Shown here: one piece after another, positions 1 through 64,000 of the stretch
Layout: the number at the start of each line of letters is the position of its first letter
Position numbering within the stretch: position 1 is the stretch's first letter
Assembly: GCF_032051675.1 (NCBI RefSeq)
Contig: NZ_CP116968.1
Location: 2,418,001 to 2,482,000, forward strand
Origin: Candidatus Nitrospira neomarina
Lineage (GTDB): Bacteria; Nitrospirota; Nitrospiria; Nitrospirales; UBA8639
Reading direction: 5' to 3'
DNA: 64,000 nt
Notes under the pieces: generated by a model
Seen by the model: the letters and a program-made list of their open reading frames with translations, nothing else
Databases searched by the model: none
What the model was told of the DNA's origin: nothing
Position numbers and translations under genes: made by a program

Positions 1-54
1 CTTTCGCATAGAAAGCACCACGATCACCAACTACTGAATATGAGGAACACCACG

Positions 55-606
55 ATGACCAAGTTAGCCAAGAGTCAGTATTTTAATCCCTGGCATCATG
101 CCAGCCCCGGAGACAAATTACCCGAGTTCGTGAATGGAATCATTGAGATTCCCAAAGGCACGAGAGCAAAATATGAATTAGAGAAAGAGAGTGGCCTGCT
201 GATACTGGACAGAGTGTTATACTCTTCCGTGTATTACCCCGCCAATTACGGATTCATTCCCCAAACGTACTGTGAAGATAAAGACCCCTTGGATATTTTG
301 ATTATTTCACAAATTGATGTGGTCCCGATGTGTATCGTGCCGGCCAAAGTCATCGGGGTCATGCGGATGCTTGATAACGGAGAAGCGGATGACAAACTCA
401 TCGCGGTTGCGGCAGGCGATCCCAGTGTCAGTCATATCAAGGACATTTCCGAATTGCCCCAACACTTTATTTCCGAAATGCGGCATTTCTTTGAAGAGTA
501 CAAGACTCTTGAACATAAAGCGGTGGTGGTGGAGGAGTTTTTAGAAAAAAAAGTGGCTCAAAACATTCTGAATCAGAGCCTTGCGATGTATAAAGATATG
601 TTTTGA
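55..606 (+). CDS. ppa: Inorganic pyrophosphatase (family I, soluble)
   Basis: Hydrolyses pyrophosphate to two phosphates in the cytoplasm, pulling biosynthetic reactions forward. The protein carries the family I signature D-x-D-P-x-D (DKDPLD) followed by the hydrophobic ILIIS segment, and its 183 residues match the usual bacterial size. An ATG at 40 is also in frame, but the purine-rich GAGGAA at 42-47 sits about 8 bases before the ATG at 55, so I chose 55. The gene stands alone; its own promoter would lie before the window start. Identity is clear from the signature and overall pattern. Confidence 0.93.
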
Positions 607-784
607 AACATAGAGTTACCAAATTGGCCCAAGGCCGACAGTCCGGGTGAGTCACAATGGATCTCCCCGGCCTTCGTCTCATGCGGGACGATTTTCAATC
701 AGGATTGAACCGAAAAATCTGGTAACACATCACCCCTGAGTGCAAACCGGTTGCTCATGATGAGGATCTACCATTTTCCTATTC

Positions 785-1924
785 TCAAGCTGCAGGCTTA
801 AGCAGGACCTTGACCCAGCCATTTTCCCCCGCATCAAAATGCCGATAGGCTTTGGGTCCATCCCGAAGTGGCAACTCGTGAGTGACGAGGAACGAGGGCT
901 TTGCTTTGCCCACCTCAATAAGATTGCATAATCGCCGATTATATGCCTTAACGTTGGCCTGACCGGTTCCTATCCGCTGCCCCTTGGACAGGAAAAGACT
1001 CCAGTCGAATGCCGGCTGTCTTTTCTGAGCCAATGCTTCTGACAACTTCGGATCCTCAGGTTGGAACCCGCCCACCACACCTATTCGGCCTGTCGGGCGC
1101 ACCGATCGTATAAGATTATTCATCGTGATATCGGCCTGTTCGTGATTTTGCGGATCGTACGCATGGTGTCCCAGGCATTCGCAGCCTGAATCCGCGCCCT
1201 CCCCGTCAGTCAGGTCCAGAATCTGATCAACCGGGGAAACTCTCGATTCATCGATGGGAATAGCACCGATTTTCTCTGCCAGTCGTAATCCATCGGGGTG
1301 ACGGTCCACAATCATGACCTTACTGGCACTTTTGAGGATGGCCGAGTAAGCTGCCAGGAGCCCCACCGGTCCCGCACCATAGATGACGACCGAATCGCCC
1401 GGCTGGACACCGGCCATCTCAGTCGCATGATATCCGGTCGGAAAGATGTCCGACAGCAGCACGTAATCGGCTTCTTTCTCCTGCGCATCCTCAGGCAACC
1501 GCAAACAGTTAAAATCACCGTATGGCACACGCAGGTACTCCGCCTGGCCACCTGGATAAGGACCCATTCCCGCACAGCCATAGGCTCCGCCGGCCGTACC
1601 TGGGTTGACCGTCAGACAGAAGGCGGTCAACCCGCTTTCGCAGTTTTTGCAGAATCCGCAACTAATATTGAAGGGCAGACAGACACGGTCGCCAACCTGC
1701 ACCTGTGCCACATGAGCGCCCACCTCAATCACTTCGCCAAGATTTTCGTGCCCGAATATTGTGCCCGGCTCAATGGGCATTCGTCCTTCATACATATGTA
1801 AATCAGAATCGCAGATATTGGTCGTGGTCATTTTCACCAACACATCCGTTGGTCGCTCGATCGTTGGATCAGGCACTTCTTCCAGACTCACATCATGGGG
1901 TCCGTGATAGACCAGTGCTTTCAT
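785..1924 (-). CDS. Zinc-dependent alcohol/formaldehyde dehydrogenase family protein (MDR)
   Basis: A 379-residue medium-chain dehydrogenase. The catalytic zinc ligands appear as Cys38 in NICDSDLH and His59-Glu60 in GHE; four cysteines at about 89, 92, 95 and 103 form the structural zinc site. A Rossmann YGAGPVG motif follows near the middle. The sequence is closest in style to glutathione-independent formaldehyde dehydrogenase-like proteins, with the long insert between the zinc lobe and the cofactor domain, so formaldehyde or another small aldehyde or alcohol is a plausible substrate with NAD; the true substrate cannot be read. Start at 1924 is supported by AGGAGGAAC just upstream; a longer reading to 2023 lacks such support. 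Confidence 0.85.
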   Translation of the reverse strand: MKALVYHGPHDVSLEEVPDPTIERPTDVLVKMTTTNICDSDLHMYEGRMPIEPGTIFGHENLGEVIEVGAHVAQVQVGDRVCLPFNISCGFCKNCESGLTAFCLTVNPGTAGGAYGCAGMGPYPGGQAEYLRVPYGDFNCLRLPEDAQEKEADYVLLSDIFPTGYHATEMAGVQPGDSVVIYGAGPVGLLAAYSAILKSASKVMIVDRHPDGLRLAEKIGAIPIDESRVSPVDQILDLTDGEGADSGCECLGHHAYDPQNHEQADITMNNLIRSVRPTGRIGVVGGFQPEDPKLSEALAQKRQPAFDWSLFLSKGQRIGTGQANVKAYNRRLCNLIEVGKAKPSFLVTHELPLRDGPKAYRHFDAGENGWVKVLLKPAA

Positions 1925-2332
1925 GGCTTCGTTCCTCCTATGGTTATAGGTGAAACATCCAACATTCCTTGTTAAGCCCAAGCCACGGACCGGTTGTAAA
2001 CCACATTTCCCCGGCAGGCTCAACCATGACTTCGGTAAGAATAAAGTAGCCTCTTATTAAAAAGGAAAATGACAGAAAATGGCACTGGGAAAAACCCTGG
2101 CTGACCCATTCTCAAGAGACTCCCCTTTGCCTTTCCCTGAAGTCTTCCACTTTTTAGATAAAATACAGAATGAAATGAATATTTTGGCCATTGCCCTCTG
2201 ACAGACAGGACTGAGAAGGTTGGGAAAAACACCATGAAGGCCGTCCAGGCTCACGTGCCAGGGACCTAGTCTGATGACGGTTCCTGAGCTGAAATACTGT
2301 TTATATAGACAAGACTACGTTAGGAGGCATGA
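1925..2332. other. Divergent intergenic region, about 400 bp
   Basis: This separates the divergent dehydrogenase and ferritin-like genes. Short open frames on the minus strand look like chance. A strong AGGAGG lies immediately before the ferritin-like gene and an AT-rich TATATAG sits about 20 bases further upstream, a possible -10 element. I see no repeat, RNA gene or further coding region here. Confidence 0.4.
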
Positions 2333-2872
2333 ATGAAAGATCAACCATTTCTCACAGACGTCCAAACCTTACGCAAACGCGCAAGAGAACACATGGAAAA
2401 AGGAGCGGTGACGCCTGGTTACTCCGCCGACCGGGACACCGTGATAAAGCTACTCAATGAGGCCCTTGCAACTGAAATCGTCTGTGTCCTCCGATATAAG
2501 CGGCACTATTATATGGCCTCAGGCATTCATGCTCAGAGCGTGGCGGCGGAATTTCTTCAACATGCCAATGAAGAGCAAGGCCATGCCGATCAGCTGGCGG
2601 AGCGGATCGTCCAATTGGGCGGCGAACCGAATTTCTCTCCTGAGGGAATGCTTATGCGCAGTCATGCCGAATATGTGGAAGGCACTTCCCTGGTCGACAT
2701 GATCAGGGAAGACCTGGTGGCGGAGCGCATTGCTATTGATAGCTATCGGGAAATGATCAACTATCTCGGCACCAAGGATTCGACATCCCGCCGCATGTTG
2801 GAGGGCATTTTGGCGGTCGAGGAAGAGCATGCTGATGACCTCGTCTCCCTTCTGGAGGAAATGGGCTCCTAA
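2333..2872 (+). CDS. Ferritin-like / bacterioferritin-type di-iron protein
   Basis: A 179-residue four-helix protein of the ferritin superfamily. Two E-x-x-H motifs (EEQGH near residue 80 and EEEHADD near 165), together with upstream glutamates in NEALATEI and LVAERIAI, supply the expected di-iron ligands. Proteins of this type oxidise and store iron or detoxify peroxide in the cytoplasm. It is distinct from the canonical bacterioferritin near 11.3 kb and has an N-terminal extension of about 30 residues. A strong AGGAGG precedes the start. The gluconokinase gene begins only 9 bases after its stop, so the two are probably co-transcribed. The exact subfamily (Bfr, Dps or other) is not settled. 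Confidence 0.8.
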   Translation: MKDQPFLTDVQTLRKRAREHMEKGAVTPGYSADRDTVIKLLNEALATEIVCVLRYKRHYYMASGIHAQSVAAEFLQHANEEQGHADQLAERIVQLGGEPNFSPEGMLMRSHAEYVEGTSLVDMIREDLVAERIAIDSYREMINYLGTKDSTSRRMLEGILAVEEEHADDLVSLLEEMGS

Positions 2873-2881
2873 CGATTAGCT

Positions 2882-3403
2882 ATGAGAGAAGCAAAGAACC
2901 GGGACATATGGATCGTCATCCTTATGGGTGTCTCGGGTTCAGGAAAAACCACCATTGGTCAACTCCTGGCCAGAAATCTCGGTTGGTCTTTTTACGAAGG
3001 CGATGATTTCCATTCAGCGCGGAATGTGTCCAAATTGCAGGGTGGGATTCCGTTAAGTGAGGAAGATCGGCTTCCTTGGCTTTTTGCTATTCATCAACTG
3101 GTTCACGATCTGATAAGCCAATCACAGCGCGCCGTCATTACGTGTTCCGCTTTAAAACAGGCCTATCGGAAGTTAATCACTGAGGGACGCCCTCAAGTTT
3201 CATTGGTGTATTTGCGAGGCAATTATGCGTTGATCCACCCGCGCCTGCAGTCACGAACCGGCCACTTTATGAAAGCCGACCTGTTAGCCAGTCAGTTTAC
3301 TGCACTTGAGGAACCTCACGATGTCCCCTTCATCGACGTTTCTCAACCGCCGGAAGTGATTGCGGAACAAATCAAAAGAATGCTGCATTTACAACCCGCA
3401 TAA
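2882..3403 (+). CDS. gntK: Gluconokinase
   Basis: Phosphorylates D-gluconate to 6-phosphogluconate using ATP, feeding the pentose phosphate pathway. At 173 residues it has the family's normal length. Visible motifs are the P-loop GVSGSGKTT near residue 16, GDDFH for substrate binding, EEDRLPWL, CSALKQAYR, and the C-terminal GHFMKADLLASQF followed by LEEP, all characteristic of GntK. It follows the ferritin-like gene by 9 bases and is convergent with the kinase-like gene at 3.5 kb. No gluconate transporter is visible nearby, so gluconate may be produced internally, for example from sugars released by the glycosidase at 4.6 kb; that link is inference. Confidence 0.9.
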   Translation: MREAKNRDIWIVILMGVSGSGKTTIGQLLARNLGWSFYEGDDFHSARNVSKLQGGIPLSEEDRLPWLFAIHQLVHDLISQSQRAVITCSALKQAYRKLITEGRPQVSLVYLRGNYALIHPRLQSRTGHFMKADLLASQFTALEEPHDVPFIDVSQPPEVIAEQIKRMLHLQPA

Positions 3404-3520
3404 CAGATCTGCGAGGTCATGATACGAACAGCTGTACATGATTTGGACATTGTTCCCGGAGGGAGAAGATTTATGATGAGGCATGAGGGAGGGCCCCTTC
3501 CTCTCACATTGATCAGAGAA

Positions 3521-4393
3521 TCAGGGCATTCTGGGAGATTGGTCTTTTTCCTTTTTCCACTTATACCAGATGGTTTCATTGCTCCCATGCGGATAGATCA
3601 TGCGTTTCAGCGCAATGTAGGGTCGCCAGAGAAAGCGGTGGTATCGTTTATTTAAATCCGATCGTTTCGCCAACTGCTGTTCGTTCTCTGATAATCTCTG
3701 CGGTTGGAACGTGTGTTTGTGTTTATACAGATGATAAATGTCCTCCCGAATCAAGCGTTGGAAAATCTTCTCAGTCAGCCCGCCCACCCAACCCTGCCGA
3801 ACCGGGACAGTCAGGCAAATTTGGAAATCGATGAGAAAGGGCTTTCCCTCTGTGGAACAAATGATATTCCCCCGTTTATTCAGGTCCGCATAGAAAATGC
3901 GACGCCGGTGAACCGCCTGAAGAATGACCCGTAATTGATCGAAAAAATCCGGAGCCAGTGATGTGGCATACGTCGCCATCGCTGGATCTCCGACCACCAC
4001 GTTAAATTGTTCCTGGATGCGTTTTTCTATTTCATGAAGCGTGTGTCCTTCAATAAACCGATGAAAATATCCTCGTCTCCCATATCGCGGTCCTAAGGCT
4101 GGAATGCCCGGGAGATCAGACACCATCTGATAAATGCGATATTCCCGCCTGGATATCCAACCCGTCAGGGGGCGAAACAGCCAGCCCAGGACAAAACGAA
4201 AGTCGCTGAGCTTAAGGACATATCGTTCGCCTTCCTGATTCCGATACAAAACATTCACGGAGAAAAAATCGTCCTTCAGTATCCGTTCATAGCCGTACTC
4301 GGCTCCATAAATTTCCACGACTGGGGGATAGGATCGTGTGATAGGCATGGTATGTTCAGCGCCTGTGCGCAACCGGCTCCCATGGTACACCAT
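3521..4393 (-). CDS. Protein-kinase-fold protein, possibly lipopolysaccharide-kinase-like
   Basis: About 290 residues with a degenerate protein-kinase fold. YADLNKRGNII near residue 190 resembles the catalytic loop (D-x-x-x-x-N), and LIDFQ about 15 residues later stands where DFG would be. An upstream YVLKLSD supplies a candidate ATP-binding lysine. Such small kinases in Gram-negative bacteria are often lipopolysaccharide core kinases (Kdo/WaaP-type) or uncharacterised. Neither the start at 4393 nor a later in-frame ATG at 4348 has a clear ribosome-binding site, so the N-terminus is uncertain. Function is tentative; the substrate cannot be inferred. Confidence 0.6.
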   Translation of the reverse strand: MVYHGSRLRTGAEHTMPITRSYPPVVEIYGAEYGYERILKDDFFSVNVLYRNQEGERYVLKLSDFRFVLGWLFRPLTGWISRREYRIYQMVSDLPGIPALGPRYGRRGYFHRFIEGHTLHEIEKRIQEQFNVVVGDPAMATYATSLAPDFFDQLRVILQAVHRRRIFYADLNKRGNIICSTEGKPFLIDFQICLTVPVRQGWVGGLTEKIFQRLIREDIYHLYKHKHTFQPQRLSENEQQLAKRSDLNKRYHRFLWRPYIALKRMIYPHGSNETIWYKWKKEKDQSPRMP

Positions 4394-4611
4394 CTGAAAA
4401 AAAATTTCGCCCGGTTGTCTTCATAGATAAATGACCGCAAAACGGTTACCCCACCACAAGTACGGCTCACGTCTCAATACATGCACTCGCGTAATCCCGG
4501 GTATTCCAGCTCATTTTTTTCAGACATATCCTGGATTTTCTGATAAGGTAAACCAAAGAGACGTTCAGCAACCCGACTCTTTCGTATCACGAGACCGACT
4601 TGTTTTCAACA

Positions 4612-6441
4612 ATGCCCTATCAGCCCATCGAAAATTACGGCCTGATCGGAAATATGCAGACGACCGCACTGGTCGGCATGAACGGGTCCATCGATTGGTT
4701 CTGCTATCCTTATTTCGACTCTCCCAGTGTGTTCTGCGCGATTCTGGATGATGCCAAAGGTGGCAGGTTTAAAATCGCTCCCGTTCCGGACGGGGTGAAG
4801 TCCAAACAATATTATTGGCCGGACACCAATGTCCTCGTGACCCGGTTTCATACTCCGGCAGGAGTAGGGCGGATGATCGACTTTATGCCGGTCGGGGTTC
4901 GCACGTCTGACTGCACCCGGGACGGGTTGATCCGCCGCGTGCAAGCCATTAGAAAATCGATGACCTTTCGTCTTGAATGCCGTCCGGCCTTCAACTATGG
5001 TCGAGATACCCATACACTCACGATCACCAAAGATGGAGCTCGCTTCCAATCCTCCCGCCTGACGCTTCGACTTGGATCCACGATTCCACTGATACAGGAT
5101 GGCGACGGAATTTTCACCGAATTCACCCTTCAAGAAGGGGAAGAAATCGATTTTTGTCTTCAAGAGGTCGAATCGGGCCATACCCAAAGCACCTCATGTC
5201 CAGAAACACAAGCCGAAGAATTATTTAAGCACACGGTCGACTATTGGCGTCGATGGCTGTCGAAATGCACGTACACCGGTCGCTGGCGGGAAATGGTCCA
5301 CCGCTCTGCGCTGGTTCTTAAACTGTTGACGTTCCAGCCAACCGGGGCCATTGTCGCCGCTCCAACCTGCAGTCTTCCTGAAGAGATCGGCGGGGTTCGG
5401 AATTGGGATTATCGTTATACCTGGATCCGGGACGCCGCCTTCACCTTGTATGGATTATTGCGTATCGGATTTACTGAAGAAGCTTCGGCCTTCATGCAGT
5501 GGCTGGAAGCCCGTTGTCATGAATTGAATCCTGACGGATCCTTACAACTGATGTATGCGATTGACGGGCACCACCAACTCACCGAAGAAACATTGGCTCA
5601 TCTCGAGGGCTATCGGGGTTCACGACCGGTCCGAGTGGGAAATGGCGCCTATAATCAACTCCAACTCGATATTTACGGTGAATTAATGGATTCCGTGTAC
5701 CTCTACAATAAGTACGGCACTCCTATTTCGTACGACCTGTGGAAACACCTTCGGCGCATGATCAATTGGGTCTGCGACAACTGGCAGCGCACCGACGAGG
5801 GCATATGGGAGGTGCGCGGGGGCCAGCAACATTTTGTCTATTCCAAATTGATGTGTTGGGTGGCCGTGGACCGTGGGCTGCGCCTGGCCGAAAAACGGTC
5901 CTTCCCGGCAGACCGCGAACAGTGGCTGAAGACCCGGGATAATATCTATGAAGAAATCATGTCCAAAGGATGGGATTCAGATCGACAAGCCTTTATCCAG
6001 CGATATGGAAGCTCTTCGCTGGATGCCGCAAATTTAGTGATGCCCCTGGTGTTTTTTGTCTCACCTACCGACCCCCGTATGCTCAAGACCCTGGATGCCA
6101 TCAACCGGAAGCCGGAACAAGGAGGCCTGGTCTCCAACGGACTGGTCTATCGGTATAATTTATCCGAAATTCAGGACGGACTGGACGGAGAGGAAGGCAC
6201 GTTCAATCTTTGTACGTTTTGGCTCGTAGAAGCCATGACCCGCGCCGGACAGGCGGATCGCAATCGCTTAGAAGAAGCCCGTCTTGTGTTTGAGCAAATG
6301 CTCGGATATGCCAACCACTTAGGGCTGTATGCCGAAGAAACCGGCCATCACGGTGAGGCCCTCGGCAATTTCCCGCAAGCCTTTACGCATCTCGCCCTCA
6401 TCAGCGCCGCCTTCAATCTGGATCGGGCGTTAGGTAAGTAA
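4612..6441 (+). CDS. Glycoside hydrolase family 15 protein (glucoamylase/trehalase-like)
   Basis: About 609 residues with an N-terminal trehalase-like beta domain (opening with [15 protein letters not shown]) and a C-terminal GH15 (alpha/alpha)6 catalytic barrel containing the hallmark [18 protein letters not shown]. Family members release glucose from trehalose, starch or glycogen-type alpha-glucans. No signal peptide is visible, so it should act in the cytoplasm on stored polymer or trehalose. A TTG at 4600 is in frame, but the protein family begins at MPYQPIE, hence ATG 4612; no good ribosome-binding site precedes either. The substrate (alpha-glucan or trehalose) is not settled by sequence. 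Confidence 0.85.
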
Positions 6442-6540
6442 CCCGGAGCGCCTCTCTTTTCGACTCTCTGGTCTCCGGTTCTTCCTGTGAAATCCGGACG
6501 ACCATTGCCGAACACCTCAACATGCTCCTACACTTTACGG

Positions 6541-7047
6541 ATGCATGTGATCATTGGATGCGGGAATCTCTATCGAAAGGATGACGGGATAGGAGTCGTT
6601 GTGGCTCACCGACTCCAGTCATATTTTTCCCAACATCCTCAATCCGATCTTCAAATTATTGAGGCAGGCACCAATGGGATCGATGTGCTGTTTCAGGCTC
6701 AAGGGGCCGCCAAGCTGACTATGATCGATGCCTGCTCCAGCGACTCCGAACCGGGCACCATTTTTCACCTCTCCGGCCGTGACCTAATAAAACGGCCTCC
6801 ACCAAATTTCAATCCGCATAATTTTCGCTGGGATCATGCCGTCCATGCCGGGCGGATCATCTTTCAAGATGCGTTCCCCCAAGATATCACCGTCTTTCTC
6901 ATTGAAGTGTTCGATACCACCTTTGGAGCCAATCTGAGCCCGGGTGTCGCCGCTTCGGTTGAAAAGAATTGCGCCATGATCACCTCATTCATTCACGAAT
7001 CATCCCCCACACCTTTGCCGACACCACAATCACAAACTCTTCTCTAA
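6541..7047 (+). CDS. Hydrogenase maturation protease (HyaD/HybD/HycI family)
   Basis: Endopeptidase family that removes the C-terminal extension of the [NiFe] hydrogenase large subunit after nickel insertion. The N-terminus has the family pattern GCGN-x4-DDGIG; Asp15 and Asp63 (in MIDA) and a histidine in the HNFRWDH region are the expected nickel-sensing ligands, and IEAGTNG matches the family E-x-G-T-x-G. The core begins at ATG 6541; a GTG at 6487 could extend it. No hydrogenase subunit is encoded in this window, but the next genes are a nickel permease, NikR and a TonB receptor, so it sits in a nickel-handling locus and would serve a hydrogenase elsewhere. Confidence 0.82.
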   Translation: MHVIIGCGNLYRKDDGIGVVVAHRLQSYFSQHPQSDLQIIEAGTNGIDVLFQAQGAAKLTMIDACSSDSEPGTIFHLSGRDLIKRPPPNFNPHNFRWDHAVHAGRIIFQDAFPQDITVFLIEVFDTTFGANLSPGVAASVEKNCAMITSFIHESSPTPLPTPQSQTLL

Positions 7048-7394
7048 CCGGCCTTACTCGGCTTGCTGTGAGAAATATGTTATATACTGCCAAGTGTCCT
7101 TCATGGGGCTTTTCCAATGTCTGAAACTTTTTCGAGATTTTCACCTCAGAACCAAAGCAATTCTCCAAACCACAGAAGCCCGTTTATGATTGATATGGAA
7201 ACCATTAAACAATCTCCGGAAAAAGCCTTTGCATTTGACGGGTCATCTTACATGGACAATTCCCTACACGGTGTCAACATGGGAAACGCCACGGTTCGTT
7301 CCCTCAAGCTTTCCGTTCCAAGGGGAGAAGGGGTCGCAGCCCGGCACCCATGGATTCACCAACACCGACCGTCTTGCCCGGATTACAAAGGATT
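7048..7394. other. Intergenic region upstream of the nickel permease, about 350 bp
   Basis: A 93-codon open frame (7117-7398, plus) spans much of this stretch but resembles nothing I know, is rich in Ser, Asn and Pro, and overlaps the start of the permease gene, so I do not call it. The region may be a long leader for the permease. I looked for a cobalamin or nickel/cobalt riboswitch core and found no convincing conserved box. Confidence 0.3.
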
Positions 7395-8099
7395 ATGATG
7401 CTCAGTATTCTTGGATTAGGGTTTTTAATGGGTATGCGCCATGCTTGTGAAGCCGACCATGCTGCCGCCGTAGCCTCTTTAGCCACCCGAAGTGGATCGA
7501 TCTCACAAACCGTCAAACAGGGGATGGTCTGGGGATTGGGGCACACACTGACGTTGTTGATCTTCAGTTCGCTGGTTTTGTTATTGGGCAGTATCATTCC
7601 CGAACGATTCGCTGCAGGATTGGAACTCATGGTGGGTTTGATGTTAATAGGTCTGGGACTCGACGTGTTCCGACGACTACTCAAAAACCGGATTCATTTT
7701 CATGTTCACCAACATCCGGATCGCCCTCCTCACTTTCATGCCCATGCCCATACCGAACCCACACACCCTGATAATACGTCCCATGATCATGCACATGGTT
7801 TTCCCTATCGTGCGTTGCTGATAGGCCTGATGCACGGGATGGCCGGATCAGCCGCGCTGATCCTCTTAACGCTGAACGCCACCCTGTCCATGAGCCAAGC
7901 CATCATGTATATCCTTCTGTTCGGGTTAGGATCGATACTCGGCATGGGCCTCCTGTCCGTGGTCATGGCTATTCCCTTTTGGTACTCAGCCCGATCCCTG
8001 ACATGGCTCCATAACGGGCTTCAGGCTTGCGTGGCGGTGATGACCACCATTCTGGGGATCGCGATAGCATTTTCCTCAGGATCCGCGCTCTGGCATTAA
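7395..8099 (+). CDS. Nickel/cobalt permease of the NicO/HoxN-like superfamily
   Basis: An integral membrane protein of about 234 residues with around six transmembrane segments. The signature RHACEADHAAAV near the N-terminus is the H-x4-D-H type metal-recognition motif of nickel/cobalt permeases, followed by GLGHTLTLL and a histidine-rich loop (HVHQHPDRPPHFHAHAH) likely to collect Ni2+. It imports nickel across the inner membrane for hydrogenase or urease. ATG codons at 7395 and 7398 follow AAAGGA; a further in-frame ATG at 7350 is possible. NikR follows 180 bp downstream, consistent with nickel rather than cobalt as substrate. Confidence 0.82.
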   Translation: MMLSILGLGFLMGMRHACEADHAAAVASLATRSGSISQTVKQGMVWGLGHTLTLLIFSSLVLLLGSIIPERFAAGLELMVGLMLIGLGLDVFRRLLKNRIHFHVHQHPDRPPHFHAHAHTEPTHPDNTSHDHAHGFPYRALLIGLMHGMAGSAALILLTLNATLSMSQAIMYILLFGLGSILGMGLLSVVMAIPFWYSARSLTWLHNGLQACVAVMTTILGIAIAFSSGSALWH

Positions 8100-8288
8100 C
8101 GAATCTTATCTCAAGTCTTCACGCACCCCGCCTTCATCAACGCGACTTCACATCCTCCTCGGCTTTTTATGCCGATCGATTGTCATGATGTTCGGACCGG
8201 TCTTCTCGTCCGGCCCATCAATTGTCTTTTTACAGAAAAGGCCATAGGATAGGAGGCATCTCAAAATCTGCCTGGAAGGAATATGACA

Positions 8289-8705
8289 ATGAGTCAATTG
8301 GTCCGCTTTGGAGTTTCCCTTGAAGAAACACTCCTTGCCGCTTTTGATCAACACATCAACCGGAAAGGATACCAGAATCGCTCTGAGGCGATTCGAGACC
8401 TCATCCGCAATCAGCTTGTGGGGGAAGAATGGGGCGGAAATAAAGAGACTGTCGGCACCATTACCCTCGTGTATGACCATCATCAATCAGATGTGCTGCA
8501 GCAATTAACTCACCATCAGCACGAATACGGGAAGCAAATCATTTCGAATCTGCATGTGCATTTGGATCACGACCATTGTCTGGAAGTCATTGTGGTCAGA
8601 GGGCGAAGTTCAGCCCTCGTCGATTTAGCCAATCTGTTGATTAAAACCAAAGGAGTCAAGCATGGACAACTCACGATGACGACCACGGGAAAAGCCGTGA
8701 AATAG
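8289..8705 (+). CDS. nikR: Nickel-responsive transcriptional regulator
   Basis: A 138-residue protein: an N-terminal ribbon-helix-helix DNA-binding domain (VRFGVSLEETLLAAFD, then NRSEAIRDLIR) and a C-terminal ACT-like nickel domain. The square-planar nickel ligands of E. coli NikR (His76, His87, His89, Cys95) correspond here to His78, His89 and His91 in NLHVHLDH, and Cys97. It represses nickel uptake genes when nickel is plentiful. The start at 8289 is favoured because GGAAGGA lies 8 bases upstream; ATG 8283 is too close to it. Likely targets are the flanking permease and TonB receptor genes. Confidence 0.93.
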   Translation: MSQLVRFGVSLEETLLAAFDQHINRKGYQNRSEAIRDLIRNQLVGEEWGGNKETVGTITLVYDHHQSDVLQQLTHHQHEYGKQIISNLHVHLDHDHCLEVIVVRGRSSALVDLANLLIKTKGVKHGQLTMTTTGKAVK

Positions 8706-8786
8706 GCCTCATTCCTCCTCTCAAGACTTTTCTGTCACACCGCATAGCTTCCTCTCCCCCCATGCCGTTTGCCGCGCGATTTTGGA

Positions 8787-8847
8787 TTGACAATATGAGC
8801 GGACCTTGCTAAAAGTCGTGCTACTAATTTAACTTTCGTGTCACTAA
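8787..8847 (+). promoter_or_regulatory. Candidate promoter and direct-repeat operator before the TonB receptor
   Basis: TTGACA at 8787-8792 could be a -35 box, with a poor -10 (TAAAAG) 17 bases on. It is followed by two 11-base direct repeats, CGTGCTACTAA at 8817 and CGTGTCACTAA at 8837, matching at 9 of 11 positions and spaced exactly 20 bases apart (two helical turns). The location between nikR and the receptor makes it a candidate regulator site; it does not look like the E. coli NikR dyad, so the regulator is a guess. Confidence 0.35.
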
Positions 8848-8893
8848 CCAGTTTCTCCTTCGCCCCCACACTCGTTTTTTCTTTACCAATTCC

Positions 8894-10966
8894 ATGGGTA
8901 GGCGGTATCTTCACACGCTGGCGGTATGTTCACCGGCCTGTATTCTCTTCAGCCTCTTTTGGGCCGGTTCGGCATCAGGCCATGACCAGGAGGACGTCAC
9001 GGTTTTAGAAGAGGTGCAGGTCGTTGGAGAACGCCCCATTGCGGCTTCTTCCAATCGAATCATTCTCAATGAGGATATCCTGCTTCAACCTCAAGGGCGG
9101 CCTGCGGACTTATTGCGGTTGGCTCCCGGCCTTATTACCTTGGAACATTCAGGCGGCGCCGGAAAGGCTGACCAGTTTCTCCTGCGCGGCTTTGACGCCG
9201 ATCATGGCACAGACCTGGCCCTTCACGTGGATGGCATGCCGATCAACATGCGCAGCCATGCGCATGGGCAAGGATACGGGGACTTGAATTTCATTATCCC
9301 GGAAACCATTGAGGAAATTACCGTCAAAAAAGGACCCTACCATGTGGAGTATGGGGACTTTGCCACTGCCGGCGCTGCCAATTATGTCACCCGTGAGTCG
9401 GTTCCCCAAACCATGGTGCAATCCGCCGGAGGTAATTTCAATACCCAACGACATCTGTTCATGACCTCTCCCACTCACGATAGATTCCGCACCCTTTTTG
9501 CGGGAGAATTTTATTACACCGACGGCCCCTATGATTTTGTCAATCGCAATACCCGATACAACGGGCTGGCGAAACTGACGTTTGATCCCTCAGCCACATC
9601 CCAACTCAGTGTGACGCTTTCCCAATATTATGGACGATGGAACGGGTCAGGCCAGATTCCTTTACGGGACGTAAGGTCCGGAGGGGTGGACCGCTTTGGT
9701 TCCCTTGACCCTTCAGAAGGCGGCAAATCGTTACGGAGCACCGGTCGATTGGATTACCATTACGATCTACCCGGCGGGGGGACGGTATTCGCCAATCTGT
9801 GGGCTCAATATTATTACCTGTCCCTGTTCAGCAACTTCACGTTTTATCTTCATGATCCGGTCAATGGTGACGGGATTGAACAGACCGACCGACGATGGTT
9901 GACCGGAAGTGATATCGGTTATCGGCAGATTTTTCGCCTGCTCGATTATGAAGGCACCATGACGGCAGGACTTCAGACACGCTTTGATCAAATCCAGGTG
10001 CGTTTGGGCACGCAACAGAAACGCTCGTCCCTGGCGATCACACAGGAATCAGACATTTTCGAGGCCTCTTATTCTCCCTATCTGAGGTTGGATCTTCAAT
10101 TTCTTCCCTGGATGCGATTTGTAGGAGGCGGCCGTGTTGATGTCTTCACGTATCATGTGAAAGATCGTTGCGGGGCAGATTGCTCAGAAAGACCAAACGG
10201 GACAGCCTCAAATGCCATCGCCAGCGGAAAAGCCAATCTCATTGTTGGTCCCTGGTACCAGACGGAATTTTTCTTAAATGTGGGAACCGGTTTTCACAGC
10301 AATGATGCGCGGGAGGCCGTGGAAAATCCATCGACTAACAGCTTAACCCGAGCTATTGGCTATGAAATCGGGATCAGGAGCCGCCCATGGAACTGGTCCG
10401 AATTTCTGGCCACATTTTGGCTGTTGGATCTGGAATCTGAATTGGTATTCGTGGGGGATGAAGGGACCACGGAACCGCGAGGAAAGACGCGTCGCCTGGG
10501 AACAGAATTCAGCTCTCGAATCACCCCGATGGATTGGCTCACCATTCGAGGAGATATCACGTATACCCATGCCGAGTTTCGAAAAACGGGGGATGCCGTC
10601 CCTTTGGCGCCGCAGTTCACCGCGTTTTCATCCGTCACAGCCCGCTTCCCGATTGGACTATCGGGAACGTTGCAAATGTTGACGGTGGGAAGCCGTGCCG
10701 GCACGGAAGATGACAGCGTGAAACTGGAACCATTTACGATTTTCGATCTGGTTCTTCGCTACAAAATCCCTCTTGCGCCACCAACCGGACGACTGGAGGC
10801 ATTTTTTAGCATCCGCAATTTGACCGATACCGATTGGCGTCAGGCCCAATTTTATTATGAGTCCCGTCTTCCCGGAGAACCCGCCGGAGGTGTTGCCGAT
10901 ATTCACTTTGTCCCCGGCACTCCACGGATGTTCATGGGTGGGATAACGTGGTTTTTCCCCGCATAA
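8894..10966 (+). CDS. TonB-dependent outer-membrane receptor, probably for nickel
   Basis: A 690-residue protein with a signal peptide (hydrophobic core about residues 13-28, cleavage near SASG), a plug domain (VVGERPI; RPADLLRLAPGL; LLRGFDADHG; VEYGDFATAGAANYV) and a C-terminal beta barrel ending in FMGGITWFF with the terminal aromatic typical of outer-membrane proteins. It would import a scarce metal or chelate using TonB energy. Adjacency to nikR and a nickel permease suggests nickel, as with the H. pylori nickel-regulated receptors; the substrate is inferred from context. No ribosome-binding site stands out before ATG 8894. Confidence 0.85.
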   Translation: MGRRYLHTLAVCSPACILFSLFWAGSASGHDQEDVTVLEEVQVVGERPIAASSNRIILNEDILLQPQGRPADLLRLAPGLITLEHSGGAGKADQFLLRGFDADHGTDLALHVDGMPINMRSHAHGQGYGDLNFIIPETIEEITVKKGPYHVEYGDFATAGAANYVTRESVPQTMVQSAGGNFNTQRHLFMTSPTHDRFRTLFAGEFYYTDGPYDFVNRNTRYNGLAKLTFDPSATSQLSVTLSQYYGRWNGSGQIPLRDVRSGGVDRFGSLDPSEGGKSLRSTGRLDYHYDLPGGGTVFANLWAQYYYLSLFSNFTFYLHDPVNGDGIEQTDRRWLTGSDIGYRQIFRLLDYEGTMTAGLQTRFDQIQVRLGTQQKRSSLAITQESDIFEASYSPYLRLDLQFLPWMRFVGGGRVDVFTYHVKDRCGADCSERPNGTASNAIASGKANLIVGPWYQTEFFLNVGTGFHSNDAREAVENPSTNSLTRAIGYEIGIRSRPWNWSEFLATFWLLDLESELVFVGDEGTTEPRGKTRRLGTEFSSRITPMDWLTIRGDITYTHAEFRKTGDAVPLAPQFTAFSSVTARFPIGLSGTLQMLTVGSRAGTEDDSVKLEPFTIFDLVLRYKIPLAPPTGRLEAFFSIRNLTDTDWRQAQFYYESRLPGEPAGGVADIHFVPGTPRMFMGGITWFFPA

Positions 10967-10994
10967 CGGCAGGTCAACGATCGCCTTCGACAGA

Positions 10995-11016
10995 TTTGCA
11001 AGAGGCTCCTCTGCAA
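10995..11016 (+). terminator. Hairpin with short T tract after the TonB receptor
   Basis: TTTGC-A-AGAGG pairs with CCTCT-GCAAA (ten pairs, one bulge, two-base loop), followed within four bases by TTTT. It lies 29 bases after the receptor stop codon, consistent with a factor-independent terminator for the plus strand. Confidence 0.5.
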
Positions 11017-11029
11017 ACAGTTTTAGGGT

Positions 11030-11142
11030 CTGTTGAAAAAAGCCGCCACCGGCGTTCTCGCCATTTTTCCGTGCTCACGTACTACGCGTACGCTCCGCGC
11101 GTAAAAACGGCTGCGGCCTTGCTGGACGGACTTTTTTGAACC
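11030..11142. repeat. Imperfect inverted-repeat element, MITE- or REP-like
   Basis: The left end (GTTGAAAAAAGCCGCCA, 11032 on) and the reverse complement of the right end (GTTCAAAAAAGTCCGTCCA) are similar, and the inner parts continue to match imperfectly, each running into a T5 stretch. The centre holds ACTACGCGTACGCTCCGCGCG. The whole can fold as one long hairpin. It resembles short non-coding repeats scattered between genes in Nitrospira genomes, as I recall, but copy number could not be checked here and there is only this copy in the window. Confidence 0.5.
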
Positions 11143-11254
11143 GACCCGGAGCCTTTGATGAGAAATCTAATCCTGGGCAAATTTGTCCGTGAAAATCTTT
11201 ATTATTCAACACTCCCTTTTACGATAGACTCACCCCTCCTCCATGACATGAAAC

Positions 11255-11294
11255 AGGGCTTTCCAGAATGCCATCGGCAACCCCGGAAAGCCCT
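11255..11294 (-). terminator. Hairpin downstream of bacterioferritin
   Basis: AGGGCTTTCC (11255-11264) and GGAAAGCCCT (11285-11294) are perfect ten-base inverted repeats around a 20-base loop, beginning 25 bases after the bacterioferritin stop on the minus strand. The T tract is only three bases, so it could be a weak terminator or an mRNA-stabilising hairpin. Confidence 0.45.
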
Positions 11295-11318
11295 ATAAAG
11301 TTTCAGAAATGGAAGCGC

Positions 11319-11792
11319 CTATTTTTCGTGCATGTGTTGGGCCAGATAATTTTCTACACCCACCTGCTTGATTGTTTCCATTTGCGTTTCGATCCAATCG
11401 ATATGTTCTTCTTCACTTTTAATAATACTTTCCAACTTGGCGCGAGTGGTGAAATCGCCCACTGTGGCACAATGGCCGATGGCCTCGGTGAGAAGGACCA
11501 CCGCTTCGCGTTCAAGAGCCAAATCTGACTTAAATTGCTCAGGAACCGTCTCCCCAATTTTAAGCGTACCCAATTTTTGCAAATTGGGAACACCTTCCAA
11601 ATAGAGAATATGCTCAATCAGTTCTTCTGCATGTTTCATTTCATCAATCGAATGTTTCCTGATTTCATTATGCAATTGTTCATATCCCCAATTTCCACAC
11701 ATTTCGCCATGCAGAAAATATTGATTAATCGCAGTGAGTTCATTCGTCAGAATTTTATTGAGAAAATCGATCACACCCTTTTTTGCCTTCAT
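11319..11792 (-). CDS. bfr: Bacterioferritin
   Basis: A 157-residue heme-binding ferritin that oxidises Fe2+ and stores iron in a 24-subunit shell. Glu18, Glu51 and His54 of the ferroxidase centre and the heme-ligating Met52 (IDEMKHAEE) are all present, with a second E-E-E-H motif near residue 128 completing the di-iron site. Length and order match classical Bfr, unlike the ferritin-like protein at 2.3 kb. AGGAGA sits 7 bases before the ATG. The gene is monocistronic, followed by a hairpin at 11255-11294. Confidence 0.95.
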   Translation of the reverse strand: MKAKKGVIDFLNKILTNELTAINQYFLHGEMCGNWGYEQLHNEIRKHSIDEMKHAEELIEHILYLEGVPNLQKLGTLKIGETVPEQFKSDLALEREAVVLLTEAIGHCATVGDFTTRAKLESIIKSEEEHIDWIETQMETIKQVGVENYLAQHMHEK

Positions 11793-12023
11793 GGAAGTTC
11801 TCCTTTTTTAAAAATTGTCTCAAACGTGAGAAATTGCGTGTTCTTGTTCAATTACTTTAAATATTTTATCGGTCCAGCTTCGGCCTGGTCAATGTTTTTA
11901 TTTAGGGAAAATTAATTAATATTGAATTCCTTTCTCAACTTCGTTGATCTATATTTTCAAGTTCAACTATTTCCGTTATTCCCGAGCTGGAGAATATGAA
12001 GTTCGTCCTCCGTCACCCAATGC

Positions 12024-12344
12024 TTATTCCACCCTCACGGCAGTCCCGCTGACACTCACCATGAGCATGCTCCCGGTTTCTCCCATGACTTCGTAATCCA
12101 AATCAATGCCGACAATGGCATTGGCTCCCACCCTTAAGGCTTCTTCCTGAATTTCCTGGAAGGCGATTTCACGCGCGCGTCGCAATTCCTTTTCGTAGGC
12201 CCCTGATCGGCCGCCAACAATATCACGAATATTGGCAAAAAAATCTCTAAAAAAATTCGTGCCCAAAATGGCTTCCCCTGCCACCACACCTAAATATTCT
12301 TTAATCCGTTGGCCTTCAACATTGGGCGTCGTTGTCAGAATCAT
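12024..12344 (-). CDS. YbjQ/UPF0145 family protein
   Basis: A 106-residue protein of the YbjQ (UPF0145, putative heavy-metal-binding) family: [20 protein letters not shown] at the start, then [22 protein letters not shown]-x-A-x4-Q-x-E-A, and [13 protein letters not shown]. Members form pentameric rings; the physiological role is unknown despite the metal-binding label. Good length for the family; an AAAAGGAGGGAG stretch precedes the ATG. It lies alone between bacterioferritin and dnaE, divergent from dnaE. Confidence 0.88.
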
Positions 12345-12871
12345 GTCTTCTCCCTCCTTTTACCTGAGTAGCAAATGCTTCAGATACTCTGTCAATTGAT
12401 ATCCATGCTATTCAACGTGGGTGTTCCCCATTATAATTTTTCCACAAACAATTCGTGCATGTCAGTTATGGGAGCGTGAGAAAGAGTCGAATGAATACAG
12501 GGAGAAAAATTTATCTCTGAAATCAGGATTTTTTTCGGAACATCTTTTTTGTGACCCAATTCTCCGCAACATCTCTATTGTGACCCAACCCGTGGTAGGA
12601 GTTTCATCGGTCACTACTATGCCCACCAAATAAGCAATCTGCTTAACGCATTCTCTCCCTTGGCGTTCAATCGGATCCTCACGATTTATCCACATACTTG
12701 TGCCCATTTTTTCTGGATTACTTATTTTCAATTCTCCTTATGATTCTTTCAATTTATCCTTGCAATTTTTGAAAAATTCAGAAACACGGTCACCGCGTGG
12801 TTTTTCACAGAGTGATTTCATTTGACTTCATTCGAGGTGCTCATTAGAATTTTTACGGAAGGACCATATGA
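12345..12871. other. Intergenic region before dnaE, about 530 bp
   Basis: No convincing gene. A 20-base AACATCT...TGTGACCCAA unit occurs twice, 30 bases apart (about 12539-12558 and 12569-12588), as a direct repeat. A minus-strand open frame (12462-12731) covers it but has no recognisable features and no ribosome-binding site. The long AT-rich stretch may hold promoters for the divergent ybjQ-like and dnaE genes. Confidence 0.35.
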
Positions 12872-15800
12872 GTGCCGGCACAATTCGTTCATCTTCATCT
12901 TCACACCCAGTATAGTCTCCTCGACGGGGCCAACCAACTCACACCCCTGTTCCAACAGGTGAAGAATTTTGGTATGCCCGCCGTCGCCATGACCGACCAT
13001 GGCAATCTCTTCGGCGCCATTGATTTTTATCAAAAAGCCAAAGCGCATGATGTCAAGCCGATTATCGGGTGTGAAGCCTATATGGCTCCCGGCCACCGCA
13101 CGCAGCGGGCAGGACACCTTGCGCATAACGAATATTTCCATCTGATTCTTCTTGCCACGAATCAAGTCGGCTATCACAACCTCATTAAACTCTCCAGCAA
13201 GGCCTATCTTGAAGGCTTTTATTACAAGCCTCGCATGGACAAGGAATTATTACAGGAACATCAGGAAGGTCTAATTGCCCTGTCAGGTTGTTTGAGCGGA
13301 GAGGTGCCACAGCTCATTAACCACCAGGATATGGAAGGGGCGCTGCGGGTGGCAGATGAGTATCGGTCAATCTTTGGAAAGGACCGCTATTACCTGGAAG
13401 TTCAGGCTAACGGGTTGGATCATCAACTTGTTGCGAATCGAGGGTTACTGGAGATTCATGAAAAGCTTGGCATTCCGCTGGTCGGCACCAACGATTGCCA
13501 TTATCTCAATAAACGAGATGCGCGTCCCCATGAAATCATGTTGTGCCTTCAAACGGGAAAAACGCTTAAAGATCCCAACCGGATGAAATTTGATACCGAT
13601 CAGTTATATGTGAAATCCACTGAAGAAATGATCGCGGAATTTGCGGAATTTAACCGCGCGGTCTTAAATACTACTCAGGTGGCCGAACAGTGCGATCTTC
13701 AATTGGAGTTCGGAACCTCCTATCTGCCGGATTATCACGTTCCTGAAGGACAGACTCATAACTCCTACCTTAAGCACCTTGCGGAAGAAGGCCTTCGAAG
13801 CCGTTTACGAGAACGCCCAACGGGCATTCCATCCGAAGCCTATCAACAGCGACTTCACACTGAACTCGCTGTGCTGAATGCCATGGGGTATGCCGGATAT
13901 TTTTTGGTTGTGTGGGATATCATCAATTTCGCCAGGTCCCGCAACATTCCGGTCGGCCCCGGGCGAGGATCGGCCGCCGGAAGCCTTGTGGCGTACGCCC
14001 TGCGAATTACGGACCTCGATCCCCTCACCTACAACCTGCTCTTTGAACGCTTCCTCAACCCCGAACGTGTCACCATGCCGGATATCGACATGGACTTTTG
14101 CATGGACCGCCGTGGCGAAGTGATCAACTATGTCATTGAGAAATACGGAGAGGCGCATGTATGCCAGATCATTACCTTTGGCACACTAGGGGCCAAAGCG
14201 GCCATCCGGGATGTGGGGAGAGTGATGGACTTTCCCTATGCCGAAGTTGACCGGGTCGCGAAGTTGGTTCCCACCCAACTCAACATCACTCTCCAGGATG
14301 CCCTGAAACAGGAACCACGCCTGCAGGAACTTGTCGATCAAGATGCCAAAATGAAGGAACTCATGGATACGGCCATGGCCCTGGAAGGCCTGGCGCGACA
14401 TGCCTCGACTCATGCGGCAGGCGTGGTCATTTCACAAAAACCCCTCATGGATCATGTGCCCCTCTACAAAACAAGTAACGACGAAATCGTGACCCAATAC
14501 ACGATGACCGATCTGGAAAAAGTCGGGTTGGTGAAATTCGATTTTCTGGGGCTCAAAACCCTGACCATGATTCATGACGCAGTTCGGATGGTCAATGCTC
14601 AACATCCTGATGAGCCGCCATTGGACATCAACAATCTGCCCTTGGATGATCTCCAGACGTTTGAGCTGCTCAGCTCTGGAAAAACTTCAGGGATTTTCCA
14701 ACTGGAAAGTTCCGGCATGCGAAACCTGTTGGTTAAAATCAAGCCGGAAACGTTTGAAGATCTGATCGCTATCCTCGCGCTCTATCGTCCCGGCCCCTTA
14801 GAAAGCGGCATGGTGGATGATTTTATTAAACGAAAACGCGACGCCTCCCAAATTGTCTATGACCCTCCGCAATTGGAACCCATTCTCAAAGAAACTTATG
14901 GGGTGATCGTCTACCAGGAACAGGTCATGGCCGTCGCCAACCAGTTGGCAGGATTTTCATTGGGACAAGCCGATTTACTTCGGCGGGCGATGGGCAAGAA
15001 AAAACATGAGGAAATGGCCAAACAAAAAGAATTGTTTGTCTCGGGCGCCAAAGGGAAGGGAATTTCGGAAAAACTCTCCGAAAAATTATTTGACCAAATG
15101 GCCTTTTTCGCAGGCTACGGATTTAACAAGTCTCACTCCGCTGCCTATGCGGTCGTGACATACCAAACGGCTTACCTGAAAGCCCATTTTCCCACTGAAT
15201 TTATGGCCGCTCTGCTGACATCTGAAATGGGAAATACCGACAAAATGGTCGGCTATTTTACCGAATGCCGTGAATTGGGGGTACACATTCTGCCCCCCGA
15301 TGCCAACCAAAGCTTAAAAAACTTCAGTGTCGTGCCTGAGGGTATCCGGTTCGGGTTAGTGGCAATCAAGAACGTCGGTGGAAACGCCGTGGACGTGATT
15401 TTAGAATCACGAGACAGGGAAGGCCCGTTTTCATCCTTTATTGATTTTTGTTGCCGCATGGATTCGCAAAAGGTCAACAAACGGGTGCTGGAAGGACTCA
15501 TCAAGGTCGGAGCCTTTGATTCCATGGGTTTCACGCGCGCCAGCATGTTTAAGGTCCTGGATGAAGCCTTGGAGCATGCCTCGACGGTCCAACGCAACAA
15601 ACGGGAAGGGCAAACCAGTTTGTTTGAAATACTGGCTCCGGAGCCGGCAGCCCCCAAGCAGGAAGGTTTTGGTTTCGCCATTCCACAGATTCCCGAGTGG
15701 TCGCAGAATGACTTACTTAAATATGAACGGGAGCTGACCGGCTTTTATATCACCGCGCATCCTCTCAACCGTCACAGCGTTGGTATCACTCATTTTTCTA

Positions 15801-16336
15801 CCTGCTCCACCCAGACCATTCGCGACGTCGGCGACGGCCGAGAGGTCAAAGTTTGCGGCGTCATTTCCAGTCTCAAAATTACAACGACGAAAAAAGGCCA
15901 TAGGATGGCTTATGCCCAATTGGAAGATTTGCACGGAACCGTTGAAGCGATTATTTTCCCTGAGACCTTTAAGCAACACGAAGAATTATTGGGGCCGGAA
16001 TCGGTGGTTCGAATTACCGGGACCGTCGATCTCATGGATAATGGCGCCCGAATCAAAGCCACCAAAGTCGAATCGCTCTCTCAATTAGAAAATGAAACGG
16101 TGAAGCACGTGACCCTTAAGGTCCACGAACAGGACGTTACCCCCCACAATCTGCTAGACTTAAAGGAAATATTCGAACGCCACCGCGGTCCGACCCCTAT
16201 TTCGTTGGCGTTTCACTTGCATCCTAACTTGACGGCCAGCATGTCAGGATTATCGGACATTGGCATTTCTCCGTCCCCGGAGTTTTTAGAAGAAGTGGAA
16301 CATCTCCTCGGCACATCCACGGTCACCTTCCAATAA
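12872..16336 (+). CDS. dnaE: DNA polymerase III alpha subunit
   Basis: The replicative polymerase catalytic subunit, 1154 residues, the usual DnaE1 size. It begins with a PHP domain (HLHLHTQYSLLDG at residue 8), then the palm with PGRGSAAGSLVAY and the catalytic DIDMDF near residue 405, the fingers (GIVFQLE-like GIFQLESSG; RRAMGKKK), a helix-hairpin-helix region (FNKSHSAAYAVVTYQTAY), and a C-terminal OB fold (VKVCGVISSLKITTTKKG). The start is GTG at 12872, preceded by GGAAGGA; the nearby ATG at 12868 is out of frame. accA follows 25 bases after the stop, a pairing common in bacteria. Confidence 0.97.
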   Translation: MPAQFVHLHLHTQYSLLDGANQLTPLFQQVKNFGMPAVAMTDHGNLFGAIDFYQKAKAHDVKPIIGCEAYMAPGHRTQRAGHLAHNEYFHLILLATNQVGYHNLIKLSSKAYLEGFYYKPRMDKELLQEHQEGLIALSGCLSGEVPQLINHQDMEGALRVADEYRSIFGKDRYYLEVQANGLDHQLVANRGLLEIHEKLGIPLVGTNDCHYLNKRDARPHEIMLCLQTGKTLKDPNRMKFDTDQLYVKSTEEMIAEFAEFNRAVLNTTQVAEQCDLQLEFGTSYLPDYHVPEGQTHNSYLKHLAEEGLRSRLRERPTGIPSEAYQQRLHTELAVLNAMGYAGYFLVVWDIINFARSRNIPVGPGRGSAAGSLVAYALRITDLDPLTYNLLFERFLNPERVTMPDIDMDFCMDRRGEVINYVIEKYGEAHVCQIITFGTLGAKAAIRDVGRVMDFPYAEVDRVAKLVPTQLNITLQDALKQEPRLQELVDQDAKMKELMDTAMALEGLARHASTHAAGVVISQKPLMDHVPLYKTSNDEIVTQYTMTDLEKVGLVKFDFLGLKTLTMIHDAVRMVNAQHPDEPPLDINNLPLDDLQTFELLSSGKTSGIFQLESSGMRNLLVKIKPETFEDLIAILALYRPGPLESGMVDDFIKRKRDASQIVYDPPQLEPILKETYGVIVYQEQVMAVANQLAGFSLGQADLLRRAMGKKKHEEMAKQKELFVSGAKGKGISEKLSEKLFDQMAFFAGYGFNKSHSAAYAVVTYQTAYLKAHFPTEFMAALLTSEMGNTDKMVGYFTECRELGVHILPPDANQSLKNFSVVPEGIRFGLVAIKNVGGNAVDVILESRDREGPFSSFIDFCCRMDSQKVNKRVLEGLIKVGAFDSMGFTRASMFKVLDEALEHASTVQRNKREGQTSLFEILAPEPAAPKQEGFGFAIPQIPEWSQNDLLKYERELTGFYITAHPLNRHSVGITHFSTCSTQTIRDVGDGREVKVCGVISSLKITTTKKGHRMAYAQLEDLHGTVEAIIFPETFKQHEELLGPESVVRITGTVDLMDNGARIKATKVESLSQLENETVKHVTLKVHEQDVTPHNLLDLKEIFERHRGPTPISLAFHLHPNLTASMSGLSDIGISPSPEFLEEVEHLLGTSTVTFQ

Positions 16337-16361
16337 TTTCTCTCTACCAAGGAGCTTGTCC

Positions 16362-17351
16362 GTGCGTGAATACCTGGACTTTGAAAAACCCCTGAAGGAA
16401 CTTGAAGAACGCATCGCCAAGTTAGTGAAATCAAAATCCAAAAAGGTCTCGGTTCAGGAGGCCATCGTCAAATCGACGGAACAACTGGCAAACCTTGAAC
16501 GTGAGATCTATGCCAATCTTTCCCCATGGCAACATAGCCAAATCGCCAGGCACCCACAGCGCCCTTCGATTTCTGATTACCTGGAGCACATGACCAATGG
16601 TTTTATGGAACTCCATGGTGACCGCCTGTTCGGCGACGACCGGGCGATCATTGGGGGGTTTGCCACATGGAAGGGTCGCTCCATCATGGCCATCGGTCAT
16701 GAAAAAGGAAAGACCTTAAAAGAACGCATGCGCCGAAATTTTGGTATGGCTAAACCAGAGGGCTATCGAAAAGCCTTGCGTCTCATGAAATTAGCGGAAC
16801 GCTTCAATCGACCAATCATTACCTTTATCGATACGCCAGGAGCATACCCCGGCGTCGATGCGGAGCAGCGCGGCCAAGCCGAGGCCATTGCCAGAAATTT
16901 ACTTGAAATGTCCAGATTGCAAGTGCCGATTCTTGCCGTGGTCACAGGAGAAGGCGGCAGTGGCGGCGCGTTGGCCTTAGGTGTGGCAGATCGGGTTCTG
17001 ATGCTCGAACATGCCATTTATTCGGTCATTTCCCCGGAAGGCTGCGCCGCTATTTTGTGGGGAGACGCCTCAAAATCCGCCGATGCCGCGACGGCCTTAC
17101 GAATGACGGGACCGGAGTTGCGCAAACTCAATATCATCGAAGAGGTGATACCTGAACCCATGGGAGGAGCCCATCGCGATGCGAAACTCATGGCCGACCG
17201 GGTCTCCGAGGCACTCGACACCCATTTCTTGCAATTACAGAAAATGTCGCCCGCAGCACTCCGAAAACAGCGAGAGGCGAAATTCCGGAGTCTGGGTGCC
17301 TTTGGCTCTTCTCCGGCCACGCCCAAACAGGTGAAAATGGTCAACTCATGA
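16362..17351 (+). CDS. accA: Acetyl-CoA carboxylase carboxyltransferase subunit alpha
   Basis: Transfers carboxyl from biotin to acetyl-CoA to make malonyl-CoA, the first committed step of fatty-acid synthesis, in complex with AccD. About 329 residues, standard for AccA. Typical segments: YLDFEKPLKELEERI, RPSISDYLEHM, ELHGDRLFGDDRAIIGG, THEK-like GHEKGKTLKERMRRNFGM, IDTPGAYPGVDAEQRGQAEAIA, and GEGGSGGALALGVADRVLMLE. The start is set at GTG 16362 because AAGGAG lies 7 bases before it; TTG 16356 is too close to that site. Confidence 0.96.
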   Translation: MREYLDFEKPLKELEERIAKLVKSKSKKVSVQEAIVKSTEQLANLEREIYANLSPWQHSQIARHPQRPSISDYLEHMTNGFMELHGDRLFGDDRAIIGGFATWKGRSIMAIGHEKGKTLKERMRRNFGMAKPEGYRKALRLMKLAERFNRPIITFIDTPGAYPGVDAEQRGQAEAIARNLLEMSRLQVPILAVVTGEGGSGGALALGVADRVLMLEHAIYSVISPEGCAAILWGDASKSADAATALRMTGPELRKLNIIEEVIPEPMGGAHRDAKLMADRVSEALDTHFLQLQKMSPAALRKQREAKFRSLGAFGSSPATPKQVKMVNS

Positions 17352-17625
17352 CGCGCTGGAAGTCCGTCACCGGGTTTACGCGACCACGACCCCACAGGAT
17401 AATTTCCTTTTGAGTTGTTCGCCCGTTCTCCAGGCGGTTGTTCATTCCCCCCCCATTAGGTATCACGAGGTTCACGTTTCGCAGTCCTATTATTTTTGTG
17501 CTCAAGGCAACTGCCACTATTTATTGCGGACCAGAGCCCACAGGATGATCCTTCTCTGAGCAGGAAGGACCTCCATCTATCAAAGAGAGTCGGCCCAAAA
17601 AATCTTCGACTGTGAGGATAGAGAA

Positions 17626-18036
17626 TTAGTTTGAAGATGCTGGAGGATTCAAATTATCTGGAGGAGGTTCCCACTGTTCTAACCGCTCGACCAAAGGACG
17701 GGCTTCCGGAGTCGATTCGCGCGTCGGCTCACTTGGTGGATGATCCCAGGTCAACTCAACAAAACCATGCTCCTCGAAGGTCTGTCGGATCACATGGACC
17801 AAGGCCTCCAGCGTGACTTCATCACTCATGGTCAAATCCAGGACCCGCTCTGGCGTCTTCACAGGCGGAGGGCTTTCATGCATCAATGCCCAACACCGAT
17901 TGAAGACCGTCTCTCTCACAGAATGCGGGGCATTCATCGTTTCGAGATCTGCCGTACATAATGCCAATACCATGAGGACAAATTGGATATCGGGCAATTC
18001 AGGATTCATGAGATCTAATCGTTGCATAATGCCCAT
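17626..18036 (-). CDS. Conserved-looking hypothetical protein, 136 residues
   Basis: I do not recognise this family. The first 60 residues are helical with hydrophobic stretches (IQFVLMVLALCTAD), the middle (SDEVTLEALVHVIRQTFEEHGFVELTW) looks like a folded alpha/beta unit, and the last 35 residues are proline- and glutamate-rich and probably disordered. There is no signal peptide. AGAGGT precedes the ATG at 18036. It is divergent from the metallophosphoesterase, whose start is about 30 bases away. Coding is supported by a sensible amino-acid composition and ribosome-binding site only. Confidence 0.55.
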   Translation of the reverse strand: MGIMQRLDLMNPELPDIQFVLMVLALCTADLETMNAPHSVRETVFNRCWALMHESPPPVKTPERVLDLTMSDEVTLEALVHVIRQTFEEHGFVELTWDHPPSEPTRESTPEARPLVERLEQWEPPPDNLNPPASSN

Positions 18037-18068
18037 GCTACCTCTGATCCCACTTGGCTGACAAGCAT

Positions 18069-19034
18069 ATGACCCATCACCACGACCAAGAAGCCTTTGC
18101 CAAATTAGTGGACCGTATCGGGCCTGACCATGCAGGCCAACGCATGGAAATGCAGGCCCACTATTCGGCCCTCCTGTTAAAAGGTTATCACCTTCACATT
18201 CACATGGAGGAATTTCCAGCCATTGCCTGGCTCATCAAAACACTCTTAAAAACGACCGGCCTTTGGCCGCTGGCCGTCAAGAATACCTCCCAATATCGAA
18301 TTGTCGAACACACGGTCCCGATTCCGCACCTGCCCGAGTCCTTTGATGGATTTCGAATTCTGCATTTGTCGGATCTTCATATCGAAGGGATGATCGATAA
18401 AGGCCAAGCGCTTCAGACCGCTCTGTCCACCTTGCGATACGACCTGTGCGTCATGACGGGCGATTTTCGCTTTCTCACGTATGGCCATTATGACAAGACA
18501 CTGACACTCATGGAGTCATTGGTCAGCACGATCCATGCTCCCTATGGCGTCACGGGCATTTTGGGGAATCACGATTGGTTGGAAATGGTGCCCGGACTTG
18601 AGCGGTGTGGAATCCGCATGCTCCTCAATGAAGCTCAATCCCTGGAAAAGGGATCGGATGCGATTTGGCTCCTCGGATTAGATGATGTCCATTATTACGA
18701 AACCGGTGACCTGGAGAAAGCCATACGCCTCGCGCCCACCGACGCCGTACGAATTCTCTTGGTCCATTCCCCGGAGATTATTCCTGAGGCCTCGATTGCC
18801 GGAATGGATCTGTACCTCTGCGGCCACTCACACGGAGGCCAAATCTGTCTTCCAGGAAGCCAACCCATCATTACCCATTGCCGCTGCCCCAGAGCCTACA
18901 AGGCAGGCCCCTGGGAATATCAATCCATGCGCGGGTACACCTCTCGAGGAGTCGGCACCTCCCTGTTTCCCATCCGGCTGTTCTGCTTTCCGGAAATCAT
19001 CATCCATACGCTCACACGAGCCCCTAAATCTTGA
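18069..19034 (+). CDS. Metallophosphoesterase (YkuE/YaeI-like)
   Basis: About 321 residues of the calcineurin-like phosphoesterase superfamily. The di-metal motifs occur in order: HLSDLHIEG (D-x-H), VMTGDFRF (G-D), GILGNHDW (G-N-H-D), LLVHSPE (H), and CGHSHGGQICLPG (G-H-x-H-x-G-Q). The C-terminus (YTSRGVGTSLFPIRLFCFPEI) is typical of the YkuE branch, which includes lipid A-related pyrophosphatases and membrane-associated phosphodiesterases. The first 95 residues form an unusual histidine-rich helical extension rather than the normal transmembrane anchor. TTG 18054 is an alternative start. Substrate unknown. Confidence 0.82.
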   Translation: MTHHHDQEAFAKLVDRIGPDHAGQRMEMQAHYSALLLKGYHLHIHMEEFPAIAWLIKTLLKTTGLWPLAVKNTSQYRIVEHTVPIPHLPESFDGFRILHLSDLHIEGMIDKGQALQTALSTLRYDLCVMTGDFRFLTYGHYDKTLTLMESLVSTIHAPYGVTGILGNHDWLEMVPGLERCGIRMLLNEAQSLEKGSDAIWLLGLDDVHYYETGDLEKAIRLAPTDAVRILLVHSPEIIPEASIAGMDLYLCGHSHGGQICLPGSQPIITHCRCPRAYKAGPWEYQSMRGYTSRGVGTSLFPIRLFCFPEIIIHTLTRAPKS

Positions 19035-19328
19035 GCGTCGCCTGTCCCCAACTCACAAAGAGGCTCCTCGACATCCCGGGAAATTTCACTACAGATCAAG
19101 ATGGACAGCCCATATACATTCCTAAGAGTATGACCCCTTTAAAGCCAGATTTCCACCGGCCATCAATGCATGCACGGGCGGGCGGAAGCCTTCTCAGACA
19201 GTCTTATGTACCCAACAGCAAGCATGCGGCTATCAGGATCCAGAAGTAGCTTGACCTGTACTTCTTTCTTTTGCCACGCTATGCTCTGAGCGATCACCTG
19301 TTATAGCATCCTCCTTCGTTTTTTCATC

Positions 19329-20747
19329 ATGAGCTCCCAGATCACGCCACCTTCACCATTTGAATACGACCTGATTTGTATCGGTAGCGGACCGGCCGGA
19401 CAACGGGCGGCCATTCAAGCAGCCAAAGTAGGAAAACGCGTGGCGGTGATTGAAAAGAAGCGTGTCGGCGGCGGCTCCTGTTTAGAGACCGGAACCATTC
19501 CCAGTAAAACCTTTCGTGAAGCCGTCTTGTCCTTTACCGGACCCCAGCAACATTGGGGTCGTCTGTCGGACACCGCGAAAATACGACCCACGGCCGAGCA
19601 ACTGATCACTCGCGTGGCGGAAGTCATTCGCATCGAAGGTGAGGTGATCAACGATCAATTACGAAGAAACGATGTGGAATTCTTACAAGGAGAAGCCTCC
19701 TTTGTGGATCCTCATACCCTCTTGGTTCAGACCGACCAACATTCACAAACCCTGTCGAGCGCCCACATTCTGATTGCCGTGGGGACCATACCAACGCCTC
19801 CACCCAACATTGCCATTGACGGCCAATATATTCTCGATAGTGATAGCATCATCCATCTGCAACAGCTTCCACGAACCATGACCGTGGTTGGAGCCGGGAT
19901 CATCGGCATTGAATATGCCTCAATGTTAGGCGTACTTGGCGTCGAGGTCACCCTTGTGGATTCACGAATCCGACCGCTGGAATTTCTGGATAGCGAAATC
20001 GTCGATGAACTCATTTATCAGATGCGAAATCACCAGGTGACTTTTCGACTGGGTGAAACTGTCGAAAAGTTAGAAATCGCGACCACACCTTCCCGAAAAG
20101 TCGTGATTCATTTGGCCTCCGGAAAACGACTGGTCTCAGGCCTGGTCCTTTATTCCGTCGGACGAACAGGATCCACATCAACACTCCAACTCGAAAAAGC
20201 CGGATTGTCCGTGGATGCCCGTGGCCGTCTGCAAGTCGATTCGCACTATCGCACGACTGTCCCGCATATTCTAGCCGCGGGCGATGTCATCGGCTTTCCA
20301 AGTCTGGCAGCCACCTCTTCCGAGCAAGGCCGTTTAGCGGCCTGCTATGCCTTCGACATGGAAGCCACACCGATGACGAACCTGTTTCCTGTTGGTATTT
20401 ATGCCATTCCGGAAATTTCTATGGTGGGAGCCACAGAGGAGCAACTGACGCTCGAAAAAGTTCCGTATGAGGTGGGAGTCGCCCGTTACCGCGAAATCGC
20501 AAGGGGCACAATTCTGGGGGATCCGAACGGCATGTTGAAACTGTTATTTCATCGAAAAGATCACCGGCTATTGGGTGTGCATGTGATCGGGACTGGAGCG
20601 ACCGAGCTGATTCACATCGGACAGGCCATCCTTCATACCGAACGGGGGCTGGAATATTTCCTCACGACAGTCTTCAATTATCCAACGCTAGCGGAATGCT
20701 ACAAAGTGGCAGCCTTGGACGCCTACAATAAGCTTTGTGAAATATAA
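19329..20747 (+). CDS. sthA: Soluble pyridine nucleotide transhydrogenase
   Basis: An FAD enzyme exchanging reducing equivalents between NADPH and NAD+. It is 472 residues with FAD-binding GSGPAGQRAAIQAAK at the N-terminus, NAD(P)-binding GAGIIGIEYASMLG near 190, LAAGDVIGFPSLAATS near 315, and a C-terminal dimerisation domain. The disulfide of related lipoamide or glutathione reductases is missing: the sequence reads SCLETGTIPSKTFREAV, with threonine where the second redox cysteine would be, as in SthA. It ends 19 bases from the convergent TIGR03545 gene. Confidence 0.9.
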   Translation: MSSQITPPSPFEYDLICIGSGPAGQRAAIQAAKVGKRVAVIEKKRVGGGSCLETGTIPSKTFREAVLSFTGPQQHWGRLSDTAKIRPTAEQLITRVAEVIRIEGEVINDQLRRNDVEFLQGEASFVDPHTLLVQTDQHSQTLSSAHILIAVGTIPTPPPNIAIDGQYILDSDSIIHLQQLPRTMTVVGAGIIGIEYASMLGVLGVEVTLVDSRIRPLEFLDSEIVDELIYQMRNHQVTFRLGETVEKLEIATTPSRKVVIHLASGKRLVSGLVLYSVGRTGSTSTLQLEKAGLSVDARGRLQVDSHYRTTVPHILAAGDVIGFPSLAATSSEQGRLAACYAFDMEATPMTNLFPVGIYAIPEISMVGATEEQLTLEKVPYEVGVARYREIARGTILGDPNGMLKLLFHRKDHRLLGVHVIGTGATELIHIGQAILHTERGLEYFLTTVFNYPTLAECYKVAALDAYNKLCEI

Positions 20748-20766
20748 TACACATTTGAGGTCACAG

Positions 20767-22557
20767 TTAAAACGGAAGTTTGAATCCGCCGGGAAGATCC
20801 TTTAGGCCTTTCTTGGGAAGACCTTTTTCCAGAAGACTCTTGAGCACCTCATTATGCTGCGTGACCCGCTCCGTCAACTCACCGGCAATTCGTTCAAACC
20901 CGGATAAATTTTTCTTGAGTTGTTGCATCGGTTCTGCAATCTTCGCCGAGATGGCCGTCTGAAGCTCAGCACCAAACTTCGCAGCCAATTCATTTACCAT
21001 CTTGCCGGCCGCATCCTGAAGAATACGATCCAGGTCGGAGGATATCGTGACATCAGGCTGGTCCAATGTCCCCGTCACATCGGCCTGAATAGACAACTGG
21101 GAAATATCAGTCACGGCAGAGCTGAGCGCTTGAGTCAAAGGATTGGGATCATCCTCCCTTCCTGCAGACAGGTGAAGGCCACGAAGATTCCCGGCGCCAT
21201 GAACCGTCAAGGCCTGGCCTATGAGTTCCGTGTTCACATTGATATCGCTCATCCCGCTCGTCAGGGTAACCGGCCATTTGGCATCTTTGGATAATGCGAG
21301 ATCGGTGAGTTCATATCCTTTCGCCTGCACCATAAACTGATCCTTGGAATCGGCGGGCTCCACGTGGTTGAGCGCCCCTTCCAATGCAACAGACTGGACT
21401 CCTTTTAACCGGTCACCGGAAAAAGCGAATGTCGTGGGTTGTCCCAACGTCGGTTGATCGGTGGTGATATTGCGAACAGTCCCTGCCAACTCCCCTAAGT
21501 CTAAATCGATTGATACCTTCGTCAAACGAATCAAAAAGTCCGGGAGCGGATTCGCTTCCATGAAATGCACATCCAGGCCCTTCCCCCGCAAAGGCTTGTC
21601 CACCTGAGGACCATCCTCCCCACCCACGGTCCTTGCTCCTTCCAGAAGCGGTTTCGCTCGCGCATACCAAAACGCCCCCTGGTGAACCCACGAACTAATC
21701 TGAGGTCCTAATAGCATTTGGCTCATATTGGCCAATCCTTGCGGAGACAAATTATATTTAGCCTTGAGATGTTGAATATCCCGTTGTGGTGCGGTTTGAA
21801 TCTGCTTCAACCGAGTACGGAACAACGCCATCGTTTTTTCAAAATCCTTTTTGGCGCCTGTGAGAGATTCAATTTCCTGTTCAATATCCTGCTTCAACGC
21901 TTGCACTTCGCCAACTCCTCCCAGCAAGCCTTCCAATCCACCCTTCCCCGCTTTTTTTAAATTTTTTACGCGTTCCTCATATTGGGCCAGCTGAGCTTTT
22001 CCCGGTAAATTCTTCAGTCGTGATTCCCACGCTTCCTGTTCCCGCTGCATATCCCCCTTCAGCGCTTCAATCAACCGGAGAGTTTCCAGATCTTCGTTCT
22101 CCAAAATTTTTTTCACGTCAGGCACTTCCAGAGCCGGAAGAGCAAGAGAAAACATCCCGGACTCCTCTTCAGGAGACACATCTGAGACCGGCTGAACGGC
22201 GCCGGAAGTGGTTCGGGGAGTATCCAATCGAACCCCTTCCACAGTCATTTCCTCAACAATGACTTTTCTTCGAAACAGGTTCAGTCCGTCTAGATTCATC
22301 GTCACCGTGGCCACTTCCACCGCATTCGTCATGGGCATCTTGGGATTTGTCACTTGCAGTCCGGTCAAGGAGAGTCCTGCCGGAAACAGGCTGAGATCGG
22401 CCGCATCGACCTCCACCTTGGCTCCCACAGCTTTGGTCCCCGCACTTTCAATTGCACCTTTCACCCATTCATCCACAAAAAATATCCACACACCACACAC
22501 AATGGCCGCAAACACCACAAATGCCCCAAGCCCCCACCACCGAATCCATTTCGTCAT
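20767..22557 (-). CDS. TIGR03545 family protein (AsmA-like, membrane-anchored)
   Basis: About 596 residues: an N-terminal transmembrane helix (residues 6-27), an AsmA/DUF748-like periplasmic region (VEVDAADLSLFPAGLSLTGLQV), a central coiled-coil zone rich in Lys, Glu and Gln (about 150-260), and a C-terminal part ending in a short Gly-Pro-Lys-rich tail. TIGR03545 genes are consistently next to TIGR03546, as here; their job is unknown, but AsmA-like proteins in envelope lipid transport are the nearest idea. The ATG at 22557 overlaps the TGA of the upstream gene by one base (TGATG), indicating translational coupling. A start 15 bases further upstream is less likely. Confidence 0.85.
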   Translation of the reverse strand: MTKWIRWWGLGAFVVFAAIVCGVWIFFVDEWVKGAIESAGTKAVGAKVEVDAADLSLFPAGLSLTGLQVTNPKMPMTNAVEVATVTMNLDGLNLFRRKVIVEEMTVEGVRLDTPRTTSGAVQPVSDVSPEEESGMFSLALPALEVPDVKKILENEDLETLRLIEALKGDMQREQEAWESRLKNLPGKAQLAQYEERVKNLKKAGKGGLEGLLGGVGEVQALKQDIEQEIESLTGAKKDFEKTMALFRTRLKQIQTAPQRDIQHLKAKYNLSPQGLANMSQMLLGPQISSWVHQGAFWYARAKPLLEGARTVGGEDGPQVDKPLRGKGLDVHFMEANPLPDFLIRLTKVSIDLDLGELAGTVRNITTDQPTLGQPTTFAFSGDRLKGVQSVALEGALNHVEPADSKDQFMVQAKGYELTDLALSKDAKWPVTLTSGMSDINVNTELIGQALTVHGAGNLRGLHLSAGREDDPNPLTQALSSAVTDISQLSIQADVTGTLDQPDVTISSDLDRILQDAAGKMVNELAAKFGAELQTAISAKIAEPMQQLKKNLSGFERIAGELTERVTQHNEVLKSLLEKGLPKKGLKDLPGGFKLPF

Positions 22558-23075
22558 CAGCCTGGCCTCCATGACGAAAGGGTTTCATAGGTCTGATACA
22601 ACTTACTGGCTTTAAACATTTGCATGATCCGTGTTTTCTGAACCCAGGCCATGACATGTTGGCGATAGCGACGTATCAGGAGGTTCAAAAGCAGAAGAAC
22701 AGGAACGAACATCGCAACGGAAAACACCAGGCTGCCCATCACAATAGAATTATTGAAATGCTCCAGTCGCCACCACACCGATTGATAGAGAGAGGTCCAA
22801 AGATCTGCCAGGGACGGAGCGGTCAGAACAGCCAACCCAAGCCGGTGGAAGAGCGGATCAAGCAGATAGGCAATCCCCGTAAACAGCGCCAGCCCCAACA
22901 GAAAAGCCGATAGATTCACACGCAGAACCAATACCAGCAGGACCACAAAGAGATTGTGCAAGCTCATAAATGGGGTGAGCCCCACGATCATCGCAAAACA
23001 CAATCCCAAAGAAATTTGCCCTGGATCGGTTTCTGAATTCAGAACGCGGAGCAGTTTGGCAAGAAGCTTAATCAT
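22557..23075 (-). CDS. TIGR03546 family membrane protein
   Basis: A 172-residue inner-membrane protein with three or four hydrophobic segments. The N-terminus (MIKLLAKLLRVLNSETDPGQIS, then LCFAMIVGLTPFMSLHN) is diagnostic of TIGR03546. It is related to DUF2062-like proteins with the G-x-T-P membrane motif. Its stop codon shares a base with the start of the TIGR03545 gene, so the pair is translated as a unit. Molecular function is unknown; a role in envelope maintenance is inferred only from the partner. Confidence 0.85.
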   Translation of the reverse strand: MIKLLAKLLRVLNSETDPGQISLGLCFAMIVGLTPFMSLHNLFVVLLVLVLRVNLSAFLLGLALFTGIAYLLDPLFHRLGLAVLTAPSLADLWTSLYQSVWWRLEHFNNSIVMGSLVFSVAMFVPVLLLLNLLIRRYRQHVMAWVQKTRIMQMFKASKLYQTYETLSSWRPG

Positions 23076-23176
23076 GTCCTTTAAAAGGCAGGTAATATGG
23101 ACATAATATCAGAATAGCGTTGAGACCGTGCTACGTCTACCCGATAAATGGCAGAAAAGTTCAAACAGATTGGAAC

Positions 23177-24793
23177 TTAATTCATACTTGGTGAGGTAAG
23201 TAACGTAGCCGCGGTGTCGTTCCTTTTGCTTGTTGTCTTTTCTGGATCAATGGGCCGCCGAGATACGCTACGCTTATTGATGGTTTTGGCCTTTGTACGA
23301 TGCATTTTCTCTCGAGAGTGGTACGGAAGAATTCCGCTTAGGACCTCCGCCAGGGTATCGCACGGGACATCCTCTAATAATTTGATGGCAGGCTTGGGAT
23401 CGGGGCCGGAACGGCCACCGACAAAAATATCCACGGCCTCGATAATCTGACCTTTAATTCTGACCTTTTTCCCCAACAAACCGACATCGGCTACAAGGTG
23501 ATTTCCGCAGCCTGCCGGACATCCCGACCAGTGCATGGTGATGGGCTTCATCTCCGTGCCGATCATCGCTTCAATGCGTTTGGCGGTTTCCACCGCCCGA
23601 CTTTTCGATTCGATCACGGCGAGGTTGCAGTAGTCGCTCCCCACGCAACTGACCAGGCCCTTTTGTACCGGTGTGGGATTGTAAACAAAGCGTTGTAATA
23701 AAGGCTCCTCCGTCAGGTCTCCCAACACGCGGTCCGAAACGTTGGGCATGATGACCGCTTGATTGGCTGCCAGGCGGAGTTCCCCGGTACCGTAGGTATC
23801 AGCCAGACCGGCTATTCCGTGTAAATCATCCGCCTGAATCCGGCCGACGGGAATTTTAAGCCCCACATAGTTTAAGCCTGACTGCTTTTGCCGATAGACA
23901 CCCATATGATCGTTGACGGACGACTTCCGTACATCGGTCCCCGCTCGTGATAATTCCCATCCCACTTCCCGCTGAACTTCCAGACGAAACCGCTCTTCGC
24001 CCCAGTCATCCAACAAAAACGCCAGTCTGGCAGTGGTGCGGGAGTCCCGGCATCCATGATTCCGAAAGACGCGAAGGATGGCTCCTGTCACCGCCACGAC
24101 TTCCCGGGGAGTTACGAACACGTCAAGTGGGGTGGCAATGCGGTACCCGCCGGATCCAAGTTTGCCTCCGGCCAACAGATTAAATCCGGTGATCGCGTTG
24201 CCCTCCCCCTCGACCGTCGCGGGCACCAGAGCCAGATCTTGTGTTTCAAGATGTAAACAATTGTCAAGGCAGCCGGTAATCGCCATGTTAAATTTTCTGG
24301 GAAGATTCGAATAGGCCCGATGCCCTACCAATTCTTCTGTGAGCCGCTTGACCAGATCCGTGGCGTCCAGTTGTTCTTGCGGCGTCAACCCGGCTACGGG
24401 ACACGTCATGATGTTGCGGACGTTATCCATGCCGGTTTGCAACGAGCACAAGCCCGCCTCTTCCATTTGACGAAACACTTCCGGTACATGCTCAATCTTC
24501 ATATGGCGTAATTGAAACTGCTGACGGGTTGTCAGATCCAACACGCCGTTTCCAAAGGTGTTCGCGAGGTGCGCCAATGTGCGCATCTGGACCGACGTGG
24601 TTCTTCCTCCTGGAATCCGCACGCGAATCATGAAGTATCCCGGCGTGGGATTTCGCAAAAATAATCCATACCATTTCAGCCGTTGAATATCTTCATCCGG
24701 GATCGCCTCCCACCCTAATTCGGCATATCGGGCAATATCCTCTTTGATGTCCAAGCCGTCTTTTTCCCCCTTGAGCACTTCAATCTTATTCAT
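23177..24793 (-). CDS. nirA: Ferredoxin-dependent nitrite reductase (assimilatory, siroheme)
   Basis: Reduces nitrite to ammonium with six electrons from ferredoxin. About 538 residues with two nitrite/sulfite-reductase half domains; the [4Fe-4S]-siroheme ligands are Cys383 and Cys389 (SCVGSDYC) and Cys425 and Cys429 (SGCPAGC). Upstream arginine-rich motifs RVRIPGGR and TTRQQFQLRH bind nitrite and siroheme. A basic low-complexity tail of about 45 residues after 495 is unusual and may be dispensable. ATG 24793 follows GGGAAGGGA; a longer reading to 24829 is possible. It is transcribed behind the nitrite transporter, 52 bases downstream, so the two form an assimilation operon. Confidence 0.92.
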   Translation of the reverse strand: MNKIEVLKGEKDGLDIKEDIARYAELGWEAIPDEDIQRLKWYGLFLRNPTPGYFMIRVRIPGGRTTSVQMRTLAHLANTFGNGVLDLTTRQQFQLRHMKIEHVPEVFRQMEEAGLCSLQTGMDNVRNIMTCPVAGLTPQEQLDATDLVKRLTEELVGHRAYSNLPRKFNMAITGCLDNCLHLETQDLALVPATVEGEGNAITGFNLLAGGKLGSGGYRIATPLDVFVTPREVVAVTGAILRVFRNHGCRDSRTTARLAFLLDDWGEERFRLEVQREVGWELSRAGTDVRKSSVNDHMGVYRQKQSGLNYVGLKIPVGRIQADDLHGIAGLADTYGTGELRLAANQAVIMPNVSDRVLGDLTEEPLLQRFVYNPTPVQKGLVSCVGSDYCNLAVIESKSRAVETAKRIEAMIGTEMKPITMHWSGCPAGCGNHLVADVGLLGKKVRIKGQIIEAVDIFVGGRSGPDPKPAIKLLEDVPCDTLAEVLSGILPYHSREKMHRTKAKTINKRSVSRRPIDPEKTTSKRNDTAATLLTSPSMN

Positions 24794-24844
24794 CAGAATC
24801 CCTTCCCGTTCCTTTCTCGATTTGGTCAAACTCCTTGATATTAT

Positions 24845-25732
24845 CTAATTTCTCCGAACAGCTAGGGGCTGAGACAATATTTTCCCCTCTGCTGGTAGAT
24901 GTATGGGCCGTGACGATTCAGGCGCCACACCTTCCACAATCCTTTCTGTGTTCCTGATCCACCCACGCACAGGACTGATGATCCAATAAGCACCTCCCAT
25001 AAACACGACCCCACCGACGATATTTCCGGATACCACCCACATCTGATTCCAGAAAAACCCGGCCCAGGAAACCTCCGGACCATGGGGAAGGAATAAGGCG
25101 ATTCCTAAGAGCGATTGATTCGCAATGCTGTGTTCAAACCCGCTTCCGATGAACGCGAAGAGGCACCAAAAAATCAGCATGATCTTGGCGGCATCATTGG
25201 TCGTGCGGGCAGCCGACCACACCGCCAAACACACAAGCCAGTTGCAAAGAATCCCCCGAATGAACAGTTCCCCCATCGATAGATTCATTTTAAGGGATGC
25301 CACGTGCAGCAATAGATCGCTTTGCGGGGCCTTTCCCACCACCCCTGAATACGCGACCAACCAGGCCAATCCCAATGATCCGGCGAGATTACCCACAAAC
25401 GACCAGAAAAAAATCAGCCCGACCTCTTTCATCGTGATGGCTTTCGCCAGGGCACCAAGGGCACACACCATATTGTTTCCGGTAAATAGCTCCGATCCCG
25501 CAAAAATGACGAGGGTGAGCGCAATGCCAAATGACACGCCCATCACAAGTTTCAACCCGGCAGAACCTCCGGCCCAGAATGGAGCTCCGACACTAAAAAT
25601 CAAACAAATTCCAAACCCGAGATAAATGCCGGCCAGGGCGGATAAGACGAGGTATCCGATGGGATTGCTTCGGAAGTACCCCACTTTTCTTTCTGCCAGT
25701 TGAACCATCCGTTCGACATCCACCGTATGCAT
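24845..25732 (-). CDS. nirC: Formate/nitrite transporter family protein
   Basis: A 295-residue FNT-family channel with six predicted transmembrane helices: PIGYLVLSALAGIYLGFG, KLVMGVSFGIALTLVIFAGSELFTGN, and later VSWAGFFWNQMWVVSGNIVGG among them. The FNT signature GSELFTGN (helix 2-3 region) and the second-half NWLVCLAVW are present. It admits or exports nitrite and, in a nitrite oxidiser, supplies nitrite to the cytoplasmic NirA encoded next. ATG 25732 is chosen because AAGGAG lies 7 bases upstream. It is preceded by a structured leader (25768-25830). Confidence 0.9.
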   Translation of the reverse strand: MHTVDVERMVQLAERKVGYFRSNPIGYLVLSALAGIYLGFGICLIFSVGAPFWAGGSAGLKLVMGVSFGIALTLVIFAGSELFTGNNMVCALGALAKAITMKEVGLIFFWSFVGNLAGSLGLAWLVAYSGVVGKAPQSDLLLHVASLKMNLSMGELFIRGILCNWLVCLAVWSAARTTNDAAKIMLIFWCLFAFIGSGFEHSIANQSLLGIALFLPHGPEVSWAGFFWNQMWVVSGNIVGGVVFMGGAYWIISPVRGWIRNTERIVEGVAPESSRPIHLPAEGKILSQPLAVRRN

Positions 25733-25767
25733 GACGTTCTCCTTAACCAGGTGTTCGGTTGTCAAAA

Positions 25768-25832
25768 AAAAAGCGCCAACTGCCTGAGCTACGGTCGGAT
25801 TCTTCCGCCTTGCCCGGGCAGTGGCGCCTTTG
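25768..25832 (-). terminator. Terminator-like hairpin in the nirC-nirA leader
   Basis: Read on the minus strand, GCGCCACTGCC pairs with GGCAGTTGGCGC (eleven pairs, one bulge) around a 30-base loop that itself folds (CGGA-AGAA-TCCG), followed at once by nine T residues. It ends about 35 bases before the nirC start codon, so full-strength termination would silence the operon. This geometry suggests a conditional terminator (attenuator), as known for NasT/NasR ANTAR-type control of nitrite/nitrate assimilation, though I could not identify the canonical hexaloop pair. Confidence 0.65.
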
Positions 25833-25902
25833 CCACCTTCCCCACCGTTCGCTCCTCGAATGATGGAGTATGAATGCTGTTTCTTACCTGATGGCTAAAC
25901 CG

Positions 25903-25919
25903 TTCGTTTAGAAAGATTG
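25903..25919 (-). promoter_or_regulatory. Small inverted repeat in the nirC leader
   Basis: On the minus strand CTAAAC-GAACG-GTTTAG forms a six-pair stem with a five-base loop, about 70 bases before the terminator hairpin. It may be an antiterminator stem or a dimeric operator; only its symmetry and position support this. Confidence 0.35.
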
Positions 25920-25981
25920 TCGATTCAAAGTGTCAGTTCCGTCGACCCATCACCCATTTTTCGCATTCGACTAAAATAAAT

Positions 25982-26020
25982 AAAAAAAACGCCCAATCCC
26001 CTCTCAGGAATTGGACGCCC
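25982..26020 (-). terminator. Intrinsic terminator between the cupredoxin gene and nirC
   Basis: Minus-strand CGTCCAAT pairs with ATTGGGCG around a 12-base loop and is followed by eight T residues. It is about 200 bases beyond the cupredoxin stop. It most simply ends cupredoxin transcripts, but it could also be the first of two tandem hairpins in a long nirC leader. Confidence 0.65.
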
Positions 26021-26221
26021 ATTGTCCAAAATCTTCATGTAAATTGAAAAGCGACGTCATCGTCACTTTTTGATATTTTTATCAGACAACCAAACTGATG
26101 TCAAATATGGGGCAGACCCATAGGGTTGAATCAATTACACCTATCGAAGGTATAAAGAGAACAGGGCCCCTGAATTGATGTGATCCAGAGACCCCATTTT
26201 CATTGCCATTTAGTCTGAAGG

Positions 26222-26701
26222 TTAGAAGGCGCCGGTCCCAGTCCTGGAATCTGCGACAATCACTTCACCCCTCATACTGCCCTTTCCGTGGATGGGGCAG
26301 TAGAAGACATCCCAGCTGCCTCCAAAGTTTTCCCCCACTTTGGGGGTGACTTTAAGTACCACGGTTTGCCCCGGCATAATCTTCCAACCGCTAGCGGCCC
26401 CGTCCTTCACCATCTCGGCCTCCCCAGATACCTCCACATCCATGTGCTGGAAGGACTTAGAGACAAATTCATGGGGGGTCATATCTTCATTTTTTAAGGT
26501 GATGGTGTTGGTCATGCCGGCATCCATAGTAAACCCCGGGGTCAATGTGCCGGATGGGCCAGTGGTGTTAATGTGATAGCCATTCCCCTTCATGACAATT
26601 TCTGTGGTCGGCCCCTTGGCCGCCAGAACCGGAAAAGCCATGGCAAGAGTGAGAGTTCCCATAAGTAATAATTTGGAACTGTTTAAATGGAAATTCTTCA
26701 T
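26222..26701 (-). CDS. Periplasmic cupredoxin (type-1 copper protein)
   Basis: A 159-residue precursor with a signal peptide (hydrophobic residues 10-27, cleavage near VLAAKG). The type-1 copper ligands are His77 (TPHEF), Cys135, His138 and Met143 (YCPIHGKGSM), spaced C-x2-H-x4-M as in plastocyanin-like domains. Such soluble blue-copper proteins carry electrons in the periplasm and in nitrite oxidisers may connect nitrite oxidoreductase to downstream carriers; that role is inferred. ATG 26701 follows AGGAGG by 5 bases. Its upstream region contains a weak copy of the TCTAATGTTT-type motif found near the CarH-like regulator. Confidence 0.88.
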   Translation of the reverse strand: MKNFHLNSSKLLLMGTLTLAMAFPVLAAKGPTTEIVMKGNGYHINTTGPSGTLTPGFTMDAGMTNTITLKNEDMTPHEFVSKSFQHMDVEVSGEAEMVKDGAASGWKIMPGQTVVLKVTPKVGENFGGSWDVFYCPIHGKGSMRGEVIVADSRTGTGAF

Positions 26702-27365
26702 AAGTCCTCCTGTGGGTTGTGAGTGATAAATTTTTGAAAGGTTGGGGATAACCGAATTCTCCACTTCAGCTCCCTTAACTTTCTTCATACCCCCAATTTA
26801 CTGTCAAACATTCCACAACATCAAACAATGTTTAATAAAACATTAGACATAATTTATTTATACGTATTTTTACTCTGAAACCCTAGACAGGAAACTCGTT
26901 CAGATTGAGAAGAAAAATTCACTCTGTCCTCTATCAGCCTCAAGCCATTCCATTACCTAATTTTCGATGTATTGCTTACCCGTTCCGGCCGCCAAGGAGC
27001 CCAGCTCAGTCATTAATCAACGCATCTTTTTTTGCTTTCTCCATTTTCTAAAAGGCCAGAAGTTCGGTCTAATTACAGGACCCACTCCCCTGAAAATTTA
27101 TAGCGTGATTTCATGATTGCGGAACTGTTTGGTTTGCTTCTGAAGTTCAGAAATGACTATCGGGTTCTCCAACGCATTTGAAAATTGAACTCTGATCATG
27201 AAATCCGGATTCCATCGCCATGATTATGAATGCACAGACTGGCAAACCAAAGCATGTCCAACGAGAGATGGAGAGAAAGAGAGAGAAAAAGAAGAAATAT
27301 CAGTAAGGAAATTGCTGCACGGGAAAAGCCATCAAAAAGTTGATACTGAGGATGAAGAAAACTCT
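26702..27365. other. Intergenic region, about 660 bp, with a motif cluster
   Basis: No recognisable gene. Within 26801-26850, minus-strand TCTAATGTTTTATTAAA and plus-strand TGTCAAACATT resemble the motif at 28.3 kb and are 100-150 bases before the cupredoxin start. Around 27265-27300 there is a purine-rich run (GAGAGAAAGAGAGAGAAAAAG). A 68-codon open frame at 27198-27404 overlaps the neighbouring gene and is not called. Confidence 0.4.
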
Positions 27366-28265
27366 TTAGTGAGGAAGAGAGTGTACGAAGGCATCAAGGG
27401 ATGACATGTCTGAAAAGACCGTGATTTTTTCATTCAAAAAGAGAGAGGAATGGGCTTGCGCAAATTGTCCGCCTACGCCAATGGGTGCGAGGGGTTTAAC
27501 GAGTGAAGTTAATTCCTTGACCATCATCCTGGCCTCCGTGAGGGTACGGTCAACCGTCAGGGAAAGGAGAACATACGATGGGCGGAACTGTTCACAGAAT
27601 TTCGCCAGTTCGGGAATCGGAAGATTGGCCCCTAAATAGTGTACGCGACATCCACGCACCGCGCAGAGGTAGGCTGCCGTCATGGCCGAAATCTCGTGCC
27701 ACTCCTGGGCCGGACAAGCCACAACCACATGCGGATCTCCCTCTGATAATTGAAATTGATTCAGGGCCGAAAAGATTTTCTGCTTGACCTGGTTTGAGAC
27801 GAAGTGCTCTTGGGCGACCCCCATCACGCCGTCATGCCATAGCTGGCCCACCCTCTCCTGTAGAGGAAGCAGGAATCGGTGCAACGCTTCCTCAAACGGG
27901 ATGACAGCCAATGCGCCATTCAGTTTTCGCTGAAAGATGAGCCGATTTCCCTCCTGGATCGCCTGAATCAATTCGGAGATGAGGCCCTCGGAATGCGGTG
28001 TCTCAGCCGCGGATCTCACCCAGTCCTGTTGAGCTAGCCTGAGGAGTGTTTCCCGGCCGGTCTCTGCCAGTTGCCCGATACTCATCCCCTGATCGACTTG
28101 TGATTTCAGGTATCTGAACAGTCGAACATCTTCATCCTTGTAGAGCCTATAGCGATTGGCTCCCCTAGTTGGATCTACTAAACCATAACGTTTTTCCCAA
28201 GCACGTATCACATGTGTCGAAATTCCCGTAAGTTTTGAAAATCGTTGAATTCTATACAGTGCCAT
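27366..28265 (-). CDS. CarH/LitR-type MerR regulator with adenosylcobalamin-binding domain
   Basis: A 299-residue light-sensing repressor candidate. Residues 1-70 are a MerR winged helix (YRIQRFSKLTGISTHVIRAWE), followed by a B12-binding helical bundle and a Rossmann cobalamin domain. The bundle has the CarH signature W-x9-E-H exactly (Trp143, Glu153, His154), and His190 in EWHEI is the lower axial cobalt ligand. In known CarH proteins the dark tetramer binds DNA and light splits adenosylcobalamin, releasing the promoter. It is divergent from the zinc-ribbon/cytochrome genes. ATG 28265 is preferred over an upstream TTG at 28280; no clear ribosome-binding site is present. Confidence 0.88.
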   Translation of the reverse strand: MALYRIQRFSKLTGISTHVIRAWEKRYGLVDPTRGANRYRLYKDEDVRLFRYLKSQVDQGMSIGQLAETGRETLLRLAQQDWVRSAAETPHSEGLISELIQAIQEGNRLIFQRKLNGALAVIPFEEALHRFLLPLQERVGQLWHDGVMGVAQEHFVSNQVKQKIFSALNQFQLSEGDPHVVVACPAQEWHEISAMTAAYLCAVRGCRVHYLGANLPIPELAKFCEQFRPSYVLLSLTVDRTLTEARMMVKELTSLVKPLAPIGVGGQFAQAHSSLFLNEKITVFSDMSSLDAFVHSLPH

Positions 28266-28280
28266 TCTAAGAAAATACAA

Positions 28281-28380
28281 TTAGAGTCTAATGTATGTCA
28301 AAAATTTAGACATTAACACTTGACAAACATTATACTAAGTGATAAAACTTTAAACATACAATAGACAAACATTAATGAAT
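28281..28380. promoter_or_regulatory. Divergent control region with four copies of a TAATGT(T)TGTC-type motif
   Basis: Plus-strand TCTAATGTATGTCAAA lies at 28287-28302. Minus-strand copies are TATAATGTTTGTCAA (28319-28333), TTAATGTTTGTCTAT (28361-28375) and the half site TTAATGTCTAAATTT (28301-28315). TTGACA at 28320-28325 coincides with one copy and could be a -35 box for the rightward genes. CarH operators in other bacteria overlap -35 elements, so this is a good candidate for autoregulation and control of the divergent operon; the factor is inferred from position. Confidence 0.6.
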
Positions 28381-28420
28381 GATCATTCAATTACGTCAAT
28401 CTTTTAAGGGAGGTGCTAAA

Positions 28421-28708
28421 ATGGATCTTCAAATCACACTCCAGAACACTGGCTCAATTGACGGATCTATTGCCGACCCTGGAACACGACCGACATGCAT
28501 GAGATGCGGGGGCCTCTTAGTTAGCACGTTTTGCATTTCCCCAGACGAGGGCACCTGCGATTTTCAAATACCAGTGGCTAAGTGTCTCCAGTGCGGTGAT
28601 GTGATTGACCCGGTAATCATGAAGCACCGACTATCAAAGACCCTGCCCCAGCCGAAGCCCAAGAATAGACGTCAATTTGCCAATCTGCAGGTCATTTCAA
28701 AAGGATGA
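28421..28708 (+). CDS. Small zinc-ribbon-like protein, unknown function
   Basis: A 95-residue soluble protein with two C-x2-C pairs, CMRCGG near residue 26 and CLQCGD near residue 55, the pattern of a single zinc ribbon, then a basic C-terminus (KPKNRRQF). AGGGAGGTG precedes ATG 28421. It is the first gene rightward from the CarH-like regulator's divergent control region. The family is not known to me; RNA or DNA contact through the ribbon and basic tail is only a guess. Confidence 0.65.
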   Translation: MDLQITLQNTGSIDGSIADPGTRPTCMRCGGLLVSTFCISPDEGTCDFQIPVAKCLQCGDVIDPVIMKHRLSKTLPQPKPKNRRQFANLQVISKG

Positions 28709-28865
28709 ATCGAAGTAAAGGAGACAGAAATTCAATTTTCATTCATCTATGAAGTCACGGATCAAAAAATCTCAAAAAATAAAATTTCCTTTGTATTTAC
28801 GGATCAATTTCTAAATAGCGGCCATGAACTTTTCTCTAATCAAAAATTTATCCACAGACTCAATA

Positions 28866-29375
28866 ATGATGCAGCGAAGCAATTTTTTATATTTCACTTA
28901 CCTAGCCGTATTCCTTATAATAGGCTGCGGTCAAGGAGGCACTTCTTCGCGACCAACCTTAGACGTTCCGCTTGAATACGCCGACAAACACATGCCAAAA
29001 GGATGGTGGAATGACTCAGTGGTTTTGTCGGAAGGTCGCCTACTGTATCAGGGTGTAACGAAACCATTCGTGAATTGTGCGAAATGTCACGGGAGGGATG
29101 GGAAACCCACCAAGAGAGGTGCCCCTGATCTCACTGATCCTAGAAGAGTCAGGAGATTTTCCGATTCCTACTGGTTTTGGCGCATCGAAGAGGGAATTCC
29201 CATGACTACCATGGAGGGCTGGTCCAAAAAGTTATCTGATCAGGAGATCTGGAAGATTATTGCCTATCAACGGAACTTTGCACTCAGGGGGCAGGTCTAT
29301 AATCCTGCAACCGACAAATGGGAGGATCCTGAGGCCCAGCAGACACCCGGTGCCAGCCCGGATAACTCAAAATGA
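28866..29375 (+). CDS. Lipoprotein c-type cytochrome, single heme
   Basis: About 169 residues. A signal peptide ends in the lipobox LIIGC (lipidated Cys about residue 21), so it is anchored to a membrane facing the periplasm. One heme motif CAKCHGRDGKP is followed by conserved GIPMTTM, providing the methionine ligand. It is paralogous to the gene at 49.1-49.6 kb (both share MP-x-GWW-x-D, C-x-Q/K-CHG-x-x-GKP and SDSYWFWRI/SDSQMLWRI-type segments) and to a decayed copy near 55.5 kb. Starts at 28824 or 28869 are also possible; no strong ribosome-binding site decides. It likely shuttles electrons among respiratory proteins. Confidence 0.85.
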   Translation: MMQRSNFLYFTYLAVFLIIGCGQGGTSSRPTLDVPLEYADKHMPKGWWNDSVVLSEGRLLYQGVTKPFVNCAKCHGRDGKPTKRGAPDLTDPRRVRRFSDSYWFWRIEEGIPMTTMEGWSKKLSDQEIWKIIAYQRNFALRGQVYNPATDKWEDPEAQQTPGASPDNSK

Positions 29376-29534
29376 GGCGAAATAAAACATCGACCGATAG
29401 ACAAAGGGATTCAGAGAGCAAGGAGGTAATGATGTCTGTGTGTAATGTGCAGGCCGGGCCGGCGGTTCATGCGACAGAGTGTCACAATTGAAATCTATTA
29501 TTAATTTTATGATCCACCTGGGAGGTATGAAGTG

Positions 29535-30590
29535 ATGAAGTTCAAAAACTCACTCGCTGAAACAAGAAAAGTCGGCGATCAACTCAAAATTCGATTGTTC
29601 GCATCCGCACTCATCGTTCCGGCCGTTCTCATGTCATTCGGGTCTGTGCTCGCCAACGAGATGGTCCATATTCCATCCGGCAAATTCATAATGGGAATCG
29701 ATAAGGTCATGCCAACTTCGGCCAAGGGTGGGAAGTTAAGACCCTGGTCTGCGGAAGCTTTCCATGATGAAGGTCCTGCACACCAGGTTGAGTTGGGCTC
29801 TTATATGATCAACAAATATGAAGTGTCCAATGGCGAGTACAAGGAATTCATGAAGGCCACCAATCATCCTGCGCCCGCCTACTGGGACGACCCTCGTCTC
29901 AACAAGCCTAATCAGCCAGTAGTGGGAGTCAATTATAATGATGCAACGGCCTTCTGTGAATGGAAGGGGGCACGCCTGCCCACCGAGGCCGAGTGGGAAA
30001 ATGCAGCACGTGGGCCGCAGGGACTCAGGTATCCGTGGGGAGACCAGCTCGACCCCAAGCTCGCCAATTTCGGAAGGAATCAACCTTCCACCATGCCGGT
30101 CGACTCTCTCCCTGAAGCAGCCAGTCCCTATGGGCTCCATCATATGGCCGGGAATGCTTTCGAGTGGGTCTATGATTGGTATGATCCCCGGTTTTATGAG
30201 AAGGGCCCATTCACCGTGAATACGACGGGTCCCGAAAAACCGGTATGGCTCGGGGGAACCGGTCTGTATGTTGATCGGCTCACGACCGGTGAAAAGAGAG
30301 TGATCCGCGGCGGGTCTTGGAATGCCCCAGGCACGAGTGTCACCACCACGCATCGGTTTTGGAATCAACCTATGAACAACAGCTACGGCGTGGGCCTGGG
30401 ATTCCGGTGTGCCAAAACAGCCACCAAAGAACCGGAGCAGTACGTGCAATATCACTTCATGCATGCTCTGATCAGCATGGGAGAAGAAAAGTGGAAGGAT
30501 GCACTTGATTCAATAGAGAAAGCCCTCCAGGAGGACCCGGATAATGCGGAGTACAAGGCCACCCGAGAGGTCATCAAGAAGCAGATGTAA
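29535..30590 (+). CDS. SUMF1/FGE-like domain protein with C-terminal TPR, secreted
   Basis: About 351 residues: a signal peptide (residues 18-41), a formylglycine-generating-enzyme-like domain (MVHIPSGKFIMG, NKYEVSNGEYKEFM, LPTEAEWENAARG, MAGNAFEWVYDWY, RVIRGGSW, GVGLGFRCAK) and a C-terminal tetratricopeptide repeat (about 300-345). The two catalytic cysteines that normally follow RGGSW in true FGE are absent (WNAPGTSVTTTHRF), so it probably lacks sulfatase-activating chemistry and may instead bind or scaffold. It lies in the cytochrome cluster. GGGAGGT is 8 bases before ATG 29535. Confidence 0.82.
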   Translation: MKFKNSLAETRKVGDQLKIRLFASALIVPAVLMSFGSVLANEMVHIPSGKFIMGIDKVMPTSAKGGKLRPWSAEAFHDEGPAHQVELGSYMINKYEVSNGEYKEFMKATNHPAPAYWDDPRLNKPNQPVVGVNYNDATAFCEWKGARLPTEAEWENAARGPQGLRYPWGDQLDPKLANFGRNQPSTMPVDSLPEAASPYGLHHMAGNAFEWVYDWYDPRFYEKGPFTVNTTGPEKPVWLGGTGLYVDRLTTGEKRVIRGGSWNAPGTSVTTTHRFWNQPMNNSYGVGLGFRCAKTATKEPEQYVQYHFMHALISMGEEKWKDALDSIEKALQEDPDNAEYKATREVIKKQM

Positions 30591-30609
30591 GCATTTCGGA
30601 TGAGATTCT

Positions 30610-30641
30610 GACGAGGCAGCATCATCATGATCTGCCTCGTC
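30610..30641 (+). terminator. Perfect ten-pair hairpin after the first SUMF1-like gene
   Basis: GACGAGGCAG and CTGCCTCGTC flank a 12-base loop 20 bases after the stop codon. There is no T run, so it may be a transcript 3' end stabiliser, a weak terminator, or both. The rest of the 308-base gap to 30899 holds no gene I can support. Confidence 0.45.
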
Positions 30642-30898
30642 ACCCATCACTCTTTGCGAGCCGTCCTATGCTGGCAAGCACAATCAAGTAGTTCAACGAG
30701 AACCCAGCTTCTCGGTCATTCCTTTCAGTAAGAAACCAGGAGACAGTGCGAATGGGGTGTCCCCGGGTGGAGACCAGAATCCGAAGCTTACCCAAAATAC
30801 GTCTGAGGAAGTCAACATGATCGCACCCTCTCAAAAAATTCCTGAAATGGAGTGGCGGCAAAGAAGATTGAGGCGAACATTCTTAATAAGAGGTTGTC

Positions 30899-31258
30899 AT
30901 GAAACACCTATTGCCAATTGCGATCTTGCTGCTAGTCACCATCTCAGTCCCCGCAGCAGCCGAGCCAATCCAGCCGACTCACGATACAGTCGCCGAAGCC
31001 CAACATCTTATCCATGATGCCGGCCATTCCATGGATAAGGCATGGGATGCCTTTCACAAAGCCGCCCTTGGAGGGACTCTGGCTTCTCCGGAAATTCAAA
31101 CTGCCGCGGAAGCAGACCTGATGAAAGGGCGCGATCTTTTGCGGAAAGCCATGATGGCGCAACATGAGGGCAACATAGAAGAGGTGAGAAATTTAACGAA
31201 ACAAATACAGCAATTGAGTGTTGAGATCCAACGAAAAAGCCAAATGGAGAAAGAATAA
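30899..31258 (+). CDS. Small helical periplasmic protein
   Basis: A 119-residue exported protein: signal peptide ending about ISVPAAAEP (residue 22), then an almost entirely helical, His- and Glu-containing mature part (HDTVAEAQHLIHDAGHSMDKAWDAFHKAALGGTL) with coiled-coil character at the C-terminus. The evenly spaced histidines suggest metal or heme contacts but no defined motif is present. Its stop overlaps the start of the second SUMF1-like gene (TAATGG), so the two are translationally coupled and probably work together. I do not recognise the family. Confidence 0.7.
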   Translation: MKHLLPIAILLLVTISVPAAAEPIQPTHDTVAEAQHLIHDAGHSMDKAWDAFHKAALGGTLASPEIQTAAEADLMKGRDLLRKAMMAQHEGNIEEVRNLTKQIQQLSVEIQRKSQMEKE

Positions 31259-32061
31259 TGGTCTTGCTGTCCTTATTGGTATTCCTGTTGTCCATAGGGT
31301 TGGCACAACCCTCATGGGCACTTCATCTCGAAGAACTATGGGATTACGCGCCGATGATCAAGATTCCGAAGGGTCCATTTCTCCGCGGAAGCCTTCCGGA
31401 ATCAGGTCGATTGGACGAATTCCCACAAAGGGAAATTTATCTGGATGAATTTTTCATCGACAAGTACGAGGTCACCAATCATCAATATACAGAGTTTTTG
31501 GTGGCAACGGGGCATAGGGAGCCGTTGAATGTGTATGGGGAGGTCTCTCTAAGCCAGGAAGAGGGGATCGATCATTTGCCGGTCGTACAAGTGAACTGGA
31601 ATGACGCTGAGGATTACTGCATATGGATAGGGAAACGTCTTCCAACCGAAGCAGAGTGGGAAAAGGCGGCCCGCGGAACTGATGGGCGGACCTATCCATG
31701 GGGGAACTCCCCTCCCACGAAAGATCTTGCGAACTATGATCGGGAATGGGATGACGGAAATGCACTGCAATTGATCGGGACTTTTCCAGGTGGGGCATCA
31801 CCGTATGGTGTGCAAAACATGGCCGGAAACGTCAGGGAGTGGGTAAAGGATTGGTACGCCGAGGACTACTACAAAGAATCCCCAGATCGAAATCCCAAAG
31901 GTCCGGGCTCAGGAATTTTGAAGGTCGTTCGTGGTGGATCCTGGCATAGTTTGGAGGCCGATATCAGGACGGCCGCCAGAGGGAAGGGAGGGTTTGCTCT
32001 GAAAACTCATGGAGTGGGCTTTCGATGTGCCAGGGATGTCAAATCACCTGAGGCTCATTAA
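31258..32061 (+). CDS. SUMF1/FGE-like domain protein, exported
   Basis: A 267-residue exported protein. A signal segment (SLLVFLLSIGLAQPSWA) precedes an FGE-like fold: IKIPKGPFLRG, DKYEVTNHQYTEFL, RLPTEAEWEKAARG, NMAGNVREWVKDWY, KVVRGGSWHS and GVGFRCARD. As in the paralogue at 29.5 kb, the catalytic cysteine pair after RGGSW is missing (HSLEADIRTAARGKG), arguing against formylglycine formation. Translationally coupled with the helical periplasmic protein. Possible role in assembling or binding the neighbouring cytochrome; inference. Confidence 0.82.
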   Translation: MVLLSLLVFLLSIGLAQPSWALHLEELWDYAPMIKIPKGPFLRGSLPESGRLDEFPQREIYLDEFFIDKYEVTNHQYTEFLVATGHREPLNVYGEVSLSQEEGIDHLPVVQVNWNDAEDYCIWIGKRLPTEAEWEKAARGTDGRTYPWGNSPPTKDLANYDREWDDGNALQLIGTFPGGASPYGVQNMAGNVREWVKDWYAEDYYKESPDRNPKGPGSGILKVVRGGSWHSLEADIRTAARGKGGFALKTHGVGFRCARDVKSPEAH

Positions 32062-32397
32062 AGCCAGGCTGGGATATGAATATCCCTGTATTACGGAGGA
32101 AGATTGACCGGAAATTCGAAGGCTCACCATGAATAAAATCAAATAACCTTATCCACGACTGTTTCGGCATAAGGGCCATCCCACAACGTTGGCCCCCATC
32201 CCGGTTCTTATGAGGTGGGAAACTCAAGGACACGCTGTTCATGAAACCATGGATCATTTCTCCTCACATTTTTCATTCTACTTACCATCCGGAACTCAAC
32301 CAAATCCGGCGGATTCCGGTTGGGAATCCATGTCGTCGGCATTCCTTCATTTTCCGTGTGAAGGGAGGATGAAGGAAGGGTCCCGAAAGGAGTTGTC
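32062..32397. other. Intergenic region, about 340 bp
   Basis: Contains one short inverted repeat (GGGATAT-GA-ATATCCC near 32071) shortly after the SUMF1-like stop, a possible transcript end signal, and AAAGGAG before the TIGR01777 gene. I see no further gene, repeat or copy of the motif found at 28.3 kb. Confidence 0.35.
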
Positions 32398-33330
32398 ATG
32401 AAATTTGTCATTGCCGGTGGAACAGGATTTATCGGACAAGAGGTTTGCCGGGTGATGATTAATGAAGGGCATTCCCTAATCATTCTCACCCGCCATGCAG
32501 GGAATTACAGCGCGTCTGCCACCCCACAGCGTCATTTCGTCCAGTGGGACGGCGTAACTCAGGGGTCATGGGTACAGGAATGCGATGGCGCAGATGCCGT
32601 CATCAATCTATCCGGTGCACCAATTGCGGATTCCCGTTGGACGGACAAGCGAAAACACGAGCTTATTGACAGCCGGGTTCAGCCGACTCAAGCCTTGCTT
32701 CAAGCCATCCCAAGCTGGAAAAACAAACCACACACCTTTATTTCCGCATCAGGAGTCGGCTTCTATGGAGCCAGAGGTGAAGAAGAGCTCAATGAATCTT
32801 CTCCTCCTGGCAAAGGCTTTCTTTCAGATCTTTGTCAGGTTTGGGAAAATACGGCCATGGAAGCCGAAGCCCTGGGTCTTCGGGTTATTCCAATCCGATT
32901 CGGAATGGTCTTAGGGCCGGACGGGGGAGCCCTATCGAAAATGTCTTTGCCCTTTCGCTTGTTTCTGGGCGGTCCCGTTTTACCAGGAACGCAATATGTT
33001 TCGTGGATCCACCGGAATGATCTTGCCCGTCTCATTCTTTTTGTGATCACCCGCTCTACGCTGATCGGACCGGTCAATGGAGTCGCCCCCGAAACAGTCA
33101 CCATGCGCGACTTTTGTACGACATTGGGGCAATCCATGAACCGTCCATCCTGGTTCCCCGTTCCGGAATTTATGTTGGAAGTCGCCCTGGGAGAGCTTGC
33201 CACGATGTTGACGACCGGCCAACGCGTTCATCCGCAAAAAGCCCTGAAGAGTGGATTTTCTTATTCCTATCCCACCCTCCAGGACGCGTTACAATCAATA
33301 TTTGGCAAACCATCATCTCAAGCAACATAG
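32398..33330 (+). CDS. TIGR01777 family NAD-dependent epimerase/dehydratase
   Basis: A 310-residue atypical short-chain dehydrogenase. Features: N-terminal nucleotide-binding GGTGFIGQEV, VINLSGAPIADSRWTDKRK, SRV-Q-x-T, FISASGVGFYGARGEE with the Tyr of the active-site region, IRFGMVLGPDGGALSKM and YVSWIHRNDLARL, all hallmarks of TIGR01777 (YfcH/SulA-like). Substrate unknown. In many proteobacteria this family sits in LitR/CarH or ChrR photo-oxidative stress clusters with photolyase and DUF1722 proteins, which matches this window. AAAGGAG precedes the ATG. Confidence 0.9.
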   Translation: MKFVIAGGTGFIGQEVCRVMINEGHSLIILTRHAGNYSASATPQRHFVQWDGVTQGSWVQECDGADAVINLSGAPIADSRWTDKRKHELIDSRVQPTQALLQAIPSWKNKPHTFISASGVGFYGARGEEELNESSPPGKGFLSDLCQVWENTAMEAEALGLRVIPIRFGMVLGPDGGALSKMSLPFRLFLGGPVLPGTQYVSWIHRNDLARLILFVITRSTLIGPVNGVAPETVTMRDFCTTLGQSMNRPSWFPVPEFMLEVALGELATMLTTGQRVHPQKALKSGFSYSYPTLQDALQSIFGKPSSQAT

Positions 33331-33365
33331 CTGAATTAACCCCATTTAAGCTAAGGAGCGAACCG

Positions 33366-33950
33366 ATGAACATCACAGATAAAAAACAATCACTTTGGTT
33401 ACTCTTTATCATGCTGTGTTTTCCAGGTTTGACTGCCGGATTGGTTATTATTTCCGGAGGATCCTCCGTCTTGGGAGCGCCTCTCTTATTAGAGAAAGGC
33501 AGCCTCATCCCTTCTGTGACCGTTATCGGAAAAGATGGAGAGGCCATTTCCCTCGATACTCTCAAGGGAAAAGTGACGTTAATCAGTATTGTGCCACAGC
33601 TGAATACTCCGGTGTGCGATGAACAGACTCACCGGTTCAGTGAACGCAATGGAGGCTTGGATCAATTAATGTCATTTGTCACCCTGAGTACGAATACCTA
33701 TAAGGATCAACAGGAATTTTCGGATAAGGCGGATATTCATAATATGACATTTTTATCGGACGCTCCTGATTATCACTTCGGCACACATACAGGTCTGCTG
33801 CTAAAAGATCTGAGCATCCTTCATCGCGCCGTGCTCGTGCTGGATACTCAGGGGATTATTCGATATGTTGAAATGGTACCCATGGGACAGCTGCCTGATT
33901 TCGACCAGGCCTTGCAGGTGTCCCGAAGCCTGCTGGCCAATGTTTCTTAA
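33366..33950 (+). CDS. Thiol-peroxidase-like redoxin with N-terminal membrane anchor/signal
   Basis: A 194-residue peroxiredoxin of the Tpx/AhpC superfamily: GSLIPSVTVIGKDGEAISLDTLKGKVTLISIVPQ is the Tpx-type N-terminal fold and NTPVCDEQTHRF holds the peroxidatic cysteine. The resolving cysteine expected in the SDAPDYHFG region of Tpx is absent, so it would be a one-Cys enzyme. Unlike cytoplasmic Tpx it has a hydrophobic N-terminus (residues 11-36), placing it in the periplasm, perhaps tethered. ATG 33366 is supported by AAGGAG 8 bases upstream. Likely co-transcribed with the flanking TIGR01777 and DUF4149 genes. Confidence 0.82.
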   Translation: MNITDKKQSLWLLFIMLCFPGLTAGLVIISGGSSVLGAPLLLEKGSLIPSVTVIGKDGEAISLDTLKGKVTLISIVPQLNTPVCDEQTHRFSERNGGLDQLMSFVTLSTNTYKDQQEFSDKADIHNMTFLSDAPDYHFGTHTGLLLKDLSILHRAVLVLDTQGIIRYVEMVPMGQLPDFDQALQVSRSLLANVS

Positions 33951-33961
33951 GAGGTGACGCC

Positions 33962-34447
33962 ATGACTGAACACATTCTCATTTTTTTTAATTTGTTGGCC
34001 AGTGCCGTGTTGGTCGGGAAAATTGTCTTTCTTTCCTTTGTCACAGCACCCGTGCTTTCCCGGACGCTGGATGCCGATGCTTTTGCACGAGTCGTGCGAA
34101 GTCTGTTTCCTCCCTACTACGGATTGGGAATGCTCAGTGCCGCCGTTGGATGGTTCACCAGCCTCGCCCTGGGTTTTTTTCATGGATTCGGACCCGTGGT
34201 ACTTATACCCGCTACGTTGTGGTTGGGAATACTCGCGATCGAGCAGTATTGCCGAACTCCTCTGATTGCCCAGATTAATGAACTCAGCGATCAGCTCAAG
34301 GCCAAACAACTCAAAGGGATTTCCACACCTCTCCTTCAACGACAAAGAGATGGCCTCCATCGGCGTTCCGTGCAATTAAATTCTCTTGTGCTGCTCATGG
34401 GTTTGTGTGTTCTCGGTTTTTCCGGTCTGTCATCCTCACTGCCATAA
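33962..34447 (+). CDS. DUF4149-like four-helix membrane protein
   Basis: A 161-residue integral membrane protein with four hydrophobic segments (about 5-30, 55-75, 80-97, 138-156). The N-terminal GKIVFLSFVTAPVLSRTL with A-F-A-R-V-V-R-SLFPPYY and the central charged helix matches DUF4149-type proteins (related to the TMEM205-like superfamily), whose function is unknown. It begins 11 bases after the peroxidase stop, with AAGAGGTGA as ribosome-binding site, and the PDZ protein follows 11 bases after its own stop, giving a tight operon. Confidence 0.8.
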   Translation: MTEHILIFFNLLASAVLVGKIVFLSFVTAPVLSRTLDADAFARVVRSLFPPYYGLGMLSAAVGWFTSLALGFFHGFGPVVLIPATLWLGILAIEQYCRTPLIAQINELSDQLKAKQLKGISTPLLQRQRDGLHRRSVQLNSLVLLMGLCVLGFSGLSSSLP

Positions 34448-34458
34448 AGGAGTTTTCC

Positions 34459-34947
34459 ATGCTGATACGCTTACCCTTCAATACCTATGCAAGTCGGTGT
34501 CTCAACATTTTAGGAGCCGTGGTCCTTTCAGCGGTGGTATGCACGCCATGGGCCTTGGGTGAGGATGTCCGCTCTATTGATTCAGCGGCTCCCACCAATC
34601 CTCATGCCAGTCCTCCAGGCCCCAACACACCCCCTCCCTCGGGGATTGTGGGACTTGCCTTGCATATCACAGCCGGTCGAATTGGAGAACCCGCTCGATT
34701 GATCATTCGCGCCGTGCATCCGTCCGGACCCGCCGCACGGGCCGGACTGAATCATGGGGAGGAAATTCTGACCGTCGACGGGGTCCCCGTGGCCGGGAAA
34801 ACCTATCAGGAAGCGGTCGGGCTCATCCGTGGAGAAATAGGAAGCAGCGTAAGCCTTGGACTCACGGGACCGCAAGGTGAACACACGGTCAGTCTGGTCC
34901 GAATCAGCGAATCGATCTTAATGGAGCAAACACCTCAGGTCATGTGA
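34459..34947 (+). CDS. Exported PDZ-domain protein
   Basis: A 162-residue precursor: hydrophobic signal (residues 16-34, ending TPWALGED), a proline-rich linker (SPPGPNTPPPSG) and a single PDZ domain (LIIRAVHPSGPAARAGLNHGEEILTVDGVPVAGKTYQEAVGLIRG). There is no protease domain, so it would act as a periplasmic adaptor that recognises C-terminal peptides. AAAGGAG precedes ATG 34459. It is last in the tight run TIGR01777-peroxidase-DUF4149-PDZ; a partner protease is not visible. Confidence 0.82.
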   Translation: MLIRLPFNTYASRCLNILGAVVLSAVVCTPWALGEDVRSIDSAAPTNPHASPPGPNTPPPSGIVGLALHITAGRIGEPARLIIRAVHPSGPAARAGLNHGEEILTVDGVPVAGKTYQEAVGLIRGEIGSSVSLGLTGPQGEHTVSLVRISESILMEQTPQVM

Positions 34948-35246
34948 GCAAGGAAAATATACAGCAGGGTGGTAGAAACTCAAGCCACCTTGTGCAAAAA
35001 CGAATCAGACGATTACTGTGAGGTATGAGACACAACAAGGCCATGGCTCCCTCCATCAGATTTTGTAAAAATTATTTTCGCCTGAAGGAATACTTTTCTC
35101 GAATCGGATTTGGTTTTTTGCACAACCCGGCTCTTTTCAATTGTGGATCATACCCAATCCCGTTCACAGGCGTTCAATCAACGCGTACCAGGAGTTTAAA
35201 AAATTTCAAAAGACTATCCGTGAACCGGTGAACCTCAACTGAAAGA

Positions 35247-36293
35247 ATGAGTATGACCATGACCACACGACTCATCGCCATTGATCACGCGAAAGACCGG
35301 AATGCTGCGGAAAAAGAAGCTCTGACCACGAACCAACTGCAAGACCTGAAACCGCGATTGGGCATCAGCCAATGTTTGCTCGGCGACACGGTTCGATACG
35401 ATGGCGGACACAAACGGGATGCCTTCCTCACAGATGTGCTGGCCCCCTTTGTCGAATGGCTTCCGGTCTGTCCGGAAGTCGAAGCGGGACTGGGCACCCC
35501 GCGAGAGGCCATGCATTTGGCCGGCGATCCCGATGCGCCACAACTCCTGACCATCCGCTCTCACATTGATCACACCATGACACTCCAGACTTTTAGTCAG
35601 CGCCGGGTTCAGGAATTACAAGAAACTGATTTAGATGGATATATTTTCAAAAAAAGTTCCCCCAGTTGCGGAGTCTATCGGGTCAAGGTCTATACCGAGA
35701 AAGGGCAACCTTCTAAACAGGGTACCGGTATTTTTTCAGCCGCCTTTCAAAAAGCGTTCCCCCTGCTCCCTGTGGAGGAAGAAGGACGCTTGAGCGACGC
35801 ACCAATTCGGGAAAACTTTATCGAGCGCATTTTCTGTTATCGGAGGTGGAAAACCCTGTTCCAACAGGGTCGGGTCAGCCGGGGGGCCATTGTCCAGTTC
35901 CATACCCGCCACAAATATTTATTGCTCACCCACAGCCGTTCGCATTATCAGGACCTTGGACAACTCATCGCGAAGGCCGGCCAATACACACCCGGTGAGC
36001 TGGCGGATCACTATGGCCCGCTTTTTATGGACGCCCTGAAAAGCAAGGCCACAGTGCGAAAACATGTGAATGTTCTCCAGCATCTGGCGGGCCACTTTAA
36101 AAACCAACTGAGCCCGGTTGAACGGGCCGAGTTGCAGGAAACCATTCAGGATTACCACCGGCATCTCACCCCCCTGGCCGTGCCGCTCACGCTCATTAAA
36201 CATTATGTGCGCATCCTGGCTGTCCCCTATTTAGTTGACCAGGTCTACCTCAACCCGCACCCCAAAGAACTCATGTTGCGCAACCATGTCTAA
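35247..36293 (+). CDS. DUF523 and DUF1722 (YbgA) two-domain protein
   Basis: A 348-residue protein with an N-terminal DUF523 domain (LGISQCLLGDTVRYDGGHKRD; VEWLPVCPEVEAGLGTPRE; GYIFKKSSPSCG) and a C-terminal DUF1722/YbgA domain (GAIVQFHTRHKYLLLTHSRSHYQDLG; VRKHVNVLQHLAGHFKN). DUF523 includes a cysteine-rich putative metal or thiouracil-desulfurase-like site. The same fusion is a standing member of photolyase-linked light-response loci. The MerR regulator's start overlaps its stop by eight bases, so it is co-translated with the second CarH-like protein. Confidence 0.9.
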   Translation: MSMTMTTRLIAIDHAKDRNAAEKEALTTNQLQDLKPRLGISQCLLGDTVRYDGGHKRDAFLTDVLAPFVEWLPVCPEVEAGLGTPREAMHLAGDPDAPQLLTIRSHIDHTMTLQTFSQRRVQELQETDLDGYIFKKSSPSCGVYRVKVYTEKGQPSKQGTGIFSAAFQKAFPLLPVEEEGRLSDAPIRENFIERIFCYRRWKTLFQQGRVSRGAIVQFHTRHKYLLLTHSRSHYQDLGQLIAKAGQYTPGELADHYGPLFMDALKSKATVRKHVNVLQHLAGHFKNQLSPVERAELQETIQDYHRHLTPLAVPLTLIKHYVRILAVPYLVDQVYLNPHPKELMLRNHV

Positions 36294-37233
36294 CAGTCCA
36301 AAAGATTCCCAGACCTTTCGGATTAAATCTGTGGCCAGTACCACTGGACTCAGCACTCACGTGATCCGGAAATGGGAAGAACGCTACCATTTAGTCCATC
36401 CGCAGCGAGGCCCTAACGGCTATCGACTCTTTACCGAAGAAGACATTCAATTTCTCCTCTATTTGAAATCACAATTGGATCATGGTGAATCCATTGGTCA
36501 ATTGGCCCAAGCCGGGGAGCAGGAACTCCGACATTCGATGAATCATGTCCCTCTCAACCTCTCGGGGATAGCCCCCACCTATTGGAATGACACCCAGGAA
36601 ATGATTCGCTTGGCGCGCCACCAGGACGTCCAGGCCATTACCATCATGCTTGAAAAGTGGATTAATCATATGGGGCTTGAGAAAGCCCTGGAGAGCATTA
36701 TTTTTCCGGTCTTGCGTCTGATCGGCGACCTGTGGCATCAAGGAGGGATGAGTCTGAGGGGGGAACAAAGCGTGAGCCGGTTGGTGCGTCAACACCTCAT
36801 TAACGTTCTACGCGAAGAACCTCCTCTGGGAGGACCGCACGCCTTAATCGCCTGTGTGCCTGGAGACTTTCATGAAATTGCTCCACTGACCGCGGCGGTC
36901 CTTTTACGAGGACTTGGATGGCACAGCATCTATCTCGGGCCCAATGTTGCATTTGAGATGCTGGAAATGGCTCTGCGCCGGAAACACACACAGCTCATTC
37001 TCCTTTCCTGCAATCTTGAACCGGAAGAGAAAATACTACGGTCCTGGCTGCAAAAGATCACTCGACATCTTCAACCATTGTGTGCGGTAATGGTGGGAGG
37101 ACCTGGGTTTAAACCGTATGAGCCTCTTTTTCGCACTCACAACATTACATATTTCACCCAAGTCCATGATGTCAAAACGTTGAAACAACGAACTGGCATG
37201 GCTGAAAGCGCCAGGGCTTTCCACCCATTATAA
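36286..37233 (+). CDS. CarH-like MerR regulator with B12-binding domain, altered motif
   Basis: A 315-residue paralogue of the regulator at 27.4 kb. MerR winged helix at 12-70 (SVASTTGLSTHVIRKWEERYHL), helical bundle, and cobalamin Rossmann domain with the lower ligand His196 (GDFHEI). The W-x9-E-H motif of CarH is W-x9-E-Q here: Trp150 and Glu160 are kept but His becomes Gln161. That residue shapes the upper face of adenosylcobalamin, so photochemistry or cobalamin form could differ. The ATG at 36286 overlaps the preceding DUF1722 gene by 8 bases. A CbiX-like gene follows. Confidence 0.87.
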   Translation: MSNSPKDSQTFRIKSVASTTGLSTHVIRKWEERYHLVHPQRGPNGYRLFTEEDIQFLLYLKSQLDHGESIGQLAQAGEQELRHSMNHVPLNLSGIAPTYWNDTQEMIRLARHQDVQAITIMLEKWINHMGLEKALESIIFPVLRLIGDLWHQGGMSLRGEQSVSRLVRQHLINVLREEPPLGGPHALIACVPGDFHEIAPLTAAVLLRGLGWHSIYLGPNVAFEMLEMALRRKHTQLILLSCNLEPEEKILRSWLQKITRHLQPLCAVMVGGPGFKPYEPLFRTHNITYFTQVHDVKTLKQRTGMAESARAFHPL

Positions 37234-37265
37234 TTCTCCCCTGGCAACATGAAGGAGTCCGCAAC

Positions 37266-37775
37266 ATGTCAGAACCTCACAAAGCTATTCTTCTTGTCGG
37301 ACACGGAGGCATTCCCAAAGGATACCCATCGGATCTCATTACAAAATTGAAACGCCTTGAAGCCCAGCGAAGAGCAACAGGCAGTCCCATGTCGCCCGAA
37401 GAATTGGAATTGGACACCAAGGTTCGCACATGGCCGCGGACACCTGAGACAGATCCGTACAAGGCTGGCCTCGAAACCCTCGCAGCCGCCATGAAGCCAC
37501 TCTTAAATGGTTCATTGTTTGGCCTGGCGTATAACGAGTTCTGTGGACCGACACTCGCCGAAGCGGTTGAATCCCTCATTCGCCAGGGCGCACAGACCAT
37601 TACGGTGGTCTCGACTATGTTTACTCCTGGAGGATCACATTCCGAAAGTGAAATCCCCGAAGAACTGGAAGAACTCCGCAAGAAACACCCGAAGGTCACC
37701 CTCATCTATGCCTGGCCCTATAATCTGGAAAAGGTCTCAAAAATGTTGATGGAGCACGTCCAACAATTTTCATAG
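37266..37775 (+). CDS. CbiX/SirB-like metal chelatase family protein
   Basis: A 169-residue chelatase-fold protein. ILLVGHGGIPKG carries the N-terminal catalytic histidine and TVVSTMFTPGGSHSESEIPEE the second metal-binding histidine, as in short CbiX. The segment FGLAYNEFCGPTLAEAVESLI is typical. Such enzymes insert cobalt into sirohydrochlorin early in anaerobic B12 synthesis, or iron for siroheme. An insert of about 35 residues after the first motif (KLKRLEAQRRATGSPMSPEELEL) is longer than in CbiX_S and may change specificity. GAAGGAG precedes it. Adjacent to a B12-sensing regulator, which suggests a tetrapyrrole link. Confidence 0.75.
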   Translation: MSEPHKAILLVGHGGIPKGYPSDLITKLKRLEAQRRATGSPMSPEELELDTKVRTWPRTPETDPYKAGLETLAAAMKPLLNGSLFGLAYNEFCGPTLAEAVESLIRQGAQTITVVSTMFTPGGSHSESEIPEELEELRKKHPKVTLIYAWPYNLEKVSKMLMEHVQQFS

Positions 37776-37831
37776 GCTGTCATTCTTTCACCCATCTCGA
37801 AACACACGCAAAGAGAGGTAAGCAAAAGCGC

Positions 37832-38188
37832 ATGGCAGCCAGAGGGCAACGCACCTTGACTAAAAAGCAAAAGCTCCCGTCCAGGCCCCCAAAACTGGAT
37901 ACGATCCATCATGTGGCGATTCCCGTCCCGAATGTGGCCGAAGGGGTCGAATGGTATACCTCCCGCTTCAACTGTTGCGTCGAGTATATCGATGACACCT
38001 GGGCGCTTCTGGCTTTCGCCAATACCAAGCTTGCCCTGGTCCTCCCTCGGGAACATCCGTCTCATTTTGCGCTCAGTCGTCCAGATGCCCACAAATTTGG
38101 AGAGCTTGTTACCCATCGTGACGGACTCAATTCGGTCTACATCACCGATGCCTTCGGCAATTCCATTGAGGTGTTAGAAGAGTCATAA
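37832..38188 (+). CDS. VOC (glyoxalase/dioxygenase) superfamily protein
   Basis: A 118-residue single-module VOC protein. DTIHHVAIPVPNVAEGVEWYTSRFNC is the usual first beta-alpha-beta unit with a metal-ligand histidine, and VYITDAFGNSIEVLEE the closing strand with the ligand glutamate. The first 20 residues are basic and variable. Members act as lyases, dioxygenases or binding proteins, usually as homodimers forming the metal site; substrate unknown. GAGAGG lies about 12 bases before the ATG. Confidence 0.8.
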   Translation: MAARGQRTLTKKQKLPSRPPKLDTIHHVAIPVPNVAEGVEWYTSRFNCCVEYIDDTWALLAFANTKLALVLPREHPSHFALSRPDAHKFGELVTHRDGLNSVYITDAFGNSIEVLEES

Positions 38189-38255
38189 TTTAGAGATCTT
38201 TCGACACAGTAGGCATATCATTTTTTCTTTCTGGGCCTAAACACACACATCTTCT

Positions 38256-39506
38256 ATGAAGAATGCTGATGTGCTCATCATCGGAGCCGGCCTTGCCGGA
38301 CTTTCCTGCGCAAAGACCTTAGCGGATCATGGGATAGATTTTTTACTTCTTGAAGCATCCGAAGAGGTAGGAGGGCGAATTGGATCAGATCATCTCGACG
38401 GCTTCATTCTCGACCGGGGCTTCCAGGTCTTTTCCACGGCTTATCCCGAAGCCAAACGCATGCTGGATTATCCTTCCCTTGAGCTTCATCATTTTTTCCC
38501 TGGTGCGGTGATTCGGTCTCTTGGAAAATGGCATCGAATGCCGGATCCCTTTCGCCATCCCTTACAGAGCATTCACGCACTTTTCAATCCTATTGGTACC
38601 CTTTCAGATAAAATTCGGGTGGCCAAATTTCGCCATCTGGCCCGGTCAGGAAATCTGAATGATCTCTTTCAAAGGCCCGAAACCACAACATTCCAACACC
38701 TCAAAAATTTCGGATTTTCCTCCTCCATAATCGAACGATTTTTTCGACCATTCCTTAGTGGTGTCTTTTTGGATCCTGAATTACAGACTTCCAGTCGTAT
38801 GGCGGAATTTGTCTTTCGGATGTTTGCGTCTGGAAACATTTCACTTCCCGCCAGGGGGATGGGAGCCATACCCCGACAACTGGCATCCGGTCTTCCAGCA
38901 GGACGAATTCGAACTCAAGCGAGGGTCACATCCATTCAGAAAACATCGGTGACCTTGGAATCCGGGGAAGTCCTCTCCGCTCGCGCCAGTGTCCTGGCCA
39001 CCGACGGACCAGCCGCAACGAGTCTTGTTCCCGGCCTCAAATCATCTTCCTATCGCAGTGTGACCTGTTTCTATTATGGCGCCCCTGAACCGCCCTTTTC
39101 AGGGCCATTTCTGTTATTGAACGGAGAGGGAGCCGGCCCAATCAATAACCTCTGTGTCCTCACTCAAATCGCCCCGAACTATTCCAGGACCAAAAGCCAG
39201 TTGATCTCCGTTTCAGTGCTCAACCATGCTGATTCTTCCACAAAAGACCTTGCCACCCGGGTTCGCCAACAATTGCGGGAATGGTTTGGCTCACCAGTCG
39301 AAGACTGGCAGCCAATTCGCGCCTATCACATCGCAGCCGCTCAACCCGTCCAGGTCCCACCATTCCCTAACCCGCTCTCCCGTCAGACACATGTTCAGGA
39401 TGGCGTCTTCGTCTGTGGGGATTTTTGTGCCACCGGGACTATTGATGGAGCCATCTTTTCCGGTCGCCGTGCGGCGGAGGATATTCGAAAATGGCTGGAG
39501 GCATGA
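38256..39506 (+). CDS. FAD-dependent amine oxidase/phytoene-desaturase-like protein
   Basis: A 416-residue flavoprotein with the N-terminal dinucleotide fold VLIIGAGLAGLSCAKTLADHG, the following EVGGRIGSD, LDRGFQVF, a central substrate domain, and a C-terminal GVFVCGDFCATGTIDGAIFSGRRAAEDI that closes the FAD site. Close relatives are NAD(P)/FAD-dependent oxidoreductases near carotenoid or light-stress genes; some act on carotenoids or aromatic amines. No phytoene synthase is in this window, so carotenoid desaturation cannot be claimed. No clear ribosome-binding site. Confidence 0.83.
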   Translation: MKNADVLIIGAGLAGLSCAKTLADHGIDFLLLEASEEVGGRIGSDHLDGFILDRGFQVFSTAYPEAKRMLDYPSLELHHFFPGAVIRSLGKWHRMPDPFRHPLQSIHALFNPIGTLSDKIRVAKFRHLARSGNLNDLFQRPETTTFQHLKNFGFSSSIIERFFRPFLSGVFLDPELQTSSRMAEFVFRMFASGNISLPARGMGAIPRQLASGLPAGRIRTQARVTSIQKTSVTLESGEVLSARASVLATDGPAATSLVPGLKSSSYRSVTCFYYGAPEPPFSGPFLLLNGEGAGPINNLCVLTQIAPNYSRTKSQLISVSVLNHADSSTKDLATRVRQQLREWFGSPVEDWQPIRAYHIAAAQPVQVPPFPNPLSRQTHVQDGVFVCGDFCATGTIDGAIFSGRRAAEDIRKWLEA

Positions 39507-39734
39507 TATCCGGCATTCTTCCTATTTTCTAGAAATTCCCGCCCGACAACATTTGAATTTCGATTCCTACCATTGAGAGGGTCTGCCTTCAGACACGCAC
39601 ACGCGGAGATTGGGCGGTCCGTTTGTCTAAGGTTTTTCCATTTCCCTTCAGCCTCCTTTTAGCCTCCGTCAGACTCCAGGGTGTACACTGAAAAAGGAAC
39701 AACATTCAGAGACCTTAAGGAAAGGCACCTTGAC

Positions 39735-40376
39735 ATGGATCACATTACCCCCAAATTTTCAGATACAGACATTCATATTCTGGAATGTGGCCTAGGATGG
39801 ATTAAGGACGCTGAGGATGCTTTTGCCGACAAGCTTTTTCATCGCCTGTTGCGGGATCATCCTGAGGTCACAAGCTCTCTTCTCACAATGGGACTACAAC
39901 CATTCAGCAGGCGAATCGTCCAGATCCTCGATACGATTATCCGGGAAATCCGCTCATGCGGAAACATTCATTCATCCATTAGAGAACAATGGACAGACCT
40001 GCTTCCCACAACGGTGAACCACCACCTGGAGCCTCAACAGCTGCTCAGGATGGCGGAAACATATTTGGACATTTTCTCTGAGTTAGCGGAAGATGCCTGG
40101 AGCCCTGCCATGGAATCAGCGTGGGAAAAAATTATTCACGAGGTGAGCGTCAACTTGTGGGGACAACAACCTGCATCATTGTCTCTTACAAACATTTCAT
40201 CGCCTTTTCCATTCTTTAAAAGGAGGAATCATCGCATGACCCAACCGTTTGCATTTTTTTTGGGGACCTTCATGATTTTGGCCGGCAGCATCGCCTCCAT
40301 CGGGCTTTGGAGTCGTTATCGGCTGGCAGAAGCCAAGCTATCAAGGAACCTCAGGCTTAAAAAAGTTTGGTGCTGA
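39735..40376 (+). CDS. Globin-like protein with C-terminal membrane anchor
   Basis: About 213 residues. Residues 1-140 resemble a flavohemoglobin-type globin: FADKLFHRLLRDHPEVTSSLL near the B-C helices, then VNHHLEPQQLLRMAETYLDIFSEL around the proximal F8 histidine and DAWSPAMESAWEKII as the H helix. A transmembrane helix follows (FAFFLGTFMILAGSIASIGLW, about 170-190). Such membrane-anchored globins may sense or scavenge NO or O2 close to respiratory enzymes. The start at ATG 39735 with AAGGAAAGG upstream is preferred to GTG 39681. Heme binding is inferred, not proven. Confidence 0.7.
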   Translation: MDHITPKFSDTDIHILECGLGWIKDAEDAFADKLFHRLLRDHPEVTSSLLTMGLQPFSRRIVQILDTIIREIRSCGNIHSSIREQWTDLLPTTVNHHLEPQQLLRMAETYLDIFSELAEDAWSPAMESAWEKIIHEVSVNLWGQQPASLSLTNISSPFPFFKRRNHRMTQPFAFFLGTFMILAGSIASIGLWSRYRLAEAKLSRNLRLKKVWC

Positions 40377-40473
40377 TCTGTCAGCGGTGTGATACCAAGG
40401 TTCCCAATGGATATTTCCTAAGAACCGGAAATGAAAATATTGAGGAATGATCTCTCAGCGTAAAGGAGAAATA

Positions 40474-41430
40474 ATGAGGAATCCCACACAACAACGCCCA
40501 ATGACTTCAATCATGCTCGTCTCCGGAGTTCTGGCAATAGGGGGTCTTTTCGCCATGATCGACATCCCTCTGGCCGTAAGCCAACCGGTGACGATTCCCA
40601 TTGCTTCCATCACAGGAGACATCGCGATGGATGCGGCAAATCCAATTTGGGAATCCGTTCCTGGAGTGGTCGTGCCATTGAGCGGGCAGACCATCACCAC
40701 CCCCATGCATCCCAACATCTCGGTGAAGACTGTTATGGTGAAGATGGCCACCAATGGACAGGACATTGGCGTCTGGGCTAATTGGGGTGACCAGACCATC
40801 AACAACACGACCATCGGGCCTCAAGATTTTCGAGATCAAATGGCCATCCAGTTTCCGGTTCAAGATTCCGGAGCTCCCCCATTTCAATGCATGGGTCAAT
40901 CGGGGGGAACCGTGAATATCTGGCGATGGAACGCTGAATGGCAAAAAGACCTTGGCGCGGGAGTGGCCGGCATGTGGGACGTAGATCAGCAATACCCCTC
41001 AATCGCCTGGGACTACTATTATGAGGAACCCTCACGGGGCGTCACATATATGAATCGAACCGGACGAAGCTCCGGGCCTTTTAATGAGGGCATCTGGTCT
41101 GGAAACATCATGTCAGATCCTTCACTCCGGATCAGTTCAGTAGAAGATCTGAACGCCAATGGCTTTAGTACTCTTACCACTCAGGCGACACAAAACGTGC
41201 TGGGCAACGGATTATGGGAACCATATGGCGCCCTTAAGGGAGGGTGCTGCAATGGACCAACGTGGCGGGTCGTCATGAAACGATCCTTGACGACTGATGA
41301 TCCCGGTGATGTCCAGTTTAAATCCGGTTCAAGCTTTCCAGTGGCCTTTGCCGTGTGGGACGGCTCGAATGTAGAGCGTAACGGGATGAAAGGGATTTCA
41401 ACCTGGTTTACCGCTCAAATGCCGAATTAG
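40474..41430 (+). CDS. Ethylbenzene-dehydrogenase-type heme-b protein, NxrC-like
   Basis: A 318-residue exported protein: signal peptide (residues 9-32), then a DMSO-reductase-type gamma-subunit beta sandwich. FQCMGQSGGTVNIWRW holds the candidate methionine heme ligand and RVVMKRSL the candidate lysine ligand, the Met/Lys pair seen in ethylbenzene and chlorate-type gamma subunits. In Nitrospira, proteins like this (NxrC) link the periplasmic nitrite oxidoreductase to the electron chain. No NxrA or NxrB is in this window, so it is an orphan here. AAAGGAG precedes the ATG; a terminator follows at 41468. Confidence 0.8.
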   Translation: MRNPTQQRPMTSIMLVSGVLAIGGLFAMIDIPLAVSQPVTIPIASITGDIAMDAANPIWESVPGVVVPLSGQTITTPMHPNISVKTVMVKMATNGQDIGVWANWGDQTINNTTIGPQDFRDQMAIQFPVQDSGAPPFQCMGQSGGTVNIWRWNAEWQKDLGAGVAGMWDVDQQYPSIAWDYYYEEPSRGVTYMNRTGRSSGPFNEGIWSGNIMSDPSLRISSVEDLNANGFSTLTTQATQNVLGNGLWEPYGALKGGCCNGPTWRVVMKRSLTTDDPGDVQFKSGSSFPVAFAVWDGSNVERNGMKGISTWFTAQMPN

Positions 41431-41467
41431 TCACCTGTTTTTCTAGGGAAATAATCAGTTTACCCTG

Positions 41468-41494
41468 AGCCCTCGGCATAAGCCGGGGGCTTTC
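41468..41494 (+). terminator. Intrinsic terminator after the NxrC-like gene
   Basis: AGCCCTCGGC-ATAA-GCCGGGGGCT forms a ten-pair GC-rich stem with a four-base loop (one G-T pair), followed by TTTCCTC. It starts 38 bases after the stop codon. The short T tract makes it moderately convincing. Confidence 0.65.
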
Positions 41495-42058
41495 CTCATC
41501 TGTTGTTATTTCGAAATTGATTGGTCTCTGATGTCGTGGCTAGCCTGGCATTTTCGCCAGATACTTGCACCTCCAGAAGCTTCAGAGAACTAGATGAACA
41601 TGCTGTGTCCCGACATTCATCCAGTATGTCAGCCCTCTCCAGTGATTGTTTCGGACTTGAAATAGCCCTTCTCCCTAGCCACAAAATGAGGAGTTGGAAC
41701 TACTCCAACCGTCAGGCTATCCCTTATCTCAATCGTGTTTTTTAAACTTTCATGTTATGGAAATTGTTTTTCTTCACTAATGATAGTATACCTATCATTT
41801 CAACATAACTTGGCTTTGACCAAAACCTGAAGTGGAATCTCAGTCATAAGGTTCGTGCCCTGGCGCTGAGAGAGGTTCCAACCATCCGTCGTTTTTCAAG
41901 AAAGAGACTTTTCTGGCCAAACGATCATTTATCAACGTCATGCCACAACAACACAAACACACATTCTGTCAATGGCCGGGATTGAAACAGAAACCCTATT
42001 CTTACATTCTTGAAACTATCTTTTTTCAGCCATATCAAAGGACAAAGAGGGAACGAAC
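41495..42058. other. Intergenic region before the HugZ-like gene, about 560 bp
   Basis: Plus- and minus-strand open frames of about 60-75 codons overlap here without recognisable content. Apart from the inverted repeat at 41779-41799, I see nothing functional. The length suggests a lost gene or a regulatory stretch. Confidence 0.35.
41779..41799. promoter_or_regulatory. Perfect 8-8 inverted repeat, candidate operator
   Basis: AATGATAG-TATAC-CTATCATT has perfect eight-base arms and a five-base spacer; an outer pair GTTATG (about 41755) and CATAAC (about 41803) extends the symmetry. The AT-rich TGATA core resembles Fur-type boxes, and the next gene is a HugZ-like flavoprotein, a family often iron-controlled. 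It lies about 260 bases before that gene. Regulator identity is a guess. Confidence 0.45.
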
Positions 42059-42577
42059 GTGATCGAAGAACCAGCGCTTGGTTTTGCATTTGATGGCGAG
42101 AACCCTTCGTCCAAAGAATCTGGAGAGGCTCTATCTCTTCGAATTCGGCGGCTGATGGACTCTCAGCCCTTTGCGGTATTATGCACACAGGGTGAACAGC
42201 ATCCCTATGGTTCTTTGGTGGCCTTTTCGATGACAGAAGATTTGGCCACCGCTGTCTTTGCCACCCCTGTCACCACAAGAAAATTCAAGCTACTAAGCCA
42301 AAGCGATCGGGTCGCACTCCTGATCGACAATCGTTGCCAGCATCCCGACAATATGATGAATGTGGAAGCCGTCACGGCAACAGGACAGGCCAAACGGGTG
42401 GAAGAAGGAAGGGACTTCGAATTCTGGTCGCGATTATTGACGGCACGCCATGGGTACCTTTCCGGTTTCGTCCGCGCACCAACTGTGGCACTCTTTCGCA
42501 TTGAAATCGTAAGGTATTTTCATGTCGAACGGTTTCAGGAGGTCCGACAGTGGATTCCCCAAAGAATACCTGGATAA
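42059..42577 (+). CDS. Pyridoxamine 5'-phosphate oxidase-fold (HugZ-like) protein
   Basis: A 172-residue split-barrel FMN/heme-binding-fold protein: LRIRRLMDSQPFAVLCTQGEQHPYGSLVAFS, ATPVTTRKFKLLSQSDRVALLIDNR and GYLSGFVRAPTVALFRI match the PNPOx-like family, where members include the heme oxygenase HugZ and F420- or FMN-binding proteins. It lacks the extra C-terminal DUF2470 domain of full HugZ. Start is GTG at 42059 after AAAGAGGGA. The following gene's GTG lies inside its last codons (28-base overlap), so they are translationally linked. Confidence 0.78.
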   Translation: MIEEPALGFAFDGENPSSKESGEALSLRIRRLMDSQPFAVLCTQGEQHPYGSLVAFSMTEDLATAVFATPVTTRKFKLLSQSDRVALLIDNRCQHPDNMMNVEAVTATGQAKRVEEGRDFEFWSRLLTARHGYLSGFVRAPTVALFRIEIVRYFHVERFQEVRQWIPQRIPG

Positions 42578-44838
42578 TTTCCCTTGGAGAGACGGCCGGC
42601 CATGATGTGAATGTGGTTGGAGGAAAGGCGGCTGCTCTCACCAGGATGATCTCTGCAGGTGTCCACATCCCGGCGGGTTTTTGCCTTACCGTATTTGCCT
42701 ATCAACACGTGCTTTCTCGTTCAGATCTGCCGAACGTCATTCACATGGAATTGGGACGGAAACCCCTGGACAAGATGCGCTGGGAAGAAATTTGGGACGC
42801 GGCCTTACGAATTCGATCAGCCTTTTTGAGAACTTCTCTTCCGCCTGAACTTGTGCAAGCCATCTATGAGGCTGTATCCCGGCTGAATTCGGGACATCCC
42901 CTTGCGGTGAGATCTTCGGCTCCTGGCGAAGACTCGGCCCAACGTTCCTTTGCAGGGCTTCATGAATCGATCGTGAATGTTCAAGGCAAGGAATCGGTGA
43001 TTCGAGCCGTGCAGACGGTTTGGGCGTCTCTTTGGTCGGATGCGGCCCTGCTGTATCGCAAGGAATTACTCCTCGACCCACGCCACAGTCTCATGGCCGT
43101 CATCGTTCAGGAAATGGTTCCTGCGGAATACTCCGGTGTCGCCTTTGGACGTGATCCGCGAAACCAGACTGTGGATAGGGAAATTGTGGAAGCGGTCCCG
43201 GGCCCATGCTCAAATCTGGTTGACGGTCTCTTGGAACCCGACCGATGGATACTCAAACGGAGCTCCGGGGAAGTCGTCGAGTGGAAGGCGGGGGTCCGGA
43301 ATGGCGAACGGCGTGACTCCGCCCTCTTGAGTGATCAGGATCTTCACGTACTCCATACACGTCTTGGGCAGGTAGAGAAATTGTTCGGATGGCCTCCGGA
43401 CATGGAATGGGCAGAACAAGGGGGCACATTCTCGGTCCTTCAGGCCCGTCCCATTACATCCGGTCAGTCTGTGCTCCAATCAGATGACCGTGGCTGGTAT
43501 CTGACCCTTCGCCCCAAACTTCCACAACTTCGACAATTGGCAGAAACCGTCTCCAAAACATTAATTCCTGAACTTGAACACCTTGGACACCAATGGGCCA
43601 CCCAGAACATAGAAAAACTGGATGACAGCCGTCTTGCGGACTGCATGGAGGAAAGACGTTCTTCCCTCAATGCCTGGCGGGAAATTTATAAGAAGGACTT
43701 TATTCCTCTTGCCCATGGGGTACGGTATCTGGGGGCCTATTACAATGATGCCATCCAGCCCAGGGATCCCTATGAATTCATGCTGCTCCTTAAGGGACAG
43801 AATTTTCTTGCCTCCCGACGCAATACCGCTCTTGAGCACCTTGCCCAACAGGTCCAAAACGTTCCCCTTCTTAAAAGAACACTCAAAGAAAGTGCGATGT
43901 CCGTATCAGACAAGTCATCTGAACACTGGGAAGCTCTAAAGCAACACATTATGGATATCCAAGGGGGGCCTGAATTTCTGAAGAATTTCGAGCGATTTCT
44001 CTCGACCTTTATGGACACCGCCTATAATGGAGAACGTCTGCTGAATCGTCCGGATTCCTTGTTCAATTTACTTTGCCAGATTGGGACTCTCGCGATACAA
44101 AGATCTCCGCAAAACGAGCACAATCAAAAGACCAACGTTATGGCACTCCAACAGCGTTTGATAGACGCGGTCGGAAATCCGCGTCAGGAGGAAGCCGGGG
44201 AGGTCATTGCTATAGGCCAACTCAGCTGGCGTCTCCGTGATGATGACAACATCCTTTTGGGCCGCCTGGAAAGCCAGTTTCTTCGGGCATTGCAGCTTGG
44301 GGCCAAACGGTTACGCGAAACCGGGCGCCTGACCGGGGGGCATCCAGGGGAGAAGGAGGCACCCCGTATAGCCCAAATTCTTCGTGATCCACAACACGGC
44401 CCCCTTCACATCGACGAAGAAGCGCCAAAGGCATGTCTTTCTCCCCTGCCCGTCAACGAAAAGCCTCGTCAGCTCGTAGGACAGCCTGCTTCCCCCGGAC
44501 TGGTAGAGGGACCGGCTTGCGTCGTGAACGGCATCGAAGAGTTCCGGAATTTTCAACAAGGCGACATTCTGGTGTGTGAATCCATCCAACCGACCATGAC
44601 CCATTTGGTTCTTCTCGCCTCTGCGGTGGTTGAGCAACGAGGAGGTATGTTGATTCACGGGGCCATTATTGCGCGTGAACTGGGCATTCCCTGTGTGAAT
44701 GGCATTGCCCATGCGACAAATGTCATTTGCCATGGGGATCAATTAATGGTGGATGGTCATCTTGGCATTGTGACAATTGGAGCTCCAGATTTCGAACTGG
44801 AAGACCATGTCTTTTCCGAACAACCGTACCCAATCTGA
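42550..44838 (+). CDS. PEP synthase / rifampicin phosphotransferase-like enzyme
   Basis: A 762-residue protein of the PEP-utilising superfamily. The N-terminal ATP-grasp domain (VVGGKAAALTRMISAGVHIPAGFCLT; LAVRSSAPGEDSAQRSFAGLHESIVNV; SVLQARPIT) is joined by a long helical linker to a C-terminal swivelling domain with the phosphohistidine motif GGMLIHGAIIARELGIPCVNG. PEP synthase proper has an extra PEP-binding barrel, which is missing; this domain set is that of rifampicin phosphotransferases and other dikinase-like kinases that phosphorylate small molecules. Start is GTG 42550 with GGAGG 5-9 bases before. Substrate unknown. Confidence 0.8.
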   Translation: MDSPKNTWIISLGETAGHDVNVVGGKAAALTRMISAGVHIPAGFCLTVFAYQHVLSRSDLPNVIHMELGRKPLDKMRWEEIWDAALRIRSAFLRTSLPPELVQAIYEAVSRLNSGHPLAVRSSAPGEDSAQRSFAGLHESIVNVQGKESVIRAVQTVWASLWSDAALLYRKELLLDPRHSLMAVIVQEMVPAEYSGVAFGRDPRNQTVDREIVEAVPGPCSNLVDGLLEPDRWILKRSSGEVVEWKAGVRNGERRDSALLSDQDLHVLHTRLGQVEKLFGWPPDMEWAEQGGTFSVLQARPITSGQSVLQSDDRGWYLTLRPKLPQLRQLAETVSKTLIPELEHLGHQWATQNIEKLDDSRLADCMEERRSSLNAWREIYKKDFIPLAHGVRYLGAYYNDAIQPRDPYEFMLLLKGQNFLASRRNTALEHLAQQVQNVPLLKRTLKESAMSVSDKSSEHWEALKQHIMDIQGGPEFLKNFERFLSTFMDTAYNGERLLNRPDSLFNLLCQIGTLAIQRSPQNEHNQKTNVMALQQRLIDAVGNPRQEEAGEVIAIGQLSWRLRDDDNILLGRLESQFLRALQLGAKRLRETGRLTGGHPGEKEAPRIAQILRDPQHGPLHIDEEAPKACLSPLPVNEKPRQLVGQPASPGLVEGPACVVNGIEEFRNFQQGDILVCESIQPTMTHLVLLASAVVEQRGGMLIHGAIIARELGIPCVNGIAHATNVICHGDQLMVDGHLGIVTIGAPDFELEDHVFSEQPYPI

Positions 44839-45014
44839 ATGGTATCCCAATTAAATAATTATGAAGAAAATAAACGGCTACGGCTTTGGGATAGTGAAGC
44901 CTATTTTCTCATAAAATTTCCGAAGATCCTCAAGTGAAATTTTGAACGGTCAATTGATCTTTATTGTGAGCTCTATGAGATTTTTTTAGCCAAAATATAA
45001 GGGGGATTCAAGCC

Positions 45015-45899
45015 ATGATCCAAATCACCTATTTGAGTTCGGCCACACGAGCCATGTCTCAGGGTGACTTAGAAGACATTCTGAAAACGGCCCGAGAAAA
45101 TAATGCCCGCTTAGGCATCACCGGAATGTTGCTCTATGGCAATAAAACCTTTATTCAAATCTTGGAAGGTGAAGAGGGCGTGGTTGATGAATTAGTCAAA
45201 ACCATCAAACGCGATCCGCGTCATACCAATTTTCAGATTGTCAAGAAAAAGCTTATCGACCAGCACGAATATGCCGACTGGAGCATGGGCTTTAAACGGG
45301 TCTCCGGCGAGGACTTTGAGGCAGTCAAGGGACTCGAGGATTTTGAGGAGAAGAATTTCAATACGATGTTTTTGGGTAGTCATGCGAGTCTGGTCGACTC
45401 CTTGATGGATCATTTCCGGAAGGAGCGAATCAAAAAAATCGGCCAGGAAGAACTCTCCCTGGATGAAGAAGATCGGTTCATGAAAATTCTTCATCACATT
45501 ATTCGTGGAGCCGTAAAGGTTCTGGCCGTTCTGATGGTCTTTACCATTCTCTGGGGCGTGGTTGATGTCGTATATATCCTCTATCAACAGCTACTGGCCC
45601 CCACCTTTACCACCTTCAGCATTCGGGATATTGTCACGACCTTCGGTGCCTTTATGGCCGTGCTCATCGCTATAGAAATTTTTATTAACATTACCCTCTA
45701 TATTCGCAAAGATGTTATTCATGTCAAATTAGTCGTGGCCACCGCTCTGATGGCGATTGCCCGAAAGGTCATTATATTTGACTTTTCAAAAATCACCCCA
45801 CTTTATATTTTCGGCACGGCGACTGTGGTGTTGGCTTTAGGCATTACCTACTGGCTGATCGACAGACCGTTGCCCACAGGTGAGTCAGAAAATCAATAG
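45015..45899 (+). CDS. BLUF photoreceptor fused to PsiE-type membrane domain, copy 1
   Basis: A 294-residue blue-light sensor. Residues 1-95 are a BLUF flavin domain with all key residues: Tyr6, Asn30, Gln48 (FIQILEGEE) and Trp89/Met91 (DWSMGF). A charged helical linker (about 100-155) leads to a four-helix membrane domain that matches PsiE (phosphate-starvation-inducible E): VFTILWGVVDVVYILYQQL, AIEIFINITLYIRKD, VATALMAIARKVIIFD and a final VVLALGITYWLI. A BLUF sensor joined to PsiE is unusual; output is unknown. AGGGGGA precedes the ATG. The next gene is a near-identical copy. Confidence 0.9.
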   Translation: MIQITYLSSATRAMSQGDLEDILKTARENNARLGITGMLLYGNKTFIQILEGEEGVVDELVKTIKRDPRHTNFQIVKKKLIDQHEYADWSMGFKRVSGEDFEAVKGLEDFEEKNFNTMFLGSHASLVDSLMDHFRKERIKKIGQEELSLDEEDRFMKILHHIIRGAVKVLAVLMVFTILWGVVDVVYILYQQLLAPTFTTFSIRDIVTTFGAFMAVLIAIEIFINITLYIRKDVIHVKLVVATALMAIARKVIIFDFSKITPLYIFGTATVVLALGITYWLIDRPLPTGESENQ

Positions 45900-46100
45900 A
45901 TACCCACGACCTTTCGGAGGTGGTGTTTTGAATTTCGCGCTTCGCCCGTTTTGCTCTGTCGTGGCCTATCCCTGACATCATGGACACATCTGAACCACTC
46001 GAGAATGTCCGTACAGGGAGAGCATGAAAACCCGCGAAGGCTTAAAAGCACGTTCCAGGATGCCTTCCTACAAAAACGGGTTCGGAACGAGATTGAACCC

Positions 46101-46985
46101 ATGATCCAAATCACCTATTTGAGTTCGGCCACACGAGCCATGTCTCAGGGTGACTTAGAAGACATTCTGAAAACGGCCCGAGAAAATAATGCCCGCTTAG
46201 GCATCACCGGAATGTTGCTCTATGGCAATAAAACCTTTATTCAAATCTTGGAAGGTGAAGAGGGCGTGGTTGATGAATTAGTCAAAACCATCAAACGCGA
46301 TCCGCGTCATACCAATTTTCAGATTGTCAAGAAAAAGCCCATCGACCAGCACGAATATGCCGACTGGAGCATGGGCTTTAAACGGGTCTCCGGCGAGGAC
46401 TTTGAGGCGGTCAAGGGACTCGAGGATTTTGAGGAGAAGAATTTCAATACAACGTTTTTGGGCAGTGATGCGAGTCTGGTCGACTCCTTGATGGATCATT
46501 TCCGGAAGGAGCGAATCAAAAAAATCGGCCAGGAAGAACTCTCCCTGGATGAAGAAGATCGGTTTATGAAAATTCTTCATCACATTATTCGCGGAGCCGT
46601 AAAGATTCTGGCCGTTCTGATGGTGTTTACCATTCTCTGGGGCGTGGTTGATGTCGTATATATCCTCTATCAACAGTTACTGGCCCCCACCTTTACCACC
46701 TTCAGCATTCGGGATATTGTTCCAATATTTGGTTCATCGTTAGCGCCAATCATTGCCATAGCAATTTTCAAAAACATTACGCTCTATATCCGCAAAGATG
46801 TTATACACATTAAATTAGTCGTGGCGACCGCATTAATGGCCATCGCTAGAAAGGTGATCATTTTCGATTTCAAAGAGATGACCCCGCCCTATATTTTTGG
46901 AACCGCTGCGGTCGTGTTGGCTTTGGGTATCACCTACTGGCTCATCGAAAGACGGCTCACCTGGAGTGAGCCGGATAATCTGTAA
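46101..46985 (+). CDS. BLUF photoreceptor fused to PsiE-type membrane domain, copy 2
   Basis: A 294-residue paralogue of the preceding gene. The first ~205 residues differ at only a few positions (for instance KKKP for KKKL and FLGSDAS for FLGSHAS), whereas the membrane half after SIRDIV diverges strongly (IVPIFGSSLAPIIAIAIFKNI against IVTTFGAFMAVLIAIEIFINI). BLUF residues Tyr6, Asn30, Gln48 and Trp89 are kept. An upstream in-frame ATG at 45951 could extend it by 50 residues, but the conserved start is 46101; no good ribosome-binding site is seen, so it may depend on coupling. Both copies may be expressed from one transcript. Confidence 0.87.
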   Translation: MIQITYLSSATRAMSQGDLEDILKTARENNARLGITGMLLYGNKTFIQILEGEEGVVDELVKTIKRDPRHTNFQIVKKKPIDQHEYADWSMGFKRVSGEDFEAVKGLEDFEEKNFNTTFLGSDASLVDSLMDHFRKERIKKIGQEELSLDEEDRFMKILHHIIRGAVKILAVLMVFTILWGVVDVVYILYQQLLAPTFTTFSIRDIVPIFGSSLAPIIAIAIFKNITLYIRKDVIHIKLVVATALMAIARKVIIFDFKEMTPPYIFGTAAVVLALGITYWLIERRLTWSEPDNL

Positions 46986-47765
46986 TGATTAAAGAAGTAA
47001 TTATCTGCCATTGTGTATTGACGGAAGACCAATCGTGTCTCATGTCACATCCGCTGAAGAATTGTATATGCTCACCGCTACGTGTTTCCCGGCAAGAGAC
47101 CTTCGCGAGAAATAGCTTACCGCTTACACCGTCGTTGGATATTTCGGTATTCCAGCTTCTTCAGTCTTTACGACCATTTGCACCTCGACCAACTATTATC
47201 CCCTGCCCCCGCAGTCGGTGTGTCCTGTCACTCCCACCTCTCGATACCATTTAGGTATCCTTTGTACTCTTCCGAAGTCACATTTCATTTGCAACGGAAG
47301 TTTGCGTGATTCTTTTTCCATAAACCTGTGGTCCACCAACTTTCCTGTATTCATGCTGATTCACCAACTATCCCATTCTAAAGGGGCGGATTTTTATTCA
47401 TTCGACAGAGATCCTCCGTCAACACATGAGATCTGGCAGAATTGTCTAGGGTTTTTGATGTTCTCCTTGGAGAGTACGTGACTGGTGTAGTTAAATGGAA
47501 TAAAGGGCTCAATGTTCTACAAAAATATTTATACGATGGGGGAGTGGGACAACATTTTGTTGGGCTACCAGGTTGCGGTCAACTTACCGAATGGACAGAT
47601 CATCTGACTGTTGAGTAATCCGCATCCCTCTACTTTCAGGTGGGAGGACGCATTACAGGAAACTGTTTATAACTGTGGTCATCTTATTCGGCAGTTAGGA
47701 CAAAACTTCATGGAGAGACTTCAGAAATGATGTAAATCTGTTCTGCAATATCTTAGGACAATACA
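46986..47765. other. Intergenic region, about 780 bp, no recognisable gene
   Basis: Several overlapping short open frames (up to 89 codons) have no ribosome-binding site and no recognisable motif. The low coding quality compared with neighbours suggests eroded sequence between the BLUF pair and the DUF427 gene. I see no tRNA, repeat or transposase remnant that I can name. Confidence 0.4.
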
Positions 47766-48281
47766 ATGCAAAAACTCATCTTTGAACAAAATCCGGAAAT
47801 CCAGATCCCGAGGCGAGGGCAAGAGTCTGTTTGGAATTACCCCCGTCCACCCAGACTGCAGCGGGTTCATCAACAAATGAGAGTTGAGTTTGGGGGTTTG
47901 GTCTTGGCTGAAACAACCCAGGGCTATCGGGTACTCGAAACAGGAATCCCTCCGGTATATTATTTTCCCCCCACTGATGTCCGAATCGCCTACCTGATGC
48001 TGAGCGTAAGGCAAACCGTATGCGAGTGGAAAGGAATGGCGCGTTATTGGTCAATTAAAATGGGGAAACGACTGGCGGAAGATGCCGCATGGAGTTACCC
48101 ACATCCCGGGGAAGGGTTCGAAGATATTTCCAATTATTTAGCATTTTATCCCGGGAAGGTGGATGCCTGCTATGTGGGAAAGCAAAAGGTCAAACCACAG
48201 TCTGATGAATTTTATGGCGGGTGGATCACCTCAAAAATCCTCGGTCCCTTCAAAGGCGAACCAGGCACCGCATTCTGGTAG
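47766..48281 (+). CDS. DUF427 family protein
   Basis: A 171-residue single DUF427 domain, essentially complete: ESVWNYPRPPRLQ, VEFGGLVLAETTQGYRVLETGIPPVYYFPP, SVRQTVCEWKGMARYW, AAWSYPHPGEGFEDISNYLAFYPGKVDACYV and FYGGWITSKILGPFKGEPGT. The family is widespread and small; the role is unknown, and it often occurs near oxidative- or light-stress genes. AGGA stands 8 bases before the ATG. It faces a decayed dehydrogenase on the opposite strand. Confidence 0.9.
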   Translation: MQKLIFEQNPEIQIPRRGQESVWNYPRPPRLQRVHQQMRVEFGGLVLAETTQGYRVLETGIPPVYYFPPTDVRIAYLMLSVRQTVCEWKGMARYWSIKMGKRLAEDAAWSYPHPGEGFEDISNYLAFYPGKVDACYVGKQKVKPQSDEFYGGWITSKILGPFKGEPGTAFW

Positions 48282-48348
48282 ACAAAAATGGACCAATGAA
48301 ATTTCCTCATGACTTACCAGGCCACACTGTCTGGAAGAGTACCAGCTT

Positions 48349-48745
48349 CTATCCCAACGCCGGACAGAGGTTAGCCATTGGTACAGGAAGAACTGCTTCA
48401 TCACCAGCAGATGAGATCAACACAATCGAACCACCTCCGCCTTTCATCATGACTCGTGCAGCTGCGCGAAGTACATAAAAGGCGGAATGCAGATTGTTGA
48501 TTATTGTTGCATCCCACTCCCCGTCTCTCGTCAAATGAGCAGGCTTGAGAAGAAAGGATCCGACGCAATGGACCACACCGTCGATACGGCCATAGCGTTC
48601 GGCGATGTGATCGAAACATTGCTTAACCTGTTCAGGCGAAGTAGCGTCAATGACGAAAGGATCCACTCCTGTCTCAGCTGAGAGGCTTGAGATTTTTTCC
48701 TAACTACGGGAGGCGGCGACAACTTTCGCCTGCTTCTTTTCGAAT
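48349..48745 (-). pseudogene. Decayed short-chain dehydrogenase
   Basis: Minus-strand translation shows the middle of an SDR: HIAERYGRIDGVVHCVGSFLL, then TIINNLHSAFYVLRAAARVM and GGGSIVLISSAG. Upstream in the same frame, AKVVAASRS is followed by an in-frame TAG and then EKISSLSAETGVDPF, so the reading frame is broken; the glycine-rich N-terminus cannot be found and the catalytic Tyr-x3-Lys part is missing after PMANLCPALG. This is a remnant. SDRs of this type are normal partners of photolyase in light-response loci. Confidence 0.75.
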
Positions 48746-49081
48746 TTAGCAGGGTTCCCAGGTCAAGCAGTCCGACAGCACGAATGCCCTCTGCGATGAG
48801 ATCAACGACCAACGCTATATCATTATGGGCGGCTTCGAACATCCAGTGAAGGATTTGGAACATGCGACGAGTCACATTCCAATGTGAATGAGGGGTCTTC
48901 AGATATCGCGTGCTGGAATCAGAAAACCGAGCCGATCAATCTTCAATAGATTTTCGATCACGCTTTCCATGATGCCAATATTTGGTTTCATTTGTTATTT
49001 TCCCTGCTTCCTGATTTACACGGATCATGCGCATATTAAAAAACCTTCACTCTCGGTGCCTACCTGATCTTCATGGCTGAC
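48746..49081. other. Intergenic region, about 340 bp
   Basis: Probably the eroded 5' part of the SDR remnant plus spacer to the cytochrome gene. I could not recover an SDR nucleotide-binding glycine motif in any frame, and I see no other feature. Confidence 0.35.
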
Positions 49082-49552
49082 TCACCCGGAGGGAGCCCAG
49101 CTTTTGGTCATGGGATCATATTGCCGACCATTCATTCCCAATGTGCTCACAAACGCGATGACCTTCCAGATTTCATCTCGAGAGAGCTTATCCTTAAAGG
49201 CTCCCATAGTGCTGTAGGGCACTCCCTCGGAAATACGCCACAGCATCTGGGAGTCCGAATAACTTTCCATCTTATCCACATCGCGGAAGCTCAAAGCTGC
49301 GGTTATCACGGGTTTGCCGTTTTTACCATGACATTGGGCGCAATTGACATTTGATTTATTCAAACCCAGGTACAATTGACGACCATCATCAATAATTGCT
49401 TTGTCGGTCCACCAGCCATCCGGCATGTGTAAATCTGCGTAAACAGATGGGATAGACTCAGCGGTCTGAGGTGGCTCCGGTAGGCTGCACCCGCCAACCC
49501 ACCCCACTAGGAAAATCATTAATCCTCTCAAAGCCCTATCAATAGAACGCAA
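49082..49552 (-). CDS. Lipoprotein c-type cytochrome, single heme, paralogue of 28.9 kb gene
   Basis: A 156-residue precursor with a short signal and lipobox (WVGGC, lipidated Cys at residue 22), one heme motif CAQCHGKNGKP, and VPYSTMGAFKDKLSRDEIWKVIAF with the candidate Met ligand. It shares the MPDGWWTD, GRQLYLG and SDSQMLWRISEG segments with the cytochrome at 28.9 kb. Start at TTG 49552 keeps the full signal peptide and has GAGGAGG about 12 bases upstream; ATG 49519 would leave only ten residues before the lipobox. The motif CTAAATGTTTGTCAA lies about 110 bases upstream. Confidence 0.82.
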   Translation of the reverse strand: MRSIDRALRGLMIFLVGWVGGCSLPEPPQTAESIPSVYADLHMPDGWWTDKAIIDDGRQLYLGLNKSNVNCAQCHGKNGKPVITAALSFRDVDKMESYSDSQMLWRISEGVPYSTMGAFKDKLSRDEIWKVIAFVSTLGMNGRQYDPMTKSWAPSG

Positions 49553-50075
49553 GTGGCTTAGGGCCTCCTCTCCCGTTTTTTACCTGAATGCATTTGATCA
49601 CTGGAAACAATTCCCACATATCATGCCGAATACTAACATTTGTGGGATGGTCGAAACTAAATGTTTGTCAAATGTTGGATAATTTTGCCTAACTTGAGCT
49701 CTCAGATCTCTGTCTTCCGTGTTGCTGACCTTCACCACACCCAGCAACGCTGGGCTCGAAAAAGAGTGTGATGTTCCATCAAGTGGTCGTCTAGAGCTGG
49801 ACAAAAAACCTTTGACCGGTTTGCGGGTAAAAACCCGAATTTTTTAAAAACTATGGACTTACCTCTCAGGAGTGATAGGCCGAATGTCCGGCGGAAGTCT
49901 GTTCCCACCAAATATGGAAATAAACCCCCGCAATTATTTGTCGAAGGATTGAGTATTTTGATTGTTTGAGCTCCTTAAATGCACGATATGATAAAGAATG
50001 AAGAAATGCCAGCGAACGCATGCGACAACCGATGCTGCCGACCAGGCCCTTACACAGACTAGGCGGTTCGAGGGT
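49553..50075. other. Divergent intergenic region, about 520 bp
   Basis: Separates two cytochrome genes. Besides the motif at 49657-49673, it holds a small hairpin CCCAGC-AAC-GCTGGG near 49741. The long minus-strand open frame across 49934-50365 overlaps a real cytochrome gene and is rejected. Nothing else is recognised. Confidence 0.4.
49657..49673 (+). promoter_or_regulatory. Copy of the TCTAATGTTTGTCAA-type motif
   Basis: CTAAATGTTTGTCAAAT on the plus strand matches the copies in the CarH-like control region (28.3 kb) at most positions. It is about 105 bases before the cytochrome lipoprotein that reads leftward and its complement contains TTGACA, a possible -35 box for that gene. Confidence 0.55.
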
Positions 50076-51431
50076 ATGTCTGTGGTCATTACCAGGAGAC
50101 CCACCAAGACCCACTTCATCTTATTGGTCGTTGTAGGTCTGTTGTTGATCGCAGCGGAATTTGTTCCAAGTCCGGGGTGGTCACAGAATAAGGGAGAATC
50201 GCAAGAAGATCTCATCTGGCTCGATGAAATTGAGAAAGCCTTTATCCCCTCCAGCCAGTGCAGGCAATGCCATGAACGCCATTTTGAAGAATGGAAAGGT
50301 ATGAGGGAACGTAGTGAGGATTTGTTGTCATTTGGACGGATGGACGGGGGGCTGCTGCATGGCACAGCCCTGAAGTCTCCTGTCTTCAGAACTGTGCTTG
50401 GTTTGTGGCTTCAAACTTATCCCACGCATGAACAACGAACAAAATGCCTGGCTTGCCATGTCCCAGCGGTCACCGTCTTTCCCCAACATGCAGATCGGAT
50501 TATTGACCAAGTCATGAGAGGACCGAAACACGTTCAAGTGGAAGGCATCGGATGTGCCTCCTGCCATCTCATTCAGGCCTCAGGGGGAAAGAATGATGCT
50601 TATCCGGCATTTCAACTTGCCCCTGGATCCACATTTTTCGGCCCGTATGGTGATGCAGAGGATAACCTGGCCCATCAATCACAAAAGGCGGAGATCTTTA
50701 AAGGAGCGAATTTCTGTACCTCCTGCCACTTCAGCAAGGTCAAGGATGTCACACAACCACATCTGAACGGAGCCATTTTGAAGGACCTGGTTTGCCAAAA
50801 TTGTCACATGGAACAATCTTATGGCAGCTCCACCGACAAGGGTGGGACGCACTCCAGATCCCTGGCTCGCCACTGGTTTCAGGGAGTCGTGGCGCCTGGA
50901 ATCATGTTGAGTAATCGCAACGTGCAGGCAGAATGGACATCACGCCTCGATATCGAAATCACACAGACCACCTCCTCGGTTCAGGGTACTCTGCATGTGC
51001 CTAATGGCAGCTTGATACACATGTTCCCAGGGGGAGACCCTGTTCTCAAGCAATTCATCGTGAAAGTTATGGTGAAGGACCAAACAGGAGCTCTCATTGG
51101 TGAAGAGGCCAAAACATTCGGGCGCTCATTTGAAGAATTATTAAGAGGACCAATTCCCCAACCCCTGGTCAACAGCGGTATCACCCGCCATATTCCCTTC
51201 AATATTGCGGTCCCGGAAGACTCCACTCCGGCGTTCATCGAGGCCACAATTAGCTATGCTCTTATGCCGAAACCCGGAGAAGAATTACAGAGCCGCTATT
51301 TGGCGACCTTGTCTGGAGAAAAGCAGCGAAATGAGGCTTTACAAATAGTTGAACACTATACTGCTCCCCGTCTCCTGACATTTCGCACGAAAGCTTTGGA
51401 AACAATTCCCCATCCATTGGAAAAAACATGA
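50076..51431 (+). CDS. Five-heme c-type cytochrome
   Basis: A 451-residue exported or membrane-anchored cytochrome. A hydrophobic segment (residues 13-30) is followed by five C-x2-C-H motifs at about 62 (CRQCH), 124 (CLACH), 160 (CASCH), 214 (CTSCH) and 240 (CQNCH), then a heme-free beta domain of about 200 residues. The heme-binding half resembles cytochrome c554-type proteins. Role: multi-electron transfer in the periplasm; partner unknown. The next multiheme gene overlaps by four bases (ATGA), so both are made together. An upstream in-frame start at 49998 is possible. Confidence 0.85.
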   Translation: MSVVITRRPTKTHFILLVVVGLLLIAAEFVPSPGWSQNKGESQEDLIWLDEIEKAFIPSSQCRQCHERHFEEWKGMRERSEDLLSFGRMDGGLLHGTALKSPVFRTVLGLWLQTYPTHEQRTKCLACHVPAVTVFPQHADRIIDQVMRGPKHVQVEGIGCASCHLIQASGGKNDAYPAFQLAPGSTFFGPYGDAEDNLAHQSQKAEIFKGANFCTSCHFSKVKDVTQPHLNGAILKDLVCQNCHMEQSYGSSTDKGGTHSRSLARHWFQGVVAPGIMLSNRNVQAEWTSRLDIEITQTTSSVQGTLHVPNGSLIHMFPGGDPVLKQFIVKVMVKDQTGALIGEEAKTFGRSFEELLRGPIPQPLVNSGITRHIPFNIAVPEDSTPAFIEATISYALMPKPGEELQSRYLATLSGEKQRNEALQIVEHYTAPRLLTFRTKALETIPHPLEKT

Positions 51432-52702
51432 ACCGACTTGGCGTCATCTATAAAAGGAACCGGGCGCTCTTTTGGGGAGTCATGGTCATCTTCGGAATCT
51501 TGATGATCAATGCCATGACATCATTTCACCAGATGATCTTGCCACGCGCTCTGGCAGGCAGCAATTCCAGCGTTCCGGATAAGCCACTGGAAAAAGCCTT
51601 TCCGCCGTCCCACAAATGCCAGCGATGTCATTTACGTGCTTATGAAGAATGGGAGTCTTCCGCACAATCCCGATCTATTGAAACTGCGCCCTTTCGAGTC
51701 ACCCTGGACCGATATCTTCAAACCGCGCCAACGGACCAGCAAAAAATGTGTTTTCAATGCCATGCTCCTCATATTTTGAAATACGGGCACCTGTTTCAGG
51801 ATTTTGTTGAGGAAGTCAAATCGAAAGATCCGCAGATTGACGGAGTCGGATGTTCGCAATGCCATTTGATTAGCGAGGTGGATTCCAGCATCCGTCCCCC
51901 TCACCCCATTTTCTCGCTAGGTAAAACGCTTTTTGGGGGTTATGACAATCCCAAAAAAAACCTCGCTCATGATTCGCAAAAGCTTGACCTGTATACGAAG
52001 TCTCAATATTGCGTGACCTGTCACCAATCTCTTCCTTCTCAAAACGGCGCCATCACCCATTCGGACTGGTTGGGAACCTGGCAAGAGACCAAGGCTGAAC
52101 AGAATGGAAAAACATGCCAGTCTTGTCATATGCCGGAGGCATTTGGTGAATCGGCCACAGGGGAACCATCCAGGCGAATCGCCAATCATAGCTTTCCGGG
52201 ACGGTTTGGAAAAGTGAGGGCCAATGCAGTTGAATTGGAGTTCACGGCCCATGTGAAAGGGCAGGTGTCCGAAGTGGAAGTGACCATCCACAGCCTGGTC
52301 CCTCACAATCTGCCCTTGCCCCACCCTGGTTGGTCTCGCATCGTGCTCGACCTGACCATTCTTGGGAAAAATCTCAACAAAGTGCATGGTGAGCAACGTT
52401 TTTATGAGCGCATGTATATCGATTCAGAGGGTGCCCAAACCGTGTTTGATTTTGAGGCCGTCAAAATCTTGAAGGATACGTCCTTGAAGCCTGAAGAAAA
52501 ACGGGTCGAGAAATTCAGCTTTCCGACTCCGGCGGATGCCCCCTCGATGGACGTCATCGTCACCATGAGTTATGCGCCAGTGCATGGTTCGGATGATTTT
52601 TTGAAAGCTATCGAAGACGAAGCGACCCTTGGACGAAAAGATCGTTCCTTTCAAAAGGTGCTTATTAAAGAGGAAAGGGCAAACGTCCCGATCTCATCAT
52701 AA
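51428..52702 (+). CDS. Five-heme c-type cytochrome, second of a pair
   Basis: A 424-residue paralogue of the preceding protein: membrane anchor or signal (about 13-33), C-x2-C-H motifs at residues 64 (CQRCH), 108 (CFQCH), 142 (CSQCH), 195 (CVTCH) and 230 (CQSCH), then a heme-free beta-rich C-terminal domain including SLVPHNLPLPHPGWSR. The shared order of hemes and the DNLAHQSQK/KNLAHDSQK segment show duplication from a common ancestor. ATGA overlap with the upstream gene points to a stoichiometric pair. The 29-residue membrane protein follows immediately. Confidence 0.85.
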   Translation: MNRLGVIYKRNRALFWGVMVIFGILMINAMTSFHQMILPRALAGSNSSVPDKPLEKAFPPSHKCQRCHLRAYEEWESSAQSRSIETAPFRVTLDRYLQTAPTDQQKMCFQCHAPHILKYGHLFQDFVEEVKSKDPQIDGVGCSQCHLISEVDSSIRPPHPIFSLGKTLFGGYDNPKKNLAHDSQKLDLYTKSQYCVTCHQSLPSQNGAITHSDWLGTWQETKAEQNGKTCQSCHMPEAFGESATGEPSRRIANHSFPGRFGKVRANAVELEFTAHVKGQVSEVEVTIHSLVPHNLPLPHPGWSRIVLDLTILGKNLNKVHGEQRFYERMYIDSEGAQTVFDFEAVKILKDTSLKPEEKRVEKFSFPTPADAPSMDVIVTMSYAPVHGSDDFLKAIEDEATLGRKDRSFQKVLIKEERANVPISS

Positions 52703-52737
52703 ATGCATCGAATGAATTTTTACTAAAGGAAACCATC

Positions 52738-52827
52738 ATGGAAAATCTCGAACTGTTCGGAGTGTTGTTGGTCATTGCAGGTCTGGTGGGATTTGTGGTG
52801 ATGCTAAAAGCTAAAAGGCCTTCTTAG
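52738..52827 (+). CDS. 29-residue single-span membrane protein
   Basis: Reads MENLELFGVLLVIAGLVGFV and then a positively charged tail KAKRPS. A hydrophobic stretch of about 17 residues and a basic C-terminus indicate one transmembrane helix with the tail inside. AAAGGAAACC is about 8 bases before the ATG and the gene begins 35 bases after the multiheme cytochrome stop, so a real small subunit or assembly peptide is plausible. No family is known to me. Confidence 0.6.
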   Translation: MENLELFGVLLVIAGLVGFVVMLKAKRPS

Positions 52828-52938
52828 CAGTCCTCAGACCATTCGCCCAAAGAAAGGAACAACCAGGTGGAAATTTAAGCTATTGGAATAATCCACTTCC
52901 TCACCCTACCAGGCAAGACAATACCCTCAGGAATGTTG

Positions 52939-53625
52939 ATGAGAAAAATTTTTCTGGTACTCTTCGTCCTCTACTTTGTCTTTTTTGCTGGCGTGCCTTT
53001 CCCACTGGCAAAGCCGGTCAACAAGAACTCCGTCATACTCGACACAGTCCGGGATCTCACCACCGCCCAAGGCTCAATCTACGCCGGAGAATCGATTTAC
53101 CTGGGAGGAATAACGGCTGATCAATCGATCAAGCCAGGCCCAGGGAGCCAGGAGGGTGGTATGGCCCTCAGGGAACTCTATTCACCAGATGGCGTTTTTA
53201 CCGTCACCAAGGGCGGTTTGACTGTAGAACTACAGGTCGTTCCCATGGTGGTTGAATCAGATCAACATGACCGGTTCCGCCCTGCCTTAGGTCATTGGGA
53301 ATTCACATTTGAAAAAACGAATAATTATGAAAGCGTGATCCATGTGCAGAGAGGTGGGGACTTGGACATTGCCTATCAGAGTTCACAGATGAAGATAGGA
53401 GAACAGGAGCATGTCTTGCATTATGGACTCAGCGGCAATCCACACGCCATCAGTTTAGCCAGAAAGCGCCTCAAAAAAGCCTTTGCATCCAAAACTTCTT
53501 TCTCAAACATCAAGCCCGTTCTAAACTACCAAGTTCCGAATGACATTATTATCGTTCTGATAGAAGTCACGCCGGAAGGCCTGGTATTCGAGCCGATTTT
53601 TGATTATCAGATGGCAAAGGAGTAA
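52939..53625 (+). CDS. Exported protein of unknown function, about 228 residues
   Basis: A signal peptide (KIFLVLFVLYFVFFAGVPF) precedes a soluble region with mixed beta and alpha content (LDTVRDLTTAQGSIYAGESIYLGG; GHWEFTFEKTNNYESVIHVQ; NDIIIVLIEVTPEGLVFEP). No cysteines or heme motifs are present. I do not recognise it. ATG 52939 has AGGA 6 bases upstream; the ATG at 52933 is too close to it. It follows the multiheme cytochromes and precedes the photolyase. Confidence 0.65.
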   Translation: MRKIFLVLFVLYFVFFAGVPFPLAKPVNKNSVILDTVRDLTTAQGSIYAGESIYLGGITADQSIKPGPGSQEGGMALRELYSPDGVFTVTKGGLTVELQVVPMVVESDQHDRFRPALGHWEFTFEKTNNYESVIHVQRGGDLDIAYQSSQMKIGEQEHVLHYGLSGNPHAISLARKRLKKAFASKTSFSNIKPVLNYQVPNDIIIVLIEVTPEGLVFEPIFDYQMAKE

Positions 53626-53792
53626 CCTGGCACCTGAAATTAAAAATTCCAAGCCCCCATTAAAAATTAAAATTTTTGATCCGTCAATTAAGCCATGCAT
53701 GATTCGACACAATCAGTTGGTATGAAGAACAACATGACAGGGAGACTGGAATCGAGGCTACTCCTGTTCAGGGCGTGGCCAAGGACTAAGGC

Positions 53793-55226
53793 ATGACAAC
53801 AGACACCTCCCCTGTCGTCGTCTGGTTTCGGCAGGATTTACGCATCAAGGACAACCCGGCACTGTTGGCCGCCCATCAAACAGGGCATCCTATCGTCCCG
53901 TTATTTATTCTGGATGAGGAAAATAGCGGAGAGTGGCAGTTAGGGGGAGCCAGCCGATGGTGGTTGCATGAAAGTCTCAAGGCACTGAACGAAGCATTGG
54001 ATGGCAAACTTTGCTTCAAGGCAGGACCGGCACAAAACATACTAATGGACGTCATCAAAGGGGTAGGAGCAGAAGCGATTTATTGGAACCGGTGTTACGA
54101 GCCCTGGCGAATCACTAGCGATGACGACGTTCAAGAGACATTGCAGACCAAAGGAATCGAGGTGCACACCTTTAACGGGGCCCTGCTTTTTGAACCCCAA
54201 ACAGCGCTTAAAAACGACGGCACTCCTTATAAGGTGTTCACGCCCTTTTATCAAAAAGGATGTCTCGGAAATGGCAATGAACCCCGACAACCCTCAAAAG
54301 CCCCAAAAGATTTAAAGCTATCCACACACAGAGGTGTGGCACTGATAGATTTAAAACTGCTGCCGGCCGTTCCCTGGCATAAAAAATTCATAAACCATTG
54401 GAAGCCCGGGGAAACCGGGGCACAGGCCCGACTGAAGGCATTTCTCAAAAACGGCCTCAAACAGTACAAAGAAGGCCGGAACTATCCTTCTGGAAATAAT
54501 GTCTCCCGATTATCGCCGCATCTGCATTTCGGAGAAATCTCACCGAATGAGGTGTGGTATGCCGCCAAACAACGCATGGGCACGGAAGGATGGCGGAAAG
54601 ACGGGGAAACCTTTCTGAGTGAGCTAGGATGGCGGGAGTTTTCCCATAGTCTGCTCTTCCATTTCCCCGACCTCCCCCGAAAAAATCTGCAAAAGAAATT
54701 TAATAAATTCCCCTGGCGTAAGGACCAGAAATCTCTGAAAAGATGGCAACAAGGCCAAACCGGATACCCCATCGTGGATGCCGGCATGCGGGAGCTGTGG
54801 GAAACCGGTTACATGCATAACCGCGTACGCATGATTGTCGGATCGTTTCTGGTCAAAAACCTTATGTTGCATTGGCATCTGGGGGAGGATTGGTTCTGGG
54901 ATACATTAGTTGATGCCGATCTTGCCAACAACAGTGCCAGCTGGCAATGGATCGCAGGCTGTGGAGCCGATGCCGCACCGTATTTTAGAATTTTTAACCC
55001 CGTCACGCAGGGGAAAAAGTTTGATCAAACCGGCGAGTATGTTCGACGGTTTATTCCCGAGTTAAAAAAAGTGCCAGACAAATATCTCCATAATCCATGG
55101 GAAGCGCCTGAAAAAGTGTTAGTGCAGGCGGATGTGCAACTTGGAGAAGATTATCCCCTACCGATCGTCATGCTCAGCGATTCCAGGGAGCGAGCGTTGA
55201 AAGCATTTTCTGAATTGGCATCGTGA
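53793..55226 (+). CDS. phr: Class I deoxyribodipyrimidine photolyase
   Basis: A 477-residue light-driven DNA repair enzyme that splits cyclobutane pyrimidine dimers. N-terminal antenna domain starts with VVWFRQDLRIKDNPAL; the FAD domain contains SRLSPHLHFGEISP, FLSELGWREFSHSLLFHFPDL, TGYPIVDAGMRELWETGYMHNRVRM and LADADLANN-type DADLANNSASWQWIAGCGADAAPYFRIFNP, all diagnostic. Tryptophans of the electron relay are visible (W in NSASWQW). It is separate from the other light genes by unrelated respiratory genes, and no copy of the TCTAATGTTTGTCAA motif was found directly upstream. Confidence 0.95.
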   Translation: MTTDTSPVVVWFRQDLRIKDNPALLAAHQTGHPIVPLFILDEENSGEWQLGGASRWWLHESLKALNEALDGKLCFKAGPAQNILMDVIKGVGAEAIYWNRCYEPWRITSDDDVQETLQTKGIEVHTFNGALLFEPQTALKNDGTPYKVFTPFYQKGCLGNGNEPRQPSKAPKDLKLSTHRGVALIDLKLLPAVPWHKKFINHWKPGETGAQARLKAFLKNGLKQYKEGRNYPSGNNVSRLSPHLHFGEISPNEVWYAAKQRMGTEGWRKDGETFLSELGWREFSHSLLFHFPDLPRKNLQKKFNKFPWRKDQKSLKRWQQGQTGYPIVDAGMRELWETGYMHNRVRMIVGSFLVKNLMLHWHLGEDWFWDTLVDADLANNSASWQWIAGCGADAAPYFRIFNPVTQGKKFDQTGEYVRRFIPELKKVPDKYLHNPWEAPEKVLVQADVQLGEDYPLPIVMLSDSRERALKAFSELAS

Positions 55227-56012
55227 TCCACATGTTCCCTCCAAAGAGGTCAAGATAGGACCAGAGTCCAATGGGTCGAGTGCTCCCTGATCAACTTTTA
55301 AATTCCATCTTGCGAGCGCTTATCCTTCTTTACTCCGTTGGGGCTGTAGAACACTCTGCAGTTAATCGCCCAGAAAGGACGAGACCGAGGTTGCGTTCAT
55401 GGTTCTGGCGTTTCCAAAATCTTTGACTGAACCTCTCACCGGTTTTCCGTTCTTACCATGACACTGGGCCCAGTTCACACACGGTTTCTTCTGGCCCGGA
55501 TATCATTCTCATCCCTCATTCATAATTTTCCGGTCGTTCCACCAGCCCTGGAGCATAGGCGAGGAGGAACATTCAGTTGGAAACGAGCCAAATGATCTGG
55601 CGCGAGGCGAGGGAAGGCAGCAGCTTCTCAGCCCCACTGATTATGAAGAGGGGAACACCAGATCTTTGTAAAATTCGTTTCCATTTGTTTCCCTGACAGT
55701 TTCCTCCCCAGAACCCTTCAATGGAGAAAATGTTCCTTAACATTTTCTTCTCTTCAAAAATCTAGACTGATTCTCCTCGGGACTATTTTCCCCTGAGTGT
55801 TCACTGTTTTTTTTCGGGCCTCATGACATTTCACCAGGATGGTCAGAGGTTTCATGAAGATCCCGTCTAAGGTTTCAACCGGTTTCCATTGACCAGCTTA
55901 AAGTTAGGTGTTTTTATAAACCATGAACAAAGTTTAGATGAATTTAAATGCTCAAAATTGATGCACGAAACACTTGCTATCTTCCGCTGCCATATAACCA
56001 AAGGAGGGCGCC
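55227..56012. other. Intergenic region after the photolyase, about 790 bp
   Basis: Apart from the decayed cytochrome (55405-55580), this contains nothing I recognise. Minus-strand ATCTAAACTTTGTTCAT near 55920-55937 is a distant variant of the recurrent motif. AAAGGAGGGCG at the far end is the ribosome-binding site of the following small gene. Confidence 0.4.
55405..55580 (-). pseudogene. Decayed third copy of the lipoprotein cytochrome c
   Basis: Minus-strand translation gives SPMLQGWWNDRKIMNEG, then stops and a frame change, then VNWAQCHGKNGKPV. These match LHMPDGWWTDKAIIDDG and VNCAQCHGKNGKPV of the intact gene at 49.1 kb. The first heme cysteine is replaced by Trp and in-frame stop codons interrupt the sequence, so it cannot encode a functional cytochrome. 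Confidence 0.8.
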
Positions 56013-56123
56013 ATGTATGGTCTTTACGCAATGGGACTTTTAGCCGGGATCCTTCTGTATTTCGTTTTTAAATATCTGGATGAGCAAGATCTTAAGAAGG
56101 CTGAAAAGGACCACAAATCCTAA
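56013..56123 (+). CDS. 36-residue single-span membrane protein
   Basis: Begins MYGLYAMGLLAGILLYFVFK, then YLDEQDLKKAEKDHKS. One transmembrane helix is followed by a charged tail, the shape of a CcoQ-like or assembly peptide. AAAGGAGGG lies 7 bases before the ATG, so translation is well supported. It is near the cbb3-type oxidase fusion but on the opposite strand. A perfect hairpin follows 12 bases later. Confidence 0.65.
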   Translation: MYGLYAMGLLAGILLYFVFKYLDEQDLKKAEKDHKS

Positions 56124-56135
56124 AGGCCACCAAAG

Positions 56136-56165
56136 GAGGACATCAGATGCACATCTGATGTCCTC
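56136..56165. terminator. Perfect 14-base inverted repeat
   Basis: GAGGACATCAGATG and CATCTGATGTCCTC are exact inverted repeats separated by CA. The left arm contains AAAGGAGG plus ATG-CAC-ATC-TGA, a ribosome-binding site and a three-codon reading frame. No T run follows, so it is either a terminator-like 3' hairpin for the 36-residue gene or a structure that hides the ribosome-binding site. Confidence 0.5.
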
Positions 56166-56796
56166 AAGTAATTAGTTAGACCGCTCAAAATTTTTTAAAC
56201 AGGATTAGTCAAATCATTTTGTGAAACTCCAACCGTATGCGGATTACTTCGACCCGTCATGACGGAGTTATTCGTCAACACTGCCTTGAGGTATTCAGTG
56301 TTGATGAACCCTAACCAACGATTTTTCGCATGAAAAACCTGGAAAGGGCCATCAACCAAAAGCAGGTGCCCTTTCCCTTCCCATAACTTTTCACCTTAGC
56401 TTGATCTTTCGAAGGCCAGTTTCAATTTTCAAACCTGAGTCTGGAAAGGTTCTGTGTTTAAAAAACTCGCAGGGTGCGATCTACTGGAAAGATAGTGTAA
56501 TGCGGCAGGAAAATCCGGAAATGTACCGACCAGCAGTGAATGATCTGGACACCAAGTCGGCTCTCATGAATGGGAAAAAGAGATGTGAATGCATGATGGA
56601 CCCCCGTCTGAGGTCATTGGTATGTCGATCGTGGCTAAAGTGATGAGAGTAGAGCCGACATGGACTCGCCTCAACCTTTGTGGCGAGTGATCGGATGCCG
56701 GGAGCGAGTGCTTTCCTCACCACGTATTTTTTTAAAACGAACGGGCAAGCTAACATCTCACTTGAGTTTGACGAGCGTTATTCCCTTCTTGCCGAC
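56166..56796. other. Intergenic region, about 630 bp
   Basis: No supported gene; an 80-codon plus-strand open frame (56401-56643) and a 91-codon minus-strand frame overlap each other and lack recognisable motifs. No further repeats were seen. Confidence 0.35.
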
Positions 56797-57153
56797 TCAC
56801 TTGTCTAAGCTTCTTATGTAGGCAATGACATCGGTCATTTGCTGCGATGAAAGATCTTTTTCCCAGGCCGGCATTGCTGTGCCAGGCTTCCCTTTAAGAA
56901 GGATATTCATCAGTTCGTCGTCTTTTTTGTTCTGGACCTTATCACTGGACAGATTGGCTGGAGGGGGCTTAAGAGCCATTCCCACAGGTCCATCGCCCTT
57001 CCCTTGTGCACCGTGGCACACCTGACAGAATTGCTGAAATACCTGCTTTCCTTTTGTGCTATCCCCGGTCGCACTCTGCACTGCACTAATAGAAAACATC
57101 AGGCTAAGCCCCAAACTAACGAGTAAAACGATGAAGGTGTTTTTGGGTGTCAT
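56797..57153 (-). CDS. Exported single-heme cytochrome c
   Basis: A 118-residue precursor: signal peptide (IVLLVSLGLSLMFSISAVQSA), heme motif FCQVCHGAQGKGDGPVG, and PGTAMPAWEKDL with the methionine ligand, ending in the usual VIAYIRSL helix. Probably an electron donor or subunit for the oxidase fusion encoded upstream on the same strand; the pair plus the small membrane protein likely form one operon. ATG 57153 follows GAGGAG by 7 bases. Confidence 0.9.
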   Translation of the reverse strand: MTPKNTFIVLLVSLGLSLMFSISAVQSATGDSTKGKQVFQQFCQVCHGAQGKGDGPVGMALKPPPANLSSDKVQNKKDDELMNILLKGKPGTAMPAWEKDLSSQQMTDVIAYIRSLDK

Positions 57154-57308
57154 GTTAATTCTCCTCAGCATCGAATGAATGATCATTGACGAATACGTCT
57201 GAAGTTCATATACGGGTGGCCCGTTCACAATGCATAAACCGCCGCGCGTTTCTCCCGGCATCTTCTGCTCCACGTTTCAACAACGCCTCGATTGATCCGG
57301 ATAACCGT

Positions 57309-57494
57309 TTAATACATTGCCGGGGGGGGATTCCAATTTTGGACCGTATAAAAAACACCACAACACACGATCACAATAGCGACAACAACAAGCCATACGG
57401 GCATTATACCATGCCTCTCCTGAATGCCGGAATGCCGATACTCGTACTTTTCACCATGTGCTTCATCACCACGGCGACCTTCGGTGAAATTCAC
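57309..57494 (-). CDS. Small membrane protein downstream of the oxidase fusion
   Basis: A 61-residue protein from GTG 57494 (AAGGTG upstream), or 31 residues from ATG 57404 (GGAGAGG upstream). Both include the single helix MPVWLVVVAIVIVCCGVFYT and the tail VQNWNPPPAMY. A one-helix protein directly after the cbb3-like gene suggests a CcoQ- or CcoH-like small subunit, but no sequence family confirms this. Confidence 0.55.
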   Translation of the reverse strand: MNFTEGRRGDEAHGEKYEYRHSGIQERHGIMPVWLVVVAIVIVCCGVFYTVQNWNPPPAMY

Positions 57495-57556
57495 GGAATC
57501 ACCTTTTCGTCTTTCGTTTTTGGCTCGTCCCCCATGTACCCGTCCTTGTTAACTGG

Positions 57557-60415
57557 CTATAGTTTTTGGTCGTTTTCAGAGATGTGCGGCTTTGTTCGCA
57601 CCACTTCAGAATCAACAGCATTGAGGTTTCCCGAGTTCAATACAGTCGCCCACATTTTTCTTCTGGCCTCCTCCATGTTTTCAATCTTTACGCCGGCCGC
57701 TACCAATTCACGTTCATGGGTTTCGACACGTAAAGACTGAACATAATGAACGATATCCCAAATTTCAGCAGAAGTCAGTTGGTCCTGATAAGCCGGCATG
57801 GGCCCCCCGCCAATTCCAACCAATAACGTCTTGAAAATATGCTGGCTCCCATGCCCCAATTTCACTCCACCCGAAACCCCTGCAGGAATGGTCAAATTGG
57901 CCGGCTTGATGGGTTGCTTCCAGAAGTTCTTGAGTAAGCCGGACAGTGGTCCATTACCTTTCCCTTCGTTTCCATGGCAAATCATGCAATTTTGGAGGAA
58001 AAGCGATTTTCCCTGTTCCAGTGATGATGCTGTGACTATCGGTTCAGCCGGGACTGAGACGGGTTGAGGGATTTCATTTTTCTCCCAGCGATCTGAAAAT
58101 GTTTTGATGTATTGAATGACCGCCAACCGTTCACGCTCCGATATCATGTACCAGGCAGGCATTGATGTCCCCCACAGACCATGGGTGAGAGTGGCGAAAA
58201 GGTCTGTATCGGTTGGGAGCGCGTCTACTCCGGGCGTAGATTTAAATTTGAAAATGCCTGCGATGAAATTCCTGGGCTTGGGATTCAAAAATTCGGCTGC
58301 CGGACCATTTCCATCTCCCTTGATCCCGTGGCATCCCGTGCATCGCCGTTCGTAGACATACGCCCCTAACTCCAACAGATCCTTCCTGGCCTGGGGTGTG
58401 ACCTTGGCCGGATAACTTCCCCCCGCCTGAGTCGACGAAAAGCCTTCACGCCAGTCTCCGATCGACGTTCCCAGCCTTTGAAGGTACGCGACAAGGGCTT
58501 GCCCTTTTTCGTTTACTTTTGGAATGCCTTCCTCAGGTGGTTCAAACAACCAGGTGTAAGCCGGCATGATTGAATCGGCCACAACGAATCGAGGATCCCA
58601 GAGGTGAGCCACGTGCCAGTCGTCCCCATACTTTCTCCCAATGCGGGAAAGATCGGGCCCGATTCTTCGAGTGCTGAAAAGGTGCGGCCGATCAAAGGCA
58701 TATTCGCCGGCCTGGGCTATGGGGCCCCACCGGTCCGAGTCGCCGCTAACCGGCCTGATGTATTGGGAGTGGCAATACCAACACCCTTCCTGGATATAGA
58801 CCTGCCGGCCCTGAAGTTCTAATGGGGTATAGTCCGAGACCTGAATGCGTTGCTCGGTGACTTCATCGGCAACGGTGGTCTCAAGGGTTTCCGCCATCCT
58901 CATGGGAAGAATTCCTTGAATGATCACGGCGAAAGAAAAAAACCCGATTCCCGCCGTGACGAAAACGGTGGATGGGGTTTCCAGCCAATTCGGTTTGTGG
59001 AGCGGACGAATCGGAATGGCATCGGGTGGCTTTGCTTCAGATTCACCCTGCTCAATCGGCACACCCTCCTTTGCCGTCTTGTAAAAATTCCAGATCATGA
59101 GAAAGGTCGGAAAACTCATCGTGATACCGCCCACTGTCCGGGAGATCCACCATGGTTTCATCTGATTCATGGCATCGACAAAATTGGTTCCGTTCGCGAG
59201 CATAAAACCTTGAATCAGGCCCTGAGCGGTAAGCCCGAAGGCCATAACGACGAAACCTACGATTCCAAGCCATAAATGCCAACTGGCTAATTTGTCGCTC
59301 CAAAGTTTCCGACCAACAAGATGGGGCCAAACATAATACAGCGATCCTATTCCCCACAGAGCCATCGCCCCAAAGGCCGTGAGGTGAGAGTGGGCAATCA
59401 CAAAATCATTGAAGTGGGTCACCGCTTGGACACGACGCAGTCCTTCCACTGAGCCCTGTGTGGTCCCGAGTAAATAATAAAAGGCGCCAAGCATGAGAAA
59501 CTTCGCCGCATAATTTCCCCCGCCTCCCCGACCAAGCACCTCCTTCCACCGACCCTTCATGGTCCCCCAAAAGTTTGCGGTGACGGAGAGCACCGGGATG
59601 ATCAGGAGCATGCCGGTGGCGATGGCAATGGTCTGCGTCCAATGGGGGATGGGGCTGTAAATGTAATGGTGGGTCCCTACGAAGGGATACACCAGAGCCA
59701 GAGCCCAAAAACCCAAAAGCGACAATTTATGGCTAAACAATGGACTGTTTGCGCTGAGGGGAAGAAAATAATAAATCATGGCCAGACCGGCTGGAGTCAT
59801 CCACAGTCCGACCACATAGTGAATATACAGACCATGCATGGCCGCGCTGTTGACGCCCGTAATTTGGCCATATGGGAGAAACGCGTTGCCGAGGACGAGA
59901 TTAAACAAGGTCCAGGTCAGAGCCGCGATCGTGTACCACAGTGCAACATAGAACCGGGGCTCGGTCCGGCGATAAATGGTCCCGAAGACTTGGATGGTGA
60001 TGAGGAAGAGGGCGGTAAACCGCAGAATGTTTAGGGGCCATTCGTATTCCGCTACCTCCAGGCCGAGATTGTACCCCATGAGAAGCGACGCCGAGCCGGC
60101 AATCAGGAAAGCATTCCAAAGGCCCAAAACCAACCATCCCCAGCTCTCCTTGTACATGCGGATTCCGCATAACCGGGGAACAAAATAATAGATCATCCCG
60201 AGAAAGGTCGTCGAAAATGCACCAAAAATAACCCCATTCACATGGACGGGCCGTACCCGTCCGAAACTCAACCACGAGATGTTCGCTAAAAATTCAGGAT
60301 TATGAAACTTGATGGCAACCGTTACTCCTATCAGGGGGAAGAGAGCAAACCACACAAAAGCCCACGTACACCATGCCTTGACCAAAGAACGGTTTACCAG
60401 CGAGTCTTGATGCAT
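57557..60415 (-). CDS. cbb3-type cytochrome oxidase: CcoN-CcoO-CcoP triple fusion
   Basis: A 952-residue single polypeptide that would reduce O2. Residues 1-450 are CcoN (about 12 helices) with heme b and CuB ligands His58, His199, His249-His250 and His342/His344; Tyr314 aligns with the catalytic tyrosine. Residues 475-670 are CcoO with one heme (CWYCH at 545). Residues 675-905 carry two CcoP-like hemes (CTGCH at 692, CMICH at 810). The usual helix-VII STFEGP reads GTTQGS, so the conserved Glu is Gln. No separate ccoO or ccoP is nearby. Start ATG 60415 has no strong ribosome-binding site. Confidence 0.88.
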   Translation of the reverse strand: MHQDSLVNRSLVKAWCTWAFVWFALFPLIGVTVAIKFHNPEFLANISWLSFGRVRPVHVNGVIFGAFSTTFLGMIYYFVPRLCGIRMYKESWGWLVLGLWNAFLIAGSASLLMGYNLGLEVAEYEWPLNILRFTALFLITIQVFGTIYRRTEPRFYVALWYTIAALTWTLFNLVLGNAFLPYGQITGVNSAAMHGLYIHYVVGLWMTPAGLAMIYYFLPLSANSPLFSHKLSLLGFWALALVYPFVGTHHYIYSPIPHWTQTIAIATGMLLIIPVLSVTANFWGTMKGRWKEVLGRGGGGNYAAKFLMLGAFYYLLGTTQGSVEGLRRVQAVTHFNDFVIAHSHLTAFGAMALWGIGSLYYVWPHLVGRKLWSDKLASWHLWLGIVGFVVMAFGLTAQGLIQGFMLANGTNFVDAMNQMKPWWISRTVGGITMSFPTFLMIWNFYKTAKEGVPIEQGESEAKPPDAIPIRPLHKPNWLETPSTVFVTAGIGFFSFAVIIQGILPMRMAETLETTVADEVTEQRIQVSDYTPLELQGRQVYIQEGCWYCHSQYIRPVSGDSDRWGPIAQAGEYAFDRPHLFSTRRIGPDLSRIGRKYGDDWHVAHLWDPRFVVADSIMPAYTWLFEPPEEGIPKVNEKGQALVAYLQRLGTSIGDWREGFSSTQAGGSYPAKVTPQARKDLLELGAYVYERRCTGCHGIKGDGNGPAAEFLNPKPRNFIAGIFKFKSTPGVDALPTDTDLFATLTHGLWGTSMPAWYMISERERLAVIQYIKTFSDRWEKNEIPQPVSVPAEPIVTASSLEQGKSLFLQNCMICHGNEGKGNGPLSGLLKNFWKQPIKPANLTIPAGVSGGVKLGHGSQHIFKTLLVGIGGGPMPAYQDQLTSAEIWDIVHYVQSLRVETHERELVAAGVKIENMEEARRKMWATVLNSGNLNAVDSEVVRTKPHISENDQKL

Positions 60416-61253
60416 GAAGAAGCCCCCAGTTTCATATTACTGACCGGCCATATTGGAACATGCAGAGCCTTCAATTGAGTAGATTGCGAGAGACCTCATT
60501 AGGGTTCTGAGAATGCCGGATGGGAATCTAAGCATGGTTAAAATACCAATTCTCTTAAAGGATCGCCATGCCTTGAAAGGAATTTAAACCAGACGCTCAT
60601 GGTTTCTCTCTTCACCATTGCAGAACCCTGCCCTTCAGTATCAACGATTTTGCGGGTAAATCCACTCCTGCTCTTCACCTGAACAAAAGAAATCCCAAAA
60701 TCTTTCTTTAACGCCAAAAAGGGGAAGGTGAGAAGAGGAAAGGGACTATGAGCGTCTAAACCCTCTTCTTAGAAGCACATTGATCCATCGGCCCCTAACA
60801 CAGAATGCGGCCCGTTGGGGGAAATGATTGGCCTGGAATCAGGGGAACGATACCTATTGCCTAAGAAGTATTAATGCAACAAGACCGCGTTGGACCAAGT
60901 GCGATTGAATCATTAAAGAGCCATTGAAAGAGTCAAAACCAAATCCACTAAGTGCCTTCATCCACCCCCACTAGTGAAAGCATGACCTTAAGAGTTCCTG
61001 GATCGAATGAAGCTAAAAATTTGAATATCATAATTATTTCAGCACTTTAATCATCATTTCATAAGGGCCATGAGATAAATTTACATTTTTCTCATTACAC
61101 TGTCTAATCTTTGTCAAACTTTAAGTGGATACAGGGAAGGCGGTTTCATAAAATGAAGATGGAAATGAAAAAAAGCCATGAAAATATTCTTATGAAAGTC
61201 TTAAGGCAGTTAAGCAAACTTTTAAAGCATCTCAAAACGACGGGAGACGAGGC
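60416..61253. other. Intergenic region, about 840 bp
   Basis: Lies between the divergent oxidase and the cyclopropane-synthase genes. No gene I can support: a 102-codon open frame at 61111-61419 lacks motifs. It includes the motif at 61103-61118. Promoters for both directions should be here but I cannot define the oxidase promoter. Confidence 0.4.
61103..61118 (+). promoter_or_regulatory. Copy of the TCTAATGTTTGTCAA-type motif before the CFA operon
   Basis: TCTAATCTTTGTCAAA matches the plus-strand copy in the CarH-like control region (TCTAATGTATGTCAAA) at 14 of 16 positions, and the flanking TTnAG is also shared. It lies about 140 bases before the small membrane gene and 335 before the methyltransferase gene. 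Confidence 0.6.
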
Positions 61254-61490
61254 ATGGGAAAATTGGCCAAACAGCCTGGACTGTATGTCACGCAGGGCGT
61301 CTTGGGCCTTATCACATTGGGAATTCTCATCGCCTTCACGCCCGGCATTCAACGATCAAGCATCGATGGCAACATGGAACCACGATTTACTGAAGTCAGA
61401 ATCGTCAAGCTTCAGGTGACCAAAAGACCCGCACAGGGGGTGAAAATTTATTATGTCCCTCGCCATGAAACTAGCACTTTCATTTACTGA
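61254..61490 (+). CDS. Possible small membrane protein, 78 residues
   Basis: MGKLAKQPGLYVTQGVLGLI and further hydrophobic residues give one transmembrane helix, followed by a basic region. Its 3' end overlaps the first 38 bases of the methyltransferase gene in another frame. GACGAGG is a weak ribosome-binding site. Unrecognised; it may be the first gene of the operon or a chance frame. Confidence 0.4.
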   Translation: MGKLAKQPGLYVTQGVLGLITLGILIAFTPGIQRSSIDGNMEPRFTEVRIVKLQVTKRPAQGVKIYYVPRHETSTFIY

Positions 61491-62508
61491 TCGTGATTGG
61501 CTCCCAGATCTTCTGATCCGCTGTAGCATCCGGCATCTGGTGCGCCAACGGTTATCCGAGATTTCGTATGAAAACGGGGCAGAGTTGGCATCCCTCAAAA
61601 CGGCGTTTATTTCGAAGATGTCCCGTTCCGACATTGCAATAGATCCTGACAAAGCCAACGCACAACATTATGAGGTTCCACCGGACTTTTTTCGTCTGGT
61701 GCTGGGACCTCATCTGAAGTACAGCAGTGGATTCTGGCATCCTGGGGGGACGTCTCTCGCTGAAGCAGAAGAGTCTGGCCTCCTGGAGACCAGTGCGCAT
61801 GCTGATCTTCATGACGGGCAATCCATTCTTGATCTGGGCTGTGGGTGGGGATCTCTGTCTCTCTGGATGGCGTCCCGCTATCCGCACAGTCATATTACGG
61901 CAGTCTCGAATTCCCATACACAAAAAGCCTATATCGACGCTCAGGCACAACAACGCGGATTGCACAATATCCACGTGCTCACATGCGACATGAATGGATT
62001 AAACCTCGAACAGGCCCAATTCGATCGCGTGGTGTCGGTGGAAATGTTTGAGCACATGCGGAATTGGTCTCATCTTTTTGATCGGATTCACGACTGGCTC
62101 AAGCCTGACGGGCGTTTCTTCATGCACATCTTCGTGCATCGAGCCGTCCCGTACACCTTCGAAGTGCGGGACGAGAGTGACTGGATGAGCCGCTATTTTT
62201 TCACCGGAGGCATGATGCCCAGTGATGATCTACCTTTGGACATTCAGAATCCGTTCAGACTCGTGAATCGCTGGAGATGGGACGGCACACATTACAAACG
62301 AACGGCTAACGCCTGGCTGGGGAACATGGACTTTCACCGGGAATCCTTGTGGCCTCTATTCATCGAGACCTACGGGAAACAGAATGCGGGCCTTTGGTGG
62401 GTCCGCTGGCGGATATTTTTTATGGCCTGCGCCGAATTATTCGGCCATCGTGAGGGCCAGGAATGGTGGGTCAGCCATTATCTTTTTGAGAAAGCCGACC
62501 TCACCTGA
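61453..62508 (+). CDS. Cyclopropane-fatty-acyl-phospholipid synthase family methyltransferase
   Basis: A 351-residue SAM-dependent methyltransferase. DPDKANAQHYEVPPDFFRLVLGPHLKYSSGFW is the family's lipid-binding start; ILDLGCGWGSLSLWMA is the SAM motif; VVSVEMFEHMRNW and YFFTGGMMPSDDL follow, with GHREGQEWWVSHYLF at the end. It methylenates or methylates unsaturated acyl chains of membrane lipids. CFA-family genes belong to ChrR/LitR photo-oxidative regulons, where they protect or remodel membranes. Downstream DUF2878 and DUF1295 genes are spaced by 11 bases and a four-base overlap. Confidence 0.9.
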   Translation: MSLAMKLALSFTDRDWLPDLLIRCSIRHLVRQRLSEISYENGAELASLKTAFISKMSRSDIAIDPDKANAQHYEVPPDFFRLVLGPHLKYSSGFWHPGGTSLAEAEESGLLETSAHADLHDGQSILDLGCGWGSLSLWMASRYPHSHITAVSNSHTQKAYIDAQAQQRGLHNIHVLTCDMNGLNLEQAQFDRVVSVEMFEHMRNWSHLFDRIHDWLKPDGRFFMHIFVHRAVPYTFEVRDESDWMSRYFFTGGMMPSDDLPLDIQNPFRLVNRWRWDGTHYKRTANAWLGNMDFHRESLWPLFIETYGKQNAGLWWVRWRIFFMACAELFGHREGQEWWVSHYLFEKADLT

Positions 62509-62519
62509 AGGAAAAATTC

Positions 62520-63059
62520 ATGGCCAGGACTCTCTGCAACCTTTTACTGTTTCAGATCGGCTGGTTCGCCTGCGTTCTCAGCGGAGCCGGCCAACGCCCG
62601 TGGATCGGGGCACTCATGGCCCTAACCATTGTGGCCATTCACCTGTCCAGTGCGCCCGCGGCAGAAGCGGAATTCAAACTGGTTATGATCGCCCTGGTGA
62701 TTGGGGCCGTGTGGGACAGCATGCTCGTGTGGCTCGATTGGCTGCACTACTCCTCCGGCATCCTCATCCCACACACCGCCCCATACTGGATCGTACTCAT
62801 GTGGGGACTCTTCGCAACCCTGTTGAACGTCTCACTTCGTTGGTTGAGGGGGCGCTGGTTCCTAGCCGCACTTGCCGGAAGCGTGGGAGGACCATTGGCC
62901 TATTACGGAGGTTACCGGTTGGGAGCCCTCGAGTTTGGTAACCAAAACGCCGCGTTGACCGCCTTGGCCATTGGCTGGGCCGTCATCACACCAATCCTGA
63001 TGGGACTATCCACCCGCTTTGACGGCTTTGCACCAAGGCTCAAGGAAAGCACCATATGA
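62520..63059 (+). CDS. DUF2878 membrane protein
   Basis: A 179-residue integral membrane protein with about five or six hydrophobic segments. NLLLFQIGWFACVLSGAGQRPWIG at the start, GAVWDSMLVWLDWLHYSSG in the middle and GSVGGPLAYYGGYRLGA are characteristic DUF2878 elements. The function is unknown, but genes encoding it accompany CFA-family synthase and DUF1295 genes in photo-oxidative stress operons. GAAGGAAAAA is its ribosome-binding site and it overlaps the next gene by four bases. Confidence 0.85.
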   Translation: MARTLCNLLLFQIGWFACVLSGAGQRPWIGALMALTIVAIHLSSAPAAEAEFKLVMIALVIGAVWDSMLVWLDWLHYSSGILIPHTAPYWIVLMWGLFATLLNVSLRWLRGRWFLAALAGSVGGPLAYYGGYRLGALEFGNQNAALTALAIGWAVITPILMGLSTRFDGFAPRLKESTI

Positions 63060-63862
63060 CCTTCTCAATCTACCTTTACGGCCTGGTCGGAACACTCATC
63101 CTGGCGATACTCACCTGGCTGGTCAGCCTCGTGAAGCGGGACGTCAGCATCGTAGATAGCATGTGGGCCGTCATGATTTTCGCGTCTGCCTTTATCTATT
63201 CAAGCAGCATGGAGCCCTACTGGAATCGTTCCTCCCTGGTGCTCACCCTCGTCCTTCTTTGGGCCCTCCGACTGACGGTGTATATCACCTGGAGAAACTG
63301 GGGCGAATCCGAGGATGCCCGGTATCAAGCAATTCGTCGCAAGTATGAGCCGAACTTTGCGCTGAAAAGCCTCGGAATCATTTTTGTGTTTCAAGCCGTG
63401 TTGGCCTGGATCATCTCCATGCCGTTGTGGATCGCCTTAACTGTGCCGTTTGAATACAGCATCTTCGATACTCTGGCCGTGACACTCTGGATGATCGGGA
63501 TGTTCTTTGAATCGGTGGGCGATTGGCAGCTGGCTCGTTTTAAGATGAATCCCGCGAATCGGGGCAAGGTGATGAATCAAGGATTGTGGCGTTATACACG
63601 CCATCCTAATTATTTCGGCGAATGCCTGATCTGGTGGGGATTTTTCCTCTTTGTGATCCCGCCCGGCGCTTGGTGGTCGATTCTCTCACCTATCCTGTTA
63701 ACTTTTTTATTGCTGAAATTTTCCGGTGTGACGATGCTCGAAGAAACCATTGTGGATCGACGACCAGCCTATCGTGAATACATTGCAAGCACCAACGCCT
63801 TCATTCCAGGGCCTCCGAAGCACATAAAAACGTCTTCCCGTCCCGAGGAGCGCATCTCATGA
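63056..63862 (+). CDS. DUF1295 (steroid 5-alpha-reductase-like) membrane protein
   Basis: A 268-residue membrane protein of the DUF1295/isoprenylcysteine methyltransferase-like superfamily: KRDVSIVDSMWAVMIF, TVYITWRNWGESEDARYQAIR, and the C-terminal cofactor-binding part GLWRYTRHPNYFGECLIWWGFFLF with the R-H-P-N-Y motif. These may use NADPH to reduce lipid double bonds. It overlaps DUF2878 at the start and the next gene at the stop by four bases each (ATGA), so the operon is tightly coupled. Confidence 0.88.
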   Translation: MTFSIYLYGLVGTLILAILTWLVSLVKRDVSIVDSMWAVMIFASAFIYSSSMEPYWNRSSLVLTLVLLWALRLTVYITWRNWGESEDARYQAIRRKYEPNFALKSLGIIFVFQAVLAWIISMPLWIALTVPFEYSIFDTLAVTLWMIGMFFESVGDWQLARFKMNPANRGKVMNQGLWRYTRHPNYFGECLIWWGFFLFVIPPGAWWSILSPILLTFLLLKFSGVTMLEETIVDRRPAYREYIASTNAFIPGPPKHIKTSSRPEERIS

Positions 63863-64000
63863 AGGGCATTTCGCGCATGATAAAGAGCGCACCGGTTTGG
63901 TTGACGGGTCTCGCCTTTTTCCTTTTCTCAATGGGGTGGGCCGGCTCCGCTCATTCTTCCACCAAGGCCTATGATTTCACGGTTTTTCTGGATGGTGATG
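63859..64000 (+). CDS. DUF6134-like exported protein, partial at window end
   Basis: Only the first 47 residues are present: a basic start and signal peptide (LTGLAFFLFSMGWAGSAHS) then TKAYDFTVFLDGD. The F-x-V-F/L-L-D-G-D pattern recalls DUF6134 periplasmic proteins found at this position in the same photo-stress operons. ATGA overlaps the DUF1295 stop. The rest lies beyond the window, so the assignment is tentative. Confidence 0.6.
   Translation, partial: MKGISRMIKSAPVWLTGLAFFLFSMGWAGSAHSSTKAYDFTVFLDGD

Follow-up and report, generated by a model that had tools for sequence, protein, structure and literature searches.

Tandem genes joining a BLUF domain to a PsiE-type membrane domain in a light-response island suggest a type of membrane photoreceptor not described before

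INTRODUCTION

To our knowledge, only soluble BLUF proteins have been described to date, and their outputs are cyclases, EAL domains, regulatory functions, or protein contacts. We likewise know of no activity for PsiE by itself. Nitrifiers and methane oxidizers are harmed by light. In a 2014 survey, 64% of BLUF proteins were short and 34% were EAL fusions (PMC4844311), in agreement with an initial annotation of the DNA studied here, which had described EAL domains, cyclases, and short helical caps as the usual BLUF outputs. LitR-type regulons are known in Pseudomonas (PMC9758184), RudS genes are known members of light-responsive operons (PMC11417400), and the tLST stress island carries a distant PsiE beside KefB (PMC8290217). 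In the open-access literature we found no paper on a BLUF protein that is transmembrane or fused to PsiE, and the architecture may perhaps already be listed automatically in domain databases.

Here we describe two adjacent genes, each of which joins a BLUF domain to a PsiE-type membrane domain. The fusion suggests a membrane photoreceptor of a type not described before, a variant of the BLUF photoreceptors. A conserved transmembrane BLUF, if true, would be a new route by which blue light acts on a membrane, and it could serve as an optogenetic tool.

RESULTS

The window (the whole 64-kb stretch of DNA analyzed) contains two adjacent fusion genes on the plus strand, as the initial annotation had reported:

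45015..45899, plus strand: copy 1, BLUF-PsiE fusion of 294 amino acids (open reading frame, Pfam)
45015..45290, plus strand: BLUF domain of copy 1, residues 1-92 (Pfam)
45513..45866, plus strand: PsiE domain of copy 1, residues 167-284, with four predicted transmembrane helices (Pfam, model)
45675..45677, plus strand: Glu221 codon of copy 1, GAA
46101..46985, plus strand: copy 2, BLUF-PsiE fusion of 294 amino acids counted from the homologous ATG (open reading frame, Pfam)
46599..46955, plus strand: PsiE domain of copy 2, residues 167-285 (Pfam)
46761..46763, plus strand: codon 221 of copy 2, GCA, encoding Ala in place of the conserved Glu

The start of copy 2 was placed at ATG 46101, homologous to that of copy 1; the mechanical open reading frame begins at TTG 45951. 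The 4.80-Mb genome has no BLUF domain besides these two; it also encodes two further PsiE proteins elsewhere, distant from the PsiE of the fusions. Three NxrB-like genes (G000:C1, 2932299, 2945725, and 3360359) identify the host as a nitrite oxidizer; one of the three was checked and matched nitrite oxidoreductase subunit B (E = 2.4e-178).

The sensor half matched the BLUF family (PF04940) over residues 1-92 and all 92 model positions (E = 2.3e-31 for copy 1 and 5e-32 for copy 2), and the Pfam scores of the BLUF and PsiE matches both far exceed the gathering scores. In an alignment of 26 fusion sequences, Tyr6, Asn30, and Gln48 were invariant and Trp89 was present in 25. All four residues stand where the annotation had placed them. 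An AlphaFold2 model of the full protein (42-sequence alignment; mean pLDDT 72, pTM 0.47) showed a BLUF fold together with a pair of cap helices, plus four long hydrophobic helices at residues 154-194, 203-232, 237-253, and 262-283. Residues 1-140 of this predicted model superposed on PixD-type short BLUFs, including the cap helices (Foldseek, VIA-align), and the BLUF half reached a Z score of 19 to 1x0p/2hfn. Because these residues cover a short BLUF protein together with its cap helices, the sensor module is complete, with the membrane domain appended behind it. By sequence and model, this PixD-like module spans residues 1-143 and includes both cap helices; the whole-model Pfam match and the predicted fold both bear out the claim of a complete BLUF domain. 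The BLUF half is predicted to bind flavin and to face the cytoplasm; with BLUF inside the cell, the Arg-Lys loop at residues 231-236 would also lie inside, fitting the positive-inside rule.

The C-terminal half passed the profile match to PsiE (PF06146) that its proposed identity called for, with E values of 8.5e-37 in copy 1 (residues 167-284, model positions 3-119 of 122) and 1.7e-34 in copy 2 (residues 167-285). Its membrane nature and four helices, also proposed earlier, agree with hydropathy and with the four long hydrophobic helices of the AlphaFold2 model; a model of the PsiE half was of middling confidence (pLDDT 71, pTM 0.51). The “phosphate-starvation” label given to the output was not supported. 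On the curated equivalog model of E. coli PsiE (NF002763), the two proteins scored 15.6 and 10.7 bits, with the cut-off at 138, and because this cut-off was missed, phosphate starvation should not be transferred to the fusion. No solved structure related to the PsiE half was found by profile search, and two comparisons of our own prediction with the PDB gave no significant fold match; the weak helical bundles returned (Foldseek E ≥1.2, NINJ1 first; VIA Z of ∼10, an OST subunit and Orai) were not interpretable.

Conservation was unevenly distributed along the fusion, with mean pairwise identities of 59% in PsiE, 84% in its TM2-TM3 core, 48% in BLUF, and 34% in the short, variable linker. Asp184, Asn225, Arg250, Lys251, and Asp256 did not vary among the 26 fusions or in a 50-row PsiE alignment, and these charged and polar residues sit in or near predicted helices. 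Glu221 was kept in every aligned relative except the copy 2 types. The same PsiE core was also conserved in stand-alone proteins that have no sensor. Since no part of the fusion is conserved more strongly than the PsiE half, we take this half to be a working output rather than an anchor.

The two copies differ chiefly in their output halves: codons 1-206 are 98% identical in DNA, but codons 207-294 only 71%. The output half of copy 2 was nearer to that of another Nitrospirales lineage (loci L005 and L006, 88-90%) than to that of copy 1. The tandem pair recurs in a sister species of the same genus (G253), where copy 2 again carries the Glu221Ala replacement; this rules out an assembly artifact. 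Within each of the two genomes, the sensor halves were nearly identical (dS of 0.063 and 0.015), compared with a dS of 0.12-0.13 between the species. These halves evolve in concert, for which gene conversion is the simplest explanation. In copy 2, codons 225-294 showed a dN of 0.051 against a dS of 0.60 between the species, which indicates purifying selection on this output half, and copy 2 is therefore a retained variant rather than a decaying duplicate. Given that it pairs the same sensor with an output lacking Glu221, copy 2 probably acts as a partner, dominant or modulatory, and does not simply duplicate the activity of copy 1. At another locus (L003:7068-7454), a truncated second BLUF follows the fusion, a decayed remnant of a tandem copy.

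A scan of the genome collection detected full-length fusions in Nitrospirales, Nitrospinota, Methylococcales, and Candidatus Nitrotoga with related Betaproteobacteria, and the plasmid collection held a full-length homolog (62% identity) in the purple sulfur bacterium Candidatus Thiodictyon, named by NCBI only “PsiE family protein.” This recurrence of the full-length form across many genera argues against a chance joining. In a sample of 296 Nitrospirota, only the genus of the window yielded the full fusion; 8 of 21 genomes of this genus carry it, one as a contig-end fragment. On a poorly resolved tree of the PsiE half, the origins of the fusion may have taken 4-5 changes, with 1-2 forced by the starred branches. 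Viral contigs yielded no relative. At L039:5309-6495, a short BLUF gene lies divergent from a stand-alone PsiE gene, 279 bp apart, so that the parts of the fusion occur there as separate neighbors. The longer N termini of four stand-alone PsiE open reading frames (L036, L062, L066, and L074) appear to be over-extensions and not other sensor fusions.

Both fusion genes belong to a light-response island in the window, in which CarH-like MerR-B12 regulators, a photolyase, and RudS occur together:

27366..28280, minus strand: second LitR/CarH-like regulator, besides LitR2, in which the CarH motif retains its W, EH, and His
35247..36293, plus strand: RudS-type gene (2-thiouracil desulfurase domain plus DUF1722)
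36289..37233, plus strand: LitR2, a LitR/CarH-like MerR regulator with B12-binding domains, in which the EH of the CarH Wx9EH motif reads EQ
37266..37775, plus strand: CbiX-like gene (Pfam on the homolog in L005)
38256..39506, plus strand: flavin amine oxidoreductase (Pfam on the homolog in L005)
47766..48281, plus strand: DUF427 gene, whose homolog in L006 lies between fusion and photolyase
53793..55226, plus strand: DNA photolyase/cryptochrome-family gene, the sole PF00875 match in the genome
61453..63862, plus strand: CFA-type methyltransferase, DUF2878, and DUF1295 genes

LitR2 has the W, the E, and an axial-type His, with Q as the second H of the motif, and both of its B12 domains were detected with weak to clear scores. 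Of 24 fusion loci, 12 have photolyase, RudS, or LitR genes nearby, as against 0 of 56 loci with a stand-alone PsiE (P = 4.5e-8). The 12 loci represent at least four lineages (Nitrospirales, Nitrospinaceae, Methylococcales, and Methylohalobius) but are not fully independent, as the context counts lack phylogenetic independence. Several methanotroph fusion loci have no light cluster. Within the genus, photolyase was present in all eight fusion-bearing congeners and in 5 of 13 others (P = 0.007), and in three congeners (G191, G300, and G303) it shares the strand of the fusion and starts ∼120-200 bp away. At best, this adjacency reflects co-regulation or a shared purpose. The initial annotation had tied the genes to light through the light sensitivity of nitrite oxidizers; the host is indeed one, but the link is better supported by the photolyase/LitR/RudS island than by host physiology alone. 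A search of the 64-kb window for the LitR box T(G/A)TACA-N12-TGTA(C/T)A returned two matches with two mismatches each, at chance level and none at the fusions; this box is Pseudomonas-type, and the operator of this lineage may differ. Alignment of the fusion upstream regions showed a purine-rich stretch resembling a ribosome site, and no shared operator was recognized in it.

Other genes share the window. Two successive multiheme cytochrome genes with many CxxCH motifs occupy 49998-52702, and such genes adjoin the fusion in L003 too. On the minus strand, 48349-48875 holds a short-chain-dehydrogenase-like sequence across two overlapping frames, possibly a pseudogene, and 57557-60415 encodes 952 amino acids in which, by eye, a cbb3-type oxidase subunit and, behind it, several CxxCH cytochrome c stretches form a single chain.

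The neighborhoods of stand-alone PsiE genes provide a lead to PsiE function. The stand-alone proteins of sulfur oxidizers and others are 60-70% identical to the PsiE of the fusion. In seven loci, a P-type cation ATPase gene lies 9-44 bp from the stand-alone PsiE gene or overlaps it; at L028, L032, L034, L040, L058, L059, and L081, the abutting ATPase is Ca-type-like, and KefB-type or NhaA antiporters lie near several. Overall, cation transporters (P-type ATPase, KefB-type or NhaA antiporter) were found near 12 of 56 stand-alone loci and 0 of 24 fusion loci, so the association with ion transport comes from the stand-alone relatives only. PsiE-GI of tLST was found on plasmids with 33% identity to the PsiE half, and an Azonexus plasmid has the gene order NhaR-PsiE-mechanosensitive channel. 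Because its free-standing kin adjoin cation transporters, we consider the handling of ions or protons the likeliest output of PsiE. At four stand-alone loci (L064, L069, L070, and L071), PsiE lies 35-82 bp from divergent matches to a GGDEF-EAL query; in L064 this neighbor carries GGDEF, EAL, and Tll0287-like sensor domains by Pfam.

DISCUSSION

We favor, with a little more belief than doubt, the reading that each gene encodes a membrane-embedded blue-light photoreceptor whose PsiE bundle alters ion or proton handling in photoprotection. Blue light would rearrange the hydrogen-bond network of Tyr6 and Gln48, the cap helices would relay this change to the first membrane helix, and the four-helix PsiE bundle would then alter the handling of ions or protons by the membrane. 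Together with the island's photolyase, RudS, and LitR genes, this altered handling would help to defend the cell from damage by light and UV; since such genes accompany the fusions, photoprotection is their most likely purpose. We regard it as doubtful that BLUF gates the PsiE bundle outright, which would make the protein a natural flavin-based blue-light-gated ion or proton effector and copy 2, without Glu221, a built-in non-conducting or modulatory subunit.

The main rival is that the fusion acts as a membrane-tethered BLUF anti-repressor, which in the light binds LitR2 at the membrane so that photolyase, RudS, and the island genes are derepressed. The action of E. coli BluF on BluR and of PmSB-LOV on PmlR2 offers precedents (PMC9758184), LitR2 lies in the same island with its altered motif, and LitR-like genes were found at 5 of 24 fusion loci versus 0 of 56 stand-alone PsiE loci. 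However, LitR2 retains the W, E, axial-ligand-type His, and both B12 domains, and may therefore sense light itself; the Pseudomonas-type LitR box did not rise above chance in the window, and an 84% identical membrane core would be needless for a tether. We consider this account possible but unlikely.

Conservation also bears on whether PsiE is a mere membrane or dimerization anchor that places BLUF by a membrane enzyme encoded elsewhere, without an intrinsic output. Such a role would suit a domain that, alone, has no activity known to us. BLUF proteins commonly act through protein contact, short BLUFs being the bulk of the family (PMC4844311). Yet conservation is highest in the PsiE half, whose predicted helices hold invariant charged residues, and its core is also kept in stand-alone, sensor-free proteins; we think an anchor improbable. 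Fusions are frequent among chemolithotrophs and methanotrophs, and PsiE relatives occur in stress islands, as might be expected if BLUF were a redox or flavin sensor through which the fusion reports oxidative stress; but all BLUF photochemistry residues are invariant and the photolyase/RudS/LitR context favors light, which leaves this explanation very improbable. Under the favored reading of a membrane photoreceptor, the sensor would serve as an on/off switch and so as a handle for assaying what PsiE does, and the fusion as a handle on how nitrifiers and methane oxidizers perceive light.

Compared with the PixD-type short BLUFs (Tll0078 and Slr1694; also BlsA and BlrB), residues 1-140 of the fusion align over the whole fold and cap helices (Z of 18-19, 26-32% identity), but those proteins stop after the cap helices, whereas the fusion continues into a four-helix membrane domain. 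It matches the whole model of the PsiE family (PF06146) at E = 1e-34 or better but carries a sensor, and it is not the equivalog of E. coli PsiE (NF002763). The E. coli BluF/BluR system likewise has BLUF fused to an output domain and a MerR regulator nearby; the output of BluF is EAL, whereas the fusion has a membrane PsiE output with no EAL match in Pfam, and its regulator is LitR/CarH-like. In Pseudomonas mendocina, PmSB-LOV and PmlR2, a class II LitR, likewise place a blue-light flavoprotein in a LitR-photolyase setting (PMC9758184). In contrast to PmSB-LOV, which is a soluble LOV protein, the fusion is a BLUF protein predicted to reside in the membrane, and the B12 domain is retained to a greater extent in LitR2 than in class II regulators.
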